Source of the DNA: Nitrospirales bacterium
GTDB lineage: Bacteria > Nitrospirota > Nitrospiria > Nitrospirales > UBA8639
DNA length: 64,000 nt
Reading direction: 5' to 3'
Assembly (NCBI GenBank): GCA_031315865.1
Contig: JALDRJ010000002.1
Span: 2,392,001-2,456,000, forward strand
Shown: positions 1-64,000 of the stretch, piece by piece
Layout of the letters: each line of letters starts with the position of its first letter
Numbering within the stretch: the stretch's first letter is position 1
The notes under the pieces: generated by a model
Told to the model about the DNA's origin: nothing
What the model saw: only the letters and a program-made list of their open reading frames with translations
The model's database searches: none
Position numbers and translations under genes: made by a program

Positions 1-7
1 AACTATC

Positions 8-1102
8 CTATGGAAAAAGACCGCAATGCGAGAGGCCAAGATGCTCCGGTAATCCTAGTGCGATATTCATCGATTGTATGGCTTGTCCGGCAGCACCTTT
101 TACGAGATTATCGATTGCAGCCACTGAGATGACTCGACGAGTTCGAGGGTCGTAACTCACGCTCAGATCACAGAAATTGGAACCTCGAACATGACTTGGA
201 GTCACGTCGTGCGGATTCTCGAAAATACGAATGAATGACTCGCCTTTGTAATAATCTTTATAGAGAGGGAGCCATTCTGTTCGAGACTGACCTGTCAGAT
301 TGACTGTTGCGTAGGCTGTGCTCAGAATTCCGCGATTGAGAGGGACAAGATGAGGGGTGAAGGAAATTGCATGAGTGGTAGTCGTCTCATCGTCGATTGA
401 TGTTCCGGATTTTCTTGAGATCTTCCAGAGTTCTTGCTCTATTTCCGACGTATGTCGATGAGTCCCAATCTTGTATGCATGGATTGATTCATGGGCCTCC
501 GGAAAGTGATAGGCCAGGCTCGGGCTTCGGCCAGCCCCTGATATGCCAGATTTTGCATCGATGATAATGCTCGAAGGGTCGATCAAGCGATGCGCGAGTA
601 ATGGCGCCAGTTGCAAGATAGCGGCTGTCGGATAACAACCAGGTACGGCGATCAGTCGAGCCTGCTGTATGGCTAGTCGATGAAGTTCAGGCAAGCCATA
701 GACCGCATTCTGCAAAAGAGAGGGATAGGGGTGAGAAACCTGATACCACTGTGCGTAGAGTTCTGGGTTATCGAGTCGATAGTCTGCGCTGAGATCGATG
801 ACCAGCTTATGGCGTTCGAAGAATTCTGCAACTGGGGTGAGAGCTTGAGTATGGGGAAGCGCTAAGAAAATAATCTCGGCTTGATCGGCGATGCGTTTCG
901 GGTCTAGCTGATCCAGTGACACTGACGTAACGCCCTGTAAATGTGGGAATATCGTGGACAGAAGCTGGCCGGCTGATTTTTCAGAAGCGACAACGGTTGA
1001 GATTGAAATCTCAGGATGTCCCTGTAAGAGTCGGAATAACTCTCCCCCAGTGTATCCACTGGCTCCGATAACTGCGACCTGTTTCTTTTGGTGTGTGGTC
1101 AT
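8..1102 (-). CDS. argC: N-acetyl-gamma-glutamyl-phosphate reductase
   Basis: This enzyme reduces N-acetylglutamyl phosphate to the semialdehyde with NADPH in cytosolic arginine biosynthesis. The 364-residue product has the N-terminal nucleotide-binding motif GASGYTGGELFRLL and the active-site segment VPGCYPTAAIL, which carries the catalytic cysteine. Its length is close to the family norm of about 345-360. It lies just downstream of the rplM-rpsI pair on the same strand but beyond a strong terminator hairpin (1161-1190), so it probably has its own promoter. The ATG at 1102 has no clear Shine-Dalgarno sequence, but it puts the Rossmann motif at the usual distance from the N-terminus. Confidence 0.96.
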   Translation of the reverse strand: MTTHQKKQVAVIGASGYTGGELFRLLQGHPEISISTVVASEKSAGQLLSTIFPHLQGVTSVSLDQLDPKRIADQAEIIFLALPHTQALTPVAEFFERHKLVIDLSADYRLDNPELYAQWYQVSHPYPSLLQNAVYGLPELHRLAIQQARLIAVPGCYPTAAILQLAPLLAHRLIDPSSIIIDAKSGISGAGRSPSLAYHFPEAHESIHAYKIGTHRHTSEIEQELWKISRKSGTSIDDETTTTHAISFTPHLVPLNRGILSTAYATVNLTGQSRTEWLPLYKDYYKGESFIRIFENPHDVTPSHVRGSNFCDLSVSYDPRTRRVISVAAIDNLVKGAAGQAIQSMNIALGLPEHLGLSHCGLFP

Positions 1103-1160
1103 AGAGAAATTTTTATCGATATATTTGAAATGTTTTCAGCCATTTTAGGATGGCAGAAAC

Positions 1161-1190
1161 AAAAAAGGGAAGACCCAAAGGCCTTCCCTT
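1161..1190 (-). terminator. Rho-independent terminator after rpsI
   Basis: The arms AAGGGAAG (1165-1172) and CTTCCCTT (1183-1190) are complementary, with a further CC/GG pair inside. Read on the minus strand, the stem is followed directly by a run of six T. It sits 28 bp after the rpsI stop codon, so it should end the rplM-rpsI transcript before argC. Confidence 0.85.
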
Positions 1191-1217
1191 CGTGATCGTA
1201 AATTCCAGGAACCGTTC

Positions 1218-1610
1218 TCAGCGTTTGGAGTATTGGAATTTTGATCGTGCCCCTTTTTGTCCGTATTTCTTTCGCTCTTTGACTCGAGAATCACGTGTCA
1301 AGAGACCTTTCTTTTTCAGTGGCTCACGAAGCGAGGGGGTTAAGGCCGACAGGGCCTTCGCGATGGCATGACGCAGCGCTCCAGCCTGTCCGGAAACTCC
1401 ACCACCCGCGAGTGTAGCCCGTACATTATACTGTCCTGTTGTTCCGGTGATCTCAAAAGGCGAAAGGATTTGATTTTGATGTCCCAGCCTCGTGAAGTAT
1501 TCCTGAGCAGGTTTATTGTTGACGTGAATCTCACCATTGCCCGGCTCAATCCAAGCTCGAGCGACGGCATACTTTTTTTTCCCTGTTGCGTATTGTGTTG
1601 TTTCAACCAT
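1218..1610 (-). CDS. rpsI: 30S ribosomal protein S9
   Basis: Small-subunit ribosomal protein whose C-terminal tail reaches towards the P-site tRNA. The product is 130 residues, the usual size, and has the typical Arg/Lys-rich end finishing in QYSKR, which matches the conserved S9 terminus. The motifs RKKYAVARAWIEPG near the start and GGGVSGQAGALRHAIAKAL in the middle are characteristic. A GAGGA ribosome binding site lies about 9 bases upstream of the ATG. It follows rplM on the same strand, as in most bacteria, and is followed by a strong terminator. Confidence 0.97.
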   Translation of the reverse strand: MVETTQYATGKKKYAVARAWIEPGNGEIHVNNKPAQEYFTRLGHQNQILSPFEITGTTGQYNVRATLAGGGVSGQAGALRHAIAKALSALTPSLREPLKKKGLLTRDSRVKERKKYGQKGARSKFQYSKR

Positions 1611-1664
1611 GTTCCAATGTCCTCGTTTAGAAATCAGGGTGATGAGAAATACAATTTTTGGCCA

Positions 1665-2093
1665 CTATAGCACAAGAGGCTGAGGGTTTTGGGCTGCATG
1701 TGGATGTTCAGGGCCCGGGTATAATCGTAGCTTTTTGGCCATTTGTTTACCTAAGGAGTTCTTGGGAAGCATCCCTCGAATGGCCACATTGAGTAGCTCG
1801 GTTGGCTTCTTTTCATGCAGCTTTTCCGCAGTGACGGACTTAATGCCTCCGGGATAGCCTGTGTGATGATAGTACGTCTTCACCTTGAACTTATCTCGTG
1901 TGAGCTGTATTCGACCTGCATTAATCACGACGACATGGTCTCCCGTGTCGACATTCGGGGTAAAGATCGGCTTATGTTTTCCTCGTAAAACCATGGCGAT
2001 TCGAGAGGCCAGCCGTCCGAGGGTTTTGCCCTCAGCGTCAATAATGTGCCATTTCCTCTCAAGTTCCAGTGGTTTGGCTTGAAACGATCGCAT
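1665..2093 (-). CDS. rplM: 50S ribosomal protein L13
   Basis: Large-subunit ribosomal protein L13, an early assembly protein. The motif GRLASRIAMVLRGKHKP and the region after it are typical. I chose the ATG at 2093, which gives MRSFQAKP and 142 residues, the same length as E. coli L13, because AAGGAG lies 6 bases upstream of it. An in-frame ATG at 2111 would add six residues but has no ribosome binding site. It is the first gene of the rplM-rpsI pair, with a 54-base gap to rpsI. Confidence 0.96.
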   Translation of the reverse strand: MRSFQAKPLELERKWHIIDAEGKTLGRLASRIAMVLRGKHKPIFTPNVDTGDHVVVINAGRIQLTRDKFKVKTYYHHTGYPGGIKSVTAEKLHEKKPTELLNVAIRGMLPKNSLGKQMAKKLRLYPGPEHPHAAQNPQPLVL

Positions 2094-2145
2094 GAATTTC
2101 TCCTTCGTCATCCGGGACGTTCATTAAATCAAGTTATGACTATGT

Positions 2146-2631
2146 TTATGGTGTTTCAGCTTCAGACTGACCGAAGCTTTTGGGGTCTAGTTTAGCTAGC
2201 CAAGCATCTAAATTTTCTCCGCCTCGACGTTCTAAGACTTCCGGCGTGACATAAATCTGACTTTTGGTCCGAAGTGCCAAGGCGATGGCATCGCTTGGCC
2301 GTGCGTCGACTATCTTTTCAAACCCATTTTTTGATAGGTGAATGGACGCATAATACGTGTTATTCTTTACTTCAGTAATGATGACTCGTGCGACAGTGAA
2401 TCCCAAATGCTCTCCAAAGCTGTAGATTAAATCATGGCTCATCGGTCGAGGTGGGACCACTTCCTCCAGGGCTAATCGAATAGAAGTCCCTTCTGCCGTT
2501 CCGACCCAAATGGGAAGCACCTCAGAGTTTATTTCATCCCTGAGAACAACAATTTGGGTATCCGTGTTAGGATCGATCAGGACTCCATGGACTTTAAGAC
2601 TGATCAGGCTTTCTTCGGCAAATTCCGTCAT
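2146..2631 (-). CDS. Bifunctional nuclease-fold (DUF151) protein, copy A
   Basis: A 161-residue member of the BFN/DUF151 family, named from plant proteins with DNase and RNase activity; the role in bacteria is poorly defined. Family hallmarks visible are VVLRDE, LPIWVGTAEG, PPRPMSHDL and DARPSDAIALALR. It lies 54 bases downstream of a clearly related gene (2686-3141), so the two look like a tandem duplication. The C-terminal tail after the BFN core (LDAWLAKLDPKSFGQ) resembles that of its neighbour. Biochemical function is not established from sequence alone. Confidence 0.85.
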   Translation of the reverse strand: MTEFAEESLISLKVHGVLIDPNTDTQIVVLRDEINSEVLPIWVGTAEGTSIRLALEEVVPPRPMSHDLIYSFGEHLGFTVARVIITEVKNNTYYASIHLSKNGFEKIVDARPSDAIALALRTKSQIYVTPEVLERRGGENLDAWLAKLDPKSFGQSEAETP

Positions 2632-2685
2632 GAACTTCGTTGCTCTTGCAGTTTTCGTGTCGGTTTATAAGGAGACCACGAATCT

Positions 2686-3141
2686 CTAGCTTTCGAACTT
2701 CCCAAAATCTTCGGGCTTGAGATTTTCCAGCCAGCGTTCGAGTTCTTCAGAGCTTTGCTTATGCAGAACGTCAGCGGTGGCGAAAATTGGTGCTTCAGTC
2801 CGTAAGGCCACGGCAATGGCATCACTAGGGCGTGAGTCGATCGAAAATTCTGAATCTCCATAGAGTAAGTGAATTTTCGCAAAGTATGTATTTTCTTTCA
2901 GGTCTGTGAGAACGACGCTAATGACCTTGGCTTCCATACTGTCCAGAATAGCTTTCATTAAGTCATGAGTCATAGGGCGAGGGGGGGCGATACGCTCAAG
3001 TGCGAAACTAATGGCGCTGGCCTCGGCCTTGCCAACCCAAATTGGCAACATATCGGAATTCTGCTCATCTCTCAAGATCACAATGTATGCATTATTGTAG
3101 GGGTCAAAGAGCAATCCCCGAACATTCATTTGATTGAGCAT
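2686..3141 (-). CDS. Bifunctional nuclease-fold (DUF151) protein, copy B
   Basis: A 151-residue BFN/DUF151 protein. It shares with copy A the segments VILRDE, LPIWVGKAEAS, PPRPMTHDLM, the phrase SRPSDAIAVALRT and a matching C-terminus (LERWLENLKPEDFGKF). The order on the minus strand is copy B then copy A, suggesting cotranscription. The region upstream (3142-3355, towards proS) is A/T-rich with no gene visible and could hold the promoter. Confidence 0.85.
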   Translation of the reverse strand: MLNQMNVRGLLFDPYNNAYIVILRDEQNSDMLPIWVGKAEASAISFALERIAPPRPMTHDLMKAILDSMEAKVISVVLTDLKENTYFAKIHLLYGDSEFSIDSRPSDAIAVALRTEAPIFATADVLHKQSSEELERWLENLKPEDFGKFES

Positions 3142-3355
3142 AGCCGGCCCTCAGCTGACAAACGAACAACTTAATACTATATCTCACAGGAAAAATATTA
3201 CGGTATCATTCGTATGCTTAAATTGTCAATGAAAAACATGGAATTAAATGGTTGAATTTTCTGTAAAAACAAGACGTTATAGATGACAAAACCGTTGCTG
3301 AGTATCGAGAGGGTTGGGGGTTTTCAGCAAGTTTCTTTGAAAAACGTAAAATGGT

Positions 3356-5062
3356 TTATGACGATATTTGGGCACGAAGGTACTGGACCAGATCATCGGG
3401 GGGTACTGGTGTTTTCTCGCCACTTTTCCGGTCTTTGACCTCGATCGTTCCTTGCGCCAAGCCTTTATCGCCAATAATGACTTGAAATGGCGCGCCTATT
3501 AAGTCTGCGTCATTAAATTTTACTCCGGCGCGTTCCTGTCTGTCATCGAGCAAGACTTCAAGATTGGCACGTTCCAGCTCGACGTACATTCTCTCTGTGA
3601 CGGTTTGTACGAGCTCGGACTGAGTGACGGGGATCAGGTGAACATGAAATGGGGCGATCGGAATAGGCCAGACAATGCCACGTTCATCATGATTTTGTTC
3701 GATCGCGGCCGCGGCGGTCCTGCTCACTCCGATCCCGTAGCAACCCATCACGGCCTCATGGGCCACGCCTTGAGAATCGAGATAAGTGGCACCCATTTTC
3801 TGGCTATATTTGGTGCCAAGCATGAAGACATGCCCCACTTCAATGCCACGTGCTGTTTCGAGTTTGCCTGAGCTTTGGGGGGAAGGGTCACCGGCTTGAG
3901 CTTGTCGAAAGTCGCCTATCTCGTCGATGGTAAAATCCCGTTCAAGGTTAACATTGAGATAATGCGTGTCCGTCTCATTGGCACCGACGATAAAATTGCG
4001 GAGTAGGCTGACGGCTTGATCGGCAAGAATTTTAATGTTGTGAAGCCCGACAGGACCAGCGAATCCGACTGGGGCAGTCGTAGCAGCTCGAACGGTTTCT
4101 GGATCAGCCAGTGTCAGCTCATGGATGTTGAGGTGACGTTGTATTTTGATTTCATTCACTTGGTGATCGCCTCGAACGAGTACAGCGATGAGCGAATTCT
4201 TAGGCGTCGTATACAGCAAAGTTTTCACGATGCGGTCCGGAGTTGTGGCTAAGATGTCGCACACTTCTGCGACGGTCTTCGCGTTCGGGGTGGAGACCTT
4301 TTGGAGTGGTTTAAGGGGAGTGTGTTCCTCTGTACGAGAAGCAGGAAGGACTTCTGCTCTTTCGACATTTGCCGCATACGCACTTTCAGGATCATAGACG
4401 ATCAATTCTTCTCCTGCGTTCGCAAGAACCATGAATTCATGGGATGATGTTCCGCCAATGAGACCGGTATCGGCTTCAACAGCCCGGAAATGAAGGCCGG
4501 TTCTCGTGAAAATACGATGATAGGCCTCATACATGTCTTGATAGCTCTTGCGTGAGTCCTCTTGATTCTGATCGAAGCTATAGGCATCTTTCATGAGAAA
4601 CTCGCGTCCGCGCATCAACCCGAATCGTGGGCGAATCTCATCACGAAACTTGGTTTGAATTTGATACAGCGTGACAGGGAGTTGTCTGTACGATCGTACC
4701 TCGCGGCGAAAGAGGTCGGTCACCACTTCTTCATGGGTGGGGCCGAAACAAAAGTTTCGATCATGACGATCCTGGCAACGAAGAAGCTCTTTGCCATAAA
4801 AATCCCATCGTTCGGTTTCCTTCCAGAGTTCTGCCGGAGAAAGAATGGGCAAAAGCACTTCCTGGGCACCGATGCGGTTCATTTCTTCTCGGATAATGCA
4901 TTCGATTTTTCTGAGTACCCGAAGGCCGAGAGGCAGGTAGGAATAAATGCCTGCGGCCACCTTACGGATCATGCCGGCTCGAAGCATGAGGCGGTGACTG
5001 ATAATTTCCGCTTCACCGGGGTCTTCCCGCAATGTGGGTATGAGAGTCTGTGTCGTGCGCAT
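3356..5062 (-). CDS. proS: Prolyl-tRNA synthetase (bacterial type)
   Basis: Charges tRNA-Pro with proline in the cytosol. The 568-residue product matches the bacterial type with an insertion (editing) domain, roughly residues 230-390, between class II motifs 2 and 3. Visible motifs are FRDEIRPRFGLMRGREF (motif 2), GTSSHEF, GCYGIGVSR near motif 3, and a C-terminal anticodon-binding domain. It is the last gene of the uppS-cdsA-dxr-rseP-proS cluster, 82 bases after rseP. No strong ribosome binding site precedes the ATG. Confidence 0.97.
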   Translation of the reverse strand: MRTTQTLIPTLREDPGEAEIISHRLMLRAGMIRKVAAGIYSYLPLGLRVLRKIECIIREEMNRIGAQEVLLPILSPAELWKETERWDFYGKELLRCQDRHDRNFCFGPTHEEVVTDLFRREVRSYRQLPVTLYQIQTKFRDEIRPRFGLMRGREFLMKDAYSFDQNQEDSRKSYQDMYEAYHRIFTRTGLHFRAVEADTGLIGGTSSHEFMVLANAGEELIVYDPESAYAANVERAEVLPASRTEEHTPLKPLQKVSTPNAKTVAEVCDILATTPDRIVKTLLYTTPKNSLIAVLVRGDHQVNEIKIQRHLNIHELTLADPETVRAATTAPVGFAGPVGLHNIKILADQAVSLLRNFIVGANETDTHYLNVNLERDFTIDEIGDFRQAQAGDPSPQSSGKLETARGIEVGHVFMLGTKYSQKMGATYLDSQGVAHEAVMGCYGIGVSRTAAAAIEQNHDERGIVWPIPIAPFHVHLIPVTQSELVQTVTERMYVELERANLEVLLDDRQERAGVKFNDADLIGAPFQVIIGDKGLAQGTIEVKDRKSGEKTPVPPDDLVQYLRAQISS

Positions 5063-5144
5063 AGAGTGTGTCCGTTTATGTTCGTATCACAATGGTCGAG
5101 GAGTGAGACTCGAAGGAGATGAATGATCTAGGGTATTTGCCAAC

Positions 5145-6545
5145 TTATTGGAGAAGCCGCGAGACGTCATTCCATGTGGCATATACCATAACGCAGAGCA
5201 GTAAGACCAACCCCACTTGCTGTGCGACTTCGCGGGATCGTTCACCCAGGGGACGGCCGAGAACGGCCTCACACGCGAAGAAAAATAAATGTCCTCCGTC
5301 TAAGATAGGAATGGGGAGAAGGTTTAAGATGCCGAGATTCACGCTTAATATGGCGATGAGGAAAATAAGGCTCGTGATACCCTGTTCTGCATGTTCGCCC
5401 GATACGCTGGCGATCATGACCGGTCCACCAATATTTTTCGAAGAAATCTCGCCTGTGATCAGTTTATAGACTCCCAAAACAGTCAGTTCACACCACTTCC
5501 ATGTCGCGACAAGGCCATCGACGGGAGCCATGAAGATCGAGTCAGTCGTAATCATGGATCGTCCCTGAACACGGATCCCGATTTTTCCGATGATCTCAGT
5601 CTTACCGTCTTCCGTCTGAATCTTTTCGGCCGTTGGAGTGATCGTGATGGGAAGGATCTTCGTCTTCCGTTCGACATTGATCAAAATGGGTTCTTGCGGA
5701 TGTTTCCGCACGATTTCTGTCATTTGTTTCCAGGTGTGAATGGCCTGTCCGTCAATTGCTAAGATTCGATCCCCGGCAAGCAAGCCAGATTCCATCGCCG
5801 GTGTATTCGGCACCACATCTCCGATGACCGGAGGAATGGCCTCAATACCTAATTCATAGATGTATTCATCCGGCTGATCGGGGTGGGGCTTCGATGTAGG
5901 CGTGATGATGAAAGTCTTTGCTTTCCCGGCACGGAGCACATCAATCGTCATCGAACGGCCATGGCTGTTTATGATGGATTCCGACAATTCTCCATAGGTC
6001 GAAATCTCCGTGTCATTGGCCTGAATGATTCGATCTCCAATCTGCAGTCCAGCTTGCTCAGCGGGAGAGCCGGGAATGATCGCCTGCACTTTGGGGGTCA
6101 AATCCTGGAACGTCGGGACAAAAAGAGGCGATCCGCTCGCTAGCAAACCTGCAAAAATAAGGTAAGTCAGGAGAAAATTAAAAGCTGGCCCAGCCGCTAC
6201 GATCAGAGTTTTATGCCACAGGGTTTGATGGGTAAAAGACTTTCGTTCTTCTTCGAGACTCACGTCTTCCGTGTCATCCTCTCCGAGCATCTTGACATAC
6301 CCGCCCAGGGGCACCGCAGAAATCAGGTATTCAGTGTCTCCGACGGTACGGCTAAATAATTTGGGGCCAAAGCCAATGGAAAATTTTAATACCTTCACGC
6401 CAACCCACCGTGCGACTAAAAAATGTCCATACTCATGGAATGCCACCAACACACCAAGTACGATCAAAAACCACCATATTTTTTGAGCGAAGACAAAGAT
6501 GGCATCCGGAGACAAGGCCAGAAATGCGTTGGATAGAACGGTCAT
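5145..6545 (-). CDS. rseP: RIP metalloprotease RseP (site-2 protease)
   Basis: Inner-membrane zinc protease that cuts membrane-spanning anti-sigma factors and signal-peptide remnants within the bilayer. The zinc motif HEYGH is at residues 37-41, in the first transmembrane helix. Two PDZ-like regions follow (around residues 140-210 and 220-300), each with a phrase such as GSPAEQAGLQIGD. The second conserved motif, NLLPIPILDGGHLFF, is near the C-terminus. The product is 466 residues, close to E. coli RseP. It sits 10 bases after dxr, in the common lipid/envelope gene order. Confidence 0.96.
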   Translation of the reverse strand: MTVLSNAFLALSPDAIFVFAQKIWWFLIVLGVLVAFHEYGHFLVARWVGVKVLKFSIGFGPKLFSRTVGDTEYLISAVPLGGYVKMLGEDDTEDVSLEEERKSFTHQTLWHKTLIVAAGPAFNFLLTYLIFAGLLASGSPLFVPTFQDLTPKVQAIIPGSPAEQAGLQIGDRIIQANDTEISTYGELSESIINSHGRSMTIDVLRAGKAKTFIITPTSKPHPDQPDEYIYELGIEAIPPVIGDVVPNTPAMESGLLAGDRILAIDGQAIHTWKQMTEIVRKHPQEPILINVERKTKILPITITPTAEKIQTEDGKTEIIGKIGIRVQGRSMITTDSIFMAPVDGLVATWKWCELTVLGVYKLITGEISSKNIGGPVMIASVSGEHAEQGITSLIFLIAILSVNLGILNLLPIPILDGGHLFFFACEAVLGRPLGERSREVAQQVGLVLLLCVMVYATWNDVSRLLQ

Positions 6546-6555
6546 ATTGTTTACC

Positions 6556-7716
6556 CTATTTTACAGAGAGGGCGCAGAGTGCCGAAGCTTTTTCACGTGC
6601 CCAGCGATCGACTTCCAGGGCATCTTCGATGGTTCGTAATTCCTGGGGAGAATACATCATCATGGTTTCTTCTATGATTTTGGGGATATCCAAGAATGCG
6701 ATCGATTGATCAAGAAAAGCTTGGACCGCCACTTCATTGGCCGCGTTTAAGGTTGCTGGAAGCCCTCCCCCTTCTGCCAAAGCATCATAGGCCAATCGGG
6801 CACAGGGAAATTTAGTAAAATCAGGTTGAGCGAAATGTAGCTGCCCGATCGTTGCGAGGTCGAGCAAGGGCGGATCTAAGGGCACGCGTTTCGGATAATT
6901 GAGCGCATACGAGATGGGAGTTCGCATGTCAGGTAGCCCCAGTTGTGCCATGACCGACCCATCACGATATTCTACCAGAGAATGAATGATACTTTCTCGG
7001 TGGATCACGATATTAATTTGAGAGGCAGGGATCGTAAACAGCCATTTGGCCTCGATCACTTCCAGGCCCTTATTCATCAATGTGGCAGAGTCAATGGTAA
7101 TTTTTGCCCCCATCTCCCAATTGGGATGTTTTAACGCCTGTTCGACGGTGACCTCTTGGATGGATTCCAGGGGCCAATCCCAGAAAGGTCCCCCTGAAGC
7201 CGTGAGCACAATGCGGCGTACGTCTTCGTGACGATGTCCTTCAAGCGATTGAAATATCGCGCTATGCTCACTATCGATTGGGAAAATCGTGGTGCCTTGT
7301 TTCTGAGCTTCTTCCTGCATCAAATGACCGACCATAACCATCGGTTCCTTATTGGCTAGGGCGACATGGCGTCCTGCGCGAAGTGCAGCCATGGTGGGCC
7401 GTAGGCCAGCACCTCCGACAATAGCTGAAATCACGATATCGCTGTCGGCGTCCTGCGCGACTGTGCAGAGACCTTCAACGCCGCTTAATATTTCCACGGG
7501 AGATCCATTCAAACGAGTCCGTAGCGCATTGGCGGCTGTTTCAGAGGAAAGGGCAACGATTCGAGGTCGAAAGGCACGAATTTGCTCTTCAAGTTTCTCA
7601 TGATTATTGCCAGCCGTAAGGCCCACGATCGAAAATTGGTCGGGGAACCTTGAAACGATGTCCAACGTGCTGGCTCCGATTGATCCGGTTGAGCCAAGGA
7701 TGACGATGTTTTTCAT
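6556..7716 (-). CDS. dxr: 1-deoxy-D-xylulose 5-phosphate reductoisomerase
   Basis: Second enzyme of the non-mevalonate isoprenoid pathway; it rearranges and reduces DXP to MEP with NADPH. The protein has 386 residues, with the NADPH-binding motif GSTGSIGAST at residues 8-17, ANKEPMVMVG, and the metal/substrate region PIDSEHSAIFQ. The isoprenoids it feeds include undecaprenyl phosphate (uppS is upstream in the same operon) and the hopanoid precursors handled by hpnD/hpnE in this window. Gap to cdsA is 28 bases. Confidence 0.97.
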   Translation of the reverse strand: MKNIVILGSTGSIGASTLDIVSRFPDQFSIVGLTAGNNHEKLEEQIRAFRPRIVALSSETAANALRTRLNGSPVEILSGVEGLCTVAQDADSDIVISAIVGGAGLRPTMAALRAGRHVALANKEPMVMVGHLMQEEAQKQGTTIFPIDSEHSAIFQSLEGHRHEDVRRIVLTASGGPFWDWPLESIQEVTVEQALKHPNWEMGAKITIDSATLMNKGLEVIEAKWLFTIPASQINIVIHRESIIHSLVEYRDGSVMAQLGLPDMRTPISYALNYPKRVPLDPPLLDLATIGQLHFAQPDFTKFPCARLAYDALAEGGGLPATLNAANEVAVQAFLDQSIAFLDIPKIIEETMMMYSPQELRTIEDALEVDRWAREKASALCALSVK

Positions 7717-7744
7717 GATGAATACCTTTTTCGTTCTGCGGTCG

Positions 7745-8629
7745 CTAGGCCAGAGGTCCGAATGTCAACATATAGTAATAAAATGTCGGTGCGGTCAGTA
7801 GTAAACTATCGATCCTATCCAGAAACCCGCCATGACCGGGTATGAGTGACCCAGAGTCTTTGATTCCCGCACTTCGCTTAAATGCGGACTCTGCGAGATC
7901 CCCCAATAATCCCACACAGGACAGGAGAATGCCAAGGACCAGGCAATGAACAATGGATAGTGATGGAAGAAACCAGAAATGACAGAGGACCGCCATAAGC
8001 ATGGAAAAGATCATACCGGCCATGAAGCCTTCTATGGTTTTCTTGGGGCTGAGCCGGGGAGCGATGGCTCGTGTTCCGATTGAAGCTCCGACATAATAAC
8101 CAGCCGTATCCGCGGCCCAGGTGACCAAGATCACAAAGAATATCAGCAAGTCTCCGGATTCAAGTTTTCTAATAAGCAGCAGATGTCCCAGGCACAGACC
8201 GATGTAGAAAACGCCAAATAGCATGCCGAGGGGATGAGAGATCATCTGTCGCAATCGTCCTGGAGCGAACATCAGGAAGATTAACAGTCCTATGAGCAGG
8301 AGTGTGAAAAAGCCTGTCAGGCCGTCATGCGTGGTCCACTGAAGCAGCGTCAGGATGAGCACAAGGCTTGTGAATGATATGAGAAGAGAAGAGAGAGAGG
8401 GTGAGGAATGCTCGGTCATCTTGGTGAATTCCCATAACGCGAGACCGGCGACGACGACGATCAGTGCAAAGAACGCGATGGGAGGGGCATAGCGAACGAC
8501 CAGGTAAAAGAGTGGGGCAAAGAGAAGGGCAGGGTACACCCGTTCGAGCGTAAATCGATGCGATCGTCCTTGTTGGCCTGCACTCTCTGGGGAAAATGAG
8601 GGCTTAGGAGCTGTCGGGTCGTTACTCAC
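7745..8629 (-). CDS. cdsA: Phosphatidate cytidylyltransferase
   Basis: Makes CDP-diacylglycerol from phosphatidic acid and CTP in the inner membrane. The 294-residue protein has several hydrophobic segments and the CDP-DAG synthase signature near the C-terminus (SAGIKDSGSLIPGHGGFLDR), preceded by SPKKTIEGF. The start is a GTG at 8629 that overlaps the uppS stop as GTGA, a sign of translational coupling. A polar N-terminal tail of about 25 residues precedes the first membrane helix. Confidence 0.95.
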   Translation of the reverse strand: MSNDPTAPKPSFSPESAGQQGRSHRFTLERVYPALLFAPLFYLVVRYAPPIAFFALIVVVAGLALWEFTKMTEHSSPSLSSLLISFTSLVLILTLLQWTTHDGLTGFFTLLLIGLLIFLMFAPGRLRQMISHPLGMLFGVFYIGLCLGHLLLIRKLESGDLLIFFVILVTWAADTAGYYVGASIGTRAIAPRLSPKKTIEGFMAGMIFSMLMAVLCHFWFLPSLSIVHCLVLGILLSCVGLLGDLAESAFKRSAGIKDSGSLIPGHGGFLDRIDSLLLTAPTFYYYMLTFGPLA

Positions 8630-9423
8630 AACCCATTCTGAGGAGATACGGTATGCGGTACGCGCCCAAATCTGCGCTCACGGCTTTGGTAGTCAAGCAG
8701 TGCGGTGAGGAGCTCTTGCCGGCGAAAATCTGGCCACAGGGTCTTGGTGAAGTACAGTTCTGTGTAGGCGATTTGCCATGGAAGAAAATTGCTGATACGT
8801 GTTTCACCACTCGTTCGGATCAATAAATCAGGGTCGGGAAGCCCATGCGTGGTTAAATACCGTTCAAAAAGATCTTCCTGAATATCTTGCGGTCTTATGC
8901 TGCCAGCTTGAATGTCGTGGACCAGGTTTTTGACAGCATCGATAATTTCTGCTCGACCACCATAACTGAGGGCAACGGTCAGGACTCGATCGGTGAAGTG
9001 TTGCGTTTCTTCGGCAACATTTTGGACAAGGTGGTAGACGGATTTGGGGAGTTTTTCTAGCCTCCCAATGGGGAAAAACCGAACTTGACGTTCATGGAAG
9101 ATCTGGCGTTCTTCTGTCAGATAATCATTCAGGAGACGCATCAGCAGGGAAACTTCATGCGCCGGTCTATTCCAATTTTCATGCGAAAACGCGTAGATCG
9201 TGACGTGTGGAATGCCTATTTCATGACACACATCCAGAACATCACGGAGCGCGGACAAACCCTCCCGATGTCCCTCAATCCTCGGAAGGCCTCGGAGCGC
9301 AGCCCATCGTCCATTCCCATCCATGATGATGGCGACGTGCCGGGGCAGGAGAGACAGCTCGAGCTGAGACAAGAGTTCAGCTTCGATGACCTGAGGGGGA
9401 GGCGCAACCTGGTAATGGCTCAT
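8626..9423 (-). CDS. uppS: Undecaprenyl diphosphate synthase
   Basis: Cis-prenyltransferase making the C55 carrier for peptidoglycan and other envelope polymers. The hallmark MDGNGRWA is near residue 34 and the C-terminal signature RTSGETRISNFLPWQ is present. At 265 residues it is slightly long because of a leader of about 28 residues before the core. It appears to be the first gene of the operon running down to proS; the 286 bases between it and the divergent tldD should contain both promoters. Confidence 0.96.
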   Translation of the reverse strand: MSHYQVAPPPQVIEAELLSQLELSLLPRHVAIIMDGNGRWAALRGLPRIEGHREGLSALRDVLDVCHEIGIPHVTIYAFSHENWNRPAHEVSLLMRLLNDYLTEERQIFHERQVRFFPIGRLEKLPKSVYHLVQNVAEETQHFTDRVLTVALSYGGRAEIIDAVKNLVHDIQAGSIRPQDIQEDLFERYLTTHGLPDPDLLIRTSGETRISNFLPWQIAYTELYFTKTLWPDFRRQELLTALLDYQSRERRFGRVPHTVSPQNGL

Positions 9424-9709
9424 GAATTACGCAAACTGAATAGGATTAGGAGACTTGTGTTAGGAACGCCCTGATGAACAGGACTAACTTTTAGTCTAAT
9501 GAGGAATCAGGGGTTTGTCAAACGCCTAGTAGGACGAAACGTGAACTCATCATGCCTATTCATTCATATTCATGCCCGATCTCATTACATGCTGATTGCA
9601 TATCGATTGGATATCGGGCGTGACTAGAAATTGCACAGCCAAAATAGGATGGGCTATACTCTGCTTTCTTTTCGGCTCAGTTCAGATATTGCGCGAAGAC
9701 AAGGTCAGC

Positions 9710-11149
9710 ATGGAACGTTCAGCATCTCCTCAGCTCTCAGATTTCTCCTTGCAGGAACGCGATGTCCAGCACGCACTCGGCCGTGCTAAGACTCGTGACA
9801 TTGATTATGCCGATATCTATTTTGAGTCGAATATCTCAGAGTCCGTGTCCATGGAAGAGGGGATTGTCAAGCGAGCGGTCAAGCATGTGGGCCAGGGGGC
9901 AGGGGTCCGGGCTACGGCCGGAGAGAAGACGGGTTTCGCCTATTCGGACGATCTTTCTCAAGAAGATCTCGCTATCGCTGCGGACACCGCTCGCTATATC
10001 GCCCAATCCCCTCAAGGGGAAGAGCCAATAGCCGTTACCCATTGCTTGGCCCCGACACAGGATCTCTACCCGCTCAAACAGCCCATCAGCGAAATTGCCA
10101 CCAAGGAGCGGGTCGCCTTGTTGTACCTGATTGATCGGGTGGCGAGAGGGTACGATCCGCGCATTTCCAAAGTCATGGCTTCCTTCTCGACAGAGCAGAA
10201 GGCTGTGATTGTCGCCAATTCAGATGGGCAAATTGTCGGTGACATACAGCCCCTGTCTCGTTTGCAAGTTACTTGCATCGCCGAAGAGGGGCAGAACCAT
10301 CAAGTGGGCTCCTATGGTGGAGGGGGACGCGTTGAGTTTTCGTATTATTTCGAAAACGACCGGGCGGAGGAATTTGCACGCGAAGCGGCACGGCAAGCGA
10401 TATTGAACCTTCAGGCCGTTGATGCGCCGGCAGGAGTCATGCCAGTTGTGTTGGGGGGAGGATGGCCGGGGATATTATTGCATGAAGCCATCGGGCACGG
10501 GTTAGAAGCGGATTTTAATCGCCGTAAGACATCGGCCTTTAGTGATATGATCGGACAACGAGTCGCCTCTGATGTCTGCACGATTGTCGACGACGGGACA
10601 TTGCCGTTTAGGCGTGGGTCGTTGAATATGGATGATGAGGGCACCCCGACCTCTCAGACCGTTTTGATAGAGAAGGGGGTGCTCCGCGGGTATATTACCG
10701 ATCGATTGAACGCCAAACTTCTGGGCATACCCTTGACCGGAAATGGGCGTCGAGAAGATTTTCGGAGCATCGTTCTTCCGCGTATGACCAATACGTTCAT
10801 GTTAGCCGGAGAATCGGACCCCGATGATATTATCCGGTCTGTTAAAAAAGGCTTGTACGCCGTCTCATTCGGAGGGGGACAAGTCGATATCACGAACGGG
10901 AAATTTGTCTTTTCTGCGAGCGAGGCGTATTTGATCGAAGACGGAAAGGTCACAAGGCCGGTGAAGGGGGCAACCTTGATCGGCAGCGGTCCGGACATCT
11001 TAAAAGAAGTCTCCATGGTCGGACATGACCTCAAGCTCGACGAAGGGATTGGCACCTGCGGAAAAGAAGGGCAATCAGTGCCAGTTGGCGTAGGCTTGCC
11101 CACGCTTCGTATCGATGAAATAACAGTGGGGGGGACGAATGTAGGTTAA
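9710..11149 (+). CDS. tldD: TldD metalloprotease subunit
   Basis: Catalytic half of the TldD/TldE protease, which degrades or matures small peptides such as modified peptide antibiotics and antitoxin remnants. The zinc motif HEAIGHGLEAD is visible, with H258 and H263 in HExxxH spacing. I chose the ATG at 9710 (479 residues, the usual length) rather than an upstream in-frame ATG at 9596, because AAGG lies 5 bases upstream and the extra 38 residues have no family counterpart. tldE follows after 59 bases. Confidence 0.95.
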   Translation: MERSASPQLSDFSLQERDVQHALGRAKTRDIDYADIYFESNISESVSMEEGIVKRAVKHVGQGAGVRATAGEKTGFAYSDDLSQEDLAIAADTARYIAQSPQGEEPIAVTHCLAPTQDLYPLKQPISEIATKERVALLYLIDRVARGYDPRISKVMASFSTEQKAVIVANSDGQIVGDIQPLSRLQVTCIAEEGQNHQVGSYGGGGRVEFSYYFENDRAEEFAREAARQAILNLQAVDAPAGVMPVVLGGGWPGILLHEAIGHGLEADFNRRKTSAFSDMIGQRVASDVCTIVDDGTLPFRRGSLNMDDEGTPTSQTVLIEKGVLRGYITDRLNAKLLGIPLTGNGRREDFRSIVLPRMTNTFMLAGESDPDDIIRSVKKGLYAVSFGGGQVDITNGKFVFSASEAYLIEDGKVTRPVKGATLIGSGPDILKEVSMVGHDLKLDEGIGTCGKEGQSVPVGVGLPTLRIDEITVGGTNVG

Positions 11150-11208
11150 GGCTCGGTTATTGGCCGACGCCGGGGGGATCTCGATCCTGTCCTGTAATCC
11201 GCTATCCA

Positions 11209-12582
11209 ATGAGTATGACCACCGCTCTCACGAAAGATCACCCTTTTGCTTCGATGGCAACGGAAATGCTGGCCCACGCGAGATCCCTCGGTGCGACTGA
11301 AGCCGATGTTCTAGTCGCTGAAGGCGACTCTGTTTCGGTGCAGGTCAGACTTTCTGCTGTTGACCGCCTTTCCAAAGCCCGGGAGAAAAGTTTAGGGTTG
11401 CGGGTATTTTTTGGGAAACGTTCGGCGAGTGCTTCGACGTCTGATTTCTCGAAAGAATCCGTAGCTCGTTTGGTGACGGACACGTGTGCTCTTGCGAAGG
11501 AAGTGGCTGAAGATGAATTCTCAGGGCTTCCTGAGGCAGAAAGTATGACTCAAGATTTTCCGGATCTTCAATTATTCGATACGACGAACTTGAGTGTCGA
11601 GCAAGAAATAGACCTGGCTCGTCGAGCTGAAACAGCCGCTCTGGATGCCGATGCTCGAATAACGAACTCCGAAGGCGCAGAATGTAGTGCCTCGCACGGG
11701 ACCGTGCTTTTGGCCAACCATCACGGGTTTATCGGTGCACATCAAAGTTCTACGTATTCACTTTCCACGTCACCGATCGCCAAAGATCCTGAACATGATG
11801 GGATGCAGCGCGATTCCTGGTATACGGTGAAACGAAAGTATGAAGCCTTGGAGAGTCCGGAGTCTGTGGGAAAAGAAGCCGCGCGCCGAGCGCTTCGACG
11901 GTTAGGCGGCAGGAAAATCTCCACGCAACAGGTGCCCGTCGTCTTCGATCAAGAGACAGCGCAAAGTCTTCTCGGACATCTAGCCTCGGCGGTTTCCGGA
12001 TATTCACTCTATAAGGGAGCCTCGTTTTTAATAGGCCAATTAGGCAAGCGGCTTGCTCCTGAATTCGTGACGGTCTATGACGATGGACGAATGCCGGGAG
12101 GTCTTGGGTCTCGGCCGTTTGATGGAGAAGGTCTGGCCACACGAAAGACCGGGGTCATAGAAAATGGCTTGTTGACGAGTTATCTGTTGGATACGTACTC
12201 GGGCCGCAAATTGGGAATGTCCTCTACGGGCAATGCCTCGCGAGGAGTGGGAGACAGTCCGTCCGTCGGCCCCACGAATTTATACCTGGTTCCGGGTTCG
12301 GTTTCCCCGGCCGACATCATTGGGTCTGTGAAGCGAGGGCTCTATGTCACGGAATTAATCGGATTTGGGGTGAATATGCTGACGGGAGACTATTCACGTG
12401 GAGCTGCCGGATTCTGGATAGAGAATGGGGAACTGGCGTATCCTGTCGAGGAAATTACCATCGCTGGAAATCTCAAGCAGATCTTTGCAGATATCGAAGT
12501 TGTCGGTGATGATCTCGAATTTCGCCATCGGGTTGCGTGCCCAACGTTAAAAATTCGGGAAATGATGGTGGCTGGGAATTAA
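11209..12582 (+). CDS. tldE: TldE/PmbA protease subunit
   Basis: Non-catalytic partner of TldD; the two form a heterodimeric protease. The 457-residue product shares the TldD/PmbA fold but lacks the HExxxH zinc site, as expected of TldE. C-terminal phrases such as NASRGVGDSPSVGPTNLYL and GAAGFWIENGELAYPVEEIT are typical of PmbA. It is directly downstream of tldD on the same strand, which fits the obligate pairing. Confidence 0.94.
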   Translation: MSMTTALTKDHPFASMATEMLAHARSLGATEADVLVAEGDSVSVQVRLSAVDRLSKAREKSLGLRVFFGKRSASASTSDFSKESVARLVTDTCALAKEVAEDEFSGLPEAESMTQDFPDLQLFDTTNLSVEQEIDLARRAETAALDADARITNSEGAECSASHGTVLLANHHGFIGAHQSSTYSLSTSPIAKDPEHDGMQRDSWYTVKRKYEALESPESVGKEAARRALRRLGGRKISTQQVPVVFDQETAQSLLGHLASAVSGYSLYKGASFLIGQLGKRLAPEFVTVYDDGRMPGGLGSRPFDGEGLATRKTGVIENGLLTSYLLDTYSGRKLGMSSTGNASRGVGDSPSVGPTNLYLVPGSVSPADIIGSVKRGLYVTELIGFGVNMLTGDYSRGAAGFWIENGELAYPVEEITIAGNLKQIFADIEVVGDDLEFRHRVACPTLKIREMMVAGN

Positions 12583-12679
12583 TCAATGTCAAGAGTCAGC
12601 TCACATGGCCGACTCCAAGAGTTTGGTCATGTGAAGAAACTTTCGTACAATACAACTGAAAGCCAAAAGGTAGGAGTGT

Positions 12680-13183
12680 ATGCCGCTTGATGCAATAGAA
12701 GGTGAAAAGGCCATTCAGTTGATGACTTCCCGGTATAATCAACGGGAATGGCGAAAAAAAATCGAAAAGATGCTTTCACTCCCTCCAAGTGGGTTGGAAG
12801 ATGACGTTCAAAAGAAAATTTTTCTGTATTTGAAGCATGGTTTGCAAGCGTATAAGTCACGACGGGCTGATCCTCCATCATGGATTGTGGGAGGGTTTGC
12901 GACCAAAGAGGTTATTGACCGGGCCTGTTTCAAGCCGTCCGTGATCGATTCATCGATCACGAGTGATGATGTGAAGAATTTGGGGGTTGATCCTGGTGAT
13001 TCGGTGAATGAGGTTTGGTGGGACGAGATGTTAGTCCGGTGGCATGTCAATCCCGAAGATGAAATGTTTGATGAACTGGCGGATGATCCTGACGCCCAGG
13101 CTGACTCTGCAGACTCGACTTCAGCGTCGAATGAAGAGGATCAAAGCGACTCCGAAAGTACGGTGTCACACGATTCACGATGA
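12680..13183 (+). CDS. Hypothetical protein with acidic C-terminal tail
   Basis: A 167-residue protein I do not recognise. The first 120 residues are mixed helix-forming sequence with aromatic patches (WWDEMLVRWHVNPED). The last 45 residues are low-complexity and rich in Asp, Glu and Ser (ADSADSTSASNEEDQSDSES). No signal peptide or membrane segment is visible. The start has a good ribosome binding site (GGTAGGAG, 4-5 bases upstream). It follows tldE by 97 bases and may be cotranscribed. The gene looks real from its RBS and protein-like composition; the function is unknown. Confidence 0.7.
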   Translation: MPLDAIEGEKAIQLMTSRYNQREWRKKIEKMLSLPPSGLEDDVQKKIFLYLKHGLQAYKSRRADPPSWIVGGFATKEVIDRACFKPSVIDSSITSDDVKNLGVDPGDSVNEVWWDEMLVRWHVNPEDEMFDELADDPDAQADSADSTSASNEEDQSDSESTVSHDSR

Positions 13184-13591
13184 TGTCGCAACCCTGATAT
13201 TCACGCTCCCATGTTCCAGGACATTGTTATGTCAAGCAATCATGTTAAAATTCCTATCCCGATTCATTTCAAGGCTGACCCGCGCAGTGTAGGGTAGGTT
13301 TCCTACATATCCCGCATTTCTAAAGAACGTCGTTCATTTCGGAAGACACGTCGTTGCATCTATCATTTGCATCTGTCATGGCGAGGAACGTCAACTCTTC
13401 TGCCGATAGCGAATCCAAACACGTTCCAATCGGTACATACGACAAAGCCCGCGCGGTACGACGCTAAAGGAGACGGAAGGTGATACCCGCTTGGATGTCC
13501 TGGCACACATGGATGTTTCTCTCACGTCTTGAAGAGCCAAGGAGTACAATGGAGCACTGTATCGTTTCGGTATCACTGAAATGGCTATAGC
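13184..13591. other. Intergenic region without a convincing gene
   Basis: This stretch of 408 bases holds no open frame with a ribosome binding site and protein-like composition. A short weak hairpin (TGTAGG/CCTACA, 13288-13307) could end the upstream transcript. A 12-codon reading frame at 13550, preceded by AAGGAG, is too short to call. Confidence 0.6.
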
Positions 13592-14218
13592 GTGTCGACA
13601 TTCAACTATATCTGGTTGTCTCGACTCAATCGATTGGTTTGCAGGCTGATGTTCGGCGTAAAACGCCTGTCACCATCACCGTTACCAGCCGAGGGCCCGG
13701 TCCTATTGGTGTGCGACCATACGTCATTAGGAGATCCGCTTGTTCTTCTAGCCTCAGCCGGTCGCCCCATCTCTTTTCTGATGGCGAGGGAAATTTACGT
13801 GTCATGTTTTCAGTGGGCCTATGAAGCGTTTGACGCGATTCCTGTCCGGAGAGGCGCACAAGATATTCAGGCGGTTCGTGGCATGCTTCAGCGTCTACGT
13901 CGAAACGGTGTGGTTGGTCTCTTTCCTGAAGGAGGACTCGATCGGCATCGTGATGAAGGGGGACGGCCTGGCATTGGATATCTTGCACTGAAAACCGGGG
14001 CTCCAATCGTGCCAGCTTCCGTGGTGTGGGCTCGCGAGCGATCGGTGACGTCAATTATCAAGACGCTCTGCATTCCCTGTAAAGCCGTGGTGCATTATGG
14101 GGATCCATTAGTCTTTGCCAAAGCGGACAAGCCTGACCGAACTCGCATTGACGAGGTGACGACTCGAGTCATGACCGCGATCGAAGATATTCGCAAAGAG
14201 ATATCGGTGAACCGGTGA
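13592..14218 (+). CDS. 1-acyl-glycerol-3-phosphate acyltransferase family protein
   Basis: A 208-residue PlsC-like membrane-associated acyltransferase that probably acylates lysophosphatidic acid or a related lipid. The catalytic HX4D motif is in VCDHTSLGDP, and the glycerophosphate-binding FPEGG motif lies about 70 residues later in the usual order. The start is uncertain: a GTG at 13592 gives the usual distance to HX4D, while an ATG at 13648 would shorten the N-terminus. It converges with the uracil-DNA glycosylase gene, 17 bases away. Confidence 0.85.
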   Translation: MSTFNYIWLSRLNRLVCRLMFGVKRLSPSPLPAEGPVLLVCDHTSLGDPLVLLASAGRPISFLMAREIYVSCFQWAYEAFDAIPVRRGAQDIQAVRGMLQRLRRNGVVGLFPEGGLDRHRDEGGRPGIGYLALKTGAPIVPASVVWARERSVTSIIKTLCIPCKAVVHYGDPLVFAKADKPDRTRIDEVTTRVMTAIEDIRKEISVNR

Positions 14219-14235
14219 GACGGGAAGGTGTGGGG

Positions 14236-14886
14236 CTAAAACAGGTTCATTTGTGTCGGTTGAACCTCAGTCGTGGGCTCGGAAGGGTCAGCGGTGCTCA
14301 GGTCAGGACCTCCTTTTGGGGAGGCGGTCTGTGGGTTTTTCATTTCATCCAAGACTTTTTTGAGTTTTTCAAAATCTTCTTTAAGAGGGGTGCGCAGGTT
14401 ACCTTGGTGTAAAGCCGCCGCTGGGTGCAAGAGTGGAAAGAGGACGAAGTCCGGACGCTGGAATGTTCTTCCACGGACCTTCGTAATGCCGACCTTTTGG
14501 CCGAGTAATGTCTGTGTCGCGAAATTTCCTAAACTACACACGAGCTTCGGTTGTATCAGGTGAATTTGTTGAAGCAGAAAAGGCTGGCATGTTTCGATTT
14601 CGTCCGGTTGAGGGTCTCGGTTATTGGGCGGTCGACATTTGACCACGTTGGCAATGTAGATCTCTTGACGCGAAAGACCGACTGACTCCAGCAATTCAGT
14701 CAGGAGTTTCCCTGCGGCACCGACGAATGGTTCGCCTTGCTTGTCTTCATAATACCCTGGGCCTTCTCCCACAAACATGATATCCGCATGCGCATTGCCG
14801 ACGCCAAAGACCACCCGCGTACGACCGGAAGAGAGCCGGCATCGCTGACAGTCGGTTAACGATGTTTTCAATTCATCAAGCGTCAT
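14236..14886 (-). CDS. Uracil-DNA glycosylase, family 4 (Fe-S type)
   Basis: Removes uracil from DNA. At 216 residues it shows the family 4 pattern: an N-terminal cysteine pair (CQRC), the active-site motif GEGPGYYEDKQGEPFVG, a second cysteine pair further on (KCRPPNN and ETCQPF) that completes the iron-sulfur cluster site, and LLHPAAAL near the end. The last 40 residues are a low-complexity Pro/Thr/Gln tail. It is the last gene of a minus-strand group with hpnD and hpnE, 39 bases after hpnE. Confidence 0.92.
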   Translation of the reverse strand: MTLDELKTSLTDCQRCRLSSGRTRVVFGVGNAHADIMFVGEGPGYYEDKQGEPFVGAAGKLLTELLESVGLSRQEIYIANVVKCRPPNNRDPQPDEIETCQPFLLQQIHLIQPKLVCSLGNFATQTLLGQKVGITKVRGRTFQRPDFVLFPLLHPAAALHQGNLRTPLKEDFEKLKKVLDEMKNPQTASPKGGPDLSTADPSEPTTEVQPTQMNLF

Positions 14887-14925
14887 AAGCAGGGCATCTT
14901 AGAGTCCAACAAGAGCCTTGTCAAT

Positions 14926-16296
14926 TCACCGCTGTGTCAGGTTTTGGATGAGCTCTGTGGCGCATGAGTCAGCACTGACGATGCTGCTTTCTCTACTCGA
15001 AGGCAAGCCGGTATCGGTCCACGGACCCGTTACAAAAAGATTCGTCAGAGGACTTTTGGGGAGAGGACGAAATGACGAATTATTCGGGTGGCAGGCTGTA
15101 AACGTCTGAAATGTTTTCCGTATGTTCGTGGGCGTGAGTTGGGAGAGGCTTTTCTTGAAGAGTTGAGGAAAAAGAAACGATATCGGTTCAAGATCTTCTT
15201 GAGTCGAGGGGGACTGGATGTCTGGCTTACTCAACGTAACCCATGAAACGTGAGTCTTGGCCGTGGAAGGGTCAGAAGATGGTCGTATGGTCATCCAACC
15301 GCAGGGATCAGAAAAGAGGAGGAATCTTGGCTTGTCGATGCCGATCGAGAGTTCACACTGAGTCGTCAAGAGAGTTTGATCGTCCAATTGCGACAGGTTC
15401 GAAAAGTAGGCAAACTTGGCTTGCAGACGTTCGGGAAGGCAGGCCATGAGTCTACGACGAGGAAGGGCCGAGACATACATGTCTGCCGTGAGGGCCGTAC
15501 CGTCGCTCAATTTAACGGAAGAGATATGTGGACCGTCACATTGAAAGTACGAGACGATGGAATGGAAAAGCCGATTCATCGGCTGCGTAGCGAAGAAAGA
15601 CCGCAGCGGTGATAAAAACAGGCTTTCTTCGTCCAGAGCCGGAATGAATGTTCGGTGATGCGTCCGTGCGGATAAAAAACACTGTCGTAGCAACGTGGTG
15701 AAGTAGCGGGCCGAGCTTTCCTCACTCTTTGTCCCAAGGAAGAAAACACACAATGAGTTCCAGATAGCCTCGCAGGCCTGCCTGGATTGTTGATGCGTGG
15801 TGAGCCACGCCTTGACGCTTTGGCTATCGATATTCTGGGGAACCGTCAACTCTCCTTCCCAATACTGTTCGACTTTCTTGAGCAAAGCCCAACGATCCGA
15901 GAATGGCATTCCCTGAAACAGCAACAGTCTGAACAGCGTGTGAAAGGGAGATGGCGCGTAGACGGGATGAAATGACCTGAGCTGGTGAGCAGGCAAGACA
16001 AACTCGAATGGCACGGCCTGGGTATCCGTGACCAACGAGGTCAGCTGTAATTCCTTCAAGAGGTTCCAGGTGGCTTGCTGAAACCTGTGGACCACGATTG
16101 GCAGGTGGTTGGAAGAATGATGCAGGGCAGCGGTGTGAGTCTGACCCTCGATGGTGTCCATGGATTGTCGATGCGGTGACGAAGAATTAGGGGAGTTGCG
16201 GTCGATGAGGGACACGCGAAACCCTTGACGCGAGAGGCGATAGGCTAGGGTGAGGCCGGTCAGGCCAGCCCCCATCACGAGAATGTGTGGTTTCAC
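14926..16296 (-). CDS. hpnE: FAD-dependent hydroxysqualene dehydroxylase HpnE-like
   Basis: Flavin amine-oxidase-fold protein expected to convert hydroxysqualene to squalene for hopanoid synthesis. The FAD-binding motif GAGLTGLTLAYRLSRQGF is at the N-terminus. I chose the GTG at 16296, which overlaps the hpnD stop as GTGA and puts the flavin motif about 8 residues in (456 residues); the longer ATG start at 16338 would overlap hpnD by 46 bases and adds no family sequence. The assignment rests on the flavin motif and on adjacency to an HpnD-like synthase; a related carotenoid desaturase activity is the alternative. Confidence 0.75.
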   Translation of the reverse strand: MKPHILVMGAGLTGLTLAYRLSRQGFRVSLIDRNSPNSSSPHRQSMDTIEGQTHTAALHHSSNHLPIVVHRFQQATWNLLKELQLTSLVTDTQAVPFEFVLPAHQLRSFHPVYAPSPFHTLFRLLLFQGMPFSDRWALLKKVEQYWEGELTVPQNIDSQSVKAWLTTHQQSRQACEAIWNSLCVFFLGTKSEESSARYFTTLLRQCFLSARTHHRTFIPALDEESLFLSPLRSFFATQPMNRLFHSIVSYFQCDGPHISSVKLSDGTALTADMYVSALPRRRLMACLPERLQAKFAYFSNLSQLDDQTLLTTQCELSIGIDKPRFLLFSDPCGWMTIRPSSDPSTAKTHVSWVTLSKPDIQSPSTQEDLEPISFLFPQLFKKSLSQLTPTNIRKTFQTFTACHPNNSSFRPLPKSPLTNLFVTGPWTDTGLPSSRESSIVSADSCATELIQNLTQR

Positions 16297-17186
16297 GCCT
16301 GCTGTGCGGTAATCCCCGATAAGGAAGAACGCAGCCAAATCTTGGCCGCGATACCGAGTCTGTTGAGGGAAGGTAAGCTGACCCGCTTTTCAAATACTCG
16401 ATAGTCTTGTGCTTCAATTTGATCGAGTATGCGACTGTACACTCCACGCATGATTTCAGCAACAATGAGGGAATGACGGTCAGCCTTCGGCAAGTCATGA
16501 AGAACCCGTCGAGCGTTGGCGTAGTATTCCCGTGCACGTGCGCATTGAAATTTCATGAACTCGATGAATGCTGGATTGTGCGTCAGGGCGAAAAGATCCT
16601 GCTCGGAATAATTGAAACGGACAAAGTCTTCATGCGGAAGATAGATTCGATCATTCTGTGCGTCAGTTGCGAGGTCACGAAGCATATTGGTGAGTTGGAA
16701 GGCTAATCCCAGGTTGACGGCATATTCGTCGGCCTTTTCTGAGCATGTGCCGAATACTTTCAAGCAGATGAGTCCGACAACGGAAGCCACCCGATAACAA
16801 TAGGCATAGAGGTCTTGAAACGTTTCATATCGCTTAATGGTCAGATCCATCTCGACTCCGGAAATCAATTCCTGGAAATATTCCTGAGGTATCTCTACCT
16901 GTTGAAGATGGTGCGATAAGCTGACCGTGACCGGAAAGGTGGCCGTACCTGAGTATGCGGCCGCCACTTCTGCTCGCCACTGAGTCACTTGTTCGTCGGG
17001 ATTGCTGCCGATGGGCGGCTCGTCGACCGCGTTATCGACTTCCCGACAAAAGGCATAGATGGTGTACATAAGTGCTCGCCGGGCAGGCGGTAAAAAGAGA
17101 AACGAGTAGTAAAAATTACTCCCACTCTTTCGAGAAACCTCTTGGCAGTATGCTTGTGCGTCTTGAGGGGACATGATGTTGGACAC
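16293..17186 (-). CDS. hpnD: Presqualene diphosphate synthase HpnD-like (squalene/phytoene synthase)
   Basis: Head-to-head prenyl synthase that couples two farnesyl diphosphates. The 297-residue product has the first Asp-rich site as REVDNAVDE and the second as LRDLATDAQNDRIYLP, both in the expected order. In many HpnD proteins the first site reads DDxxDE; here the second Asp is Asn. Pairing with an hpnE-like gene by a 4-base overlap supports the squalene/hopanoid role over phytoene synthesis. No hpnC homologue lies in the window. Confidence 0.82.
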   Translation of the reverse strand: MSNIMSPQDAQAYCQEVSRKSGSNFYYSFLFLPPARRALMYTIYAFCREVDNAVDEPPIGSNPDEQVTQWRAEVAAAYSGTATFPVTVSLSHHLQQVEIPQEYFQELISGVEMDLTIKRYETFQDLYAYCYRVASVVGLICLKVFGTCSEKADEYAVNLGLAFQLTNMLRDLATDAQNDRIYLPHEDFVRFNYSEQDLFALTHNPAFIEFMKFQCARAREYYANARRVLHDLPKADRHSLIVAEIMRGVYSRILDQIEAQDYRVFEKRVSLPSLNRLGIAAKIWLRSSLSGITAQQA

Positions 17187-17250
17187 GGTCGCGGGCTTTC
17201 TTCAAGCATCATTCGTGTTGCGTACACGACTGATGAGCATGTGTCATTGT

Positions 17251-17551
17251 GGGAATGTTGAAAAAAACCGCCAGCGGCGTTCTCGTCATTTTCCCGTGCT
17301 CACGTCGAGAGCAGATCTCTGTCCGATTCCAATACGCACCGGCATGCCCTGTGCGCTGTAGGACGGTAAACCATCGAAGGGCTCTTGAATTGGCTCGAGC
17401 CAGTACGCTCCGCGCGCAAAAATGGCTGCGGCCTTGCTGAACGAAATTTTTTGACCATTCTCTGGTAGGACAGAGCCGTTTCCCAGCGTTTTTGATGTCG
17501 GTCTCATATAGAGCGTTTCTGGGCTATGCAAATGAATAATTCAACAGCCCC
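17251..17551 (-). repeat. MITE-like dispersed repeat, copy 1
   Basis: About 301 bp, oriented like copy 2 and opposite to copy 3. The left end reads GGGAATGTTGAAAAAA. The right end, read inward on the other strand, is GGGGCTGTTGAATTATTC, so the ends form imperfect terminal inverted repeats. The element is flanked on both sides by ATTGT (17246-17250 and 17552-17556), a candidate 5-bp target-site duplication. The middle is the most diverged of the three copies, but keeps an antisense frame with the phrase RGAYWLEPIQ. It carries no transposase. Confidence 0.8.
17458..17481 (+). repeat. 24-bp direct repeat, first copy
   Basis: This 24-bp sequence, with the core CTGGTAGGACAGAGCCGTTT, recurs exactly at 17667-17690. 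The first copy lies inside repeat element copy 1, the second about 120 bp beyond its end. It may mark a rearrangement or a second, smaller element adjoining the MITE-like repeat. Confidence 0.75.
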
Positions 17552-17666
17552 ATTGTGCATGGGACTTGAGAGACGTGCGGCCTTTGGCAGCAGCCTAGAG
17601 CGTCCCTATCCTAACAGGCAGACTCTAGGATGGAAAGGGATGGTTTCGTGGAATCTTGGATCTTAT

Positions 17667-17690
17667 TTCTCTGGTAGGACAGAGCCGTTT
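17667..17690 (+). repeat. 24-bp direct repeat, second copy
   Basis: Exact second copy of the 24-bp repeat at 17458-17481, with 185 bases between the two. It lies outside the MITE-like element, close to the 3' end of the SH3b-domain gene. No gene is seen between the two copies. Confidence 0.75.
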
Positions 17691-17723
17691 GTTCTGCTGG
17701 GATCTTAGGCAAGGTCGAACAAC

Positions 17724-18293
17724 TTAAGTCTTACTCTGAAGATATTTTTCTGAAACCCATCCACGCTTCCCTGAAGGAGTTCGGATCTCATAGATCCAGT
17801 GATCGTCGATCGCTTGTCCATCAAGGATAAGCAAGGAGTCGCCGATTCTGATTCTTGGCCCTGGCTGTCGGCCTGCAGCATCCGCTGTCAGTGTCAAGGA
17901 AGCCAGGCTTGGGGACGAGCTAGGAGAGAGTGTGACCGTTTCACCTTCGCCGAATTTTGGCGTTGGGACGCTATGCGTTGATGGAACCTGATGAGATATG
18001 CGTGCTTCCGGTTGGGAGGAAGGCGATGCCTCCATTGAATCAGAGGAGCCAGGCAAACCTGTGAACTGTGCAAGGTCTGGTTTCATGGTCCAGTACACCA
18101 AGCCGAATGCGATTAACAACAAGAGTATCCACAATAGGGGACGTCGGGTAGGGGGCTTATGTTGATTGAGTTCGTCTTCTTCAAGGCCTTCATCAAACTC
18201 CAGATCCTGTTCGGGCTCTTGGGCCAAAAAAATCGGCCACGCAGGATGAGGGTGTTCTACCGAGGCGAGGACGTGAGCGTTTCCGATCATCAT
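17724..18293 (-). CDS. Membrane protein with C-terminal SH3b domain
   Basis: A 189-residue single-pass membrane protein. An acidic cytoplasmic N-terminus (residues 1-50) is followed by a transmembrane helix (PLLWILLLLIAFGLVYW), a Ser/Pro-rich linker and a bacterial SH3-like domain ending in GWVSEKYL. Such domains usually bind peptidoglycan or envelope ligands in the periplasm. TTGGAG lies upstream of the ATG pair at 18293. It is isolated, with a repeat region downstream and no neighbour that explains its job. Confidence 0.72.
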   Translation of the reverse strand: MMIGNAHVLASVEHPHPAWPIFLAQEPEQDLEFDEGLEEDELNQHKPPTRRPLLWILLLLIAFGLVYWTMKPDLAQFTGLPGSSDSMEASPSSQPEARISHQVPSTHSVPTPKFGEGETVTLSPSSSPSLASLTLTADAAGRQPGPRIRIGDSLLILDGQAIDDHWIYEIRTPSGKRGWVSEKYLQSKT

Positions 18294-18799
18294 AGAGAAT
18301 GCTCCAATTCAAAAAAGGGTCAGCAAGATGTTGCTTGCGACGATACGCTCTCAATATCGATACGTGAAAGAGATTTTACTAAGGGCAACTACCCAACTAG
18401 ATTCTTCTTACCACCACTGGGGTACCTTGTCAAACTCAACACATGGTAACCCAGTGTCCGATGAGATTCATTTTTCGGCTCGCGACTCTTCGAGAGTTCA
18501 GTGAACGCAGTGAGTGCCCGTGTTCATGAATCGTAGCCTCTTGGGATCGCTTTTGTTCTTGTGGTTGAGAATAGTTGTGGGCGCGTTTTTCATCGCTCGC
18601 AATCGACCATCTCTTTTCGATGTGTATTCGAATGTTTGACTGATCGTGTGAATGGTAGAATGCGTGTTGCATCTGATGACGACCTGAGGCAGAATGGTTC
18701 TATCGAAAATGTTTCTGTGGAGTAAGAGCAATGAGGGAATGTTTAGAACGAATGGACCTCCATCGCGTAATGAACCGGATAATGGCTGTGTAAGGACAT
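18294..18799. other. Intergenic region, no gene seen
   Basis: About 500 bases between two divergent genes. Overlapping short frames on the minus strand have no ribosome binding sites and no recognisable motifs. The region should contain the promoters for the SH3b protein (minus) and yjbQ (plus). No riboswitch or strong hairpin was recognised. Confidence 0.6.
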
Positions 18800-19213
18800 A
18801 TGAAAGCCTTTCGAGAAGAGTTGTGGTTTCAGACAGAGGAACGACGCGCATACCTGAATATCACCCCGCGCGTTGAACGATCGGTGATGAAGAGCGGGAT
18901 TATGGAGGGATTGGTCTTGGTCAATGCGATGCACATCACCGCTAGCGTCTACATCAATGATGATGAGCCCGGGTTGATTCAAGACTACGATGAGTTTTTA
19001 GAAAAATTGGCGCCACAAGGAGCTCCCTACCGGCATCATGCGACCGGAGAGGATAATGGCGATGCACATATCAAACGACAACTGATGGGAAGAGAGGTCG
19101 TCGTGGCCATTACCAATGGAAAGTTAGATTTTGGCCCATGGGAGCAAATTTTTTACGCGGAGTTTGATGGCCGAAGGAAAAAGCGCGTGCTCGTCAAGGT
19201 TATAGGGGAATAG
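18800..19213 (+). CDS. yjbQ: YjbQ family protein (UPF0047)
   Basis: A 137-residue member of the UPF0047/YjbQ family, whose E. coli member has a weak thiamine-phosphate synthase activity; the cellular role is uncertain. Typical segments are [18 protein letters not shown], the His-rich [19 protein letters not shown] and the end motif [18 protein letters not shown] precedes the ATG. The next gene starts one base after the stop, so the two are almost certainly cotranscribed. Confidence 0.92.
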
Positions 19214-19214
19214 C

Positions 19215-20228
19215 ATGTCGAGTTGGTACAGGCCTGACCCGTTAACCAGAGATTTGATCCATTTGATCAATGCTCGGCGCCATGATCATGGAGACTCAGA
19301 GCTTGCTATCGAAGTGCTTCAGGCCTTGCTGGACCAGGAGCGCGAACATGATGTCTTGACCGTTCTGGCGGCACTCGACGAAAGTATGGCGGAATGGTTG
19401 TTCGACTTGTTGGCTCAGGCGTCCTGTGCCGCGTTAATCGAAGGACAACCTGAGGAGAAAGAAACCTATGCCATCCTGGCCGCGTTGGAACTCCCGTTAC
19501 AGGCCAATTTGCAAACGCCATTAGGGTTGAAACTCGATCCAATCGAAACGGCCGATCTACTTCGGAAGTATCTGCATCTTTCGATCGGATCGGTGGTCAA
19601 TGTCGAGCCTCGTTTACTGACAGACACCACACTTGATTTTCTAAGTCTTCAAAAACTTCATGAACATATCACCGGTGTCGCCAGTTCCCAGCGGCGTCAA
19701 CCAATCGCGGCACGTTTGCATTCGCCGGTTGAGTCTACAGCATTCCTGTTCTTCGAGATTGTCGGCGTGTCCGACACGGATCTTCCCAAGGCACTCGAGG
19801 AAGAAGACTGTCAAGGGCTGATTCAAGGCCTGGTGGCTCAATGCCCGGAGGTGGCTTCCGCTCCACATATGCTGGAAGCGCCTTCGTATGCCGCCTATGC
19901 GATGTTTGACGCGCAAAATGCCGTCCGTTTGCATCGACTAGCGGATGAAACGGCCGCAGTCTGGCATGACTTAGAAGTTCCGGTTCGCAGCCGGACCATC
20001 GTTCATTTGCATACTCAGTGTGGCAATGGTGTCTATATGCCGGTGTGGACGGATTTGTTCGATCCTGATTTACCTGAAGACCATGGCCCCATTTGGACCT
20101 CTCCGGATGTCTGGGTCTTTACAGCGGATTTGCCGATCGAATGGCCAGGAGAAATGTTGACCAATCGTCTTTTGGCCGAGGGTTGTGCGCGATTCGAAAA
20201 TCATATCGTCGAAGCGCCGGACAATTGA
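19215..20228 (+). CDS. Hypothetical protein cotranscribed with yjbQ
   Basis: A 337-residue soluble protein I do not recognise. It has no signal peptide or membrane helix. The N-terminal 90 residues look helical, with a repeated Leu/Ala/Asp pattern (VLTVLAALDESMAEWLFDLL) reminiscent of MgtE-N or HEAT-like repeats, and the C-terminal half is mixed and rich in Pro and Trp. The start ATG is one base after the yjbQ stop, with GGGGA inside the end of yjbQ as a ribosome binding site. It may act with YjbQ. Confidence 0.75.
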   Translation: MSSWYRPDPLTRDLIHLINARRHDHGDSELAIEVLQALLDQEREHDVLTVLAALDESMAEWLFDLLAQASCAALIEGQPEEKETYAILAALELPLQANLQTPLGLKLDPIETADLLRKYLHLSIGSVVNVEPRLLTDTTLDFLSLQKLHEHITGVASSQRRQPIAARLHSPVESTAFLFFEIVGVSDTDLPKALEEEDCQGLIQGLVAQCPEVASAPHMLEAPSYAAYAMFDAQNAVRLHRLADETAAVWHDLEVPVRSRTIVHLHTQCGNGVYMPVWTDLFDPDLPEDHGPIWTSPDVWVFTADLPIEWPGEMLTNRLLAEGCARFENHIVEAPDN

Positions 20229-20300
20229 AGCTCGCAGATGTGTGAAGTGACGAGTGAAGGGCGGGAGGTTTTTGTCAGGCGTATCCAAGTTCCATTTTTA

Positions 20301-21176
20301 TCATTTTCGTGTTTCCTCTGCGGCCATCCTGTTCTCTGACGCACGAGTTCTGAGCGCTTCCAGAATATCTCCAGGTATATTGAGATTACCTTTCCCGATT
20401 CCGACTTCGATCTCCGGTCTTGGTTTTCCATGAAAATCGCTCCCACCCGTGACAAGCAGGTCAAGACGGTTGGCCAACGTCTGGTACTCCGAGATTTGCC
20501 GAGAAGTATGGCTACTGTGAAAGACTTCAATACCTTGAAGGCCGTACTTTTTCAATGTCAGGCAAACCGTTTTTAGTTCCTGGATTGAATGCCTGACCCA
20601 TCCCGGGTGGGCCAGGGAGGGTACGCCACCCGCACTCCGAATCCAATGGATCGCTTCCTGGGCGTCAGGGAGTTGGCGCGGAATATACCCTTTTGCCCCC
20701 TCCTTGAGGTATTGTGAAAAGGCTTCTTCGATACTGGATACATAGTGTTTCTTCACCAGAGCCTGAGCCACGTGAGGACGGCCGATGGAGCCGTGCCCTG
20801 CGATGGACAGAATATCTTCATGCGAAAGGGGAACGCCAATTTCGTTGAGCTTCTTGACGATCTTGGGTATACGATCCTTTCGACTCTGACGTAACTGCCT
20901 CAGCCGATCCTGAAACAGAGGGTTTTGAAGATCGATAAAATAGCCGAGAATGTGTGTCTCTGTCCCCTGGTACGAAGAACTCACTTCAACGCCAGGAATG
21001 ATTTCTATGTCCAAGTGTGACGCGGCTTCTACTGCCTCACTGATACCATCGGTCGTATCATGATCGGTCAACGATAAAGCCGTTACCTGAAAATGAGAGG
21101 CCTTGGAAAGGAGCTGGTGCGGAGAGAAGCTCCCATCCGAGTACGTACTGTGAAGGTGAAGGTCAATGCGGGACAT
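20301..21176 (-). CDS. PHP-domain phosphoesterase (RNase AM/TrpH type)
   Basis: A 291-residue PHP-fold metal-dependent phosphoesterase. The family acts on 3'-5' bisphosphate nucleotides or trims RNA 5' ends. Visible motifs are DLHLHSTYSDGS at residues 5-16, SLTDHDTTDG, PGVEVSS and GSDFHG, which together make the trinuclear metal site. The length agrees with the YciV/TrpH group. It follows the folB fusion gene by 11 bases and is probably cotranscribed with it. Confidence 0.9.
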   Translation of the reverse strand: MSRIDLHLHSTYSDGSFSPHQLLSKASHFQVTALSLTDHDTTDGISEAVEAASHLDIEIIPGVEVSSSYQGTETHILGYFIDLQNPLFQDRLRQLRQSRKDRIPKIVKKLNEIGVPLSHEDILSIAGHGSIGRPHVAQALVKKHYVSSIEEAFSQYLKEGAKGYIPRQLPDAQEAIHWIRSAGGVPSLAHPGWVRHSIQELKTVCLTLKKYGLQGIEVFHSSHTSRQISEYQTLANRLDLLVTGGSDFHGKPRPEIEVGIGKGNLNIPGDILEALRTRASENRMAAEETRK

Positions 21177-21187
21177 GCGGCGAAATC

Positions 21188-22120
21188 TTAGGGCTTTTGT
21201 GCGACCAGTCGTGCAGTAAACGTCTGCTCCTGAGAATGTGGGTTAATAGACGCGCCTTCTTCGTACTGCAACACCCTGAGGGGGGTCGTCAGCTGTAACA
21301 GTTCGTTATGTTGCAGGCAAAATTCTTTGTGACGAGGATGATGGTGAACAATGTGATTGTCGATTAAAAAGGTTTCGTAAATCAAGATTCCTCCAGACTT
21401 CAGTGCTTGAAGGATACGCGGAAACAGTGGACGATACAGGTAGAAAAACACGAGAATGCCGTCATATTCGTGATCCCCAAGGTCCGGAGGATTCCCGGGG
21501 TCTGCCTCCAAATCAAGGCAGGAAGTCGTCACGTGACCATTCTGGATTTCTGAGCCAGCCTGTTGAACATGCGCCAAGGTTTCCGCATTTCGGTCGATTC
21601 CAACGACCGTATAGCCGCGTGATGCCAGAAACAGAGCATGACGTCCAGAGCCGGTGGCAATATCAAGAATTTTCCCTCCTTGAAGTCTACCGAATTGCTG
21701 GAGGAAAAATTGACTGACTTCGGGATTTCGGAAAGTGGTCCCTGACCGGTGCGCGTGTGGAGGTCTCGTGTGGGATAGTCGAACTCCGACTGAACCTTTG
21801 ATGTGATCTAATGGTGGGTCCGTTTTTCTGACCCATGCGTCGAGTTGCGAAATCGGGAATTCCTGAAAGAGTGTTTGACTGATGAGGTCAGCCAATGCTT
21901 CGAGCAGACAGAACCGTGAGGTCGTAGCAATTTCGGAGACTCGTGAGACGATTTTCCCATAGTCCACCGTATCCAGCAGTTCATCAGAATGTGCGGCATG
22001 CGAATTCGCGCATCGTAGTTCTAGATCAATGACGATGGGTTGAGGCTGACGTCTTTCAACAGACGTGACCCCGCAATGGACGAGGCATTGAATGCCCTCG
22101 ATTAGAATTGGCATATCCAT
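21188..22120 (-). CDS. Dihydroneopterin aldolase fused to a class I methyltransferase
   Basis: A 310-residue two-domain protein. Residues 1 to about 125 are FolB-like: VDYGKIV, LLEALADLI with the conserved Glu, and VRKTDPPL with the catalytic-type Lys. FolB splits dihydroneopterin in folate synthesis. From about residue 150 comes an SAM-binding domain with motif I ILDIATGSGRHALFLASRGY and GIDRN, resembling TehB-type methyltransferases. The frame is continuous. I started at the ATG at 22120, just before the FolB homology; the frame extends further but would run into the divergent cupredoxin gene. No strong ribosome binding site is seen. Confidence 0.82.
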   Translation of the reverse strand: MDMPILIEGIQCLVHCGVTSVERRQPQPIVIDLELRCANSHAAHSDELLDTVDYGKIVSRVSEIATTSRFCLLEALADLISQTLFQEFPISQLDAWVRKTDPPLDHIKGSVGVRLSHTRPPHAHRSGTTFRNPEVSQFFLQQFGRLQGGKILDIATGSGRHALFLASRGYTVVGIDRNAETLAHVQQAGSEIQNGHVTTSCLDLEADPGNPPDLGDHEYDGILVFFYLYRPLFPRILQALKSGGILIYETFLIDNHIVHHHPRHKEFCLQHNELLQLTTPLRVLQYEEGASINPHSQEQTFTARLVAQKP

Positions 22121-22276
22121 CGTGCGTGGGGCATTGTCTGTGAGAGGGTGAGGGTTGTCAAGATGGTGTGGCCTGTGTGTGAAAACGTGAACGGACTTGG
22201 CCGCTTTCATCTCGATGAGGCGATGAAATGGATTAAACGGTTCGAGTTCTCTGTCGTTCAAAGGTGATGGGAAATC

Positions 22277-22693
22277 ATGAATATCCGAAACGGGATCCGG
22301 GGTTTGTTGGCATTGGGAGGTCTTTTCTTCTTGGGGTGGTTGTGGGTGGTGGATGACCGTTCTCCGACGATATTCATCACGGCCGAAGAATTTCGATTGA
22401 CACCGGATACGACTACGCTGCCGGCATTTCAGGAAACACGTGTGGTGATCAGAAACCAGGGGAAAGAACGCCATCGTATAGATGGAACGCTCCTGAAACG
22501 TCATGCCGTCGTGCTGACGGGCGAGTCGACGATAGGAAGGGATACCAATGGGAACTATGTGAACCTTGAGCCAGGGCAATCCGTGATGGTTCAGGTGACC
22601 TTACCTCAAGGAATGTACACAGTTCGTTGTCTCATTCAGGGCCATGGGGGAATGGAGGGGGTGGTGCTGGTGACTGAAGAAAAGAAGAGCTGA
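22277..22693 (+). CDS. Membrane-anchored cupredoxin-like protein
   Basis: A 138-residue protein with one N-terminal membrane anchor (residues 7-24) and a cupredoxin fold outside the membrane. A full type 1 copper ligand set is visible: H66, C118, H123 and M126 (RCLIQGHGGM). It could be a small electron carrier or a copper-binding protein. GGTGATGGG lies upstream of the ATG. It is divergent from the folB fusion and followed by a hairpin terminator shared with the convergent lipoprotein gene. Confidence 0.85.
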   Translation: MNIRNGIRGLLALGGLFFLGWLWVVDDRSPTIFITAEEFRLTPDTTTLPAFQETRVVIRNQGKERHRIDGTLLKRHAVVLTGESTIGRDTNGNYVNLEPGQSVMVQVTLPQGMYTVRCLIQGHGGMEGVVLVTEEKKS

Positions 22694-22746
22694 TTTCGAC
22701 AGGCGCGGTGAAAATGTTGAGGGTATCGGACAACAAGCGTCATACG

Positions 22747-22784
22747 AAAGCCTTCCTGACATTTATATCATCAGAAAGGCTTTT
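22747..22784. terminator. Bidirectional hairpin terminator
   Basis: Arms at 22747-22759 and 22771-22783 pair over 13 bases with one mismatch around an A/T-rich 11-base loop. The hairpin lies between the convergent cupredoxin and lipoprotein genes and has short T runs on both strands, so it can serve both. Confidence 0.8.
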
Positions 22785-22801
22785 GCGTGATGACTGATTG
22801 C

Positions 22802-23104
22802 TTATTTCGGCGGGGGAAGATAATCGCCGGGATTCTTGTCCATCGCCTCTTGAGTTTTTGCGTTCCGGTGACATGTGGCCTCTGCCAGCATTTTTTGTCC
22901 GGGACTGACGTCGCCGATACTATCCAGGCACTCTTGTAACCTGCCTGCTGGAGATTTTGGTGACGCGTGACTTGCCTCAGAGCTCATCGTTCCTGAACTG
23001 CCAGATGAGCTTTCTCCACTTCCCGTTTTATATGGTTGCTGGCACCCGTTCAAGAGAAAAACAAGTCCCAGTGCGGTCAGCAAGACAACTGTTGATCGTT
23101 TCAT
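22802..23104 (-). CDS. Small lipoprotein
   Basis: A 100-residue exported lipoprotein. The N-terminus (MKRSTVVLLTALGLVFLLNGC) has a lipobox LNGC with the acylated Cys at residue 21. The mature part begins Ser/Gly-rich, then has a small domain with two Cys (LQECLDSIGD and EATCHRNAK) that could form a disulfide. AGGAGGA precedes the start. Function unknown. Confidence 0.8.
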   Translation of the reverse strand: MKRSTVVLLTALGLVFLLNGCQQPYKTGSGESSSGSSGTMSSEASHASPKSPAGRLQECLDSIGDVSPGQKMLAEATCHRNAKTQEAMDKNPGDYLPPPK

Positions 23105-23331
23105 AGCAAGGAATCCTCCTAAAAGTTAACAAAGCGGCGGTATAATAAATGATCCCTAGGAGAAAAAACAAGTTGAATTCATGCAATGAGTGCCCGTGAT
23201 CAGGGCGAGAGGTTTTCATAACTGGTGCCGGTTTTTCTTGACTAGACTCACGTTTGTTGCTACCTTTTCGACGCGTCTTGAAGCGTGGAAAGACCGTCTG
23301 TTATCTATGTGGCAGATACTCTGAGGAAACC

Positions 23332-23367
23332 ATGTCCTCTTGCAGGGACGGTTGGAAAAAGTTGTGA
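23332..23367 (+). CDS. Possible 11-codon leader peptide overlapping glyQ
   Basis: An ATG at 23332, preceded by GAGGAAAC, opens a frame of 11 codons ([11 protein letters not shown]) whose TGA at 23365-23367 overlaps the probable GTG start of glyQ at 23364 as GTGA. This arrangement would couple glyQ translation to the leader. It contains one Gly codon and one Trp codon. It could be chance; the overlap and the ribosome binding site are what make it worth listing. Confidence 0.35.
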
Positions 23368-24290
23368 CCCTCCAGGATTTAATCCTTTCCCTTCATCAGT
23401 TTTGGTCTAAACAGCACTGTATTCTCACCCAGCCCTATGACACGGAAAAAGGCGCGGGAACATTTAATCCGTCGACATTCTTGCGGGCGCTTGGCCCCGA
23501 GCCATGGCGCGCTGCGTATGTCGAACCCTGTCGTCGTCCGACCGATGGTCGCTACGGGGACAACCCAAACCGGTTGCAACATTACTTTCAGTACCAAGTC
23601 GTCTTAAAGCCTTCTCCTGCCAATGTGCAAGAACTCTACTTGAACAGCCTGGCTCATCTCGGAATCAATCCCCGGCAGCACGATATTCAATTCATTCAAG
23701 ATGATTGGGAATCTCCGACCTTGGGAGCCTGGGGGTTAGGATGGGAAGTTCGGCTCGATGGGATGGAAATCACGCAGTTCACCTATTTTCAAGAAGTCGG
23801 CGGGATTATCGTCGATCCTGTGACGGTCGAACTGACATATGGACTGGAACGTATCGCCATGTATATTCAGGAAGTCGATCATTTCTTCGACCTCTCCTGG
23901 TCTGCGGATATGACGTACGGGCAACTCTATCGCGAGGCGGAAATCCAGGGGTCCACCTACAACTTCGAAGTGGCGGATGTGGAGATGATTAGCAGCACGT
24001 TTGAGGCGTTCGAATACGAATGTCAACGGTTACTCGAAAAAGAATTAGTGTTTCCGGCTTATGAATATTGTATGAAGACATCGCATCTTTTTAATCTGCT
24101 CGATGCACGCGGAGCCATCAGTGTGGCCGAGCGGACTGGGTATATTCGGCGGGTCAGAGTATTGGCGCGGGCTTGTGCGGAAGCGTACCAAAGTCAACGA
24201 GCGTCTCTTGGTTTTCCACTCCTTCAAGACCCGGCTCCTGTTCGCTCCAAGGTCAAATCCGGTCGATCTTCTCAACGCTCAGTGACCTGA
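23364..24290 (+). CDS. glyQ: Glycyl-tRNA synthetase alpha subunit
   Basis: Catalytic subunit of the two-subunit bacterial glycyl-tRNA synthetase. The N-terminus [18 protein letters not shown] and the motifs [19 protein letters not shown] and [20 protein letters not shown] are diagnostic. I chose the GTG at 23364 because it aligns with known GlyQ starts; a TTG at 23340 is in frame but adds residues without homology. The last 20 residues are basic and Ser-rich ([16 protein letters not shown]). glyS starts 5 bases after the stop. Confidence 0.93.
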
Positions 24291-24295
24291 CCATC

Positions 24296-26548
24296 ATGGG
24301 GACTTCAACTCGCAAGGTGGACCGGACGTCAACAGGTAGGAAAAAGGCAACACGTACGCCTTCGCCGGCAGGCCGTTCCCGACCGGCGTCAGCACGGAAA
24401 TCTTCCCGTACACCAAGGACTGCCGCATTCTTACTTGAGCTTGGGACTGAAGAACTGCCGGCATCATTCATTGCTCCTGCCTTACAGCAACTCAAGACAC
24501 TCATGGAGCAGTTGTTGCGCGAACAACGGCTGAATCATGATTCATTACGAATCATAGGAGCTCCTCGTCGACTTTCTTTATTTGTCGATGGTCTTGCTGA
24601 AAAACAGGATTCCTTAAACTCGGAAGTGTTAGGGCCTCCAAAGTCTGTCGCGTATGATGAGCAAGGGAACCCCACTAAGGCGGCCTCAGGCTTCGCGAGC
24701 AACCAAGGCGTTCCCGTCGAACAGTTGGAAGTCCGGGAGACGCCGAAAGGGGCCTATGTCTGCGCAGTCAAACATGTGTTCGGTCGTGTCACGACCGAGG
24801 TACTCAAGACTCATCTTCCTGACATGATCAGGCAACTGTCGTTCCCGAAATCGATGAGATGGAATGACTCGGGTCTGTCGTTTGCCAGACCGCTCAGGTG
24901 GATCGTAGCCCTGTATGGCGATACCGTTCTTCGATTCGAGGTCGGTGGAGTGAAAAGCGGGAATCACACGCAAGGCCATCGATTTCTGGGCGGGACCAAG
25001 AGCCGGCGTGTCGCGGTCACTCGTCCTGCCTCGTACGAGTCGCTTCTGAAGCGTGCCGGCGTCATCGTCGATCCCCAGGCACGTCGAACCATGATCGCTT
25101 CGCAGGTTGAAGCGTTGGCCAAGTCCGTGAAGGGGAAGGTGTACGCCGAACATCGGGATGAGTTATTGGAGCAGGCGGTGTACACGGTTGAATGTCCTCA
25201 GGCGATTCTCGGAAGTTTTGATAAACAATTCCTGTCTTTGCCTCAAGAAGTCCTGATGACCGCGATGAAGGAACACCAAGGCTATTTTTCACTCTTGGAT
25301 CGACAGAGAAAACTCCTGCCCAAATTCATCACCGTGACCAACATAAAGTTACGAAATATGGATGTGATCCGGCAGGGCAATGAACGTGTGTTGGCGGCGC
25401 GGTTAAACGATGCTCAATACTTTTTCCGTGAAGACCGAAAAGTCTCATTAGCTCAACGGGTTCCGCAGTTGAAAGGGATGACCTTCCATCAAAAACTGGG
25501 TTCGGTACATCAGAAAATATGTCGGTTACAGGAGCTGGTTCCTTACGTTGCCGATGTGGCGGGCCATCAGGATGTGAAACCTCTGTGCGAACGCGCGGCG
25601 TATTTAGCCAAAGCCGATTTAACGACTGGAATGGTCGGGGAGTTTCCCGTTCTTCAAGGAGCGATGGGACGTGAATACGCGATCCACGACCAAGAGCCGA
25701 CGGATGTGTGCGATGCGCTAGGAGAACTGTACCTTCCTGATACCCCACAGGCCCCGCTTCCTCAAACGCTTGTCGGCATGCTTTTGGCTATAGGCGATCG
25801 AATTGATACCTGCACGGCTTTCTTTTTGATCGGCCTGCATCCGTCCGGTTCCGAAGATCCTCTGGCTTTGCGTCGGTTAGCGTATGGGCTGATCCGAATT
25901 CTTGTCGAAAAGGGCTTGCGATGTAATCTGGTTCGGCTTCTGGCGCAGGCTGAACACATCATTCAATCTCAAAATATCAGTAATGCGGTACAGGAGGAGT
26001 CTATCGTGCCGGGCGTGGTGGAGTTCCTCCTTGAACGCCTCCGGTTTTATGCGAGAACCATCCATGGCATACGAGACGACTTGGTAGATGCGGTTTTGGC
26101 GGCCAGGCCGCCGGAAGTCTGCGACTGCACGGATTTACTCTCGCGTATGCTCGCGATTCGTCAGATTGCCGCACAACCGGAATTCGAAGCCCTGATGAGC
26201 GGGTACAAACGAGTGCATCGCATCCTTCAAAAGGAGCAATGGAGGGAGTCGCACGTTGATCCGGCGTTGTTCGAACATGACGCGGAATCGCAACTCTTCA
26301 GAGTTTTGCTTGACAGTCAAAAAAGTCTGGAAGAGAAATTACAAGAGCAGGATTATTCCGCTGCTCTGGAGCAAGTCCTGCGCTTGAAAACCCCGATCGA
26401 TGCGTATTTTGAAGGAGTCATGGTGAATGCGGAGAATCCCCAAATCCGTGCGAATCGGTTATCATTACTGGGAAGCGTCAACGAAATGTTTTCTGCTTTG
26501 GCCGATTTCTCACGCATTCAACCTTCAATGCCGCCAATGCCGTCATGA
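24296..26548 (+). CDS. glyS: Glycyl-tRNA synthetase beta subunit with basic N-terminal extension
   Basis: Beta subunit of glycyl-tRNA synthetase, carrying tRNA-binding regions. The core begins LLELGTEELPASFI, the normal GlyS N-terminus, but is preceded here by about 45 residues rich in Arg, Ser, Lys and Thr, giving 750 residues against the usual 690-700. The ATG at 24296 is the first after glyQ. The phrase TTGMVGEFPVLQGAMGREYA is a strong GlyS marker. The extension could bind RNA, or the real start could be an internal codon, but none with a ribosome binding site was seen. Confidence 0.94.
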   Translation: MGTSTRKVDRTSTGRKKATRTPSPAGRSRPASARKSSRTPRTAAFLLELGTEELPASFIAPALQQLKTLMEQLLREQRLNHDSLRIIGAPRRLSLFVDGLAEKQDSLNSEVLGPPKSVAYDEQGNPTKAASGFASNQGVPVEQLEVRETPKGAYVCAVKHVFGRVTTEVLKTHLPDMIRQLSFPKSMRWNDSGLSFARPLRWIVALYGDTVLRFEVGGVKSGNHTQGHRFLGGTKSRRVAVTRPASYESLLKRAGVIVDPQARRTMIASQVEALAKSVKGKVYAEHRDELLEQAVYTVECPQAILGSFDKQFLSLPQEVLMTAMKEHQGYFSLLDRQRKLLPKFITVTNIKLRNMDVIRQGNERVLAARLNDAQYFFREDRKVSLAQRVPQLKGMTFHQKLGSVHQKICRLQELVPYVADVAGHQDVKPLCERAAYLAKADLTTGMVGEFPVLQGAMGREYAIHDQEPTDVCDALGELYLPDTPQAPLPQTLVGMLLAIGDRIDTCTAFFLIGLHPSGSEDPLALRRLAYGLIRILVEKGLRCNLVRLLAQAEHIIQSQNISNAVQEESIVPGVVEFLLERLRFYARTIHGIRDDLVDAVLAARPPEVCDCTDLLSRMLAIRQIAAQPEFEALMSGYKRVHRILQKEQWRESHVDPALFEHDAESQLFRVLLDSQKSLEEKLQEQDYSAALEQVLRLKTPIDAYFEGVMVNAENPQIRANRLSLLGSVNEMFSALADFSRIQPSMPPMPS

Positions 26549-26621
26549 GGATGTTCTCATGCATTGATCACTCTGGCAGTCGAGTCATAAAATTCGTGTT
26601 ATGAAACGATGAGACGATGGG

Positions 26622-27086
26622 ATGCCGGACAGTTCTTACGATACGCGGATGCGCTGGTTCGCCCGAGGCATCACCGTGTTGCTTATCGTGGTGTGCAATG
26701 GTCTTTTGGTCTTCGGATGGTGGGTCAGCGGCTTGAATTTAGAGGTCGCGCTATCCAAACCGGAAATTTATGATGTCAAGAGTCATTACTGCGTCAGAGT
26801 CAAGTGGATGGAAGTGGGCGGAGTCGATCAGCGGGTCAAGGTCTGCACGGAATGGCTCGACTTGTCCGATCCGACAGGGAACACGCATTCAATTCGTGAG
26901 GGTGAGGCCCTGACGGTGGATATGAAGGGCGAATTGCAGTATCAGCATCAACGAGACGAGGATTATCGACTGTTGGCCTTGATCCTGTTCGTGGTGCTCG
27001 TGATCGGGACCGGTATGTGGGCCAAACGGGTCATGTTGACCCGGTATGCCAAACATCTCAAAAGTCTTGAAGGCCGTCTCTCATAA
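26622..27086 (+). CDS. Hypothetical protein with two membrane helices
   Basis: A 154-residue protein. A first transmembrane helix (about residues 14-36) is followed by an external domain of some 75 residues with a Cys pair (SHYCVRVKW and KVCTEWLDL) that may form a disulfide, then a second helix (LLALILFVVLVIGTGMW) and a basic cytoplasmic tail. It lies between glyS and ppdK on the same strand. I do not recognise the family. Confidence 0.72.
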   Translation: MPDSSYDTRMRWFARGITVLLIVVCNGLLVFGWWVSGLNLEVALSKPEIYDVKSHYCVRVKWMEVGGVDQRVKVCTEWLDLSDPTGNTHSIREGEALTVDMKGELQYQHQRDEDYRLLALILFVVLVIGTGMWAKRVMLTRYAKHLKSLEGRLS

Positions 27087-27266
27087 GCCGCTGCTCGGCC
27101 TGTGAGCTGAACGATTATTTATTGTTTTCTTCTTTAATTATGAGTGTTCCATGCTCTCGATGTTGGTGAGTCAGGGCGCGTGATGAGTTGGCTTGAAGGC
27201 CAATGGTCTTATCAACATCGGTTCTGTGGAATGAGACGAGCATTATCCTGAAGGGAGAGCGACGTC

Positions 27267-30257
27267 ATGCGTCACAAAAAGTACGTGTATTTTTATGGCG
27301 ATGGAAAAGCCGAGGGCAAAGGTACCATGAAAGAGCTCCTCGGAGGAAAAGGGGCGGGGTTGGCCGAGATGACGAACCTCAAGATCTCGGTTCCTCCGGG
27401 ATTTACGATTACTACCGACGCCTGTGTGGAGTATTTTCATAATAAAAAACGGTACCCACCCGGCATGTGGGATCAAACGCTCCACGGATTGACCCGTGTT
27501 GAGAAGTCCATGAAAGCCAAGCTAGGAAGTGTGGATAATCCTTTGCTCGTCTCGGTTCGGTCTGGGGCGCGGGCTTCCATGCCGGGCATGATGGACACGG
27601 TGTTAAACCTCGGGCTCAATGATCAAACCGTCCAGGGGCTTGCAAAAAAAACGGGGAACATGCGGTTTGCCGTCGATGCGTATCGTCGGTTCATCACGAT
27701 GTTTGGCAATGTAGTGATGAATGTTCCGAGAGAACGGTTTGAAGAGTTACTGGTGGAGACCAAGGCTCGGCATCAGGCCACGCATGATACGGATTTGTCC
27801 GTGGAAGCGCTCAACGACCTCGTCAATCGCTATACCCAACTCGTTCGTGAGGAAACCGGTCAAGACTTTCCCCAAGATCCTTTTGAACAGTTACGGATGT
27901 CGGTAAATGCGGTGTTTGAGTCCTGGTACGGAGACCGCGCTGTGACCTACCGGCGACTCTATGATATTCCCGATGAATGGGGGACCGCCGTGAATGTCGT
28001 CGCCATGGTCTTTGGGAACATGGGCGAAACCAGCGGCACGGGCGTTGCCTTTACGAGGAATCCCGCAACCGGAGAACCAGTCTTTTTCGGTGAATGTCTA
28101 TTGAACGCCCAAGGGGAGGATGTCGTCGCGGGTATTCGAACGCCCCTTCCCGTCTCCGCGCTCGAGGAAAAACTTCCGCAAGCGTACAAGGCGTTAATCG
28201 CAACTCAAAAGACCCTCGAAAAACATTATCGGGACATGTTGGACCTGGAATTTACGATTCAGGAAGGGAAGTTGTACATGCTGCAAACTCGCGTGGGCAA
28301 ACGCACGGGGATTGCAGCCGTGAGGATCGCCGTCGATATGGTTCGAAAAGGGTTGATCGACCGGCGGGAAGCCATCCAGCGCGTCGCTCCTGAACAACTT
28401 TCGCAATACTTGTATCCGATCTTCGAAAGCTCAGAGGAAGCCAAACATGAAGTCGTCGGCAAGGGGCTTCCGGCCGGACCGGGAGCGGCTGCGGGGAAAA
28501 TCGCCCTGACGCCGGATCGAGCGGTGGAAATGAAAAATCTTGGCGAGCGCGCTGTGCTCGTCCGTCAGGAAACGAGTCCAGACGATATTCACGGGATGCA
28601 CGCGGCCGAAGGGTTTTTGACGGCCAAAGGGGGAATGACTTCTCACGCGGCCGTCGTGGCCAGGCAAATGGGAAAAGTCTGCGTGGCCGGATGTGATGGG
28701 GTCGAGGTCTTGAAAAATAACAAAGTGCGGATGGGGGGACTCGTCCTCTCTGAAGGCGATTCCATTTCGCTGAACGGATTCACGGGCCAAGTCTATGCGG
28801 GAGATATCCCCGTCGTGGATTCAGAAGTGATTCAGGTGATTCAAGGGAAAATGGAAGCCTCCCAATCTGAGAAATACCAGTATTTTTTCACTCTCCTCAA
28901 ATGGGCTGATAGTTTTCGGACCCTGCGCGTCCGTTCAAACGCGGATGTGCCGGAACAGGCTCAGATCGCTAGAGGGTTTGGGGCTGAAGGCATCGGACTG
29001 TGTCGAACCGAGCATATGTTTTTTGCCGAAGATCGCGTCTCGATCATGCAGCAAATGATCCTGGCTTCATCCCGGGAGGATCGAGAGAAGTATCTTGAGC
29101 AGTTACTCCCATTACAAAAACAGGATTTCATCGGTCTGTACCGGGAAATGAAGGGATTTCCCGTGACGATCCGTCTTCTCGATCCGCCACTCCATGAATT
29201 TTTGCCGAAACGCGAACAGTTAATGGTTGATTTGGCTCGTCTGGAAGCCACGAATGGGAATCCTTTGGATATCCAGGAAAAACGGCAAATGCTGGCTCGA
29301 GTGGAGGAGTTGCATGAATTTAACCCCATGCTTGGATTACGGGGGTGCCGGCTTGGGATCACGATGCCGGAAATCACGCGCATGCAGATCCGGGCAATCT
29401 TCGAAGCGGCTTGTGAAGTGGCGAAAGAAGGGAAAAAGATCGTGCCGGAGATTATGATCCCGCTTGTCGGGATGGCCTCGGAAATGAAAGCTCAGAAAGA
29501 GCTGATCCGTGAAGTTGCCGACCAGACGATGGCGCAGTATGGGATGAAGTTGACCTATTTAGTCGGCACGATGATTGAGCTGCCGCGGGCGGCCGTGACG
29601 GCCGGACAAATCGCGCAAGATGCCGAGTTTTTCTCGTTCGGGACCAACGACCTCACGCAAACGATGTATGGATTTTCTCGTGATGATTCGGCCAAGTTCA
29701 CCTCGTTCTACATGGATCGTCAAGATCGCTGTCCGGTCTGTCAACGCACGAATGTCGACTGGAAAAAGATGGTCTGCCGAATGTGTAAGGCGACGATCGA
29801 TCGCAAGGCCGACAATATCCTGGACTTTGATCCCTTTGCGACGCTGGATCAGGAGGGCGTGGGAGCCATGATGGCTTGGGCCATTCGTGCTGGCAGAGAA
29901 ACACGTCCGAACATTAAACTGGGAATTTGCGGTGAGCATGGGGGCGATCCGAGTTCTGTGGAATTTTGCCATAAGCTGGGACTCAATTATGTCAGTTGCT
30001 CGCCTTATCGCGTGCCGATCGCCAGATTGGCGGCGGCGCAAGTGGCCGCCGCGACGCTCGACGTGAAACCGAAAAAGGGGGCAAGCGCTTCACCGAAAAA
30101 ACCGCGGACGAATCAGAAACGCCAAGTCGCTGCGCAAGCGAAAGTCAAGGCGAAACCAAAAACGCAAGCCAAAGTTAAAACCCCAGCGAAAAAGAAAGTC
30201 ACGGCACGGGCAGCGTCGTCTCCCGTTCGTTCCAGAAAATCGTCATCTCGCCGGTGA
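27267..30257 (+). CDS. ppdK: Pyruvate,phosphate dikinase with Cys4 insertion and basic tail
   Basis: Interconverts pyruvate, ATP and phosphate with PEP, AMP and pyrophosphate; in organisms with the reductive TCA cycle it makes PEP from pyruvate. The N-terminal ATP-grasp part begins GGKGAGLAEM, the phosphohistidine is H460 in GGMTSHAAVVAR, and the C-terminal PEP domain has the catalytic Cys888 in GICGEHGGDP. Two features are unusual: an insertion of about 25 residues with C822-X2-C825-X11-C837-X2-C840, and about 90 extra C-terminal residues rich in Lys, Ala and Ser. Total 996 residues against about 870-900 usually. Confidence 0.95.
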   Translation: MRHKKYVYFYGDGKAEGKGTMKELLGGKGAGLAEMTNLKISVPPGFTITTDACVEYFHNKKRYPPGMWDQTLHGLTRVEKSMKAKLGSVDNPLLVSVRSGARASMPGMMDTVLNLGLNDQTVQGLAKKTGNMRFAVDAYRRFITMFGNVVMNVPRERFEELLVETKARHQATHDTDLSVEALNDLVNRYTQLVREETGQDFPQDPFEQLRMSVNAVFESWYGDRAVTYRRLYDIPDEWGTAVNVVAMVFGNMGETSGTGVAFTRNPATGEPVFFGECLLNAQGEDVVAGIRTPLPVSALEEKLPQAYKALIATQKTLEKHYRDMLDLEFTIQEGKLYMLQTRVGKRTGIAAVRIAVDMVRKGLIDRREAIQRVAPEQLSQYLYPIFESSEEAKHEVVGKGLPAGPGAAAGKIALTPDRAVEMKNLGERAVLVRQETSPDDIHGMHAAEGFLTAKGGMTSHAAVVARQMGKVCVAGCDGVEVLKNNKVRMGGLVLSEGDSISLNGFTGQVYAGDIPVVDSEVIQVIQGKMEASQSEKYQYFFTLLKWADSFRTLRVRSNADVPEQAQIARGFGAEGIGLCRTEHMFFAEDRVSIMQQMILASSREDREKYLEQLLPLQKQDFIGLYREMKGFPVTIRLLDPPLHEFLPKREQLMVDLARLEATNGNPLDIQEKRQMLARVEELHEFNPMLGLRGCRLGITMPEITRMQIRAIFEAACEVAKEGKKIVPEIMIPLVGMASEMKAQKELIREVADQTMAQYGMKLTYLVGTMIELPRAAVTAGQIAQDAEFFSFGTNDLTQTMYGFSRDDSAKFTSFYMDRQDRCPVCQRTNVDWKKMVCRMCKATIDRKADNILDFDPFATLDQEGVGAMMAWAIRAGRETRPNIKLGICGEHGGDPSSVEFCHKLGLNYVSCSPYRVPIARLAAAQVAAATLDVKPKKGASASPKKPRTNQKRQVAAQAKVKAKPKTQAKVKTPAKKKVTARAASSPVRSRKSSSRR

Positions 30258-31408
30258 AGGAGCCTTCTCAAGATCTTTCCTGCATGAAGCGAGCCCTTCG
30301 CCTGGCTGCGAAGGGGAAGGGCTCCACGAGTCCCAATCCCATGGTCGGTGCTGTTGTGGTTCAACGTCATCGAATCGTGGGGCACGGCTACCACCGCCGG
30401 GCCGGCGGCCCCCATGCCGAAGTCATTGCCCTCAAGAAGGCTGGTGTGGGAGCCAGAAATGCGACGCTCTACGTCACGCTTGAGCCCTGCTGCCATACGG
30501 CAAAACGAACTCCCCCTTGCGTTCCAGCCATTCAGTCTGCGGGAGTGACGCGCGTCGTCGTGGCCATGCCGGACCCGAATCCCAAGGTTCAGGGAGCAGG
30601 CATCCGGCAACTCCGGCAAGCCGGCATTCGTGTCGATGTGGGGTGTTTACGCAAGGCCGCAGAAGAGCTGAATCAAGCCTATGTGCAGTGGATTACGACC
30701 GGATATCCGTTCGTCACGCTCAAAGGAGCGATGACGCTGGATGGCAAGATCGCAACCTCCACCGGCGAGTCCAAATGGATAACTGGCGAAGAGTCCCGAC
30801 GGCAAGTACATCTTCTGCGAAGCCAAGTCGATGCCATCCTGGTGGGGGTGGAGACCGTACTCAAAGATGATCCTTCGCTGAGTAGCCGGGAGGCTGATCG
30901 CGACCGACGATCGTCACATGTCCGGCAGCCGGTTCGGGTGGTCTTAGACAGTCACCTGCGTACTCCCCTGAAGGCGAAGGTTTTCCGTTGGCCCCTCGAA
31001 CAACCGACGATCGTATGTACGTCCTCGCAGGCTTCACTGTCGAAAATCGCCCGTCTTCAAAAGGCAGGCGTGAATGTTCTGATCGTGCCTCAGCGACGAG
31101 GCGTTTTATCACTGGCCGCCTGTTTCAAAAAACTGGGACGTATGGGAATCACGAGCCTGTTGATCGAGGGGGGAGGGCGGGTCAACGCGTCTGCCTTGCG
31201 AGAGGGGGTCGTGAATGACATGCGGCTGTACATGGCTCCGAAACTGCTGGGCGGGGATGATTCCGTGAATCTTCTGGCGGGACGATCTCCGAAGCGTCTC
31301 AGTCACGCCATCTCGATCCAGGATGTCACGTTTCACCGTATCGGTCAGGACTTCTTGATTACCGGACGCTGCCCGGACACTATCTATCAAAATATGTCAA
31401 AACGATGA
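30254..31408 (+). CDS. ribD: Bifunctional riboflavin deaminase/reductase RibD
   Basis: Carries out the second and third steps of riboflavin synthesis. The N-terminal deaminase has the zinc motifs HAEVIALKKAG and PCCHTAKRTPPC, and the C-terminal reductase starts at VTLKGAMTLDGKIAT and includes LLIEGGGRVNASAL. The start GTG at 30254 overlaps the ppdK stop as GTGA, so translation is probably coupled; an ATG at 30284 is a possible alternative. 384 residues is normal. No FMN riboswitch is visible, in keeping with its place downstream of ppdK. Confidence 0.95.
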   Translation: MKEPSQDLSCMKRALRLAAKGKGSTSPNPMVGAVVVQRHRIVGHGYHRRAGGPHAEVIALKKAGVGARNATLYVTLEPCCHTAKRTPPCVPAIQSAGVTRVVVAMPDPNPKVQGAGIRQLRQAGIRVDVGCLRKAAEELNQAYVQWITTGYPFVTLKGAMTLDGKIATSTGESKWITGEESRRQVHLLRSQVDAILVGVETVLKDDPSLSSREADRDRRSSHVRQPVRVVLDSHLRTPLKAKVFRWPLEQPTIVCTSSQASLSKIARLQKAGVNVLIVPQRRGVLSLAACFKKLGRMGITSLLIEGGGRVNASALREGVVNDMRLYMAPKLLGGDDSVNLLAGRSPKRLSHAISIQDVTFHRIGQDFLITGRCPDTIYQNMSKR

Positions 31409-31587
31409 TTTCAGGATTTGCCGGTCATTGGATTGTCATGCCTGCCGGTAGTAGACAAAAACGTTGAGCTATGCCATAACCTCATGATGTCTGCCGTGAT
31501 TTAAGTTTGTCATGTTCACGACCGACTACAGAATGACCAGAACACTCTCTTGCACTCCCAGACAACAGGGTTCGTAAGGCAAAAAGT

Positions 31588-32577
31588 ATGACCGTTCGCA
31601 CCGCCGTCATCATCCCGTATTTTCAGCGAAAAGAAGGCGTGCTGAAAAAATGTGTGACCTCGGCCATCGAACAAAAAAACGTCGATGAGTATGAAATTAT
31701 CGTCGTCGATGATGTCTCGCCCGTGACTCCGGAATCGGAATTGAAAGATCTGCTCAAGAGTCACCCTGAAAAAATTCGCATCATCAAACAAGAAAAAAAC
31801 ATGAAGCAAGGGCGCGCTCGAAACCGGGCACTTGATGAGTTGCGGCCGGAAACGGAATACGTGGCCTTTCTCGATTCCGACGATGTGTGGACGGACGATC
31901 ATTTGGCCAACGCCATGTTCGCGCTCGACAAGGGATATGACTATTATTTTACGGACCACTATCAGTTGAATCAGGACATTTCGGCCTTTGAGCGATCGAA
32001 GAAAATTACGATCGAGGACCATCCGCTGGTTGAGGGCACCGACTGGCTGCGGGTGTTCAACGGCGACCTGTTCACCCAGATTATCGTCGGCAACCTCATC
32101 GGGCAGTCCACGCTGGTGTACCGCGCGAAGAAATTTCCCACGATACGGTACCCGATCGAATTTACGATTACGGGGGAAGAATATCTGTTCTGGATGGACC
32201 TCGCGAAAGCCACGGATAAAGTCGTGTTTTCGACCAAATGCGAATGCCGGTACGGCGAAGGATTAAACGTCTACTCAGCCACGATGTGGGGACATGAGCG
32301 GGCCATCGAAAAAATTTATGACGACATGCGGTACCGCAAACAGATCTTCGCCCGGTATGAGCTCAACGAGCTTGAACGCAACGAGCTCAATCAGCGCATT
32401 CGCGCCTTACGGGAACAGTTTGTCCGGGAAGTTCTGCATCGACTGACTCACCGCATGCCGATCAAAAAAGACGAATTCATGAAGTTTATCAAAATGGACC
32501 CGCAAGCCCTGCTTGCCTTCATTCCCGGCACCTTCTCCGCGGTGGTCTCCATGGTGAAAAATCGGATCGGTGGATAA
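31588..32577 (+). CDS. Glycosyltransferase family 2
   Basis: A 329-residue GT-A fold transferase. The N-terminus VIIPYFQRKEG, the nucleotide-binding VVDDVSP and the metal-binding DSDDVW motif at about residue 95 are typical of family 2. Substrate cannot be told from sequence. It stands alone, without other polysaccharide genes nearby. The C-terminal 70 residues are charged and helical and could mediate membrane or partner contacts. Confidence 0.85.
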   Translation: MTVRTAVIIPYFQRKEGVLKKCVTSAIEQKNVDEYEIIVVDDVSPVTPESELKDLLKSHPEKIRIIKQEKNMKQGRARNRALDELRPETEYVAFLDSDDVWTDDHLANAMFALDKGYDYYFTDHYQLNQDISAFERSKKITIEDHPLVEGTDWLRVFNGDLFTQIIVGNLIGQSTLVYRAKKFPTIRYPIEFTITGEEYLFWMDLAKATDKVVFSTKCECRYGEGLNVYSATMWGHERAIEKIYDDMRYRKQIFARYELNELERNELNQRIRALREQFVREVLHRLTHRMPIKKDEFMKFIKMDPQALLAFIPGTFSAVVSMVKNRIGG

Positions 32578-32799
32578 CGTACGCTCTCGGATCACCTGAA
32601 CGCCCCATTCTCTTCTTACTCTTTTCCGAATCCTAACTCTGATCTTCATAATGAAGAGTTCGAACATTGTATGCTAAGAATCTGAGGCTATGGGTTGTTT
32701 GTTTGGCATGATTGGATGCGGCAGTGGGCATTTTCCTGGATATTCGGTAATATGTGAGAATTCTTAAAGAGATCGAAATACCCATAGAAGGTCATTACG

Positions 32800-33075
32800 A
32801 TGAACTCACTCACGCATGGCAAGAACACTTCGGCAGTTGAAGTGACGAATATTTCTGTGCACGGCGTCTGGCTCTTGTCTCATGGCAAAGAGTTGTTCAT
32901 GTCTTATGAAGATTTCCCTTGGTTTCAAGAGCAAGCCGTCAAGGCTATAGTGAATGTTGAAGAAATCTCGAACGGTCATTTCTACTGGCCTGAAATAGAT
33001 GTTGACTTAACCGAGGAGATTATTGACCATCCAGAGCGTTTTCCGCTTAAGGCGAAAATCTCGCGGCTGAGCTAA
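32800..33075 (+). CDS. DUF2442 domain protein
   Basis: A 91-residue protein with the DUF2442 pattern VTNISVHGVWLL, FPWFQEQAVKAI and HFYWPEIDVDL. The family is widespread and often found near DUF4160 or toxin-antitoxin genes; no such partner is seen here. AGAAGG lies upstream of the ATG. The function is unknown. Confidence 0.82.
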   Translation: MNSLTHGKNTSAVEVTNISVHGVWLLSHGKELFMSYEDFPWFQEQAVKAIVNVEEISNGHFYWPEIDVDLTEEIIDHPERFPLKAKISRLS

Positions 33076-33142
33076 TCTCGTATCTCACAACGGGCAAGAT
33101 AGTACGGTTGAGTGAAGACTTTGTGCTGTGAGGGAAGAAGGT

Positions 33143-34447
33143 ATGTTTTTCAAATTTCTTCTCATCCTCCTAGGCCTTCTCTGTGTCATACCTTTCCCTG
33201 GAATTGCAGGGAAAGCTGTTGCCACTTCTCAATACGATCAGGAAACTTTTGGTTCGCTCCCCTCTCTTGTGCAGCACTATCTCACGGCTCCGACGAGTGA
33301 GTCCGCCGAATTGCTGCTGCCTCAAATCCTGAATCATCCGGACGCGACGATTCCCGCCGTATCGAAGATTATTCAGCAATCACGACGTGACGATCAGCAG
33401 CCTGTCGGCTCACACCCTTCGCAAGACATCACGGTCCGTGGCCGTTCGTATTCGTATAGTTTGTATGTCCCGCCTTCCTACGACCCGGCCAAAGCCTACC
33501 CGTTGATCGTGTGTCTCCATGGCGCGGGCTTTACGGGAGAAGGCTATTTAGATCGCTGGGTGCCGCGCTTGGAGGATCGATACATTCTGGTCTGCCCGAC
33601 GATGTCCATGGGCGCGTGGTGGCGACGATCGGCGGAGGAGTTGATTCTGGCGATCATCCAAACGATCCAACGACGTTATCATGTGGATGCGGACCGGATT
33701 TTTCTGTCCGGGATGTCGAATGGCGGAATCGGAGCCTGGATTATCGGTATGCATCACGCCGATCTCTTCGCCGGCATTGCTCCGATGGCTGGCGGGATTG
33801 ACGATGTGCTCTTTCCGTTCCTGGAGAATCTACGGCTCACCTCGGTCTACGTGATTCATGGAGTGCATGATCAGGTTATGCCGGTGAGTCTAAGCCGGTC
33901 GCTCGTGGATGATATGGGCAAACGGGGGATCGAGCATGTCTACCGGGAACATACCTTTACCCATCCGCATGCGGGTGGGCATTTTTTCCCGCGGGAAGAA
34001 CTGCCGGCGCTCGTCTCATGGTTTGACCGGCAGACCCGGCGGCCCATCTCCCGGAACGTATCGGTCATTCGCGATGCGACGCATCTGTCGAGTTTCAGTT
34101 GGGTCCAGATCGATGCCACCAGTCAGATCGCTGCGTTTTCGGAAAACCTCATCGATAAGCGCGATGCTTTGATCGCTGAAAAGGTTTACGCCACGCTCAC
34201 GGCTGACATCCCCTCGCCGAATCACATCGTCGTCACGACTGAGCATGTCCGTCGCTATTCACTGTTTTTACACGACGCATTGGTCGATTTTTCCAGGCCG
34301 GTGAAGGTGGAGACGAACGGTCAACTTTCATTTGAAGGGATCGTGACGCCATCTCTGGAGGCGCTTCTTCAAGAGGCGCGACGCCGGCAGGACCCTGCTC
34401 GTTTGTTTCCGGTGAAGCTCACGATCGATGTTGAGGGGGGCTGTTGA
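33143..34447 (+). CDS. Secreted alpha/beta hydrolase, ended inside a repeat
   Basis: A 434-residue exported esterase-like hydrolase. A signal peptide (FFKFLLILLGLLCVIPFPGIAG) is followed by an alpha/beta hydrolase domain with nucleophile motif GMSNGGIGAW, an acid segment YVIHGVHDQVMP and a likely catalytic His near HPHAGGHFFP. It resembles prolyl-oligopeptidase or PHB-depolymerase-type esterases. I start at the ATG at 33143, after AGAAGG; a GTG at 33128 is in frame. The last codons and the TGA stop lie inside repeat copy 2 (from 34437), so the native C-terminus may have been altered by that insertion. Confidence 0.8.
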   Translation: MFFKFLLILLGLLCVIPFPGIAGKAVATSQYDQETFGSLPSLVQHYLTAPTSESAELLLPQILNHPDATIPAVSKIIQQSRRDDQQPVGSHPSQDITVRGRSYSYSLYVPPSYDPAKAYPLIVCLHGAGFTGEGYLDRWVPRLEDRYILVCPTMSMGAWWRRSAEELILAIIQTIQRRYHVDADRIFLSGMSNGGIGAWIIGMHHADLFAGIAPMAGGIDDVLFPFLENLRLTSVYVIHGVHDQVMPVSLSRSLVDDMGKRGIEHVYREHTFTHPHAGGHFFPREELPALVSWFDRQTRRPISRNVSVIRDATHLSSFSWVQIDATSQIAAFSENLIDKRDALIAEKVYATLTADIPSPNHIVVTTEHVRRYSLFLHDALVDFSRPVKVETNGQLSFEGIVTPSLEALLQEARRRQDPARLFPVKLTIDVEGGC

Positions 34448-34716
34448 AAAAAGCCCCAGCGGTGTTCTCGTCATTTTGCCGTACTCACGTCGAGAGCGCA
34501 TCCCTGACAGACTTCAGTACGCAAGGGTACACTCTTTGCGAAGTACGACGATAACTCCTTGGTGAATCCTTGAATCGGCTCGAGCCAGTACGCTCCGCGC
34601 GTCAAAATGCCTGCGGCCTTGCTGAACGGACTTTTTTGAACCGCCCCGAATCTGCTGGGGTATAATGTCGTTCTGAGGAAATATTGTCGTTGAATAACTT
34701 TATTATTCAACGCCCC
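34437..34716 (-). repeat. MITE-like dispersed repeat, copy 2
   Basis: About 280 bp. The left end is GGGGCTGTTGAAAAAA; the right end read inward is GGGGCGTTGAATAATAAAG, so the ends are imperfect inverted repeats. Flanks TGAGG and TGAAG (34432-34436, 34718-34722) may be a decayed 5-bp duplication. The core 34477-34649 is identical to 55111-55283 of copy 3, in reverse orientation, at 172 of 173 positions. The right part holds an 8-bp stem (TTGAATAA/TTATTCAA). Confidence 0.88.
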
Positions 34717-34745
34717 CTGAAGAGGGGAACGAGTAAGGCTGATTT

Positions 34746-35621
34746 CTAGGATGCGCTTGTGTGTGATGTTTGGCAATGTTGCCGCCGCACTTCGAGCGCT
34801 TCGGGCATCCATTCCTGGAATTGCCGGATTCTCGTGGTATGACTGGGATGGGTGGACATGAATTCTGACGGTTGTTTGCCTTGGCTCATCTGTCCCATCC
34901 GCTCCCAGAGTTTTGGCGCTTCAGTCGGGTCGAAACAGGCGCGTGCGACGAATAAGAGGCCCATATAATCGGCTTCCGACTCATGATCGCGGGAAAAGGG
35001 CAGCATGATGCCATATTGCGCGCCGACCCCAAGCGCTCCCAGGACCATCCGTTGCGTATTGTAGTCCAGGTCCCCAAGGGCGACGCTGGCAGCCATCGAC
35101 CCGATCTGCATGAGTTTTTGATGGGCCATGCGTTCGGCGCCGTGCCGGGCAATGGCATGAGCAATTTCATGCCCCATCACAATCGCTAATCCATCGGCAT
35201 TTTTGGCCACGGGAAGCAAGCCCGTGTAGACGGCGGTCTTGCCTCCCGGCAGCGCAAAGGCGTTAGCTTGCTGGGATTGAATCACGTTGAATTCCCATTG
35301 AAACCCCGGATCGACATCACCGGCGGCCTGAGCCAGTTTTCGGCCAATCCCACGGACCAAATCCACCACTTCACCCTGTGGAACGACTTGAGACTCACTG
35401 AGAATTTGTTGGTAGGACTGAAGCCCGAGGGCCATCTCCTGTTCACGGTTGATGTCGACGAGTTGAGAGCGTCCGGTAATCGGGACGGTTTCCTGGTTCG
35501 ATACGTAATAATACAGGCCATAGCAGGCAAACAAGATGATCGGAATCAGCCGCATCTTGAGACTCATGCGAGGCCGGCGCTGCTGCGGAAAGCGTTCCCG
35601 CCCTAACCCACCGAATGGCAT
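34746..35621 (-). CDS. M48 family metalloprotease
   Basis: A 291-residue membrane-anchored zinc protease of the HtpX/LoiP/BepA type involved in envelope quality control. One N-terminal helix (about residues 24-40: LIPIILFACYGLYYYV) anchors it. The zinc motif HEIAHAIARHG and the downstream third-ligand segment ESEADYMGLLFVARA are present. No tetratricopeptide extension is present, unlike BepA. Its stop is 30 bases from repeat copy 2. Confidence 0.9.
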   Translation of the reverse strand: MPFGGLGRERFPQQRRPRMSLKMRLIPIILFACYGLYYYVSNQETVPITGRSQLVDINREQEMALGLQSYQQILSESQVVPQGEVVDLVRGIGRKLAQAAGDVDPGFQWEFNVIQSQQANAFALPGGKTAVYTGLLPVAKNADGLAIVMGHEIAHAIARHGAERMAHQKLMQIGSMAASVALGDLDYNTQRMVLGALGVGAQYGIMLPFSRDHESEADYMGLLFVARACFDPTEAPKLWERMGQMSQGKQPSEFMSTHPSHTTRIRQFQEWMPEALEVRRQHCQTSHTSAS

Positions 35622-35671
35622 CAGTTTTTCTCCTGCGTAAATAGGCTGTCAGTAAGGTCGGGACGTCTGGT

Positions 35672-36103
35672 CTATCCCGTCGGAATGCGAATCTTCTGAC
35701 CTGGGTATATCAAGTCCGGATTCTTGATAACCTCCCGATTGGCTTCGAAAATTTTGGGATAGTCCATCGCATTGCCCAGAAATTTCTTGGCGATGGCTGA
35801 CAGGGTATCACCTTTCTCGATGACATAATATTCAACCTTGGCGGTCTGGGCTGGCGCCTTCACGTTGCCCGCGGCGACGTCCGTTACCCCTTTGACATTG
35901 CCTGCCAGCAGCACGGCCTTTTCCATGGCATCGGCGCTGTCCGCGTTGCCGGAGAGGCTGACTTTGCCTTCTTGGAACTCGACATGCAGATCCTTGATGC
36001 CGGGATTGCGTGATTCGATATGTTCCTTGATTTTCTCCGCCGGTTCATCGCCGCTGCCGAAAATTTTTTCTCCGATGTCTTTTACGAAATCAAACAGTCC
36101 CAT
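35672..36103 (-). CDS. BON-LysM protein (YgaU/Kbp type)
   Basis: A 143-residue protein with a BON domain (about residues 20-80, VSLSGNADSADAMEKAVLLAGN) and a C-terminal LysM domain (VIEKGDTLSAIAKKFLG through YPGQKIRIP). The same layout is found in E. coli Kbp, a potassium-binding protein, and no signal peptide is seen, so a cytoplasmic role is likely. AGGAGG precedes the start. Confidence 0.9.
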   Translation of the reverse strand: MGLFDFVKDIGEKIFGSGDEPAEKIKEHIESRNPGIKDLHVEFQEGKVSLSGNADSADAMEKAVLLAGNVKGVTDVAAGNVKAPAQTAKVEYYVIEKGDTLSAIAKKFLGNAMDYPKIFEANREVIKNPDLIYPGQKIRIPTG

Positions 36104-36377
36104 TTGAAGACCTCCTGGTTGATGGAAGGGTATGAACCCTATGAACTTACATGAACGAATGCTTGCCGTTCAGGCTCTCAGGCTCAATGATCGAATCAGG
36201 ACAAAGACTGTGGAAGTATCGTTAAGAGAGGGGACTTACGACAGAAATTCAAATGCGTTCGTATGATAGCTGAAATGGTCAGGAAGAGAAAGATTGGCGG
36301 GCTGGTTTCGCAACGATATACGGGCAGGCCGTCTGATGAACACCGGCTGCGTAAAACGTGAGAGAAGTTGAGCCGGA

Positions 36378-37244
36378 TTACAGTGACTGTACGAACGGTT
36401 TGCTGAACTCTCCTCGCGCGACTTCTGCCACCGGCCCCTTCATCGTGATGTTGAATTGAGGGTCAATCGAAATTTCCAGATTGCCGCCCGGCGCTTTTAC
36501 CGTTACGGGGCTTTTGACGAGGCCGAGTCGAATCGCGGCGCTGGCCGCTGCGCAGGCCGAAGACCCGGAAGCTTGCGTTTCACCTGCTCCCCGTTCCCAG
36601 ATCAAAATGGATATGGATTTTGGTCCGGTCGGAACTGCCAACTGAACATTCGTCCGCTTGGGAAAGATGGTATGATTTTCGAGCTCCGGTCCGATTTCCA
36701 GCAGATCTTCTCGCGTCCAGCTTGTGCCTTTTTCTTTAAACACAACGCAATGGGGGTTACCGACGCTGACTCCCATAAACCGTAATGATTGGCCTGCCGC
36801 CTTGACCGGTTGTTGAATGAGCTCTGGAACGCGGAGTGTGCAAGGGAGGGCGATGGGTTGAAACGAGGCTCGCCCCATCTCGACCGTGGCCTCTCCCACA
36901 AATCCATGTCCGTTGACGCCCAGGTGGACCTGCGTGAGTCCTCCTTTGGTCTGTACGCTGAATGTGCGTTTCTTGGTTTTTTTCGTCGCATAGAGATAGC
37001 AGCCGAAGATTCGTAACCCGTTCCCTGATTTTTCCGCTTCTGTTCCATCTGGATTGTAGATTCGCAGGCCAAAATCCGCTTTCTTGCCGGGATGAAGGGC
37101 TAAAATCCCGTCACTGCCGACTCCCCAATGTCGATCACAGATTCTTCGAATAATTCGTGGGGTGAGCTTAAATGTTAATGTCGCCGGGTCAAGGGCGATG
37201 TAGTCATTCCCTAACCCGTGCCCTTTGAAAAATTGATTCTTCAT
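36378..37244 (-). CDS. DapF-like protein lacking both catalytic cysteines
   Basis: A 288-residue protein that aligns by eye along its full length with diaminopimelate epimerase. The usual catalytic cysteines are replaced: Ser73 in EKSGNGLR (family CGNG) and Ser226 in ETQASGSSAC (family ACGxGAC). Codons are TCA and TCC, so neither is one ambiguous base. Substrate-binding positions are kept: N64, N163 in VGNPH, N199, and E217-R218 in ERGAGET. It may bind a DAP-like ligand without racemising it, or do different chemistry. It is not beside lysine genes. GGAG lies upstream of the ATG. Confidence 0.82.
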   Translation of the reverse strand: MKNQFFKGHGLGNDYIALDPATLTFKLTPRIIRRICDRHWGVGSDGILALHPGKKADFGLRIYNPDGTEAEKSGNGLRIFGCYLYATKKTKKRTFSVQTKGGLTQVHLGVNGHGFVGEATVEMGRASFQPIALPCTLRVPELIQQPVKAAGQSLRFMGVSVGNPHCVVFKEKGTSWTREDLLEIGPELENHTIFPKRTNVQLAVPTGPKSISILIWERGAGETQASGSSACAAASAAIRLGLVKSPVTVKAPGGNLEISIDPQFNITMKGPVAEVARGEFSKPFVQSL

Positions 37245-37485
37245 TGCTGCTCCATGCGAAGTCGATATTGAACGCTGAACACCATCCTAGATTCTATCTA
37301 GTAAGTAAAAACTACGATGGATTATAAAATCCAGGAGAAAATCTGTCAAAAATTGCTCTGCAGGCCTCAATGGAGAAGAAAATCAGCACGTCGATTAGCT
37401 GATCATAGGCCGGTCTCAGAGCGGTTTGACATGGAAAGAACGCAGAATCCCGTATGTGGATCTCTCTTTTTGCTTGAGAGGGTTG

Positions 37486-38064
37486 TTACGGAATGTACTG
37501 CGCTTGTCTCTGCTGCACGAACTCCAAAATTCGTTGCTGATCACCGTTCGTATCCCATACCACTCGCAAAAAATCCGCGGGATCAATCCCGTGTTTTTTC
37601 AAGAATGGACGATCGCCACCGCATCCATACATGAGTTCCGGTGGCATTTCTCCGCGGAGTTTGGCCTGGGCTTTTTGTATGATTCGTGGAAGCCAACGGA
37701 TTCCACCTAATGCGGCGCTCTTGGGAGGCAGTGTGTTCATCGAAACAGTATGAGACGAAGGCCGTCCTTGTTGTTCCGTCATGAAGTACTGCCGTCGAAC
37801 GGCCGTGATGCGAAGAACGGTATCTTTGTCGGGCTCACCGTCGTCGTGCCAGTCTTCGATAAAGTCATACATTTCTTGAGGAGTGGCGCCGATCGATGAG
37901 AGAACATGAATGTCTTCTGCAGAAAAGAGCTGATCGACCTGTCTGATGCCGGTGGAGAAGCGTTGGACGGCGTTTTCATACAGCTCGGTGAACGGTTTGA
38001 TCCAGTCGTTCGATTCAGGTGGATAAGGACTTTGCATCGTTTGCTTGCTCTTGGCCAGGGACAA
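37486..38064 (-). CDS. DUF5069-like protein, paralogue 1
   Basis: A 192-residue soluble protein clearly related to the product of 44826-45479. Shared features are IGATPQEMYDFIEDW, RWLPRIIQKAQAKLRGEM, ELMYGCGGDRPFLKKHG and DFLRVVWD. The middle part resembles the DUF5069 family, of unknown function. No membrane segment or metal motif is obvious. It lies between the DapF-like gene and a quinone-oxidoreductase gene. The 240 bases on the dapF side hold no gene. Confidence 0.75.
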   Translation of the reverse strand: MSLAKSKQTMQSPYPPESNDWIKPFTELYENAVQRFSTGIRQVDQLFSAEDIHVLSSIGATPQEMYDFIEDWHDDGEPDKDTVLRITAVRRQYFMTEQQGRPSSHTVSMNTLPPKSAALGGIRWLPRIIQKAQAKLRGEMPPELMYGCGGDRPFLKKHGIDPADFLRVVWDTNGDQQRILEFVQQRQAQYIP

Positions 38065-38094
38065 ATGAGCTCGGTGGCTGGCCGATATTTTCCT

Positions 38095-39105
38095 TTAGTT
38101 CGGGTGTTCAATCACGATTTTTCCGGTATGCTTGCCCGCAGCGAAATAGTCGTGTGCAGCGTTGATCTCGTCGAGTGTGAAATGGTTGGCGTCGATAAGG
38201 GGACGGAGCTTGCCTTCATCAACCCATGTGGCGAGACGCTGGAGGATCTCGCCATGATGGGGTCGTCCTTTTCCAGTGAGCATGGGCAGCAGCATGAAGA
38301 CGACATGGAGGGTCAGTCCACGTTGATGCATCAGCGAGAGGTCATGGGTGCTATGTGAGACAATCGTGATGACTTGCCCGTTATGAGCGGCGGCTTTAAA
38401 GGCGCGATCGATGTTCGACCCTCCTATCGTATCGAAGACAATGTCGAACCCGTCGCCATTTGTGAGCCGTTTGGTATAGGCTTCTGGAGTTTCCTCGTTG
38501 TAATTGGCCCATGCTTTGGCCCCGAGTTGCCGTCCGATCTCTCCTTTTTCCGGATTTGACGCCGTGGTATAGACCGTGGCGCCATGAAGAGCGGCCAGTT
38601 GAATGGCGATATGTCCCACTCCTCCCGCCGCGGCGTGGACAAGAACTCGTTGCCCAGGCTGCACGCGGGCTCGATCGATCAGTCCTTCCCAAGCCGTGAT
38701 ACTCACAAGAGGGAGGGCGGCGGCTTCTGGGAACCCAAGCGTTCGGGGTTTGAGAGCCATAAGATCAGCATCTACGAGCATGTAGTCCGCAAGCGCTCCT
38801 CCCTGTCCTTTGACCCCTCCGGCGCAGCCATATACTTCATCCCCGACGTGAAAGTTCGGGACGCCTTCGCCAACCTCAGTCACGATCCCCGCGACATCGC
38901 CATGCAGGACCGCCGGCAGGTCGGGAGCGAAGGGCAGTCCGAGTGTACGAATCTTCCAATCGACGGGATTCAGGCTCGTGGCCTTCACTTGTATGAGGAG
39001 ATGCCCGGGTTGAACGACAGGTTTGGGTATTTGTGTTTGCTCAAACCGGGCGTCTGGCCCGTAGTCTCGTACGACGTACGCGTTCATCGGTGTGTTCTGT
39101 TCCAT
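38095..39105 (-). CDS. NADP-dependent zinc-free medium-chain oxidoreductase (quinone reductase type)
   Basis: A 336-residue MDR-superfamily reductase. The GroES-like part has SLNPVDWKIRTLG, and the Rossmann part has VLVHAAAGGVGHIAIQLA. The structural-zinc cysteines of classical alcohol dehydrogenases are absent, which fits quinone reductases or enoyl reductases that remove reactive carbonyls. The C-terminus has a segment GKIVIEHPN typical of the family. It is followed by the DUF5069 gene 30 bases downstream. Confidence 0.9.
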   Translation of the reverse strand: MEQNTPMNAYVVRDYGPDARFEQTQIPKPVVQPGHLLIQVKATSLNPVDWKIRTLGLPFAPDLPAVLHGDVAGIVTEVGEGVPNFHVGDEVYGCAGGVKGQGGALADYMLVDADLMALKPRTLGFPEAAALPLVSITAWEGLIDRARVQPGQRVLVHAAAGGVGHIAIQLAALHGATVYTTASNPEKGEIGRQLGAKAWANYNEETPEAYTKRLTNGDGFDIVFDTIGGSNIDRAFKAAAHNGQVITIVSHSTHDLSLMHQRGLTLHVVFMLLPMLTGKGRPHHGEILQRLATWVDEGKLRPLIDANHFTLDEINAAHDYFAAGKHTGKIVIEHPN

Positions 39106-39560
39106 CCCTTGAAATGTCTCGCTAGCTAGTCCATATTAAGTAGCCGTGAGATTCGAGTTGAGTGTATCAGCAATCCTCTTTTGGGGAATAGTCCCCATGG
39201 ACCATAGCCAATTGTGTGACGACGTTGACTGTTTCGCCTGTTTTTCGTGTTTCATGGCTTCCATAAATTCGCTTAAATTGCAAGTGGTAGCATTGGTCTC
39301 GATAGTAACCGGTAATAATTCTTGTATCTTTTTTGTCGACTCTATGGTAGGGTAAAAGTACCATTACAGGTTGGACCCCCTGATGATGGAGCAACGTAGC
39401 AGGTCCGTTAACCAACCGATGTTGTTTTGCCCGGGAGTCAACTCGGAAGTCTGACCAGAGTCGCTTCAATTCTCGCGTCTGCGGCCTACCCCTTCCTGAT
39501 GTACGTACCATCTCCAGCTCAAGGCAATATCATGATTTTTCATTCAAAAGGAGGAACCTC
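39106..39560. other. Intergenic region upstream of the RRM gene
   Basis: About 450 bases. A 114-codon open frame on the minus strand (39167-39511) lacks a usable ribosome binding site and recognisable motifs, and I did not call it. The end next to the RRM gene is probably a long 5' leader, as often found for cold-induced genes. Confidence 0.5.
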
Positions 39561-39872
39561 ATGGGTTCAAAAATTTACGTAGGTGGTTTGCCGTATTCCG
39601 CGACTGAAGCTGAGATGGAGGCCTTATTCGCAGAGCATGGAACCGTCCAGTCGGCTCGAGTGATTACCGACAAATTTACCGGTCAATCTCGTGGCTTTGG
39701 CTTCGTTGAAATGTCTTCTTCCGAAGAAGCCGAAGCGGCCATTGCCGCCCTGCATTCCACAGAAATGGGTGGGCGCACTCTTACCGTCAATGAAGCAAAA
39801 CCGATGGCTCCGAGAACCGGTGGCGGATTTGGCGGAGGCAATCGAGGCGGAGGTCGAGGAAACCGATTCTAA
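39561..39872 (+). CDS. RRM-domain RNA-binding protein, glycine-rich
   Basis: A 103-residue single-RRM protein of the cold-induced Rbp type. RNP2 is KIYVGG at residues 4-9 and RNP1 is RGFGFVEM at about residues 44-51. The last 20 residues are Gly/Arg-rich (GGGFGGGNRGGGRGNRF). AAAGGAGG lies 8 bases before the ATG. A 13-bp perfect hairpin follows 27 bases after the stop and precedes a fatty-acid desaturase gene, a pairing that suggests a response to temperature. Confidence 0.93.
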   Translation: MGSKIYVGGLPYSATEAEMEALFAEHGTVQSARVITDKFTGQSRGFGFVEMSSSEEAEAAIAALHSTEMGGRTLTVNEAKPMAPRTGGGFGGGNRGGGRGNRF

Positions 39873-39898
39873 GCTTTAATATTTGCTGAAAGCGAAAA

Positions 39899-39933
39899 GC
39901 GGAAGGGGATTCAAATGAGGAATCCCCTTCCGC
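39899..39933 (+). terminator. 13-bp perfect hairpin between RRM and desaturase genes
   Basis: Arms GCGGAAGGGGATT (39899-39911) and AATCCCCTTCCGC (39921-39933) pair perfectly around a 9-base loop. The 3' side is GGCTTTCCC, not a clean T run, so termination may be partial. The desaturase ATG is only 22 bases downstream, making the hairpin part of its leader if transcripts read through. Confidence 0.75.
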
Positions 39934-39955
39934 GGCTTTCCCTCGAAAACCATCC

Positions 39956-40813
39956 ATGGCCACGACGACGTTAATCCCGCTAAGCACACGCGCGTTCGAT
40001 TTTCCAACCACATTTCTGTTTAGCCTGGTCGCTGTTGGAACGATGATCGGTGTTCCAGCTTATGCCTATTTTTACGACTACAACGTGGTCGATTGGGTGA
40101 TGTTTGTCGTGATGTATATCGCGAGCGGGTTGGGGATCACCGTCGGGTATCATCGACTGGTCACACATCGAAGTTTTACATGTCCGGATTGGGTGAAAGC
40201 GATGTTGTTGATCGGTGGAGGATGGGCTCTGGAAAATTCTGCCCTGAAATGGGCTCGCGATCACATTCGGCACCATTCCCGTTGTGATCAGGAAGAAGAT
40301 CCATATAATGCCAAACGGGGGTTCTGGTTTAGCCATTGTGCGTGGCTCTTCTGGCGTGACCCCCATCGTAACCGGCCATTTCCAGCACGCCTGGTGAAGG
40401 ATCGCGTGGTCATGTGGCAGCATCGGTACTATGTTCCCATTGTCTTATCCGGTCTACTCTTACCGTTTCTCGTGGGATTGGCGGTCAATGGGTGGATGGG
40501 AGGCGTAAGCTGTTTTCTGTTGGCTGGCGTCGGGCGAATGTTTTTCGTGCTGAACTCGACATTTTGTATTAATTCCGTCTGTCATCTATGGGGAAATCAA
40601 CCCCACGGCAAATCCGATTCTAGTCGAGATAGTTGGCTGATTTCACTCGTGACGTTTGGAGAGGGCTACCATAACTACCATCACATGTATCCGAGTGATT
40701 ATCGCAATGGTCTGAAGTGGTATAATTTCGATCCTTCCAAATGGCTGATCTATGGCTTATCGATGGTAGGGCTTGCCTCGTCCTTGTACCGATCTTCCCC
40801 AAAAACCGACTAG
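39956..40813 (+). CDS. Acyl-CoA/fatty acid desaturase
   Basis: A 285-residue membrane di-iron desaturase that introduces a double bond into fatty acyl chains. The three histidine boxes are in order: HRLVTH, HIRHHSRCDQEEDPYN and HNYHHMYPSDYRNG. Four hydrophobic segments fit the family topology. There is no Shine-Dalgarno sequence before the ATG at 39956, and a strong hairpin ends 22 bases upstream, so translation may depend on transcript structure or coupling. Confidence 0.93.
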   Translation: MATTTLIPLSTRAFDFPTTFLFSLVAVGTMIGVPAYAYFYDYNVVDWVMFVVMYIASGLGITVGYHRLVTHRSFTCPDWVKAMLLIGGGWALENSALKWARDHIRHHSRCDQEEDPYNAKRGFWFSHCAWLFWRDPHRNRPFPARLVKDRVVMWQHRYYVPIVLSGLLLPFLVGLAVNGWMGGVSCFLLAGVGRMFFVLNSTFCINSVCHLWGNQPHGKSDSSRDSWLISLVTFGEGYHNYHHMYPSDYRNGLKWYNFDPSKWLIYGLSMVGLASSLYRSSPKTD

Positions 40814-40828
40814 TCATTCCTTTTTCCT

Positions 40829-41668
40829 CTAAGTCGCACGAGACTTCTGCATCCTCAAGGCTACTTGATTCTTGAAAAATCTGTAACACGATTCATGCTG
40901 AAAATATGGGCTGATGGGTGTGTTGGCCTCTTGAAGCAATCGTTTGAGGGTCGCTCCAGGTTTTTGCTCGTCTAATTCCGCGAACAACGATAGGCCAACG
41001 CTGCATGGCTTAGAGCTTTCAGAATGGATTGGAAGGGGATCACTGCCGGGAAGGATGCGAATGCCCTGTTCGCAGGCAAGCGTAAATTGAGGTGGATACG
41101 GGAGAAAGCCGGGACGGCTGCCATTGTCACCCACATACACATTGGTCATTGCCGAAGATTGCATGAATTCATTCAAAAGCTTACCTCGTGCACCCCACCA
41201 TTTTCCGAAAGCCCAAGGAATGACGGGAATCCCTCCGCTCTTTTTCACGCGGTCGATGGACTCGTGAAGACTCATGCCATCCTGGAACGATTCCTTCGTT
41301 ATAAGCGCCAAGACTTCAAACTTTTCTCGTGTCGCCATTTGTCGGCCAGCCACGAATAAGATTCGTTCTCCTTGGGATGAGTTCGCCAGAATGGTGACTT
41401 CTTCTTCTGTTCGATGAAAACTCCACGTCTTTCCTGAGTGGTGAGTGAGCGTCCGGTTTTCTTCGGCGAATGCCCGCAATCGTTGAAACCAATGATCGCA
41501 GGATATTTCAGTGAGGAGAAGAATTCCGAGTATTGGACCATTGTGGCGTAAAGTATCAGTTTGCGCACGACAATTCTTCAAGGCCGACTCAAGGAAAATC
41601 GGAAGGTCATAGCAGTCATAAAGATGTACATGAGCGTCAATGAGGAGGAGAAGCCGATCTGTTGTCAT
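40829..41668 (-). CDS. Amidohydrolase/PHP-like protein of unknown function
   Basis: A 279-residue protein that opens with LLIDAHVHLYDCYDL, a DxHxH motif typical of metal-dependent amidohydrolases or PHP proteins. Later candidates for ligand or active-site segments are IPVIPWAFGKWWG, NVYVGDNGSRPG and ILPGSDPLP, the last being a plausible late Asp ligand. Overall the family is not known to me. It converges with the desaturase gene. No strong ribosome binding site precedes the ATG. Confidence 0.72.
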   Translation of the reverse strand: MTTDRLLLLIDAHVHLYDCYDLPIFLESALKNCRAQTDTLRHNGPILGILLLTEISCDHWFQRLRAFAEENRTLTHHSGKTWSFHRTEEEVTILANSSQGERILFVAGRQMATREKFEVLALITKESFQDGMSLHESIDRVKKSGGIPVIPWAFGKWWGARGKLLNEFMQSSAMTNVYVGDNGSRPGFLPYPPQFTLACEQGIRILPGSDPLPIHSESSKPCSVGLSLFAELDEQKPGATLKRLLQEANTPISPYFQHESCYRFFKNQVALRMQKSRAT

Positions 41669-41903
41669 GAGGGAAATGTCAGTGACAGGGCGTTCGTTCT
41701 GATTGATGATTGTACCCTGGCTCGAATCAAGAATCTATGCCGACCATTAATGAAGGTTCGGCTTTACACGTTGTTGAGCATACTGATCGCGGCTTGGGGC
41801 TGCTCAGAGCGTTCAGGACGGCACGAGGCAAGAATGGCAGGGCTTGATGAGCAAGGGGCTTCCCTTCTGCCATTGGCCGTTATGGTCATGGGGAAAATTG
41901 GTG
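41669..41903. other. Intergenic region with a hairpin
   Basis: No gene seen. An inverted repeat AATGGCAG (41833-41840) / CTGCCATT (41867-41874) lies about 30 bases past the stop of the small minus-strand gene and may stabilise or end its transcript; no T run follows. Confidence 0.5.
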
Positions 41904-42065
41904 TTAATTGTGAGAGATCTGGCGAGCGTCAAATTTTCCTTCAAGTGTTTCGGCGATGTCCTGAGCCTTCTTAATGCTCATGACCATGCTCTTCTTCTCT
42001 TTATGAGAGGCCCGCTTAACGTCTTTAAGGAATTCACGAACGGCTTTGGGGATTAACGGACTCAT
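41904..42065 (-). CDS. Small basic protein, 53 residues
   Basis: A short open frame, MSPLIPKAVREFLKDVKRAS to ARQISHN. It is preceded by AGGAG 10 bases upstream of the ATG. The composition is protein-like and strongly helical: alternating charged and hydrophobic residues with 10 Lys, one run of KEKK and a segment IKKAQDIAETLEG. Stop is TAA at 41904. I do not recognise the family. It could be a small regulatory or nucleic-acid-associated protein. Confidence 0.62.
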   Translation of the reverse strand: MSPLIPKAVREFLKDVKRASHKEKKSMVMSIKKAQDIAETLEGKFDARQISHN

Positions 42066-42275
42066 GGTGAGGGGTCTCCTGAGAATGAATAGTTTATTGT
42101 TTGGACTTCTCTACATATGTCTTTCGGAACGTAGACTTCCAAAATTAAATAGGAGATTTGGCGCAGGTCTCTTTTGTTCGCGTACCTTGATTGACGGATG
42201 TCAATCAGCCAGGCACAATCCATCACCTCCGTAGCCTTCATTTGCATCTTTTTCTGTAGAAGCCACGTTTTCCCT

Positions 42276-42737
42276 ATGCCCGATATTAATTGGGAGATAT
42301 TCAGATTTTCGGAGCTGATGAAGGAGGCCGTGTTTGATATTTTTCGCTTGCGCGTGGATGTGTTCGTAGTGGAACAGCAATGTGCCTATCCGGAAGTCGA
42401 ACCGTCCGATTGTGATGTTGAGACCCGGCATTTGACTGGATATGATGATGCTGGCTCTTTGATCGCGTACGCTCGGCTCTTGCCTCCTCGGCCCGACAGT
42501 TCGAATGCGAGGCTCGGGAGAGTCGTGGTGCGGCAAGAGGTGCGGAGACGAGGAATCGGTCATCAACTCGTGCGTCGGGCTTTGAACGAAATACAGCACT
42601 GTTGGGGAAATGTCCCGATTGAGATTTCTGCGCAAGAATACCTTGGGAAATTCTACCAGGGTTATGGATTTGTGCGAGTATCAGATGTCTATCTTGATCA
42701 TGGTGTTCCACATGTTGACATGCTGAAGAACGTCTAA
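42276..42737 (+). CDS. GNAT acetyltransferase, ElaA family
   Basis: A 153-residue acyl-CoA N-acyltransferase. It begins INWEIFRFSEL with ALR-type ElaA features (FRLRVDVFVVEQQCAYPEVE), then LGRVVVRQEVRRRGIGHQLV, the acetyl-CoA pyrophosphate-binding loop. I start at the ATG at 42276, since the upstream in-frame region is hydrophobic and not ElaA-like. Its stop overlaps the next gene's ATG by one base (TAATG). Confidence 0.9.
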   Translation: MPDINWEIFRFSELMKEAVFDIFRLRVDVFVVEQQCAYPEVEPSDCDVETRHLTGYDDAGSLIAYARLLPPRPDSSNARLGRVVVRQEVRRRGIGHQLVRRALNEIQHCWGNVPIEISAQEYLGKFYQGYGFVRVSDVYLDHGVPHVDMLKNV

Positions 42738-43888
42738 TGCCTTCGTTGCCCCTAGGTGAAATCTCTCTTGAAACGTTCCTGAAGGAGTATTGGCAGAAGA
42801 AACCGTTGTTGATTCGCAATGCCTTGCCAAACCTGGAATTGCCTGTCTCTGCCGATGAACTGGCGGGATTGGCCTGTGAAGAGTTCGTGGAGTCTCGGCT
42901 GGTGATTCAAGATGGCGTGAGTGAGCGATGGGAACTGGCCCATGGACCGTTCACCGAGGAGACTTTCCGGGAATTGCCGGAAGCTCATTGGACCTTGTTG
43001 GTGCAAGCCGTGGATCATTGGGTACCTGCTGCTGCCCAATTTCTCGCACGATTTCATTTTATTCCCAGTTGGCGTATCGATGACCTGATGATCAGTTATG
43101 CCAGTGATGGGGGAGGGGTAGGGCCGCACTACGACAACTACGATGTGTTTTTAGTGCAAGCAAGCGGGCGAAGGCGATGGGAGATTGGTGGCCGATTTGA
43201 CGCGAATTCACCTCGTCGTCCTGATACGCCGGTGTTGATCCTGACCGATTGGGAGCCGGAGTGCAGTTGGATTGTAGGACCTGGCGACATGCTGTATGTC
43301 CCTCCCTGTATCGGTCATCATGGCGTTGCCGTGGGGAATGACTGTATGACCTGCTCGGTCGGTTTTCGCGCTCCATCCCACGGCGAAATTCTCCGGGGGT
43401 TTGCCGACTATGTGGCTGATGCACTCAGCGAGGAGAAGCGATATTCAGACCCGGGTCTCGTTCCTCAGGCTTGCCCCGGAAGCTTGACGCCGGAAGCTTT
43501 GGAGGCTGTCCATCGAATCGTGACAGACTATGCCAAAGACAAGACATTGCTCGCCGAGTGGTTTGGCCGGTTTATCACGGCTCCCAAATATCCAGAAGAA
43601 GAACCCACGACGCCGATTTATCGGATTGAAGGGTTACAAGCGCATATCTCTACGGGTGGTCGCTTGGTTCGCAATGAAGGATCGCGGTTTGCTTTTCAAG
43701 AGCAGGGGGGGGAATTAAGGTTGTTCGTCGATGGTCATTGTTACCCTTGTCCGAAAAGCCAGTCCGAGCTCGTTCAGGCCTTGTGCGCCGAGCTCATGAT
43801 TAATCCTCGCAAATACCTGCATTCTGTCCCCCACCTGCAATTATTGGTCGATCTTCTCAATCAGGGAAGTCTCTATCTGTCTGATTGA
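42737..43888 (+). CDS. JmjC/cupin-type ribosomal oxygenase (RoxA/YcfD family)
   Basis: A 383-residue Fe(II)/2-oxoglutarate-dependent hydroxylase. The E. coli member hydroxylates an Arg of ribosomal protein L16. Iron ligands are H131 and D133 in PHYDNYDVF and a distal His in CIGHHGVAVG (about 194). The N-terminus FLKEYWQKKPLLIRNA is the family opening, and a C-terminal winged-helix-like region follows. Translation is probably coupled to the upstream acetyltransferase (TAATG). Confidence 0.92.
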   Translation: MPSLPLGEISLETFLKEYWQKKPLLIRNALPNLELPVSADELAGLACEEFVESRLVIQDGVSERWELAHGPFTEETFRELPEAHWTLLVQAVDHWVPAAAQFLARFHFIPSWRIDDLMISYASDGGGVGPHYDNYDVFLVQASGRRRWEIGGRFDANSPRRPDTPVLILTDWEPECSWIVGPGDMLYVPPCIGHHGVAVGNDCMTCSVGFRAPSHGEILRGFADYVADALSEEKRYSDPGLVPQACPGSLTPEALEAVHRIVTDYAKDKTLLAEWFGRFITAPKYPEEEPTTPIYRIEGLQAHISTGGRLVRNEGSRFAFQEQGGELRLFVDGHCYPCPKSQSELVQALCAELMINPRKYLHSVPHLQLLVDLLNQGSLYLSD

Positions 43889-44021
43889 CCACTGCGCTTA
43901 TGAATTACACGAGGGACGAATGGACGAGAGGGCATGAATTTGTAGTGCAAAGTCTGGTTTTGCTTGGACCACCGGCGGTAGTACGCGAGGGGGAAGCTCG
44001 GACGTATATCCCAGGCTCACG

Positions 44022-44600
44022 TTATGGGGAGCATGGCGAAATCGCCTGGTCAATCAGAGTCTTGGCTGCACGTTTGGCAATCTGAGCGGCTTTAGGGTTT
44101 TGTGAGACTTGAGCCGTCACGGTCGCGCCTTCGAGGAGTATGGCGAGTTCCTCAGCTAAGGCTTGTGGATTGCTGGCTCCTGCCTTTTGACAGAGCTCTT
44201 GGATGTACCCTTTGACCAGTTTCTTGTATTCCTGGCAGATGTGGCGGATGGGAGTGTCGTTTTCTGAATACTCTCCAATCGTATTGATGAAGAGACATCC
44301 GTAAAAGTGCTTTTGCTGAAACCAGAGTTGCGCCGCATCAAAGATAGCCAGTAGCTTCGTTCGCGGTGACTTTCCTCCACTCTCGACTGCTCGCATAAAA
44401 TCATTTCGAGCCTTTCCGTCATAATGACGCAGTACGGCGAGGATGAGTTCTTCCTTCGATCGAAAATGCGCATACAGGGTTTTCTTCGTGACTCCGGCCT
44501 TTTCCACGATCGTATCGATTCCTGTGGCATGAATCCCGTATTTCGTGAATAGATTCAGTGCGGTTTGGATGAGTTGCTCTCGTTTTGAATGTCGTGGCAT
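44022..44600 (-). CDS. TetR/AcrR family repressor
   Basis: A 192-residue regulator. The N-terminal helix-turn-helix is clear (ALNLFTKYGIHATGIDTIVEKAGVTKKTLY, about residues 15-45), followed by a helical ligand-binding domain. I start at the ATG at 44600 (MPRHSKREQL), since an in-frame ATG at 44633 adds nonfamily sequence. It is divergent from a DUF5069 gene. The 225-base gap has three copies of the half-site TAAACAGAT(C), likely its operators, suggesting it controls both itself and the DUF5069-P460 operon. Confidence 0.92.
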   Translation of the reverse strand: MPRHSKREQLIQTALNLFTKYGIHATGIDTIVEKAGVTKKTLYAHFRSKEELILAVLRHYDGKARNDFMRAVESGGKSPRTKLLAIFDAAQLWFQQKHFYGCLFINTIGEYSENDTPIRHICQEYKKLVKGYIQELCQKAGASNPQALAEELAILLEGATVTAQVSQNPKAAQIAKRAAKTLIDQAISPCSP

Positions 44601-44614
44601 GGCAGTGCCCTGTC

Positions 44615-44788
44615 TAAACAGATGTGTCTCCAAGAGATCGTTTACGATCCAGTCAGAAGAATTTTTTTGAATGTACTAAACAGATCGTAGAATGGCAACA
44701 TCGTCAAGAATTTTTCCTGCATGAATGCGATGTGTAACGAAATGAATGCTGGGATGACTAATGAACTCATGCTAGACTGATCTGTTTA
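44615..44788. promoter_or_regulatory. Candidate TetR operator half-sites TAAACAGAT(C)
   Basis: Three copies of one 9-10 base motif lie between the divergent TetR and DUF5069 genes: 44615-44623 (TAAACAGAT), 44677-44686 (TAAACAGATC) and 44779-44788 (GATCTGTTTA, inverted). A related ACAGATCTGT palindrome sits in the YHS gene promoter at about 51527. The repetition and inversion suggest binding sites for the adjacent regulator. Confidence 0.55.
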
Positions 44789-44825
44789 CATTCGATTGGT
44801 GTTTTTAATGAACAAGGAGTGTGTC

Positions 44826-45479
44826 ATGGCTATGTCAAAAGCGTTCACAACCCCAAAAGGGTCCCTGATTAGTCGAACTGATGTGAATCGAAAAGGACGT
44901 CCCCGCAATGTGTTTTTGCCCCGTGTCACGCGCCCCAGTTGGGCCACTCAATTCGAAGATTTGACCAGGCGGGGGTTGGAGCAATACCTTGCCGGAGAAC
45001 GAAAGGCCGATTCTTTTTTGAATCAGGAGGATGTTTCGTTCTTAGTCTCTATCGGGACATCAACGCAAGAAATCTATGACTTCTTGGAAGATTGGTATGT
45101 CTATGGGGAGCCGTCCTTTGAAACCGCACTTCGCATCACCGAAGTGCGAGCCGAGTATTTCCTCTACGAACAGCAAGGTTGCCGGTCGACTCGTGTCATC
45201 ACACCGGAGGAGTTGCCAGTGCCAACTGCGGAAATCGGTGGATTCCCCTGGCTTCCTCGGATTATGGCGAAAGCGCATGCTAAATTACGGGGCGAAATGT
45301 CTCCGGAAATTATGTATTCATGTAAAGAAGATCGGGCTTTTTTGAGAAAAGTGGGAACCGAGCCTGCTCAATTTTTACGAGTTGTATGGAGTGCGGACGA
45401 TGATCTGGACTCCATCGTGGAATATGTTAAGATCTCTGCTCAATTCCAGGCCGGTTCTGATCATCACATAAACTGTTAA
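44826..45479 (+). CDS. DUF5069-like protein, paralogue 2
   Basis: A 217-residue homologue of the product of 37486-38064, with the shared core IGTSTQEIYDFLEDW, PWLPRIMAKAHAKLRGEM, MYSCKEDRAFLRKVG and QFLRVVW. I start at the ATG at 44826, with AAGGAG 7-8 bases upstream, rather than 44796. The N-terminal 50 residues are basic and unlike paralogue 1. It lies 15 bases upstream of a cytochrome P460 gene, with which it should be cotranscribed. Function unknown. Confidence 0.78.
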   Translation: MAMSKAFTTPKGSLISRTDVNRKGRPRNVFLPRVTRPSWATQFEDLTRRGLEQYLAGERKADSFLNQEDVSFLVSIGTSTQEIYDFLEDWYVYGEPSFETALRITEVRAEYFLYEQQGCRSTRVITPEELPVPTAEIGGFPWLPRIMAKAHAKLRGEMSPEIMYSCKEDRAFLRKVGTEPAQFLRVVWSADDDLDSIVEYVKISAQFQAGSDHHINC

Positions 45480-45494
45480 AAGGGTAGGAGAATC

Positions 45495-46091
45495 ATGATG
45501 AATCGTGCAACGATTGTCTGTGCTGTTTTGGCTCTGGTGGGTCTGAGCGTCGTAGGAGTGGCTGTGGCAGAAAAGAAAACAGGGTTCGCCCCCAATGTGG
45601 ATGGACAAACCGGAAACATTCGCGTCCCCGACGATTACACCTTGTGGCCGGCCCTCGGCACCTGGTCTCATGCCAAGGTGGAGGGGAAGCCGGGAATCCA
45701 GGAACATCATGTGGTGTACACGCAGCCCGAAACGATTCAGTATTATCAAAAGAAGGGCAGGTTTCCAGATGGAGCGGTCCTCGTCAAAGAGCTATTACAC
45801 GCGGAAACGATGTCGATGACCACGGGGCCGGCTGTGGGTCACGCAACGACGATCAAAGGCTGGTTTGTGCTGGTGAGAGATACCGAAGGACGCTTTCAGT
45901 CATCCAGCTTATGGGGAGATGGATGGGGCTGGTCGTTCTTTAATGCGGACGATCCTGAAAAGACGGCCTCAACCAATTATAAAATCGATTGCGTGCCGTG
46001 CCATACCCCTGCCAAAGAGTTAGCTCCGAAGAATGCCCAAAAAGATGACAAATGGATTTATACGCTTGGGTATCCGGTGCTGCAGAAATGA
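45495..46091 (+). CDS. Cytochrome P460 family haem protein
   Basis: A 198-residue periplasmic c-type haem protein. A signal peptide (residues 1-25) is followed by a cytochrome P460 domain, and a haem-binding CVPCH motif (C166, C169, H170) lies near the C-terminus. In ammonia and methane oxidisers, P460 proteins oxidise hydroxylamine or remove nitric oxide; whether this one has the Lys-haem cross-link cannot be judged by eye. TAGGAG precedes tandem ATG codons. It is cotranscribed with the DUF5069 gene. Confidence 0.85.
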   Translation: MMNRATIVCAVLALVGLSVVGVAVAEKKTGFAPNVDGQTGNIRVPDDYTLWPALGTWSHAKVEGKPGIQEHHVVYTQPETIQYYQKKGRFPDGAVLVKELLHAETMSMTTGPAVGHATTIKGWFVLVRDTEGRFQSSSLWGDGWGWSFFNADDPEKTASTNYKIDCVPCHTPAKELAPKNAQKDDKWIYTLGYPVLQK

Positions 46092-46193
46092 GAAATCATT
46101 GAGCGATTCAGACCGAATGATATGGAGTGGGTAGGGGAGGACGAAATCCTGCGATATCCTGGATTTATTGAATAGTTGTCCGATTATACATTC

Positions 46194-47087
46194 CTAATCA
46201 ATGACCTTGCTCTTCCGATGAAATCGTAACACGATGCTGGGGTCGGGGTGGAGGTTCATCTTCGTCTCACTTTTCCCCTTGTAAGGGAGGGTATTCAAGA
46301 CGTGGCGAATCGCTTCCAGCCTTGCTTTCAATTTGTTGTTGGCTTTTACGATGATCCAAGGGGAATACGAGGTGTGGGTCTTGCTGAACATTTCTTTCTT
46401 GTACATGGTATAGAGATCCCAATGCCCTTGGGCCTTATCGTCAACAGGGCTGATTTTCCATTGTTTTAAGGGGTTGGTGACACGCCGCTTGAACCGCCGT
46501 TCCTGTTCGTCTTTCGATATGGAGAACCAAAATTTGATGAGCTCGATGTTGTCCTCATAGAGCATATGTTCGAATTCCGGAACCTGCTGCATGAAGATCT
46601 CATACTGACTTTGCGTGCAAAATTGCATGACGGGTTCGACAACAGCCCGGTTATACCAGCTTCGGTCGAAGAAAGCGATTTCACCTGGATTTGGAAGATT
46701 GTTCGCGTAGCGCTGGAAGTACCATTGGCCTTTTTCCACTTCGGTGGGTTTCGGCAGGGCCACCACTTTCATGGAGCGCGGGTTCAGGTGTTCGGTAAAT
46801 CGTCGAATAGCCCCACCTTTTCCGGCCGCATCACGGCCTTCAAAAATAATCGCAACCCGGCGTCCGCTCAGTTGGACATCGCGCTGTAACTTGACCAATT
46901 CGATTTGCAATTGTCGTAATTGTGATTCATAACGAAGGATTCGTAACGCACGCTTGATATCGATGTTTTTGGATTTGAGGAGTTGGATCAGCCCCTGTCG
47001 TGAAGACAGGCTGGTGAGATCGGTCTCTGATAACGATTGCGTCGCTGTTCTGATGGGTATGGCTTTGAGCTTCTTTGGACTAGGCAT
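46194..47087 (-). CDS. ppk2: Polyphosphate kinase 2
   Basis: A 297-residue PPK2-family kinase moving phosphate between polyphosphate and nucleotides. Walker A appears as EGRDAAGKGG (about residues 82-91), and Walker B as FFDRSWYNRAVVEP. The lid segment follows, with FSISKDEQERRFKRR. Length and motifs fit the one-domain class I group. GAGGAAGG precedes the ATG. It converges with the P460 gene. Confidence 0.94.
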   Translation of the reverse strand: MPSPKKLKAIPIRTATQSLSETDLTSLSSRQGLIQLLKSKNIDIKRALRILRYESQLRQLQIELVKLQRDVQLSGRRVAIIFEGRDAAGKGGAIRRFTEHLNPRSMKVVALPKPTEVEKGQWYFQRYANNLPNPGEIAFFDRSWYNRAVVEPVMQFCTQSQYEIFMQQVPEFEHMLYEDNIELIKFWFSISKDEQERRFKRRVTNPLKQWKISPVDDKAQGHWDLYTMYKKEMFSKTHTSYSPWIIVKANNKLKARLEAIRHVLNTLPYKGKSETKMNLHPDPSIVLRFHRKSKVID

Positions 47088-47343
47088 CGGATGTCAACCT
47101 TCCTCAATAACTGGCTGCTGAATATGGCTTGTCAGAAAATACGGAATCTTTGGAGTATGTTCCGCATTCTAGGATGATACAAGACCATGCTGCAAAGACA
47201 AGAATCCACTCAAGTTGACAGCCTTTGCGAATCGGTGATTTTTTTTGTTCATCTCAGACTTTCAAGAATTGAAGTTCTTGCTTATGCGAGCAAGCAATGA
47301 CGGCTGATCAACCTTTTTAGCACCTGAGATACCGATTCGTACG
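47088..47343. other. Intergenic region, no gene seen
   Basis: About 250 bases between ppk2 (its upstream region) and the terminator of the 591-residue secreted protein gene. It should hold the ppk2 promoter. No other structure was recognised. Confidence 0.5.
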
Positions 47344-47379
47344 AAAGGGGGCGGGTATTTGTCTTAGTCCGCCCCCTTT
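47344..47379 (-). terminator. Strong hairpin terminator of the secreted protein gene
   Basis: Arms AAAGGGGGCGG (47344-47354) and CCGCCCCCTTT (47369-47379) pair perfectly over 11 bases around a 14-base loop, 8 bases after the stop of the minus-strand gene. Confidence 0.85.
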
Positions 47380-47386
47380 GGCGTAC

Positions 47387-49162
47387 CTACCTCATGTCTT
47401 CTACGCGGGTGCGCACCGAGGCCCCATGAATATCACTGTGTTCGGCGCCTGCATAAGGGTAACCGCCTGGTGCGCTGACAGGTGTGTCGTCAACCGTATT
47501 GGTCGTACGCAGTACGGTGGCGAGTTTTCCACTTTTTCCACCCGCTAGAAGTCGAATGATGCCAACACCGGGACAACTTCCCTGCGCAGCATGGGTGACG
47601 GAAACAGGTATGGGCCCACGCAGGGCCACCGCGAGGTATTTGCCATCGGGCGTGGTTTCCATCAGGTCAGGCGCGGCATCGTTAGAAGGCAGGGAAGGGT
47701 CGCCCGTCGAACCATTTTCGTAGGTGACAGATGCGGCATCGCACGGTCCTACGCCATTGCCCAGGCCGTTGGTCGAGGTCAAGTCATAGGTGGTTCTGGC
47801 CAGGGTTTGGGTATCGATCGCCTCAACGAGGTTCTGGATGCGATCTACGGTATGCACGTGGTTACTGGACAACGTCCGTGTCATACCGTGGCTATCGCGA
47901 CGGGTGCTTGTCCCAGGAAGCTGTCCGGTCAGGTTTGGAGACGGGTCGCCATCCAGGTTGCCAATGGTAGCAGTGTTGGCCGCATGGCCATCGTTGGCAT
48001 CAGAGTCTTTGTAGACTGTTACCGGCAAGGGAGTGTTTTCTGCCTGAACGGTATGGAATGCGTCATCGTTAAGCGTATAGATGGTGAAGGTTGAATGCAC
48101 GTTACCGGCGTCTGAGGCAGATACGCCGGCATTGAGCCACATGTGATTGCCTACTTGAACGCCGCCACAACCGGCACCGTTAATCACTTGCTGTCCGTAT
48201 TCGCCAACAATGGTCATCGGTGTGGTCGTCGTGTCGGCAACCAAGAGCCCGCCGCCTCCCATCGTGATATAGGCGCGATCGTTGGAAGAAGAGATGGGAC
48301 AAATAATCACGTTGTTGACGCGACCTCCCATATTGCCGTCGGAGCCGCCGCTGCAGCCGTTCTCTCGACATTTACCGGCAGGGGTGAGATCGCCGAAGTC
48401 GGCATTGCTATAGTCGCCAGTAATCGTGCCGAGCATGGCGTTGCCGTGCGCATTCTGTCCCAGGTACATCTTGACCTCCGCTGTCACGGCTAGATTTTTG
48501 CCAACGCCAAGACTGGCCGAGCGATTGAAACTAGCCTGGGTGATGGCGCCATCAGCATTGCGGCTGATGTCGATGCGTTCGAGCACTTTGCCGTCTAAAT
48601 TAGCGATCAGCAAGGCGCTACCATCGCTATTCCAGAACGACATGTGTACCCGTTGACCGGAGTTGGTGCCGGTCACGCGAAACAACGCGACGGCTTCTTT
48701 GGTCATGCCGTTGAGAATGCCAACAAAACCATTACCGGGGCCGAAGAGACTGATATTCATGTAACGATTCTGCGGGTCGGATAGTGCACCGTGTAGGCGC
48801 CCATAGTTGTAATCGCCGAGGAACGCACCGGTCACGCCATTGCTGTCATGTTCGGCTAACGTGCCGGGAAAGACATCGAGGAGATCGCAGGGGCCGTCCC
48901 CCGGGGTATTATTTCCATCACAGCCCAGCGGCTGAGCTGGAGTGCCATTGGTGACCTGGGCATGGATGTCTTCACTGTTCCACACCCAGATCAAACTGCC
49001 TATTGTTCCGCGGGCTGGAGCGCTACTCACCGAGTTGGACTGATCGACACCCCAGACTTCATAGGGAATATTTTGGCCATTTTTTGCGCTCACGGGTGTT
49101 GATACGATGAAAAGCAGAGCGACCGTGATGCCAAGGTATGGCTTGAGTGTGATGCGTTTCAT
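47387..49162 (-). CDS. Large secreted protein, possibly a beta-propeller
   Basis: A 591-residue exported protein that I do not recognise. A signal peptide (MKRITLKPYLGITVALLFI through VSA) is followed by sequence rich in Gly, Asn, Asp, Thr and Ser, with repeated short phrases such as NLDGKVLERIDIS, AYITMGGGGLLVAD and PDGKYLAVALRG, as in propeller blades. Cys are spaced in pairs (GCDGNNTPGDGPCD, CRENGCSGG), probably disulfides. I chose the ATG at 49162, with AGGAGG 6 bases upstream; a longer frame to 49273 lacks support. It is monocistronic, closed by a strong terminator. Confidence 0.72.
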   Translation of the reverse strand: MKRITLKPYLGITVALLFIVSTPVSAKNGQNIPYEVWGVDQSNSVSSAPARGTIGSLIWVWNSEDIHAQVTNGTPAQPLGCDGNNTPGDGPCDLLDVFPGTLAEHDSNGVTGAFLGDYNYGRLHGALSDPQNRYMNISLFGPGNGFVGILNGMTKEAVALFRVTGTNSGQRVHMSFWNSDGSALLIANLDGKVLERIDISRNADGAITQASFNRSASLGVGKNLAVTAEVKMYLGQNAHGNAMLGTITGDYSNADFGDLTPAGKCRENGCSGGSDGNMGGRVNNVIICPISSSNDRAYITMGGGGLLVADTTTTPMTIVGEYGQQVINGAGCGGVQVGNHMWLNAGVSASDAGNVHSTFTIYTLNDDAFHTVQAENTPLPVTVYKDSDANDGHAANTATIGNLDGDPSPNLTGQLPGTSTRRDSHGMTRTLSSNHVHTVDRIQNLVEAIDTQTLARTTYDLTSTNGLGNGVGPCDAASVTYENGSTGDPSLPSNDAAPDLMETTPDGKYLAVALRGPIPVSVTHAAQGSCPGVGIIRLLAGGKSGKLATVLRTTNTVDDTPVSAPGGYPYAGAEHSDIHGASVRTRVEDMR

Positions 49163-49700
49163 TTGGCTCCTCCTTGGTGATGATCCATCACAACGGGGCA
49201 ATGGGATAGTGTGCTGTCGTGACGGGTAAGGAATTTCCTGTTCCATAGTCCTCGTAAGCTTCGTCGATATCAACCTTCCTCAATTCTCTGCAGACTGGTA
49301 TAGCGGCGTGGATAGGCACTCTGCCTGAGTTCACGGCGAATGGTGGAGATTATTCCAGCATCGTGACTGAAAAAGTGCATGTATTGTATGAATCCGCATG
49401 AGGAAATACGTAAAAAACAATCCTTAAATCTGGTTTTTAAGGGTATTTAAGGGTAAGAGTATAGCGCAAATTAAATTGGTGCAGAATAGGGGATAGGCTT
49501 CTTATACGATTTTAGGCACGGCACTTCTCTGACACTACTCAAGTCATAGGCACAGTGGGTTTGGGGGAAAGTGGGTTGGGGGACGACTTTAGAGCACTCG
49601 GACAGCCTAGCTGTTCTGTCTTTATTACTTCTGCTCTAGTTCAACTCAACAAACATCGAAATCTGTTGTAACAAATGAAGAGTGAAATTGACTGTTGATC
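49163..49700. other. Long intergenic region between divergent genes
   Basis: About 540 bases without a convincing gene. The part around 49400-49480 is A/T-rich, with a repeated phrase TTTTTAAGGGTATTTAAGGGTAA at 49434-49456 that may be part of a regulatory site. It should carry the promoter for the 591-residue protein. No tRNA-like or riboswitch structure was recognised. Confidence 0.45.
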
Positions 49701-49720
49701 TATACTGAACGTTCGGTATA
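49701..49720. promoter_or_regulatory. TetR operator palindrome 1
   Basis: TATACTGAACGTTCGGTATA is a near-perfect 20-bp palindrome with core GAACGTTC. It lies 23 bases upstream of the TetR gene start at 49744, in the position of an autoregulatory operator. The same core recurs at 50376-50397. Confidence 0.8.
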
Positions 49721-49743
49721 TAACAAGGAAAGCGGAAGAGACT

Positions 49744-50328
49744 ATGCCGATCACCAAGGTCAACGAAGACGAATTGCTGGACCGCCTTACCTGCGTGTTC
49801 CGAACTCATGGGTTTGAAGGAGCGAGTTTGAGCATTATTTCCAAAGCCACCGGCCTTCAGCGTGCCAGTCTGTATCATCGATTTCCCGGAGGAAAAGAAG
49901 AAATGGCCAAGGCCGTGTTGGACCGGGCGTGGACGTGGTTGAAGGAGCGAGCGCTGACTCCGTTGTTAGGTCCGGGGAAGCCGGAAGCACGTATCCGCAC
50001 GATGGCTGATAGAATTCGAGAATTTTTTCACGGTGGGCAGCAGAGTTGCCTATTGGATTCCCTCTCATTTGGCTCTGATGAAACCCCTATTCGCCAGCAT
50101 GTGCAGCAGGGAATGGGGGCATGGGTAGAAGCTATTGCCAAGGTGGCGCGTGAAGCTGGCGTTCCCCAGAAGAAAGCTCACCAGCAAGCACAAGATGCCA
50201 TCATTCGTATTCAAGGTTCGTTAGTGATGGCCCGGGTGTTGAAGGATTTCGGTCCGTTCGAACGGACTTTGTCGGAACTTCCCGGTATCGTCTTGGGCGG
50301 AAAGTATGCGAAAGGCGGCTCGCGATAA
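49744..50328 (+). CDS. TetR/AcrR family regulator
   Basis: A 194-residue repressor with an N-terminal helix-turn-helix (FEGASLSIISKATGLQRASLYHRFPGGKEEMA, about residues 24-55) of the type seen in YxaF/LmrA-like TetR proteins, and a helical effector domain. GGAAGAG precedes the ATG. Palindromes with core GAACGTTC lie immediately upstream of this gene and upstream of the next gene, an ECF sigma factor, so the protein probably represses both. Confidence 0.92.
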   Translation: MPITKVNEDELLDRLTCVFRTHGFEGASLSIISKATGLQRASLYHRFPGGKEEMAKAVLDRAWTWLKERALTPLLGPGKPEARIRTMADRIREFFHGGQQSCLLDSLSFGSDETPIRQHVQQGMGAWVEAIAKVAREAGVPQKKAHQQAQDAIIRIQGSLVMARVLKDFGPFERTLSELPGIVLGGKYAKGGSR

Positions 50329-50375
50329 GTGTCATTGACGGGAGATAATCGTGGGGTGTTTTTTTTGTGAAGTAT

Positions 50376-50397
50376 TTTACAGAACGTTCGGTGTAAA
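50376..50397. promoter_or_regulatory. TetR operator palindrome 2
   Basis: A 22-base near-palindrome with the same ACnGAACGTTCnGT core as palindrome 1. It lies between the TetR gene and the sigma-factor gene, about 130 bases before the latter's start. Confidence 0.8.
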
Positions 50398-50523
50398 CAG
50401 AAATGCCGAATACCAAAGATTCTATACGATGTTGAGGGACAAGCAGGAGAAAGATGAGTCTCCATTAAAGCCATCACGAACTCCATGGATTATTCACTCA
50501 CATGTCAAGTGAAGAGGCCGCTC

Positions 50524-51303
50524 ATGATGACTGCTGTACATCCACCACTCATGCATTCCACGGCTCTCAGGGGCGACAAACTCGAGCGCTCATCCCAGGA
50601 AGGTTTAGCTGAGTTCTGTGTCTCGGAGCAGGTTCATGAACGATCACCAGTTTTTGATTCTGAGAAGAAAGATAGTGAACTGGTTCAGGCTCTTCGCCAA
50701 GGTAATGACGTGGCCTTCAAGCTCTTGGTAGATCGTTATCATGCTCGGCTTCATCGGCTGGCTCAAACCTATGTACGATCTGAAGCTGTGGCGGAGGAGG
50801 TTGTGCAAGATACATGGTTGGCTGTCCTGGAAGGAATTCATCGTTTTGAAGGGCGGTCGTCTCTCAAGACATGGATTTTTCAGATTCTCACGAATCAAGC
50901 CAAAACCAGAGGTGTAAGAGAAAGCCGCTACGTATCATTTTCGTCTGCTTCCACCACTGTTCACCATGAAGAGGATCACGCCATAGAGCCTGAATTATTC
51001 CATGCTGCTGGTGCCCTTTCCGGAACATGGACCGTGACTCCAGGAATTTGGGAAGAACATACGCCTGAGCGGGTCTTGTTATCGCGAGAAGGGTTGGATC
51101 ACATCCACAAAGCCATTCATGCTCTTCCAGCGAATCTTCGCCAGGTCATCATCCTTCGTGATATCGAAGGCATTGACCCTGAAGGAATTTGTGAACTATT
51201 GGAAATTACCGCGACCAATCAACGAGTGCTTTTACATCGGGCCCGGACGAAGGTCCGGAAGGCCCTGGAGCATTACCTGAACGACTCTTCCACACAGCAA
51301 TAA
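50524..51303 (+). CDS. ECF-type RNA polymerase sigma factor
   Basis: A sigma-70 family protein of 259 residues. Region 2 is RYHARLHRLAQTYVRSEAVAEEVVQDTWLA in split form (about residues 75-110), and region 4 is LPANLRQVIILRDIEGIDPEGI with its helix-turn-helix, joined by a linker of about 50 residues longer than usual. The N-terminus (about 50 residues) is extra. ATG codons at 50524 and 50527 follow GAAGAGG; a start at 50485 is possible. No anti-sigma gene follows, unlike many ECF systems. Confidence 0.88.
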   Translation: MMTAVHPPLMHSTALRGDKLERSSQEGLAEFCVSEQVHERSPVFDSEKKDSELVQALRQGNDVAFKLLVDRYHARLHRLAQTYVRSEAVAEEVVQDTWLAVLEGIHRFEGRSSLKTWIFQILTNQAKTRGVRESRYVSFSSASTTVHHEEDHAIEPELFHAAGALSGTWTVTPGIWEEHTPERVLLSREGLDHIHKAIHALPANLRQVIILRDIEGIDPEGICELLEITATNQRVLLHRARTKVRKALEHYLNDSSTQQ

Positions 51304-51373
51304 ACGCCTTTCTCTTTTTTTAGCGACAAACTCACAATACTGTACGTAGCTGTTTCGCTGCGCGTGTAAAAAA

Positions 51374-51418
51374 GACCCCCCTGAATTCGACAGATGACAT
51401 TGTCGGTAAAGGGGCGTC
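51374..51418 (+). terminator. Imperfect hairpin after the sigma-factor gene
   Basis: Nested complementary parts GAC/GTC, CCCCT/AGGGG and CGACA/TGTCG form an interrupted stem about 70 bases after the stop codon. It could end the sigma-factor transcript. No long T run follows. Confidence 0.5.
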
Positions 51419-51515
51419 ATTGCGTCATTGGATGAGAAGATTTCAAGCAGAGTGTGAACATATTTAGGAAGTCATGCGTAAGCTGTAACAAAAACGCTCT
51501 GTCTTATACTAAGGG

Positions 51516-51546
51516 TTGAAAGTATACAGATCTGTGTATATATAAT
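51516..51546 (+). promoter_or_regulatory. Promoter of the YHS gene with an embedded palindrome
   Basis: A -35-like TTGAAA (51516-51521) and a -10-like TATATA/TATAAT (51539-51546) flank TATACA...TGTATA (51523-51528, 51535-51540), which includes the perfect palindrome ACAGATCTGT. A repressor bound there would block RNA polymerase. ACAGATC is also the half-site between 44615 and 44788. Confidence 0.6.
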
Positions 51547-51574
51547 AACACCCTATCACCAAAGGAGAGACGAG

Positions 51575-52033
51575 ATGACTATCTCAAAGACATTGTTGTC
51601 AGCGGTGGTCTTGGCAATTGCGGTCGTTGTGACGCCGGTTTTTGGTCAAGATTTCAGTAAAAGTACCCCAGGCATTAGTGGCTATGACCCGGTCGCCTAT
51701 TTCACTGAAAGTAAGCCGGTTAAAGGCAATGGATACCACGTGGCCGATTACCAAGGTGTCACCTATGCCTTTGCGAATGAGGCTAACAAAGAATTGTTTG
51801 AAGCTAACCCTGAAAAATACGTTCCGGCATATGGAGGATGGTGCGCGTACGGAGTGGCGGTCGGTAAGAAATTTGTGGCCGATCCTCAGGTGTGGAAGAT
51901 CGTCAAGGGGAGACTGTACTTGAATTTGGATCGAAACATTCAAGCCAAATGGAATCAGGATGTTCCCGGTTACATTAAGACGGCGGATGACAATTGGAAA
52001 GAGATCCACGACAAAGCCCCATCCGAATTATGA
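51575..52033 (+). CDS. Secreted YHS-domain protein
   Basis: A 152-residue exported protein with a signal peptide (TISKTLLSAVVLAIAVVVTPVFG) and a YHS domain: GYDPVAYFTESKPVKG, the aromatic YQGVTYAFANEANKELFEANPEKY and GGWCAYGVAVG with a Cys. YHS domains are thought to bind metal or haem. AAAGGAGAG lies upstream of the ATG. A strong terminator follows, so the gene is monocistronic. Confidence 0.92.
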   Translation: MTISKTLLSAVVLAIAVVVTPVFGQDFSKSTPGISGYDPVAYFTESKPVKGNGYHVADYQGVTYAFANEANKELFEANPEKYVPAYGGWCAYGVAVGKKFVADPQVWKIVKGRLYLNLDRNIQAKWNQDVPGYIKTADDNWKEIHDKAPSEL

Positions 52034-52042
52034 ACACAACCG

Positions 52043-52078
52043 AAAAGGCCGTAGGCGATGGTCCTACGGCCTTTTCTC
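52043..52078 (+). terminator. Rho-independent terminator after the YHS gene
   Basis: Arms AAAAGGCCGTAGG (52043-52055) and CCTACGGCCTTTT (52063-52075) pair perfectly over 13 bases around a 7-base loop, with a T-rich 3' side, 9 bases past the stop. Confidence 0.9.
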
Positions 52079-52112
52079 ATTCACCTGACGATAACACAGG
52101 GAGCTAGGTACC

Positions 52113-52499
52113 ATGTTGAACAGCAAACATATCACAATTGGATTCGGTGTGACGTTTGTTCTTGTTGGTCTGCTTGGGTTTCTGCCCAATCCCCTAATCT
52201 CCGAGGGCGGGATATTTGAAGTCAATGGTATGCATAATGTCGTGCACATTCTGACAGGCACAGCATTTTTGGTTGGTGGTTTGGTGCTGAAAGGGAAGGC
52301 GGTTGCGACCTTGAAATCCGTGACCGCCGTCTACTTTGGCGTGGCGGTACTGGGATTTCTGACGGATGGCGACATGCTGCTCGGATTGGTCCTTATTAAC
52401 GAGGCTGATCGGTGGTTACACTTGGGGTTATCCATGACGATGTTGGCGGCAACAGCGATGGTATCGGGGGAAAAGCCTCGATGGGTGCCGGTTCATTAA
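52113..52499 (+). CDS. DUF4383-like membrane protein
   Basis: A 128-residue membrane protein with four hydrophobic segments. The phrase VNGMHNVVHILTGTAFLVGG is typical of DUF4383 proteins of unknown role. GGGAGC lies upstream. The next gene, an old yellow enzyme, follows after 66 bases on the same strand; a joint stress role is possible but unproved. Confidence 0.78.
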   Translation: MLNSKHITIGFGVTFVLVGLLGFLPNPLISEGGIFEVNGMHNVVHILTGTAFLVGGLVLKGKAVATLKSVTAVYFGVAVLGFLTDGDMLLGLVLINEADRWLHLGLSMTMLAATAMVSGEKPRWVPVH

Positions 52500-52565
52500 G
52501 TCTAGGAGATTCACGATCTGCGCGTTGGTTCGAACATCGTAAAATGGGAAGAAGGAGATTCGGAT

Positions 52566-53696
52566 ATGAGTATGAACATGTTGGATGAGGAACAATCAGA
52601 TGGTTTGAGAACAATCCTGACGACGCCATTTCGCCTTGGACCCTATGAGGTAAAAAATCGGATTGTCATGGCTCCCTTGACGCGAAACCGGGCAGGGGAG
52701 AGGAATATTCCTCGATCCATGAATGTCGATTACTACGCGCAACGTGCCTCGGCGGGCCTCATCGTCACGGAGGGCACTCAAATTTCTCCGCAGGGTGTTG
52801 GTTATCCCAATACGCCGGGTATTCATACGAAAGAACAGGTGGAAGGATGGAAAAACGTGACTCAGGCGGTCCATCGACGCGGTGGACTTATTTTTCTGCA
52901 ACTGTGGCATGTGGGTCGAATTTCTCATCCGTCGTTGCAAGTCGATGGGGCGCTTCCAGTCGCCCCATCGGCGATCAAGCCCGAAGGAGATGCCTATACG
53001 TATGACGGGCTTCAGCCGTTTGTGACGCCACGTGCATTGCAGACGTATGAAATTCCCGGAATCATCGAGCAATACCGGTATGCCGCTCGACAGGCGATCG
53101 AAGCCGGATTCGATGGTGTCGAGATTCATGCGGCCAATGGCTATCTTCTTGATCAGTTTTTACGCGATGGAACGAATCATCGCAGTGATGACTATGGAGG
53201 CTCGGTGGCGAACCGAGCTCGATTGCTGTTGGAAGTTACAAAAGCCGTAACCGGGGTTTGGGGCCATGAACGGGTCGGCGTGCGAATCTCACCGGTGCAT
53301 ATGTTTAATAGTATGTATGATGCTGATCCAGAAAAGACCTTTGGTTATGTCGTCGAGCAGTTGAATCAATTTGGGTTGGCCTATCTCCATGTCGTTGGAG
53401 GCCGGTATGGTGATGGAGCATACCCTGTGCGCTCTTCACAATCCTTCGATGAAGGCAAGATACGTGCAATATTTAAAGGTTCTTATATCGCGAATGCCGG
53501 CTATGATCGTGCCAGAGCCGTGTCAGCGCTTATTGCCGGTGAAGCCGATTTTATCGCTTTCGGGGCACTATTTATCGCTAATCCTGACTTGCCATTACGG
53601 TTGGAGCTGAACGCGCCGCTGAATGTGCCGGATATTTCGACGTTCTATGGCGGGGATGAGAAAGGGTATACCGATTATCCATTCCTGGTGCGATGA
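52566..53696 (+). CDS. Old yellow enzyme family NAD(P)H:flavin oxidoreductase
   Basis: A 376-residue TIM-barrel FMN enzyme that reduces activated alkenes and related electrophiles. Family marks: KNRIVMAPLTRNRAG near the N-terminus, LWHVGRISHPSLQ, the substrate-binding pair in HAANGYLLDQFLRDGTNHR, and SDDYGGSVANRARLL. Length matches NemA-type reductases. GAAGGAG precedes the ATG at 52566. Nearby TetR regulators and a quinone reductase fit a response to reactive compounds. Confidence 0.94.
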   Translation: MSMNMLDEEQSDGLRTILTTPFRLGPYEVKNRIVMAPLTRNRAGERNIPRSMNVDYYAQRASAGLIVTEGTQISPQGVGYPNTPGIHTKEQVEGWKNVTQAVHRRGGLIFLQLWHVGRISHPSLQVDGALPVAPSAIKPEGDAYTYDGLQPFVTPRALQTYEIPGIIEQYRYAARQAIEAGFDGVEIHAANGYLLDQFLRDGTNHRSDDYGGSVANRARLLLEVTKAVTGVWGHERVGVRISPVHMFNSMYDADPEKTFGYVVEQLNQFGLAYLHVVGGRYGDGAYPVRSSQSFDEGKIRAIFKGSYIANAGYDRARAVSALIAGEADFIAFGALFIANPDLPLRLELNAPLNVPDISTFYGGDEKGYTDYPFLVR

Positions 53697-53843
53697 GGAT
53701 CTGAACCTACATGTCTGAAATTGTGTGGGGATGAGTTCTGTCGTCTCAAGTTTTTTGAATGAATGGTGCCGTGTCTGTCCCACATGCGTCGAGGTCAGGG
53801 GCTCACGGGGAAGATGTCCTTGTTCAGTGTATCCTTTGGCTCC

Positions 53844-53875
53844 CGAACCACCTTGCAGGATGGCAAGGTGGTTCG
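53844..53875 (+). terminator. 12-bp hairpin downstream of the old yellow enzyme gene
   Basis: CGAACCACCTTG pairs perfectly with CAAGGTGGTTCG around an 8-base loop. It lies about 150 bases past the stop and before the convergent parvulin gene. It has no T run, so its efficiency is uncertain. Confidence 0.65.
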
Positions 53876-53984
53876 CATGTAAGTTGCTACATTTTTCAGC
53901 TATCGATATGGAATCATCTGCCTGGCTTTGGGTGAAGAGGATTCCATCGATCTCACACGGTCTTTGATATAGATCGCGTATGGC

Positions 53985-54263
53985 TTAGGTGCGACTGGTG
54001 ATTTCTAGGAGATGGTACCCGAATTGGGTTTTGACGGGGCCATGGACTTTGCCGACTTCCTCATTGAAAACTACTTTATCGAATTCTGGGACCATCTGGC
54101 CGGGCCCAAACTCTCCGAGATCTCCACCTTGTTTCCCTGATGGGCATGTAGAATGTTCTTTCGCCAATGCGGCAAAGTCAGCACCACCTTCGATCTGTGT
54201 TTTTAAATTTTCACAAGCTTCATTCGTTGACACGAGAATGTGACGGGCGCGTGCTTTGGCCAT
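53985..54263 (-). CDS. Parvulin-type peptidyl-prolyl isomerase
   Basis: A 92-residue single-domain rotamase (PpiC type), catalysing cis-trans isomerisation of prolyl bonds. The motifs ARHILVSTNEACE, FAALAKEHSTCPSGKQGGDLGEFGPGQMVPEFD and VKTQFGYHLLEI (in pieces) are characteristic. No signal peptide, so cytosolic. AAGGAG precedes the ATG. Confidence 0.93.
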   Translation of the reverse strand: MAKARARHILVSTNEACENLKTQIEGGADFAALAKEHSTCPSGKQGGDLGEFGPGQMVPEFDKVVFNEEVGKVHGPVKTQFGYHLLEITSRT

Positions 54264-54519
54264 AGCTGATCTCCTTATTAAGTTGAAATTGATTGATGGC
54301 CAGTTATCGCACGATTCGTAAAGTGATGTCTACTGTTGCCGCCTTGCAAAGGGAAACGATTGTGAGCCATATTTCGTCCATATTTTCAATGATAACCGCT
54401 ATACCTATGTAACGCTATGAGTGTTTCCGCGACAAAGCCTTATTGATCACATAATCGTACAATGGTTTACACCAATTCATTAATTCATTCTGGGAATAAC
54501 CCACAAAGGAGGAGTGCTC

Positions 54520-54900
54520 ATGTCACAGCGTTTGCAGGAATTACACGCACAGGTGGTCGAATATCTAAAACAGGGAAAATTTGTCGAAGGCATTGAAGAT
54601 TTTTATGCTGAAGAGGCCTCGGCGCAAGAAAACACGAATCCTCCGACGGTGGGTCGCGCTACGTTGCTCAAGAATGAACGCGAGTTCCTCACAAAAGTGA
54701 CGGCCTATCACGGCATCGAAATCTTAGCGACGGCTATCGATGATCAAGGAGGAGGAAACGGGGTGGTGTTCTACGAAGCGGTCATGCAATGGGATCAGAA
54801 GGACAAAGGCCATGTTTCGGTTAATCAAGTAGTCATCGAGCGATGGAAAAACGGAAAAATCCTCAATATCCGATTCTACGGTAATTTCGATCCTTCCTGA
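54520..54900 (+). CDS. SnoaL-like protein
   Basis: A 126-residue protein of the SnoaL/NTF2-like fold group. The N-terminal helix LQELHAQVVEYLKQGKFVEGIEDFYAEEAS is followed by a strand-rich half with ERWKNGKILNIRFYG. These folds can be enzymes or ligand binders; no catalytic set is clear. The ATG at 54520 has AAGGAGG about 7 bases upstream; the frame could begin at a GTG (54514) but less well. Confidence 0.8.
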   Translation: MSQRLQELHAQVVEYLKQGKFVEGIEDFYAEEASAQENTNPPTVGRATLLKNEREFLTKVTAYHGIEILATAIDDQGGGNGVVFYEAVMQWDQKDKGHVSVNQVVIERWKNGKILNIRFYGNFDPS

Positions 54901-55046
54901 TACAGAAGGCATCATGGAGATACCAACGTGTTCTTCTGGCGGGCAATTTCGCTGAGGAAGCAATAGCCAAACAGAGTGAAAAGATCTCAAGTTGGATGCG
55001 ATCAAGGGGTACTGAACATCAAAAAAATCCGCACGATTCCGATAAA

Positions 55047-55414
55047 GGGAGTGTTGAATAATGAAGGTATCAAAGGCCATATTCTGTCAGAAAGACGTTG
55101 TACGGCAGCGTCGGGGCGGTTCAAAAAAGTCCGTTCAGCAAGGCCGCAGGCATTTTGACGCGCGGAGCGTACTGGCTCGAGCCGATTCAAGGATTCACCA
55201 AGGAGTTATCGTCGTACTTCGCAAAGAGTGTACCCTTGCGTACTGAAGTCTGTCAGGGATGCGCTCTCGACGTGAGCACGGCACTCTCGCGAATCGGCCA
55301 CACATTGGGTTGCCTCTTGTGTTGATCCTTGTGCTGAAATCATTCTCACTCACCACATGGGGTTCAAGCGGCGAGAGGCCGAGAACGCCGCTGGCGGATT
55401 TTTTCAACGGCCCC
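55047..55414 (+). repeat. MITE-like dispersed repeat, copy 3
   Basis: About 368 bp, in the opposite orientation to copies 1 and 2. The left end is GGGAGTGTTGAATAATG; the right end read inward is GGGGCCGTTGAAAAAATCC. Flanks ATAAA and ATAAG (55042-55046, 55415-55419) may be a 5-bp target duplication. The core 55111-55283 matches copy 2 at 172 of 173 bases. About 85 extra bases between core and right end are missing from copy 2. Confidence 0.85.
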
Positions 55415-55522
55415 ATAAGATATACGACATGAAACGACAGACTTTAGCAGCGTAACGATGGCCTCGACTGGTGATGAATAAAATCACTGGACTGGTCATC
55501 GCGCAGTCATTAGAGTACTGAC

Positions 55523-55945
55523 ATGATTCAACCTTGGAAGAAGCTCTTGTGGCTGTGGATCATCGTAGTGATTGGTGTGACTACTTCACCCTGGGACCAG
55601 ATTGTCACGCATACTCATTTCGATAAGATTAACTGGATCCCTTTGTACGGGCATGCGTTCTCGATCAGCGATATCATCGGCAACATTCTTTTGTTCGCGC
55701 CAGTCGGATGGTTCTATGTCAACTCGCGTCCTGACCTGAAAAAGCGTCGGGTTCTGATCAATATCTTTGTGATCAGCGCCTGTCTGTCATTATTTGCCGA
55801 ATGTTCTCAAATATTCATCCACACCCGGTATCCTGCGACTGCCGATTGGCTGTGTAATACGGCCGGAGGCATACTTGGTGGTCTCGTTGCCATCACACGG
55901 AAGGAGGCAAGACAAAAGGAAAAAGAGATTTCATGGAGCGCCTGA
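55523..55945 (+). CDS. VanZ-like membrane protein
   Basis: A 140-residue protein with about four membrane helices. The VanZ motif set is visible: ISDIIGNILLFAPVGWF and ECSQIFIHTRYPATADWLCN followed by a Gly-rich helix. VanZ of enterococci gives low-level teicoplanin resistance by an unknown route; most relatives have no known function. It converges with the xylanase gene, whose stop lies 20 bases away. Confidence 0.88.
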   Translation: MIQPWKKLLWLWIIVVIGVTTSPWDQIVTHTHFDKINWIPLYGHAFSISDIIGNILLFAPVGWFYVNSRPDLKKRRVLINIFVISACLSLFAECSQIFIHTRYPATADWLCNTAGGILGGLVAITRKEARQKEKEISWSA

Positions 55946-55965
55946 GGAGTGAAAAAGGTTCCTCA

Positions 55966-57432
55966 TCATTCCTCGAATCGAACCCAGTCGAAATGGCCGG
56001 CCCCACGATCGCCTTTGAAGACAACGTAGACGGTATGGCGTCCTGATCCACCGGTAATCGTCGCCGTTTTGTCTCGAAACACGTCCCAACCACCGGTAGG
56101 GACGATAGGGATTTTCGCAATTTCGACGCCAGAAGGACTATCCAATCGAACCTCTGCACGCCAATTACCGGGTTGCAGCTGGCCGTTTCCGTATCGTATT
56201 CGCAATTTGGCAAATCCATTCTTCAGGTCGACGTTATTGAATTGTATCCAGTCCCCGTTGTCCACGTTAAAGACGATCGCTCCATCTGTATCGACACCGT
56301 GAGCGTCATCGAATGATCCTGCCGGCAATGTGACAGTTTGGGGGAAGTATTGGGGTTCGCTTACGAGCGCCTCTGAAATCGCCGTGTACGACAGCTTTTT
56401 CCCCCAGTTTTTATCGTAGATCAGACCACAGCAATGGCCTGGGAAGTGACTATCGATCCATGAATACTTATCTGTGAAGCCCCACATCTGAATACTTTTT
56501 ACGGTCTTTTGAGACAAGAGGCGAAGGAAAATATCTCTATACAAACTAGCCTGTCGCTGCAACTTAGCGGTGGTAACGGGCGTATGAATGGCAACATCGA
56601 GTTCCGTGATAAACAGTGCAAGGCCGAGATCTGAAAAGCGTTGTAAATTCTCGCTGAAACTCTCGAAATCAAGGCCGTCGTGTACCGATAGATGCATCTG
56701 GAACCCAATGCCGTCTAACGGTACGCCACGTTCTAGCAGCTGTTTAGTAAGGTTGTAGAGTTTTGTGGATTTCCGGTTGATCGTGGCAACATTGTAGTCA
56801 TTGATCAGGAGTTTTGCGCTGGGATCTGCTTGACGGGCCCGACGCAATGCAAGCTCAATGTACTCTTCGCCGATTCGATCGTGCCAGACTGTGTGGCGCA
56901 GCTTGCCTTTGCCAGTGATCGGTTCGTTGACCACATCCCAAATCTTGATTCGCCCTTTATAGTGGCCCATCACCGTATCAATATGATGGTTCATGATGGC
57001 GATCATGTCTGATCGTGGCAAGGGGCTCTCAAGCAGCCACTCGGGAAGCGAACGATGCCAAATCAACGTATGCCCATGTACCGCGATGTCATGTTGTTCA
57101 GCAAACCGTACATGCCGGTCCGCGGCTGCAAACGTGAACACGTCACGCTGTGGCTGGATATGACGGAACTTTAATTGGTTTTCAGGTGTGACGATATTAA
57201 ACTCCCGCGTATACATTTCCTGGTAACGCGATGCGTCATCAAGCAACCAAAAATTATCTGCAGTGATCGAACCGATAGACACTTGCCGGTTTGCTCCAAG
57301 TGAGAATAATCCCGGTTTTCCAGCCTGCTTCATTTCCTGGGACTGGACCGGAGTCATGCACCATGGGGCCATTGATAGATACAGGCTCATAAATAGTACG
57401 GCACGCTTTTGAATGGACATCACGATGTTCAT
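55966..57432 (-). CDS. Secreted endo-beta-1,4-xylanase (GH10) with C-terminal CBM
   Basis: A 488-residue secreted glycoside hydrolase. A signal peptide (KRAVLFMSLYLSMAPWCMTPVQSQ) precedes a GH10 barrel with GHTLIWHRSLPEWLL, the acid/base E170 in WDVVNEP and nucleophile E277 in LFITELDVA, spaced 107 residues apart as expected. From about residue 370 a beta-sandwich resembling CBM6/CBM36 follows. I start at the ATG at 57432, because longer frames overlap the neighbouring methyltransferase gene; no ribosome binding site is clear. It is an unexpected enzyme for a nitrite oxidiser, so recent transfer is possible. Confidence 0.88.
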   Translation of the reverse strand: MNIVMSIQKRAVLFMSLYLSMAPWCMTPVQSQEMKQAGKPGLFSLGANRQVSIGSITADNFWLLDDASRYQEMYTREFNIVTPENQLKFRHIQPQRDVFTFAAADRHVRFAEQHDIAVHGHTLIWHRSLPEWLLESPLPRSDMIAIMNHHIDTVMGHYKGRIKIWDVVNEPITGKGKLRHTVWHDRIGEEYIELALRRARQADPSAKLLINDYNVATINRKSTKLYNLTKQLLERGVPLDGIGFQMHLSVHDGLDFESFSENLQRFSDLGLALFITELDVAIHTPVTTAKLQRQASLYRDIFLRLLSQKTVKSIQMWGFTDKYSWIDSHFPGHCCGLIYDKNWGKKLSYTAISEALVSEPQYFPQTVTLPAGSFDDAHGVDTDGAIVFNVDNGDWIQFNNVDLKNGFAKLRIRYGNGQLQPGNWRAEVRLDSPSGVEIAKIPIVPTGGWDVFRDKTATITGGSGRHTVYVVFKGDRGAGHFDWVRFEE

Positions 57433-57550
57433 CTTTGGCTTGGTGAAACGCCTGGAGGGTTCTTCTGCGAAAAGAAGCCTTTGTTCTTTGTAACATAAAA
57501 ATTGTGGTCGTTCGAATATGGTTTGCTGTTTCATATATTTCGGCTTCTGT

Positions 57551-58162
57551 CTACTTCGCCGTTCCCCAATACTGATAAGCGGCAAATTTCGGGCCTTGTA
57601 TGTACTCGGCGTTCATCGTATGGATCGTAAAGCCTCCCGCCTCGATATACTGAGGAATAGGACGATCCAGATGACAGCCGCCTGCGAGCTTTTTCCATAG
57701 GGGAGTGAGCCGTTTCTGCCATCGACGTACCCCTGCATCCGGAGATAACCCATGCTCGCAAAAGATGAGTGTGCCGTCAGGCTTTAAGACGCGTCGCATG
57801 TGCTGTAAGGCTGTTCGCCAATCGGGAATCGTACATAATGTATACGTGAGCAGTACCGTATCGACACTTCCGTTGTGAAGAGGAATGCTCTCTCCCGGCA
57901 GATCCAACCAGCGGATGTCAATCGGCGTCGTGCACAGGCGAGGCTGCGCCTTTTTCCTCATGCCTGCCGAGGGTTCCAGGCCCCACACGATTTCCACTTT
58001 TTCTCTATCATAAAAGGGGATATTCAGGCCGGATCCCATCCCAACCTCCAGCACTCGACCCTCGGCTAATGGCACGACCTTTTTTCGCTGATCCTGAATG
58101 ACTTCAAGCCCGCAAGCGCAGTGTAAAAGGTGAGGCAAACAGTACTCTTCATACATGCTCAT
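57551..58162 (-). CDS. SAM-dependent methyltransferase, UbiE/METTL7-like
   Basis: A 203-residue class I methyltransferase. The SAM motif VLEVGMGSGLNIPFY is followed by an acidic loop WGLEPSAGM, LLTYTLCTIPDW and a C-terminal strand pair. It resembles small lipid or thiol methyltransferases of the METTL7/UbiE group; the substrate cannot be told. It is divergent from mgtE. Confidence 0.87.
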   Translation of the reverse strand: MSMYEEYCLPHLLHCACGLEVIQDQRKKVVPLAEGRVLEVGMGSGLNIPFYDREKVEIVWGLEPSAGMRKKAQPRLCTTPIDIRWLDLPGESIPLHNGSVDTVLLTYTLCTIPDWRTALQHMRRVLKPDGTLIFCEHGLSPDAGVRRWQKRLTPLWKKLAGGCHLDRPIPQYIEAGGFTIHTMNAEYIQGPKFAAYQYWGTAK

Positions 58163-58249
58163 GACAATAAAAGCCTTGTGAAACGTCGGAAGATATCACC
58201 TCATAGTTCTGATGCGTAGTCAAAAAATGTGAAAAGGTCACTCATATTA

Positions 58250-58276
58250 TTGACAAGTCGAGTATGAGTCTATACT
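58250..58276 (+). promoter_or_regulatory. mgtE promoter, predicted leaderless start
   Basis: A perfect -35 TTGACA (58250-58255) and -10 TATACT (58271-58276), with a short 15-base spacer. Seven bases after the -10 lies the mgtE ATG at 58283, so the transcript may begin at the start codon. No Shine-Dalgarno sequence precedes the ATG. Confidence 0.55.
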
Positions 58277-58282
58277 GCTAGT

Positions 58283-59746
58283 ATGACAGCAATTCTTAAA
58301 GGACTTGGATTGATCAATTCTACCATGGCCCATGCTCAATCAACCGAAGCACAGGTGACTTCTGTCGCTCGACGGAAGGATACGGCAATCCCTCCTAAAC
58401 GTGATTTGCTCGTGATCGCCGCGAGACGGTTGTTTCATCGTCAAGCTCTCCGCCATCTCACCAATATGCTGAGTCGTTTGCATTCTGCCGATGCGGCGTA
58501 TGTGATCCAACATCTGGACTCTCCTGAGGGACAGGTCATGGCCTTCGATTGCCTTCCGAATGACGAGCTTCGGGGGCAGGTCCTGAGTGAACTGGATGAG
58601 AAGACTCGCGAACATATCGCTAATAGCCTTTCACCATCGCGCATCCTTCAGATTCTGAAATCTTTAGGGACTGATGACGTCGCTGATGTCCTGGGCGGCC
58701 TGCCCGAGGAACAACGAGTTCAAGTGCTTGCGCTGATGGATCAGGAAGATTCAGCAGAGGTGAAGGATCTGTTGCAGTACGAGGAGGGCACGGCGGGCAG
58801 TATCATGACTACGGAGGTGCTGTCGCTGCCTCAGGACGTGACCGCGGCAGAGGCGATTCGCCATCTCCAAGAAGAAACCGATGCCGAGACTGCGTTCTAT
58901 ATTTACGTCACGGATAAAGATAACCGGTTGACCGGCGTGTTGTCGTTGCGGCGACTGCTCATGGATCCGCCATCCACCCCGCTTGAGGCGATGATGACTC
59001 GACATACGGTCAGCGTGACCCCGGACATGGATCAAGAAGAAGTGGCCCGTCTGGTCGCCGCCTACAATCTCTTAGCCATTCCCGTCGTCGATCAGAATAA
59101 AGCCTTGCTTGGCATCATTACTGTTGATGATGTCGTCGATGTCATGAGTGAGGAAGCGACGGAAGACATGTTGATTATGGCGGGGGCTCCGGACGAAGGC
59201 GCGTTTTTGTATTCTTCCGTGCCCAGTGCGGCGCGCGCACGCTTTCCCTGGCTGTTCACGAATCTTCTTGGGACTTTTTTGTCGGGAGCATTACTCTGGT
59301 ATTTTCGTTTCACGCTTCAAGAAGCGGTCGCCCTGGTCAGTTTTATTCCGGTCATTTCTGCGATGGGAGGGAATGTCGGATTGCAGACCTCGATGCTGGT
59401 CGTCAGGGGGCTGGCGGTGGGACAGATTGGGCCGGGCGATCTTTGGGCGGTGTGGAGACATGAATTGGCGATTGGGCTCTGTCTTGGCCTTGTGTCCGGT
59501 CTACTCGTGATGGTCGTTGGCTGGCTGTGGCAGGGACATACCATGTTAGGAGTGGTGGTCGGGGTCTCCCTCTTGCTGGCTTTTTTGGTCTCGACCAGCT
59601 TGGCCTCGATGCTGCCGATTGTGTTTAATCGGTTCCAAATCGATCCTGCCGTGGCTGCGGGTCCGTTCGTTTCGACGACGATGGATATCGTAGGAATTGC
59701 GATCTACCTGACGCTCGCCACGTCTCTGTTGACCTATCTGGTGTAA
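58283..59746 (+). CDS. mgtE: Magnesium transporter MgtE
   Basis: A 487-residue inner-membrane Mg2+ channel. Order of parts: an N-terminal MgtE_N helical domain (LSELDEKTREHIANSL onwards, about residues 60-160), a CBS pair (TTEVLSLPQDVTAAEAI, then VSVTPDMDQEEVARLV) and a C-terminal membrane domain with PVISAMGGNVGLQTS, the pore-lining signature. Start at 58283 is the first ATG, likely leaderless. The first 35 residues are extra. Confidence 0.94.
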   Translation: MTAILKGLGLINSTMAHAQSTEAQVTSVARRKDTAIPPKRDLLVIAARRLFHRQALRHLTNMLSRLHSADAAYVIQHLDSPEGQVMAFDCLPNDELRGQVLSELDEKTREHIANSLSPSRILQILKSLGTDDVADVLGGLPEEQRVQVLALMDQEDSAEVKDLLQYEEGTAGSIMTTEVLSLPQDVTAAEAIRHLQEETDAETAFYIYVTDKDNRLTGVLSLRRLLMDPPSTPLEAMMTRHTVSVTPDMDQEEVARLVAAYNLLAIPVVDQNKALLGIITVDDVVDVMSEEATEDMLIMAGAPDEGAFLYSSVPSAARARFPWLFTNLLGTFLSGALLWYFRFTLQEAVALVSFIPVISAMGGNVGLQTSMLVVRGLAVGQIGPGDLWAVWRHELAIGLCLGLVSGLLVMVVGWLWQGHTMLGVVVGVSLLLAFLVSTSLASMLPIVFNRFQIDPAVAAGPFVSTTMDIVGIAIYLTLATSLLTYLV

Positions 59747-59804
59747 TGTACCTTAGAAGCGGAGGACGGTGACTGGCTGGCCTGAATGAAAGAAGAGAGG
59801 ATCG

Positions 59805-60077
59805 TCAAAACAAACGATGCCGGAAGATTACTCGCTCCCAAGGACGGATCTTTCGTACCAGAGGCGTATTCGCATCGATTCTATTCCGTTTACCACGGCG
59901 AGTTTCGACTTCGATCGTATCGTCATCGAAGACTCTGACCACCTTCCAGAATTTGTCAATGACATAAGAATAGGTATCACCATGTTGGGCGGGAGAAACG
60001 GCCTTGGCGTGAGGACTCGGATGGGAAGAAGTCTTGTATTTTGAAAAAATCACAAAATCTCCGGCCTTAATCGCCAT
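59805..60077 (-). CDS. Hypothetical protein, possibly SH3-like
   Basis: A 90-residue protein I do not recognise. AIKAGDFVIF opens a strand-rich sequence with VVRVFDDDTIEVETRRGKRNRI, reminiscent of KOW/SH3-like barrels. AGGAGGA lies 6 bases upstream of the ATG at 60077. A longer in-frame start at 60146 is not supported. Confidence 0.72.
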   Translation of the reverse strand: MAIKAGDFVIFSKYKTSSHPSPHAKAVSPAQHGDTYSYVIDKFWKVVRVFDDDTIEVETRRGKRNRIDANTPLVRKIRPWERVIFRHRLF

Positions 60078-60428
60078 GCCTTCTCCTCCTTCGACTACTG
60101 TAATACCATATATGGGCGTGCCAGGCGCAAGTGCTGTGTACCCCATACAATCAATAGTGTATCTCTTTTTCTTGTATTTTCAAGTGGTTTGCCATCCATG
60201 GGTGTAGCCTATGGTGGGCCTTCATGATTGTGGTTCGGTCTATTTAGACGGAAAGTTTAGAGCCGGTTCACGCAATTTCGGTCCATTTCCAATTCCAGGA
60301 TTTCCTTAAGTGCCAGCCCATCCGTCTTAGTTGTGCCAGCCTGATTGGCTACGTAATTATGCTGTTTTTGTCCAAAACTGCCTTTCTGAAGCTGTGATGA
60401 GGGAGTATGACGTTGCAATGATCGGAAC
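60078..60428. other. Intergenic region upstream of arsR
   Basis: About 350 bases between divergent genes with no convincing coding frame. The arsR-proximal end holds the promoter at 60429-60457. Confidence 0.5.
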
Positions 60429-60457
60429 TTGACCTTACTCTATATTTCCATTATTCT
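60429..60457 (+). promoter_or_regulatory. arsR promoter, predicted leaderless start
   Basis: -35 TTGACC (60429-60434) and -10 TATTCT (60452-60457) have the optimal 17-base spacer. The arsR ATG is at 60464, seven bases after the -10 and without a Shine-Dalgarno sequence, so the mRNA may be leaderless. Confidence 0.55.
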
Positions 60458-60463
60458 GGACAT

Positions 60464-60838
60464 ATGGATATACAGGAAGCAATCATTGCCTTCGACGCGC
60501 TGTCTCAAGAAACCCGTTTACGGGTGTTTCGCCTGCTGGTCGAACAAGGCCGTGATGGGATGCCTGCCGGAGCGTTAAGTGTGGCGCTCGGTATTCCGCA
60601 TAATACGCTCTCATTTCATCTATCCCACATGAATAACGCGCGGCTGGTGAGCTCACGCCGTCAGGGGCGTTCGATTATTTACAGCGCTCACTTCGAGTTT
60701 TTTACCGATCTTATCCGATTCATGGTCGAGGACTGTTGCCGGAACGAGTTTGCCAGCATTCGGCATGATCAAAAGAAGCAATGCAGTATCATCGAACTGG
60801 CCCAATGCTGCCCCCCTACACGAAAGGAACAGGCCTGA
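60464..60838 (+). CDS. arsR: ArsR family transcriptional repressor
   Basis: A 124-residue winged-helix repressor. SQETRLRVFRLLVEQG opens the DNA-binding domain, followed by the recognition region IPHNTLSFHLSHM. A C-terminal cysteine cluster (EDCCRNEF, KKQCSI, AQCCPP) is the likely arsenite-binding site, unlike the CxC-helix type of E. coli ArsR. It heads an arsR-arsC-acr3 operon. Confidence 0.9.
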   Translation: MDIQEAIIAFDALSQETRLRVFRLLVEQGRDGMPAGALSVALGIPHNTLSFHLSHMNNARLVSSRRQGRSIIYSAHFEFFTDLIRFMVEDCCRNEFASIRHDQKKQCSIIELAQCCPPTRKEQA

Positions 60839-60858
60839 CTCTGGAAGGACTGCTGTGC

Positions 60859-61350
60859 ATGATGAGTTCGAACCCATTGAATGTTTTGTTTCTCTGCACC
60901 GGCAATTCGGCTCGAAGCATCATGGCGGAGGCGATTCTTCAAAAATTAGGGCATCCGCGTTTTGCTGCCTTTAGTGCTGGCAGTCATCCGACCGGCAACG
61001 TTCATCCGTTGACGATCGAGCTGCTGAACATTCGCCAGCATCCCACGCATGTACTTCGCAGTAAAAGTTGGCTGGAGTTTTCCCGCGAGAACGCTCCGTC
61101 ATTGGACCTTGTCATTACGGTGTGCGATCGGGCTGCCGCCGGGTCTTGCCCACTATGGTCCGGGCCAGTGACGAAAGCGCATTGGAGCATTGAAGATCCT
61201 GCGGCCGCTCTGGGAAATCATGACGATCGGTTGCGGGCGTTTGCCGATGTGTACCGTACATTGGAACGGCACATTCAACAGCTCATCAAGCTGCCGTCCT
61301 GGCCTGTGGACGCAGAGACACTGAACGTTCACCTGCAACCTATTGTCTAG
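60859..61350 (+). CDS. arsC: Arsenate reductase (low-molecular-weight phosphatase type)
   Basis: A 163-residue arsenate reductase of the thioredoxin-coupled family. The P-loop LCTGNSARSIMAEA has the catalytic Cys in CX5R. A second Cys pair in TVCDRAAAGSCPLW would relay the disulfide to thioredoxin. GGAAGGA lies about 9 bases upstream of the ATG pair at 60859/60862. It begins 20 bases after arsR. Confidence 0.92.
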   Translation: MMSSNPLNVLFLCTGNSARSIMAEAILQKLGHPRFAAFSAGSHPTGNVHPLTIELLNIRQHPTHVLRSKSWLEFSRENAPSLDLVITVCDRAAAGSCPLWSGPVTKAHWSIEDPAAALGNHDDRLRAFADVYRTLERHIQQLIKLPSWPVDAETLNVHLQPIV

Positions 61351-61390
61351 AGAGTCGAGTGACCGGAGAATCGAGTGAAGAGAACAGGGT

Positions 61391-62491
61391 ATGAGTGTCG
61401 CTTGTGAAACAACGGCTCGTACGGTTGGCGCGCCGATGGGCTTCTTTGAACGATACCTGACCCTCTGGGTTGGTTCGTGTATTGTCATCGGCATTGGCCT
61501 CGGCCATCTGTTTCCCGCTTTTTTTCATCAGCTGGGGCAGTGGGAAATTGCACGAGTGAACATCCCCGTCGCGGTCTTGATTTGGCTGATGATGATCCCG
61601 ATGTTGCTCAAGATTGACTTCAGTGCTCTTCAAGACGTGATGCAGCATTGGAAAGGGATCGCGGTAACGTTGTTCATCAACTGGGCGGTCAAGCCGTTTT
61701 CTATGGCCGTACTGGGATGGGTTTTTATCCGAATCGTCTTCGCGCCGTACCTTCCTCTCGAGCAGCAGGATTCCTATATCGCCGGCTTGATTCTTCTCGC
61801 GGCCGCGCCGTGCACTGCGATGGTCTTTGTCTGGAGTCACCTCACGAAGGGAGAACCTCATTTCACTCTGACGCAAGTGGCGCTGAACGACCTGATCATG
61901 ATCGTGGCGTTTGCTCCATTGGTCGGACTCTTACTCGGCTTATCGGCCATTACGGTGCCCTGGGTGACGCTGTTTCTCTCGGTGGCGCTCTATATCGTGA
62001 TTCCTGTGGTCTTTGCTCAGTGGTGGCGTCAAAGGCTTTTACGGTCGGGTGGGGAACAGCACCTCGGACGGATCTTGGACCGGCTCCATCCTGTGTCCCT
62101 GTCGGCGCTACTGGCTACGTTGGTCCTGTTGTTCGGGTTTCAGGGGAAACAAATTCTTGCGCAGCCCTTGATCATCGCGATGCTTGCGATCCCGATCCTG
62201 ATTCAAGTGTATGTCAACTCAGGCCTGGCCTACCTCTTGAATAGGAGCTTGGGGGTTGCTCATTGTGTCGCTGGCCCATCGGCACTTATCGGGGCCAGTA
62301 ACTTTTTCGAGCTGGCGGTGGCCACAGCTATCGTTCTGTTTGGGTTCAATTCTGGAGCCGCGCTTGCTACGGTCGTCGGAGTCCTGGTCGAAGTGCCCGT
62401 GATGCTGTCAGTCGTAAAAATCGTCAATTCCACCCGTCCGTGGTATGAACGAGCAATGACCGTTCCTGCCAGCGTCAAACAGTCCGTCTGA
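61391..62491 (+). CDS. acr3: Arsenite efflux permease Acr3
   Basis: A 366-residue inner-membrane transporter of the ACR3 family that exports arsenite. About ten hydrophobic segments are visible. Family phrases include YLTLWVGSCIVIGIGLGHLFP, MIPMLLKIDFSAL, LAAAPCTAMVFVWSHLTKGEP (with the key Cys) and GASNFFELAVATAI. The start could be the ATG at 61391 or a later ATG at 61436. It follows arsC by 40 bases. Confidence 0.95.
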   Translation: MSVACETTARTVGAPMGFFERYLTLWVGSCIVIGIGLGHLFPAFFHQLGQWEIARVNIPVAVLIWLMMIPMLLKIDFSALQDVMQHWKGIAVTLFINWAVKPFSMAVLGWVFIRIVFAPYLPLEQQDSYIAGLILLAAAPCTAMVFVWSHLTKGEPHFTLTQVALNDLIMIVAFAPLVGLLLGLSAITVPWVTLFLSVALYIVIPVVFAQWWRQRLLRSGGEQHLGRILDRLHPVSLSALLATLVLLFGFQGKQILAQPLIIAMLAIPILIQVYVNSGLAYLLNRSLGVAHCVAGPSALIGASNFFELAVATAIVLFGFNSGAALATVVGVLVEVPVMLSVVKIVNSTRPWYERAMTVPASVKQSV

Positions 62492-62503
62492 TTGAAACAG
62501 GAG

Positions 62504-62851
62504 TCACTCGACGGTGATTCGCACCGAATCGGAGATGTTCAGCATGTCATGATCGTGGTTGGCGACTTTCACGGTTATCGTATGCGGGCCCGGTGCGACA
62601 TCACGAAATGTCCCCTTGAACCCCTTCTGGTACTGGCCATCCAGGAAGACATGGGCATGGTCGGCGCTCAACCCTTTCCTGAGTTCATAGGTTAATTCGA
62701 ACGATGTTCCTACCATATCGCCATTTTGCGGCGAGGTGATCGTCAAGGCCGATCCATCATGGAGATCCAGGTGTTGTCCGGCCGTGAATCCCGAATGGCT
62801 CCATCCTACAATGCTCAAGAGTACGAACGCAGAAACAAGGATGACACGCAT
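62504..62851 (-). CDS. Periplasmic protein with Ig-like fold
   Basis: A 115-residue secreted protein. A signal peptide (RVILVSAFVLLSIVGWSHSGFTAG) is followed by a single Ig-like or copper-domain-like sandwich (ITSPQNGDMVGTSFELTYEL, HAHVFLDGQYQKGFKG, GPHTITVKVANHDHDML). His-rich parts may bind metal. I start at the ATG at 62851, with AGGAGG about 6 bases upstream. Confidence 0.78.
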   Translation of the reverse strand: MRVILVSAFVLLSIVGWSHSGFTAGQHLDLHDGSALTITSPQNGDMVGTSFELTYELRKGLSADHAHVFLDGQYQKGFKGTFRDVAPGPHTITVKVANHDHDMLNISDSVRITVE

Positions 62852-62955
62852 GGTTTTCCTCCTTCGATGAGATACACGTGGTGAATGATCGGGGCCCGGC
62901 CGTTCGTTTGAAAAGAGCGCTCTGATCTCGTATCCGATGACACGACTGAACGTCG

Positions 62956-63444
62956 TCATTTGTCAGCTACTTGTATCATACTTCCATCGGCGGAAACATC
63001 TATGTCGATCTCGTGGCTTCCCATGTGACCGACGAACTCATAGCCGACGACTTTCATGCTCGCGGAATGACTGGCCTCAATGTACGTGGGGATAAATCCC
63101 GGAAGCTTTCGTCTGATGGCTTTCATGACAGCTCCCGGAACCATCGATTCTTGGAAGACGACTTCGATTTCCTGGATAACTCCATCGGGGTACACATCGT
63201 ACTCAAATTTCCGGCCGTCCTTGAAGATTCCTTGAATCTCATAGACGAAGCCTCCATCCGGTTCGGTCTCCGTGTTGGCGCTTTGATAGGTGGCGTCTGG
63301 AAATTTGAGTTTCGCCTCTGTGAGAATGGTTTCTGGAATCGTGCTCAGTTCGATGGGCGTCTCTACCCCGGCCATGGCCGGGACCGTGAGAATCACCGAA
63401 AGCATGATGATTGGCCAAGGGATTGTGTGCATGCGTTGCCTCAT
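62956..63444 (-). CDS. PepSY-like secreted protein
   Basis: A 162-residue protein with a signal peptide (IPWPIIMLSVILTVPAMA) and two PepSY-like units (TILTEAKLKFPDATYQSANTE and SMVPGAVMKAIRRKLPGFIP). PepSY domains often inhibit proteases or sit on periplasmic sensor proteins. The start could be the ATG at 63444 or 63432, the second of which has a GAGG spaced 6 bases away. Confidence 0.78.
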   Translation of the reverse strand: MRQRMHTIPWPIIMLSVILTVPAMAGVETPIELSTIPETILTEAKLKFPDATYQSANTETEPDGGFVYEIQGIFKDGRKFEYDVYPDGVIQEIEVVFQESMVPGAVMKAIRRKLPGFIPTYIEASHSASMKVVGYEFVGHMGSHEIDIDVSADGSMIQVADK

Positions 63445-63447
63445 GCC

Positions 63448-63690
63448 CTAGTGCTTTTCTCTCTTGCCTTGCAGGAGCTCAGTAACTTCGTTCCGTAAGA
63501 TCTGCCAGAAGTCTTGTAGGTTGGTGAACTTGTTATTGACCTTTTCAAGGTAGACTTCGAGCTCATCGATCGCTTCATGCTGTTCTGCCTCAATCTCCCG
63601 GTGTAGTTGAGTTTTCAAGCCTGCGAGCGTTTCCTCCAACTCATAGACCTTTTGTTCCAACATTTGTTTTCGCGAGAGAACTTTTTCCAT
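63448..63690 (-). CDS. Coiled-coil protein
   Basis: An 80-residue protein almost entirely helical and charged, with heptad repeats (LEQKVYELEETLAGLKTQL). No catalytic motif. The ATG at 63690 has AAGGA 7 bases upstream; the frame extends to 63732 without support. It follows the Na/Pi symporter gene, suggesting cotranscription, and lies 3 bases before the PepSY gene. Confidence 0.75.
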   Translation of the reverse strand: MEKVLSRKQMLEQKVYELEETLAGLKTQLHREIEAEQHEAIDELEVYLEKVNNKFTNLQDFWQILRNEVTELLQGKREKH

Positions 63691-63721
63691 GGTCTTATCC
63701 TTTATCAGGGTGTCGTCTGTC

Positions 63722-64000
63722 TTACCAACCAAAGGCCTGACTGGCGCCGATTAGCAGCAGCGGAACGACGAAAAAAACACTGGCGATGTACAGCGCAACG
63801 TATAATTTCTTTTTGACGGCCATATCGGCCAACGTTTCGGCCGCGTGGAGCGGTATGTTTCGTAAAAACGGAATTCCGTATATCACAATAACACCCAAGA
63901 CATTATAGACAAGATGAACCAGGGCTATTTGAAGGGCAAAAATCGCGTTGACGCCGGTGACGGCGGTTGCTGCGAGTAGGGCGGTAACGCAGGTGCCGAT
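63722..64000 (-). CDS. Na/Pi cotransporter, C-terminal part (cut by window end)
   Basis: The minus strand reads without stops from the window end to TAA at 63722. Translation gives a hydrophobic sequence opening IGTCVTALLAATAVTGVNAIF, then ALVHLVYNVLGVIVIYGIP, with a last helix and the end QAFGW. The GTCVTALLA phrase and the helix pattern match the second repeat of NptA-type sodium/phosphate symporters (membrane part). The 5' portion lies outside the window. No PhoU-like domain follows. Confidence 0.75.
   Translation of the reverse strand: MGTCVTALLAATAVTGVNAIFALQIALVHLVYNVLGVIVIYGIPFLRNIPLHAAETLADMAVKKKLYVALYIASVFFVVPLLLIGASQAFGW

What the first reader, a model, noticed from the sequence alone, without database searches (positions are those of the whole stretch)
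36378..37244. DapF homologue with both catalytic cysteines replaced by serine
DapF epimerises LL-diaminopimelate with a pair of cysteines acting as acid and base. This protein has Ser73 and Ser226 at exactly those positions (SGNG and ASGSS instead of CGNG and ACGxG), while the ligand-binding residues N64, N163, N199 and E217-R218 look intact. In the related proline racemase fold, Cys to Ser/Thr changes mark dehydratases or epimerases of other substrates. The gene is not next to lysine genes. It may be a DAP or amino acid binding protein, or a new enzyme.
Basis: partly seen in the sequence, partly recalled or inferred. Interest (0 to 1): 0.68.

Follow-up and report, generated by a model that had tools for sequence, protein, structure and literature searches.

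The report
DapF epimerase with two catalytic serines
This bacterium's only copy of a wall- and lysine-making enzyme has serine in place of both cysteines thought to be essential, and the same swap recurs in distant bacteria whose walls contain the enzyme's product, so a textbook two-cysteine mechanism probably has a working two-serine version.

Summary
The protein at 36378-37244 (-) is a full-length DapF (TIGR00652, 224.5 bits, cut-off 114.65) with Ser73 and Ser226 where solved DapFs have the catalytic cysteines; every DAP-binding residue checked is kept. It is not a strain oddity: the pair occurs throughout the window's family and most of a sister family (137 places read). The window's genome has DapL, DapA, DapB, LysA and a DAP-type MurE, no Ddh above threshold, and no second DapF. 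In cysteine-containing relatives dapF sits in lysA-dapF-dapA-dapB; here lysA-dapA-dapB remain, dapF is missing from that operon, and the Ser/Ser gene lies elsewhere. Ser/Ser DapFs are also the sole DapF of Solirubrobacterales genomes searched, usually near dapL, and that order is reported to have meso-DAP walls. Other lineages are Ser/Cys or Cys/Ser. Best explanation: a working DAP epimerase using a serine pair, a new variant of DapF, rather than a binding protein. Catalysis by the serines is inferred, not shown; engineered Cys-to-Ser racemases are nearly dead, which is why this deserves an assay.

The parts
36378..37244 (-). dapF, Ser/Ser-type diaminopimelate epimerase, 288 aa, ATG start
   Evidence: TIGR00652 224.5 bits vs cut-off 114.65; PF01678 170 bits, two domains; AlphaFold2 model mean pLDDT 96.2, best PDB matches all DAP epimerases, TM about 0.8-0.87
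37026..37028 (-). codon 73, TCA (Ser), at the position of the first catalytic Cys (Cys73 of H. influenzae/E. coli DapF)
   Evidence: sequence; alignment to solved DapFs
36567..36569 (-). codon 226, TCC (Ser), at the position of the second catalytic Cys (Cys217 of H. influenzae/E. coli DapF)
   Evidence: sequence; alignment to solved DapFs

Best explanation
This is a working diaminopimelate epimerase (DapF) in which the catalytic thiol/thiolate pair is replaced by two serines. In the cell it converts LL-DAP (made by DapL) to meso-DAP for MurE (wall) and LysA (lysine). Shown: sole DapF; complete pathway on either side; native dapF position in the lysA-dapA operon empty; Ser/Ser conserved; all other DAP-binding residues checked kept. 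Inferred: that it epimerises DAP, and that Ser73 and Ser226, each at the N-terminus of an alpha helix facing the substrate alpha carbon, act as the acid/base pair (one transiently as alkoxide, helped by helix dipoles and backbone amides in the closed, water-free site). A plausible but untested advantage is that a site without thiols cannot form the disulfide that inactivates C. glutamicum DapF on oxidation (PMC5296763).
For: Full-length equivalog match. Only PF01678 protein in a 98% complete genome. DapL 626.3 vs 593.25 bits, LysA 550.3 vs 297.9, DAP-type MurE 589.9 vs 373 bits; MurE carries the DNPR motif. No Ddh over cut-off in the own genome or in 233 genomes of the order. Relatives with Cys have argD-argF-argG-argH-lysA-dapF-dapA-dapB(-dapL); the own genome has argD-argF-argG-argH-lysA-dapA-dapB with no dapF. 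Ser/Ser at 137 places in the order. Ligand residues as constant in 152 Ser/Ser as in 92 Cys/Cys sequences. Sole DapF in 30 of 30 searched genomes carrying Ser-type DapFs, mostly Thermoleophilia; Ddh over cut-off in none. A DapL/DapC-type aminotransferase lies in the same locus in 78 of 99 Ser/Ser loci from the genome scan. Conexibacter woesei and all Solirubrobacterales are reported to have meso-DAP at position 3 of the wall peptide (PMC3035278); Solirubrobacter deserti has meso-DAP (PMC10722151). Precedent for natural Ser as catalyst in the fold: a Ser93/Cys 4-hydroxyproline epimerase is active (PMC4113996). Single substitutions recur: at least 6 changes at site 1 and 5 at site 2 on the tree.
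Against: Engineered Cys-to-Ser mutants of the same fold lose nearly all activity: HisR (PMC11602996) and PddB, which cites Mt-DapF likewise (PMC8225329). A serine hydroxyl (pKa about 16, PMC8225329) is a far worse match to the alpha-carbon acid than a lowered-pKa thiol. No activity has been measured. In the one Ser/Thr relative in PMC4113996 the activity is dehydration, not epimerisation. An unrelated epimerase elsewhere in the genome cannot be excluded by homology searches. Wall chemistry of the window's own order was not found in the literature searched.
Confidence: 0.72

Rival explanations
1. A catalytically dead DapF kept as a DAP-binding or regulatory protein (as E. coli DapF activates RppH without its cysteines), while an unrelated, unrecognised enzyme makes meso-DAP.
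For: Cys-less E. coli DapF still binds and activates RppH (PMC4227774). Ligand residues are intact. Engineered Cys-to-Ser mutants are nearly inactive.
Against: It would need an unknown epimerase in several unrelated Ser/Ser lineages, each with loss of Cys DapF and no Ddh. Ser, not Ala/Gly/Thr, is kept at both sites at all 137 places, in one genome even with the other serine codon family (AGC in L365), which a dead site would not require. It keeps gene partnership with dapL in Actinomycetota.
Confidence: 0.13
2. An epimerase, racemase or dehydratase of another substrate (compare HisR, CntK, O-ureidoserine racemase, PddB and the Ser/Thr 3-hydroxyproline dehydratase).
For: Such changes of substrate are known in the fold (PMC11602996, PMC8225329, PMC4113996); the gene is away from the lysine genes in the window.
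Against: It scores far above the TIGR00652 equivalog cut-off and far below the CntK and bifunctional models. DAP ligand residues are unchanged. No other DapF is left to do the DAP step.
Confidence: 0.09
3. DAP epimerisation by this protein, but not through the serines: for example with PLP (as claimed for the glutamate racemase activity of Chlamydia DapF) or with another nearby residue such as Cys231 as catalyst.
For: PLP-dependent activity was reported for Chlamydia DapF (PMC5885031). Cys231 is kept in the Ser/Ser DapFs of the window's order.
Against: Cys231 is common in Cys/Cys DapFs as well and is often S or T in Thermoleophilia Ser/Ser DapFs. No PLP-binding lysine site is known in the fold (own knowledge).
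Confidence: 0.05
4. Sequencing error or strain oddity.
For: None.
Against: Same pair in independent assemblies of many genera and in several phyla.
Confidence: 0.01

Closest known systems
DapF, diaminopimelate epimerase (TIGR00652, PF01678; e.g. PDB 8qzy, 4ijz, 1gqz, 9mro)
   Same: Length, fold (TM about 0.8-0.87, 34-38% identity for the top matches), all DAP-contact residues checked, pathway context
   Different: Both catalytic cysteines are serine; ASGSS instead of ACG[ST]G
H. influenzae DapF C73S (2q9h) and C217S (2q9j), engineered mutants
   Same: Same residue change at each place; both are close structural matches
   Different: Single, laboratory-made changes in a Cys/Cys enzyme; such mutants are made to hinder catalysis and obtain the open form (PMC12039745); here both changes are natural and conserved
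4-hydroxyproline 2-epimerase with Ser93/Cys (B9JQV3, PMC4113996) and Ser90/Thr 3-hydroxyproline dehydratase (B9K4G4)
   Same: Natural Ser at the first catalytic site of the same overall fold, catalytically active
   Different: Proline racemase superfamily, other substrates, at most one of the pair is Ser
Native DapF of the window's order (f2, f4 Cys/Cys; some f3 genera Ser/Cys with Ser codon AGC)
   Same: DapF of the same order; the f3 form has one Cys already replaced
   Different: Separate clade, lies in lysA-dapF-dapA where read, different serine codon, about 30% identity

Membership tests
DapF (TIGR00652 equivalog) | Score above the curated cut-off over the full model | tested here: met
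   224.5 vs 114.65 bits, model 2-268 of 270
DapF (TIGR00652 equivalog) | DapF fold, catalytic residues at helix N-termini | tested here: met
   Model pLDDT 96.2; helices start at 74 and 227, next to S73 and S226; best PDB matches are DAP epimerases
DapF (TIGR00652 equivalog) | DAP-binding residues N13, N64, G74-N75, N163, N199, E217-R218 | tested here: met
   Present; invariant or nearly so in the Ser/Ser class
DapF (TIGR00652 equivalog) | Pair of catalytic cysteines | tested here: not met
   Ser73 and Ser226
DapF (TIGR00652 equivalog) | Pathway context: LL-DAP supply and meso-DAP users in the genome, no other DapF | tested here: met
   DapL, LysA, MurE, dapA, dapB; sole PF01678
DapF (TIGR00652 equivalog) | Epimerisation of LL-DAP to meso-DAP | not testable with these tools
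   Needs an assay
Histidine racemase CntK (NF033599) | Score above the curated cut-off | tested here: not met
   14.6 vs 300 bits
Bifunctional DapF/glutamate racemase (NF038284) | Score above the curated cut-off | tested here: not met
   48.4 vs 350 bits

The most novel reading that the evidence does not exclude
A natural cofactor-independent amino acid epimerase that inverts an alpha carbon with a serine/serine acid-base pair and no catalytic thiol, reached more than once from Cys/Cys DapF through Ser/Cys or Cys/Ser forms, and able to replace Cys DapF as a cell's only source of meso-DAP, possibly because it resists oxidation.
Probability: 0.52. Interest if true: 0.8.

Novelty: new variant of a known kind. 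Interest (0 to 1): 0.66.

Why it matters
DapF is the textbook thiol/thiolate epimerase and a much-studied antibacterial target; its two cysteines are regarded as essential, and engineered serine versions of the fold are nearly dead. Nature has apparently kept serine at both places in the sole DapF of most of a bacterial order and of Solirubrobacterales. If these enzymes work, they show what else in the site is needed to make a hydroxyl do a thiol's job, which makes a standing question (how such enzymes deprotonate an alpha carbon of pKa about 29) directly testable with natural enzymes. They should also be insensitive to thiol-directed DapF inhibitors such as aziridino-DAP (inference).

Tried and rejected
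1) A second Cys dapF elsewhere in the genome: none. 2) Bypass by meso-DAP dehydrogenase: the own genome has only a 41-residue fragment match; no genome of 233 passes the cut-off, though about 40 hold a distant, mostly full-length homologue at about E 1e-19 to 1e-41, mostly in f3, so not a general answer. 3) A simple vertical path Cys/Cys to Ser/Cys to Ser/Ser within the order: the Ser/Cys members use AGC in all 22 places and the Ser/Ser members TCN in all but one, the tree puts them apart and the loci differ. However, an AU test does not reject all DapFs of the order as one clade (p = 0.283), so replacement from outside is favoured, not proven. 4) Two further AU tests did not finish. 7) No paper was found that reports natural Ser DapFs; subscription literature was not searchable.

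Full report
OBSERVATION. The ORF 36378-37244 (-) encodes 288 aa. Alignments to solved DAP epimerases place Ser73 and Ser226 exactly on the catalytic cysteines. The codons are TCA (37026-37028) and TCC (36567-36569). It passes the DapF equivalog model (224.5 vs 114.65 bits). An AlphaFold2 model (mean pLDDT 96.2) matches DAP epimerases first in the PDB, TM-score about 0.8-0.87, among them the engineered C73S and C217S mutants of H. influenzae DapF. Helices begin at residues 74 and 227, so each serine sits at a helix N-terminus, as the cysteines do.

CONSERVATION. In the window's order (236 genomes searched; names withheld, probably Nitrospirales, which I infer and did not verify) there is nearly always one DapF per genome. 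All DapFs read from the window's own family (f1) are Ser/Ser. The sister family f3 is mostly Ser/Ser, but some of its genera are Ser/Cys. Families f2 and f4 are Cys/Cys. Over the loci read, which partly overlap: Ser/Ser 137, Ser/Cys 22, Cys/Cys 15, plus one Ser/Ser missed by the regular expression. Residues that hold DAP (N13, N64, G74, N75, N163, N199, E217, R218) are as constant in 152 Ser/Ser sequences as in 92 Cys/Cys ones. dN/dS to the nearest two congeners is 0.025-0.045, with saturated dS.

GENOME CONTEXT. The genome (98% complete) has no other PF01678 protein. It has DapL (TIGR03540 626.3 vs 593.25 bits), LysA (550.3 vs 297.9), and a DAP-type MurE (589.9 vs 373) with the DNPR motif. 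There is no Ddh, nor any over the cut-off in 233 genomes of the order. In Cys-containing relatives dapF lies in argD-argF-argG-argH-lysA-dapF-dapA-dapB-dapL. In the window's genome the same operon is present at C2:1074-1082.5 kb, but lysA is followed directly by dapA. The Ser/Ser gene sits in the window among unrelated genes (M48 peptidase, LysM/BON protein, DUF5069, zinc dehydrogenase). In f3 it sits next to uvrC and a glyoxalase-family gene. So the native dapF was lost from its operon and a Ser/Ser gene elsewhere is the only candidate to take over.

OTHER LINEAGES. Most are Thermoleophilia (Actinomycetota), and nearly all of these are Ser/Ser, including the isolates Patulibacter americanus and Conexibacter arvalis. 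In 30 of 30 genomes searched (mostly Thermoleophilia, with a few other Ser-type lineages) it is the sole DapF, apart from one weak sub-threshold match in one genome, and none has Ddh above cut-off. In 78 of 99 Ser/Ser loci a DapL/DapC-type aminotransferase lies in the same stretch, often the next gene. One Actinomycetota locus has dapC-dapD beside Ser/Ser dapF. Two Marinospirillum isolates and a Pseudomonadaceae MAG have Ser/Ser dapF in a lysA-dapF arrangement. Ser/Cys and Cys/Ser DapFs also occur in Actinomycetota. On a 78-row tree made without the two catalytic residues, at least 6 changes at site 1 and 5 at site 2 are needed.

WALL CHEMISTRY. Conexibacter woesei has A1gamma peptidoglycan with meso-DAP, and meso-DAP is stated to be diagnostic for all Solirubrobacterales (PMC3035278). 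Solirubrobacter deserti has meso-DAP (PMC10722151). The sequences I read are from the same order, not from these two strains. This is the strongest sign that cells whose only DapF is Ser/Ser do make meso-DAP.

HISTORY. The window's clade groups with Actinomycetota Ser/Ser DapFs (plus one Cys/Cys and one Ser/Cys row) at 98/92 support and away from the order's own Cys/Cys and Ser/Cys DapFs (100/100). The two groups use different serine codons at site 73: AGC in 22 of 22 Ser/Cys, TCN in 136 of 137 Ser/Ser. With the different loci this favours replacement by a gene from outside. An AU test, however, does not reject one clade (p = 0.283).

MECHANISM. Known DapFs use a thiolate to take the alpha proton and a thiol to give one back, on opposite faces, in a closed site; backbone amides and helix dipoles lower the thiol pKa (PMC12039745). 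I propose that the two serines take these roles. Shown: their place, constancy and setting. Inferred: catalysis. Support: a natural Ser93/Cys 4-hydroxyproline epimerase is active, while a Ser/Thr relative is a dehydratase (PMC4113996). Against: Cys-to-Ser mutants of HisR and PddB are nearly inactive (PMC11602996; PMC8225329). The natural Ser/Ser enzymes may carry compensating changes; one candidate is the extra serine at 229 (ASGSS) in the window's clade, though the Thermoleophilia forms (SGTG) lack it. A possible benefit is resistance to oxidation: C. glutamicum DapF is shut off by a disulfide between the two cysteines (PMC5296763). That is speculation.

VERDICT. It is best described as a natural Ser/Ser variant of DapF that very likely still makes meso-DAP. 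It fails one defining feature of the family, the cysteine pair, and meets the others that could be tested. The binding-protein reading is possible but less likely.

Noticed in passing
L338 (G185:C22:821000-840000), ORFs 8920-9807 and 10268-11161 (-): Tandem pair of Ser/Ser dapF genes with a glyoxalase-family gene between them.
   Followed up: partly
L274 and L294 (genome G532), L297 (G639): An Actinomycetota genome holding both a Cys/Cys DapF and a divergent Ser/Ser DapF-like paralogue (SGNG...ASA[TA]G); function unknown.
   Followed up: no
L291, L292, L296, L300, L301, L303, L307: Actinomycetota DapFs with Cys at the first and Ser at the second catalytic site (CGNG...ASG[ST]G), in two separate places of the tree.
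   Followed up: partly
L174, L184 (Marinospirillum minutulum, M. insulare), L099 (Pseudomonadaceae MAG): Gammaproteobacterial DapF with Ser/Ser (NSGNG...ASGTG), encoded just after lysA; probably an independent origin of the serine pair.
   Followed up: partly
L202 and L212 (Micrarchaeota MAGs): DapF-like proteins with SGNG and, in L202, SSCGSG with a changed ERGxGET motif; may be another enzyme.
   Followed up: no
L108, L122, L130, L149, L200, L204, L215 (Acidimicrobiia-like): Ser/Cys DapFs in which the conserved Glu-Thr of ERGxGET is Trp-Thr (ERGVGWTLACG); some lie near dapC- and dapD-like genes.
   Followed up: no
L256-L258 and about 40 genomes of the order: Distant homologues of meso-DAP dehydrogenase below the curated cut-off, mostly in genera g12, g15 and g19; substrate unknown.
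   Followed up: no
genomes G057, G173, G022, G032: Near-complete genomes of the order (95-99%) without any DapF match; assembly gap or real loss not decided.
   Followed up: no
window 37486-38064 (-) and 44796-45479 (+): Two homologous genes in the window, one of them, a DUF5069 match, directly upstream of dapF.
   Followed up: no
L075 (G000:C2:2349121-2350371): A second LysA-like decarboxylase just below the LysA cut-off, closest to the exosortase-A-associated decarboxylase model TIGR03099.
   Followed up: no
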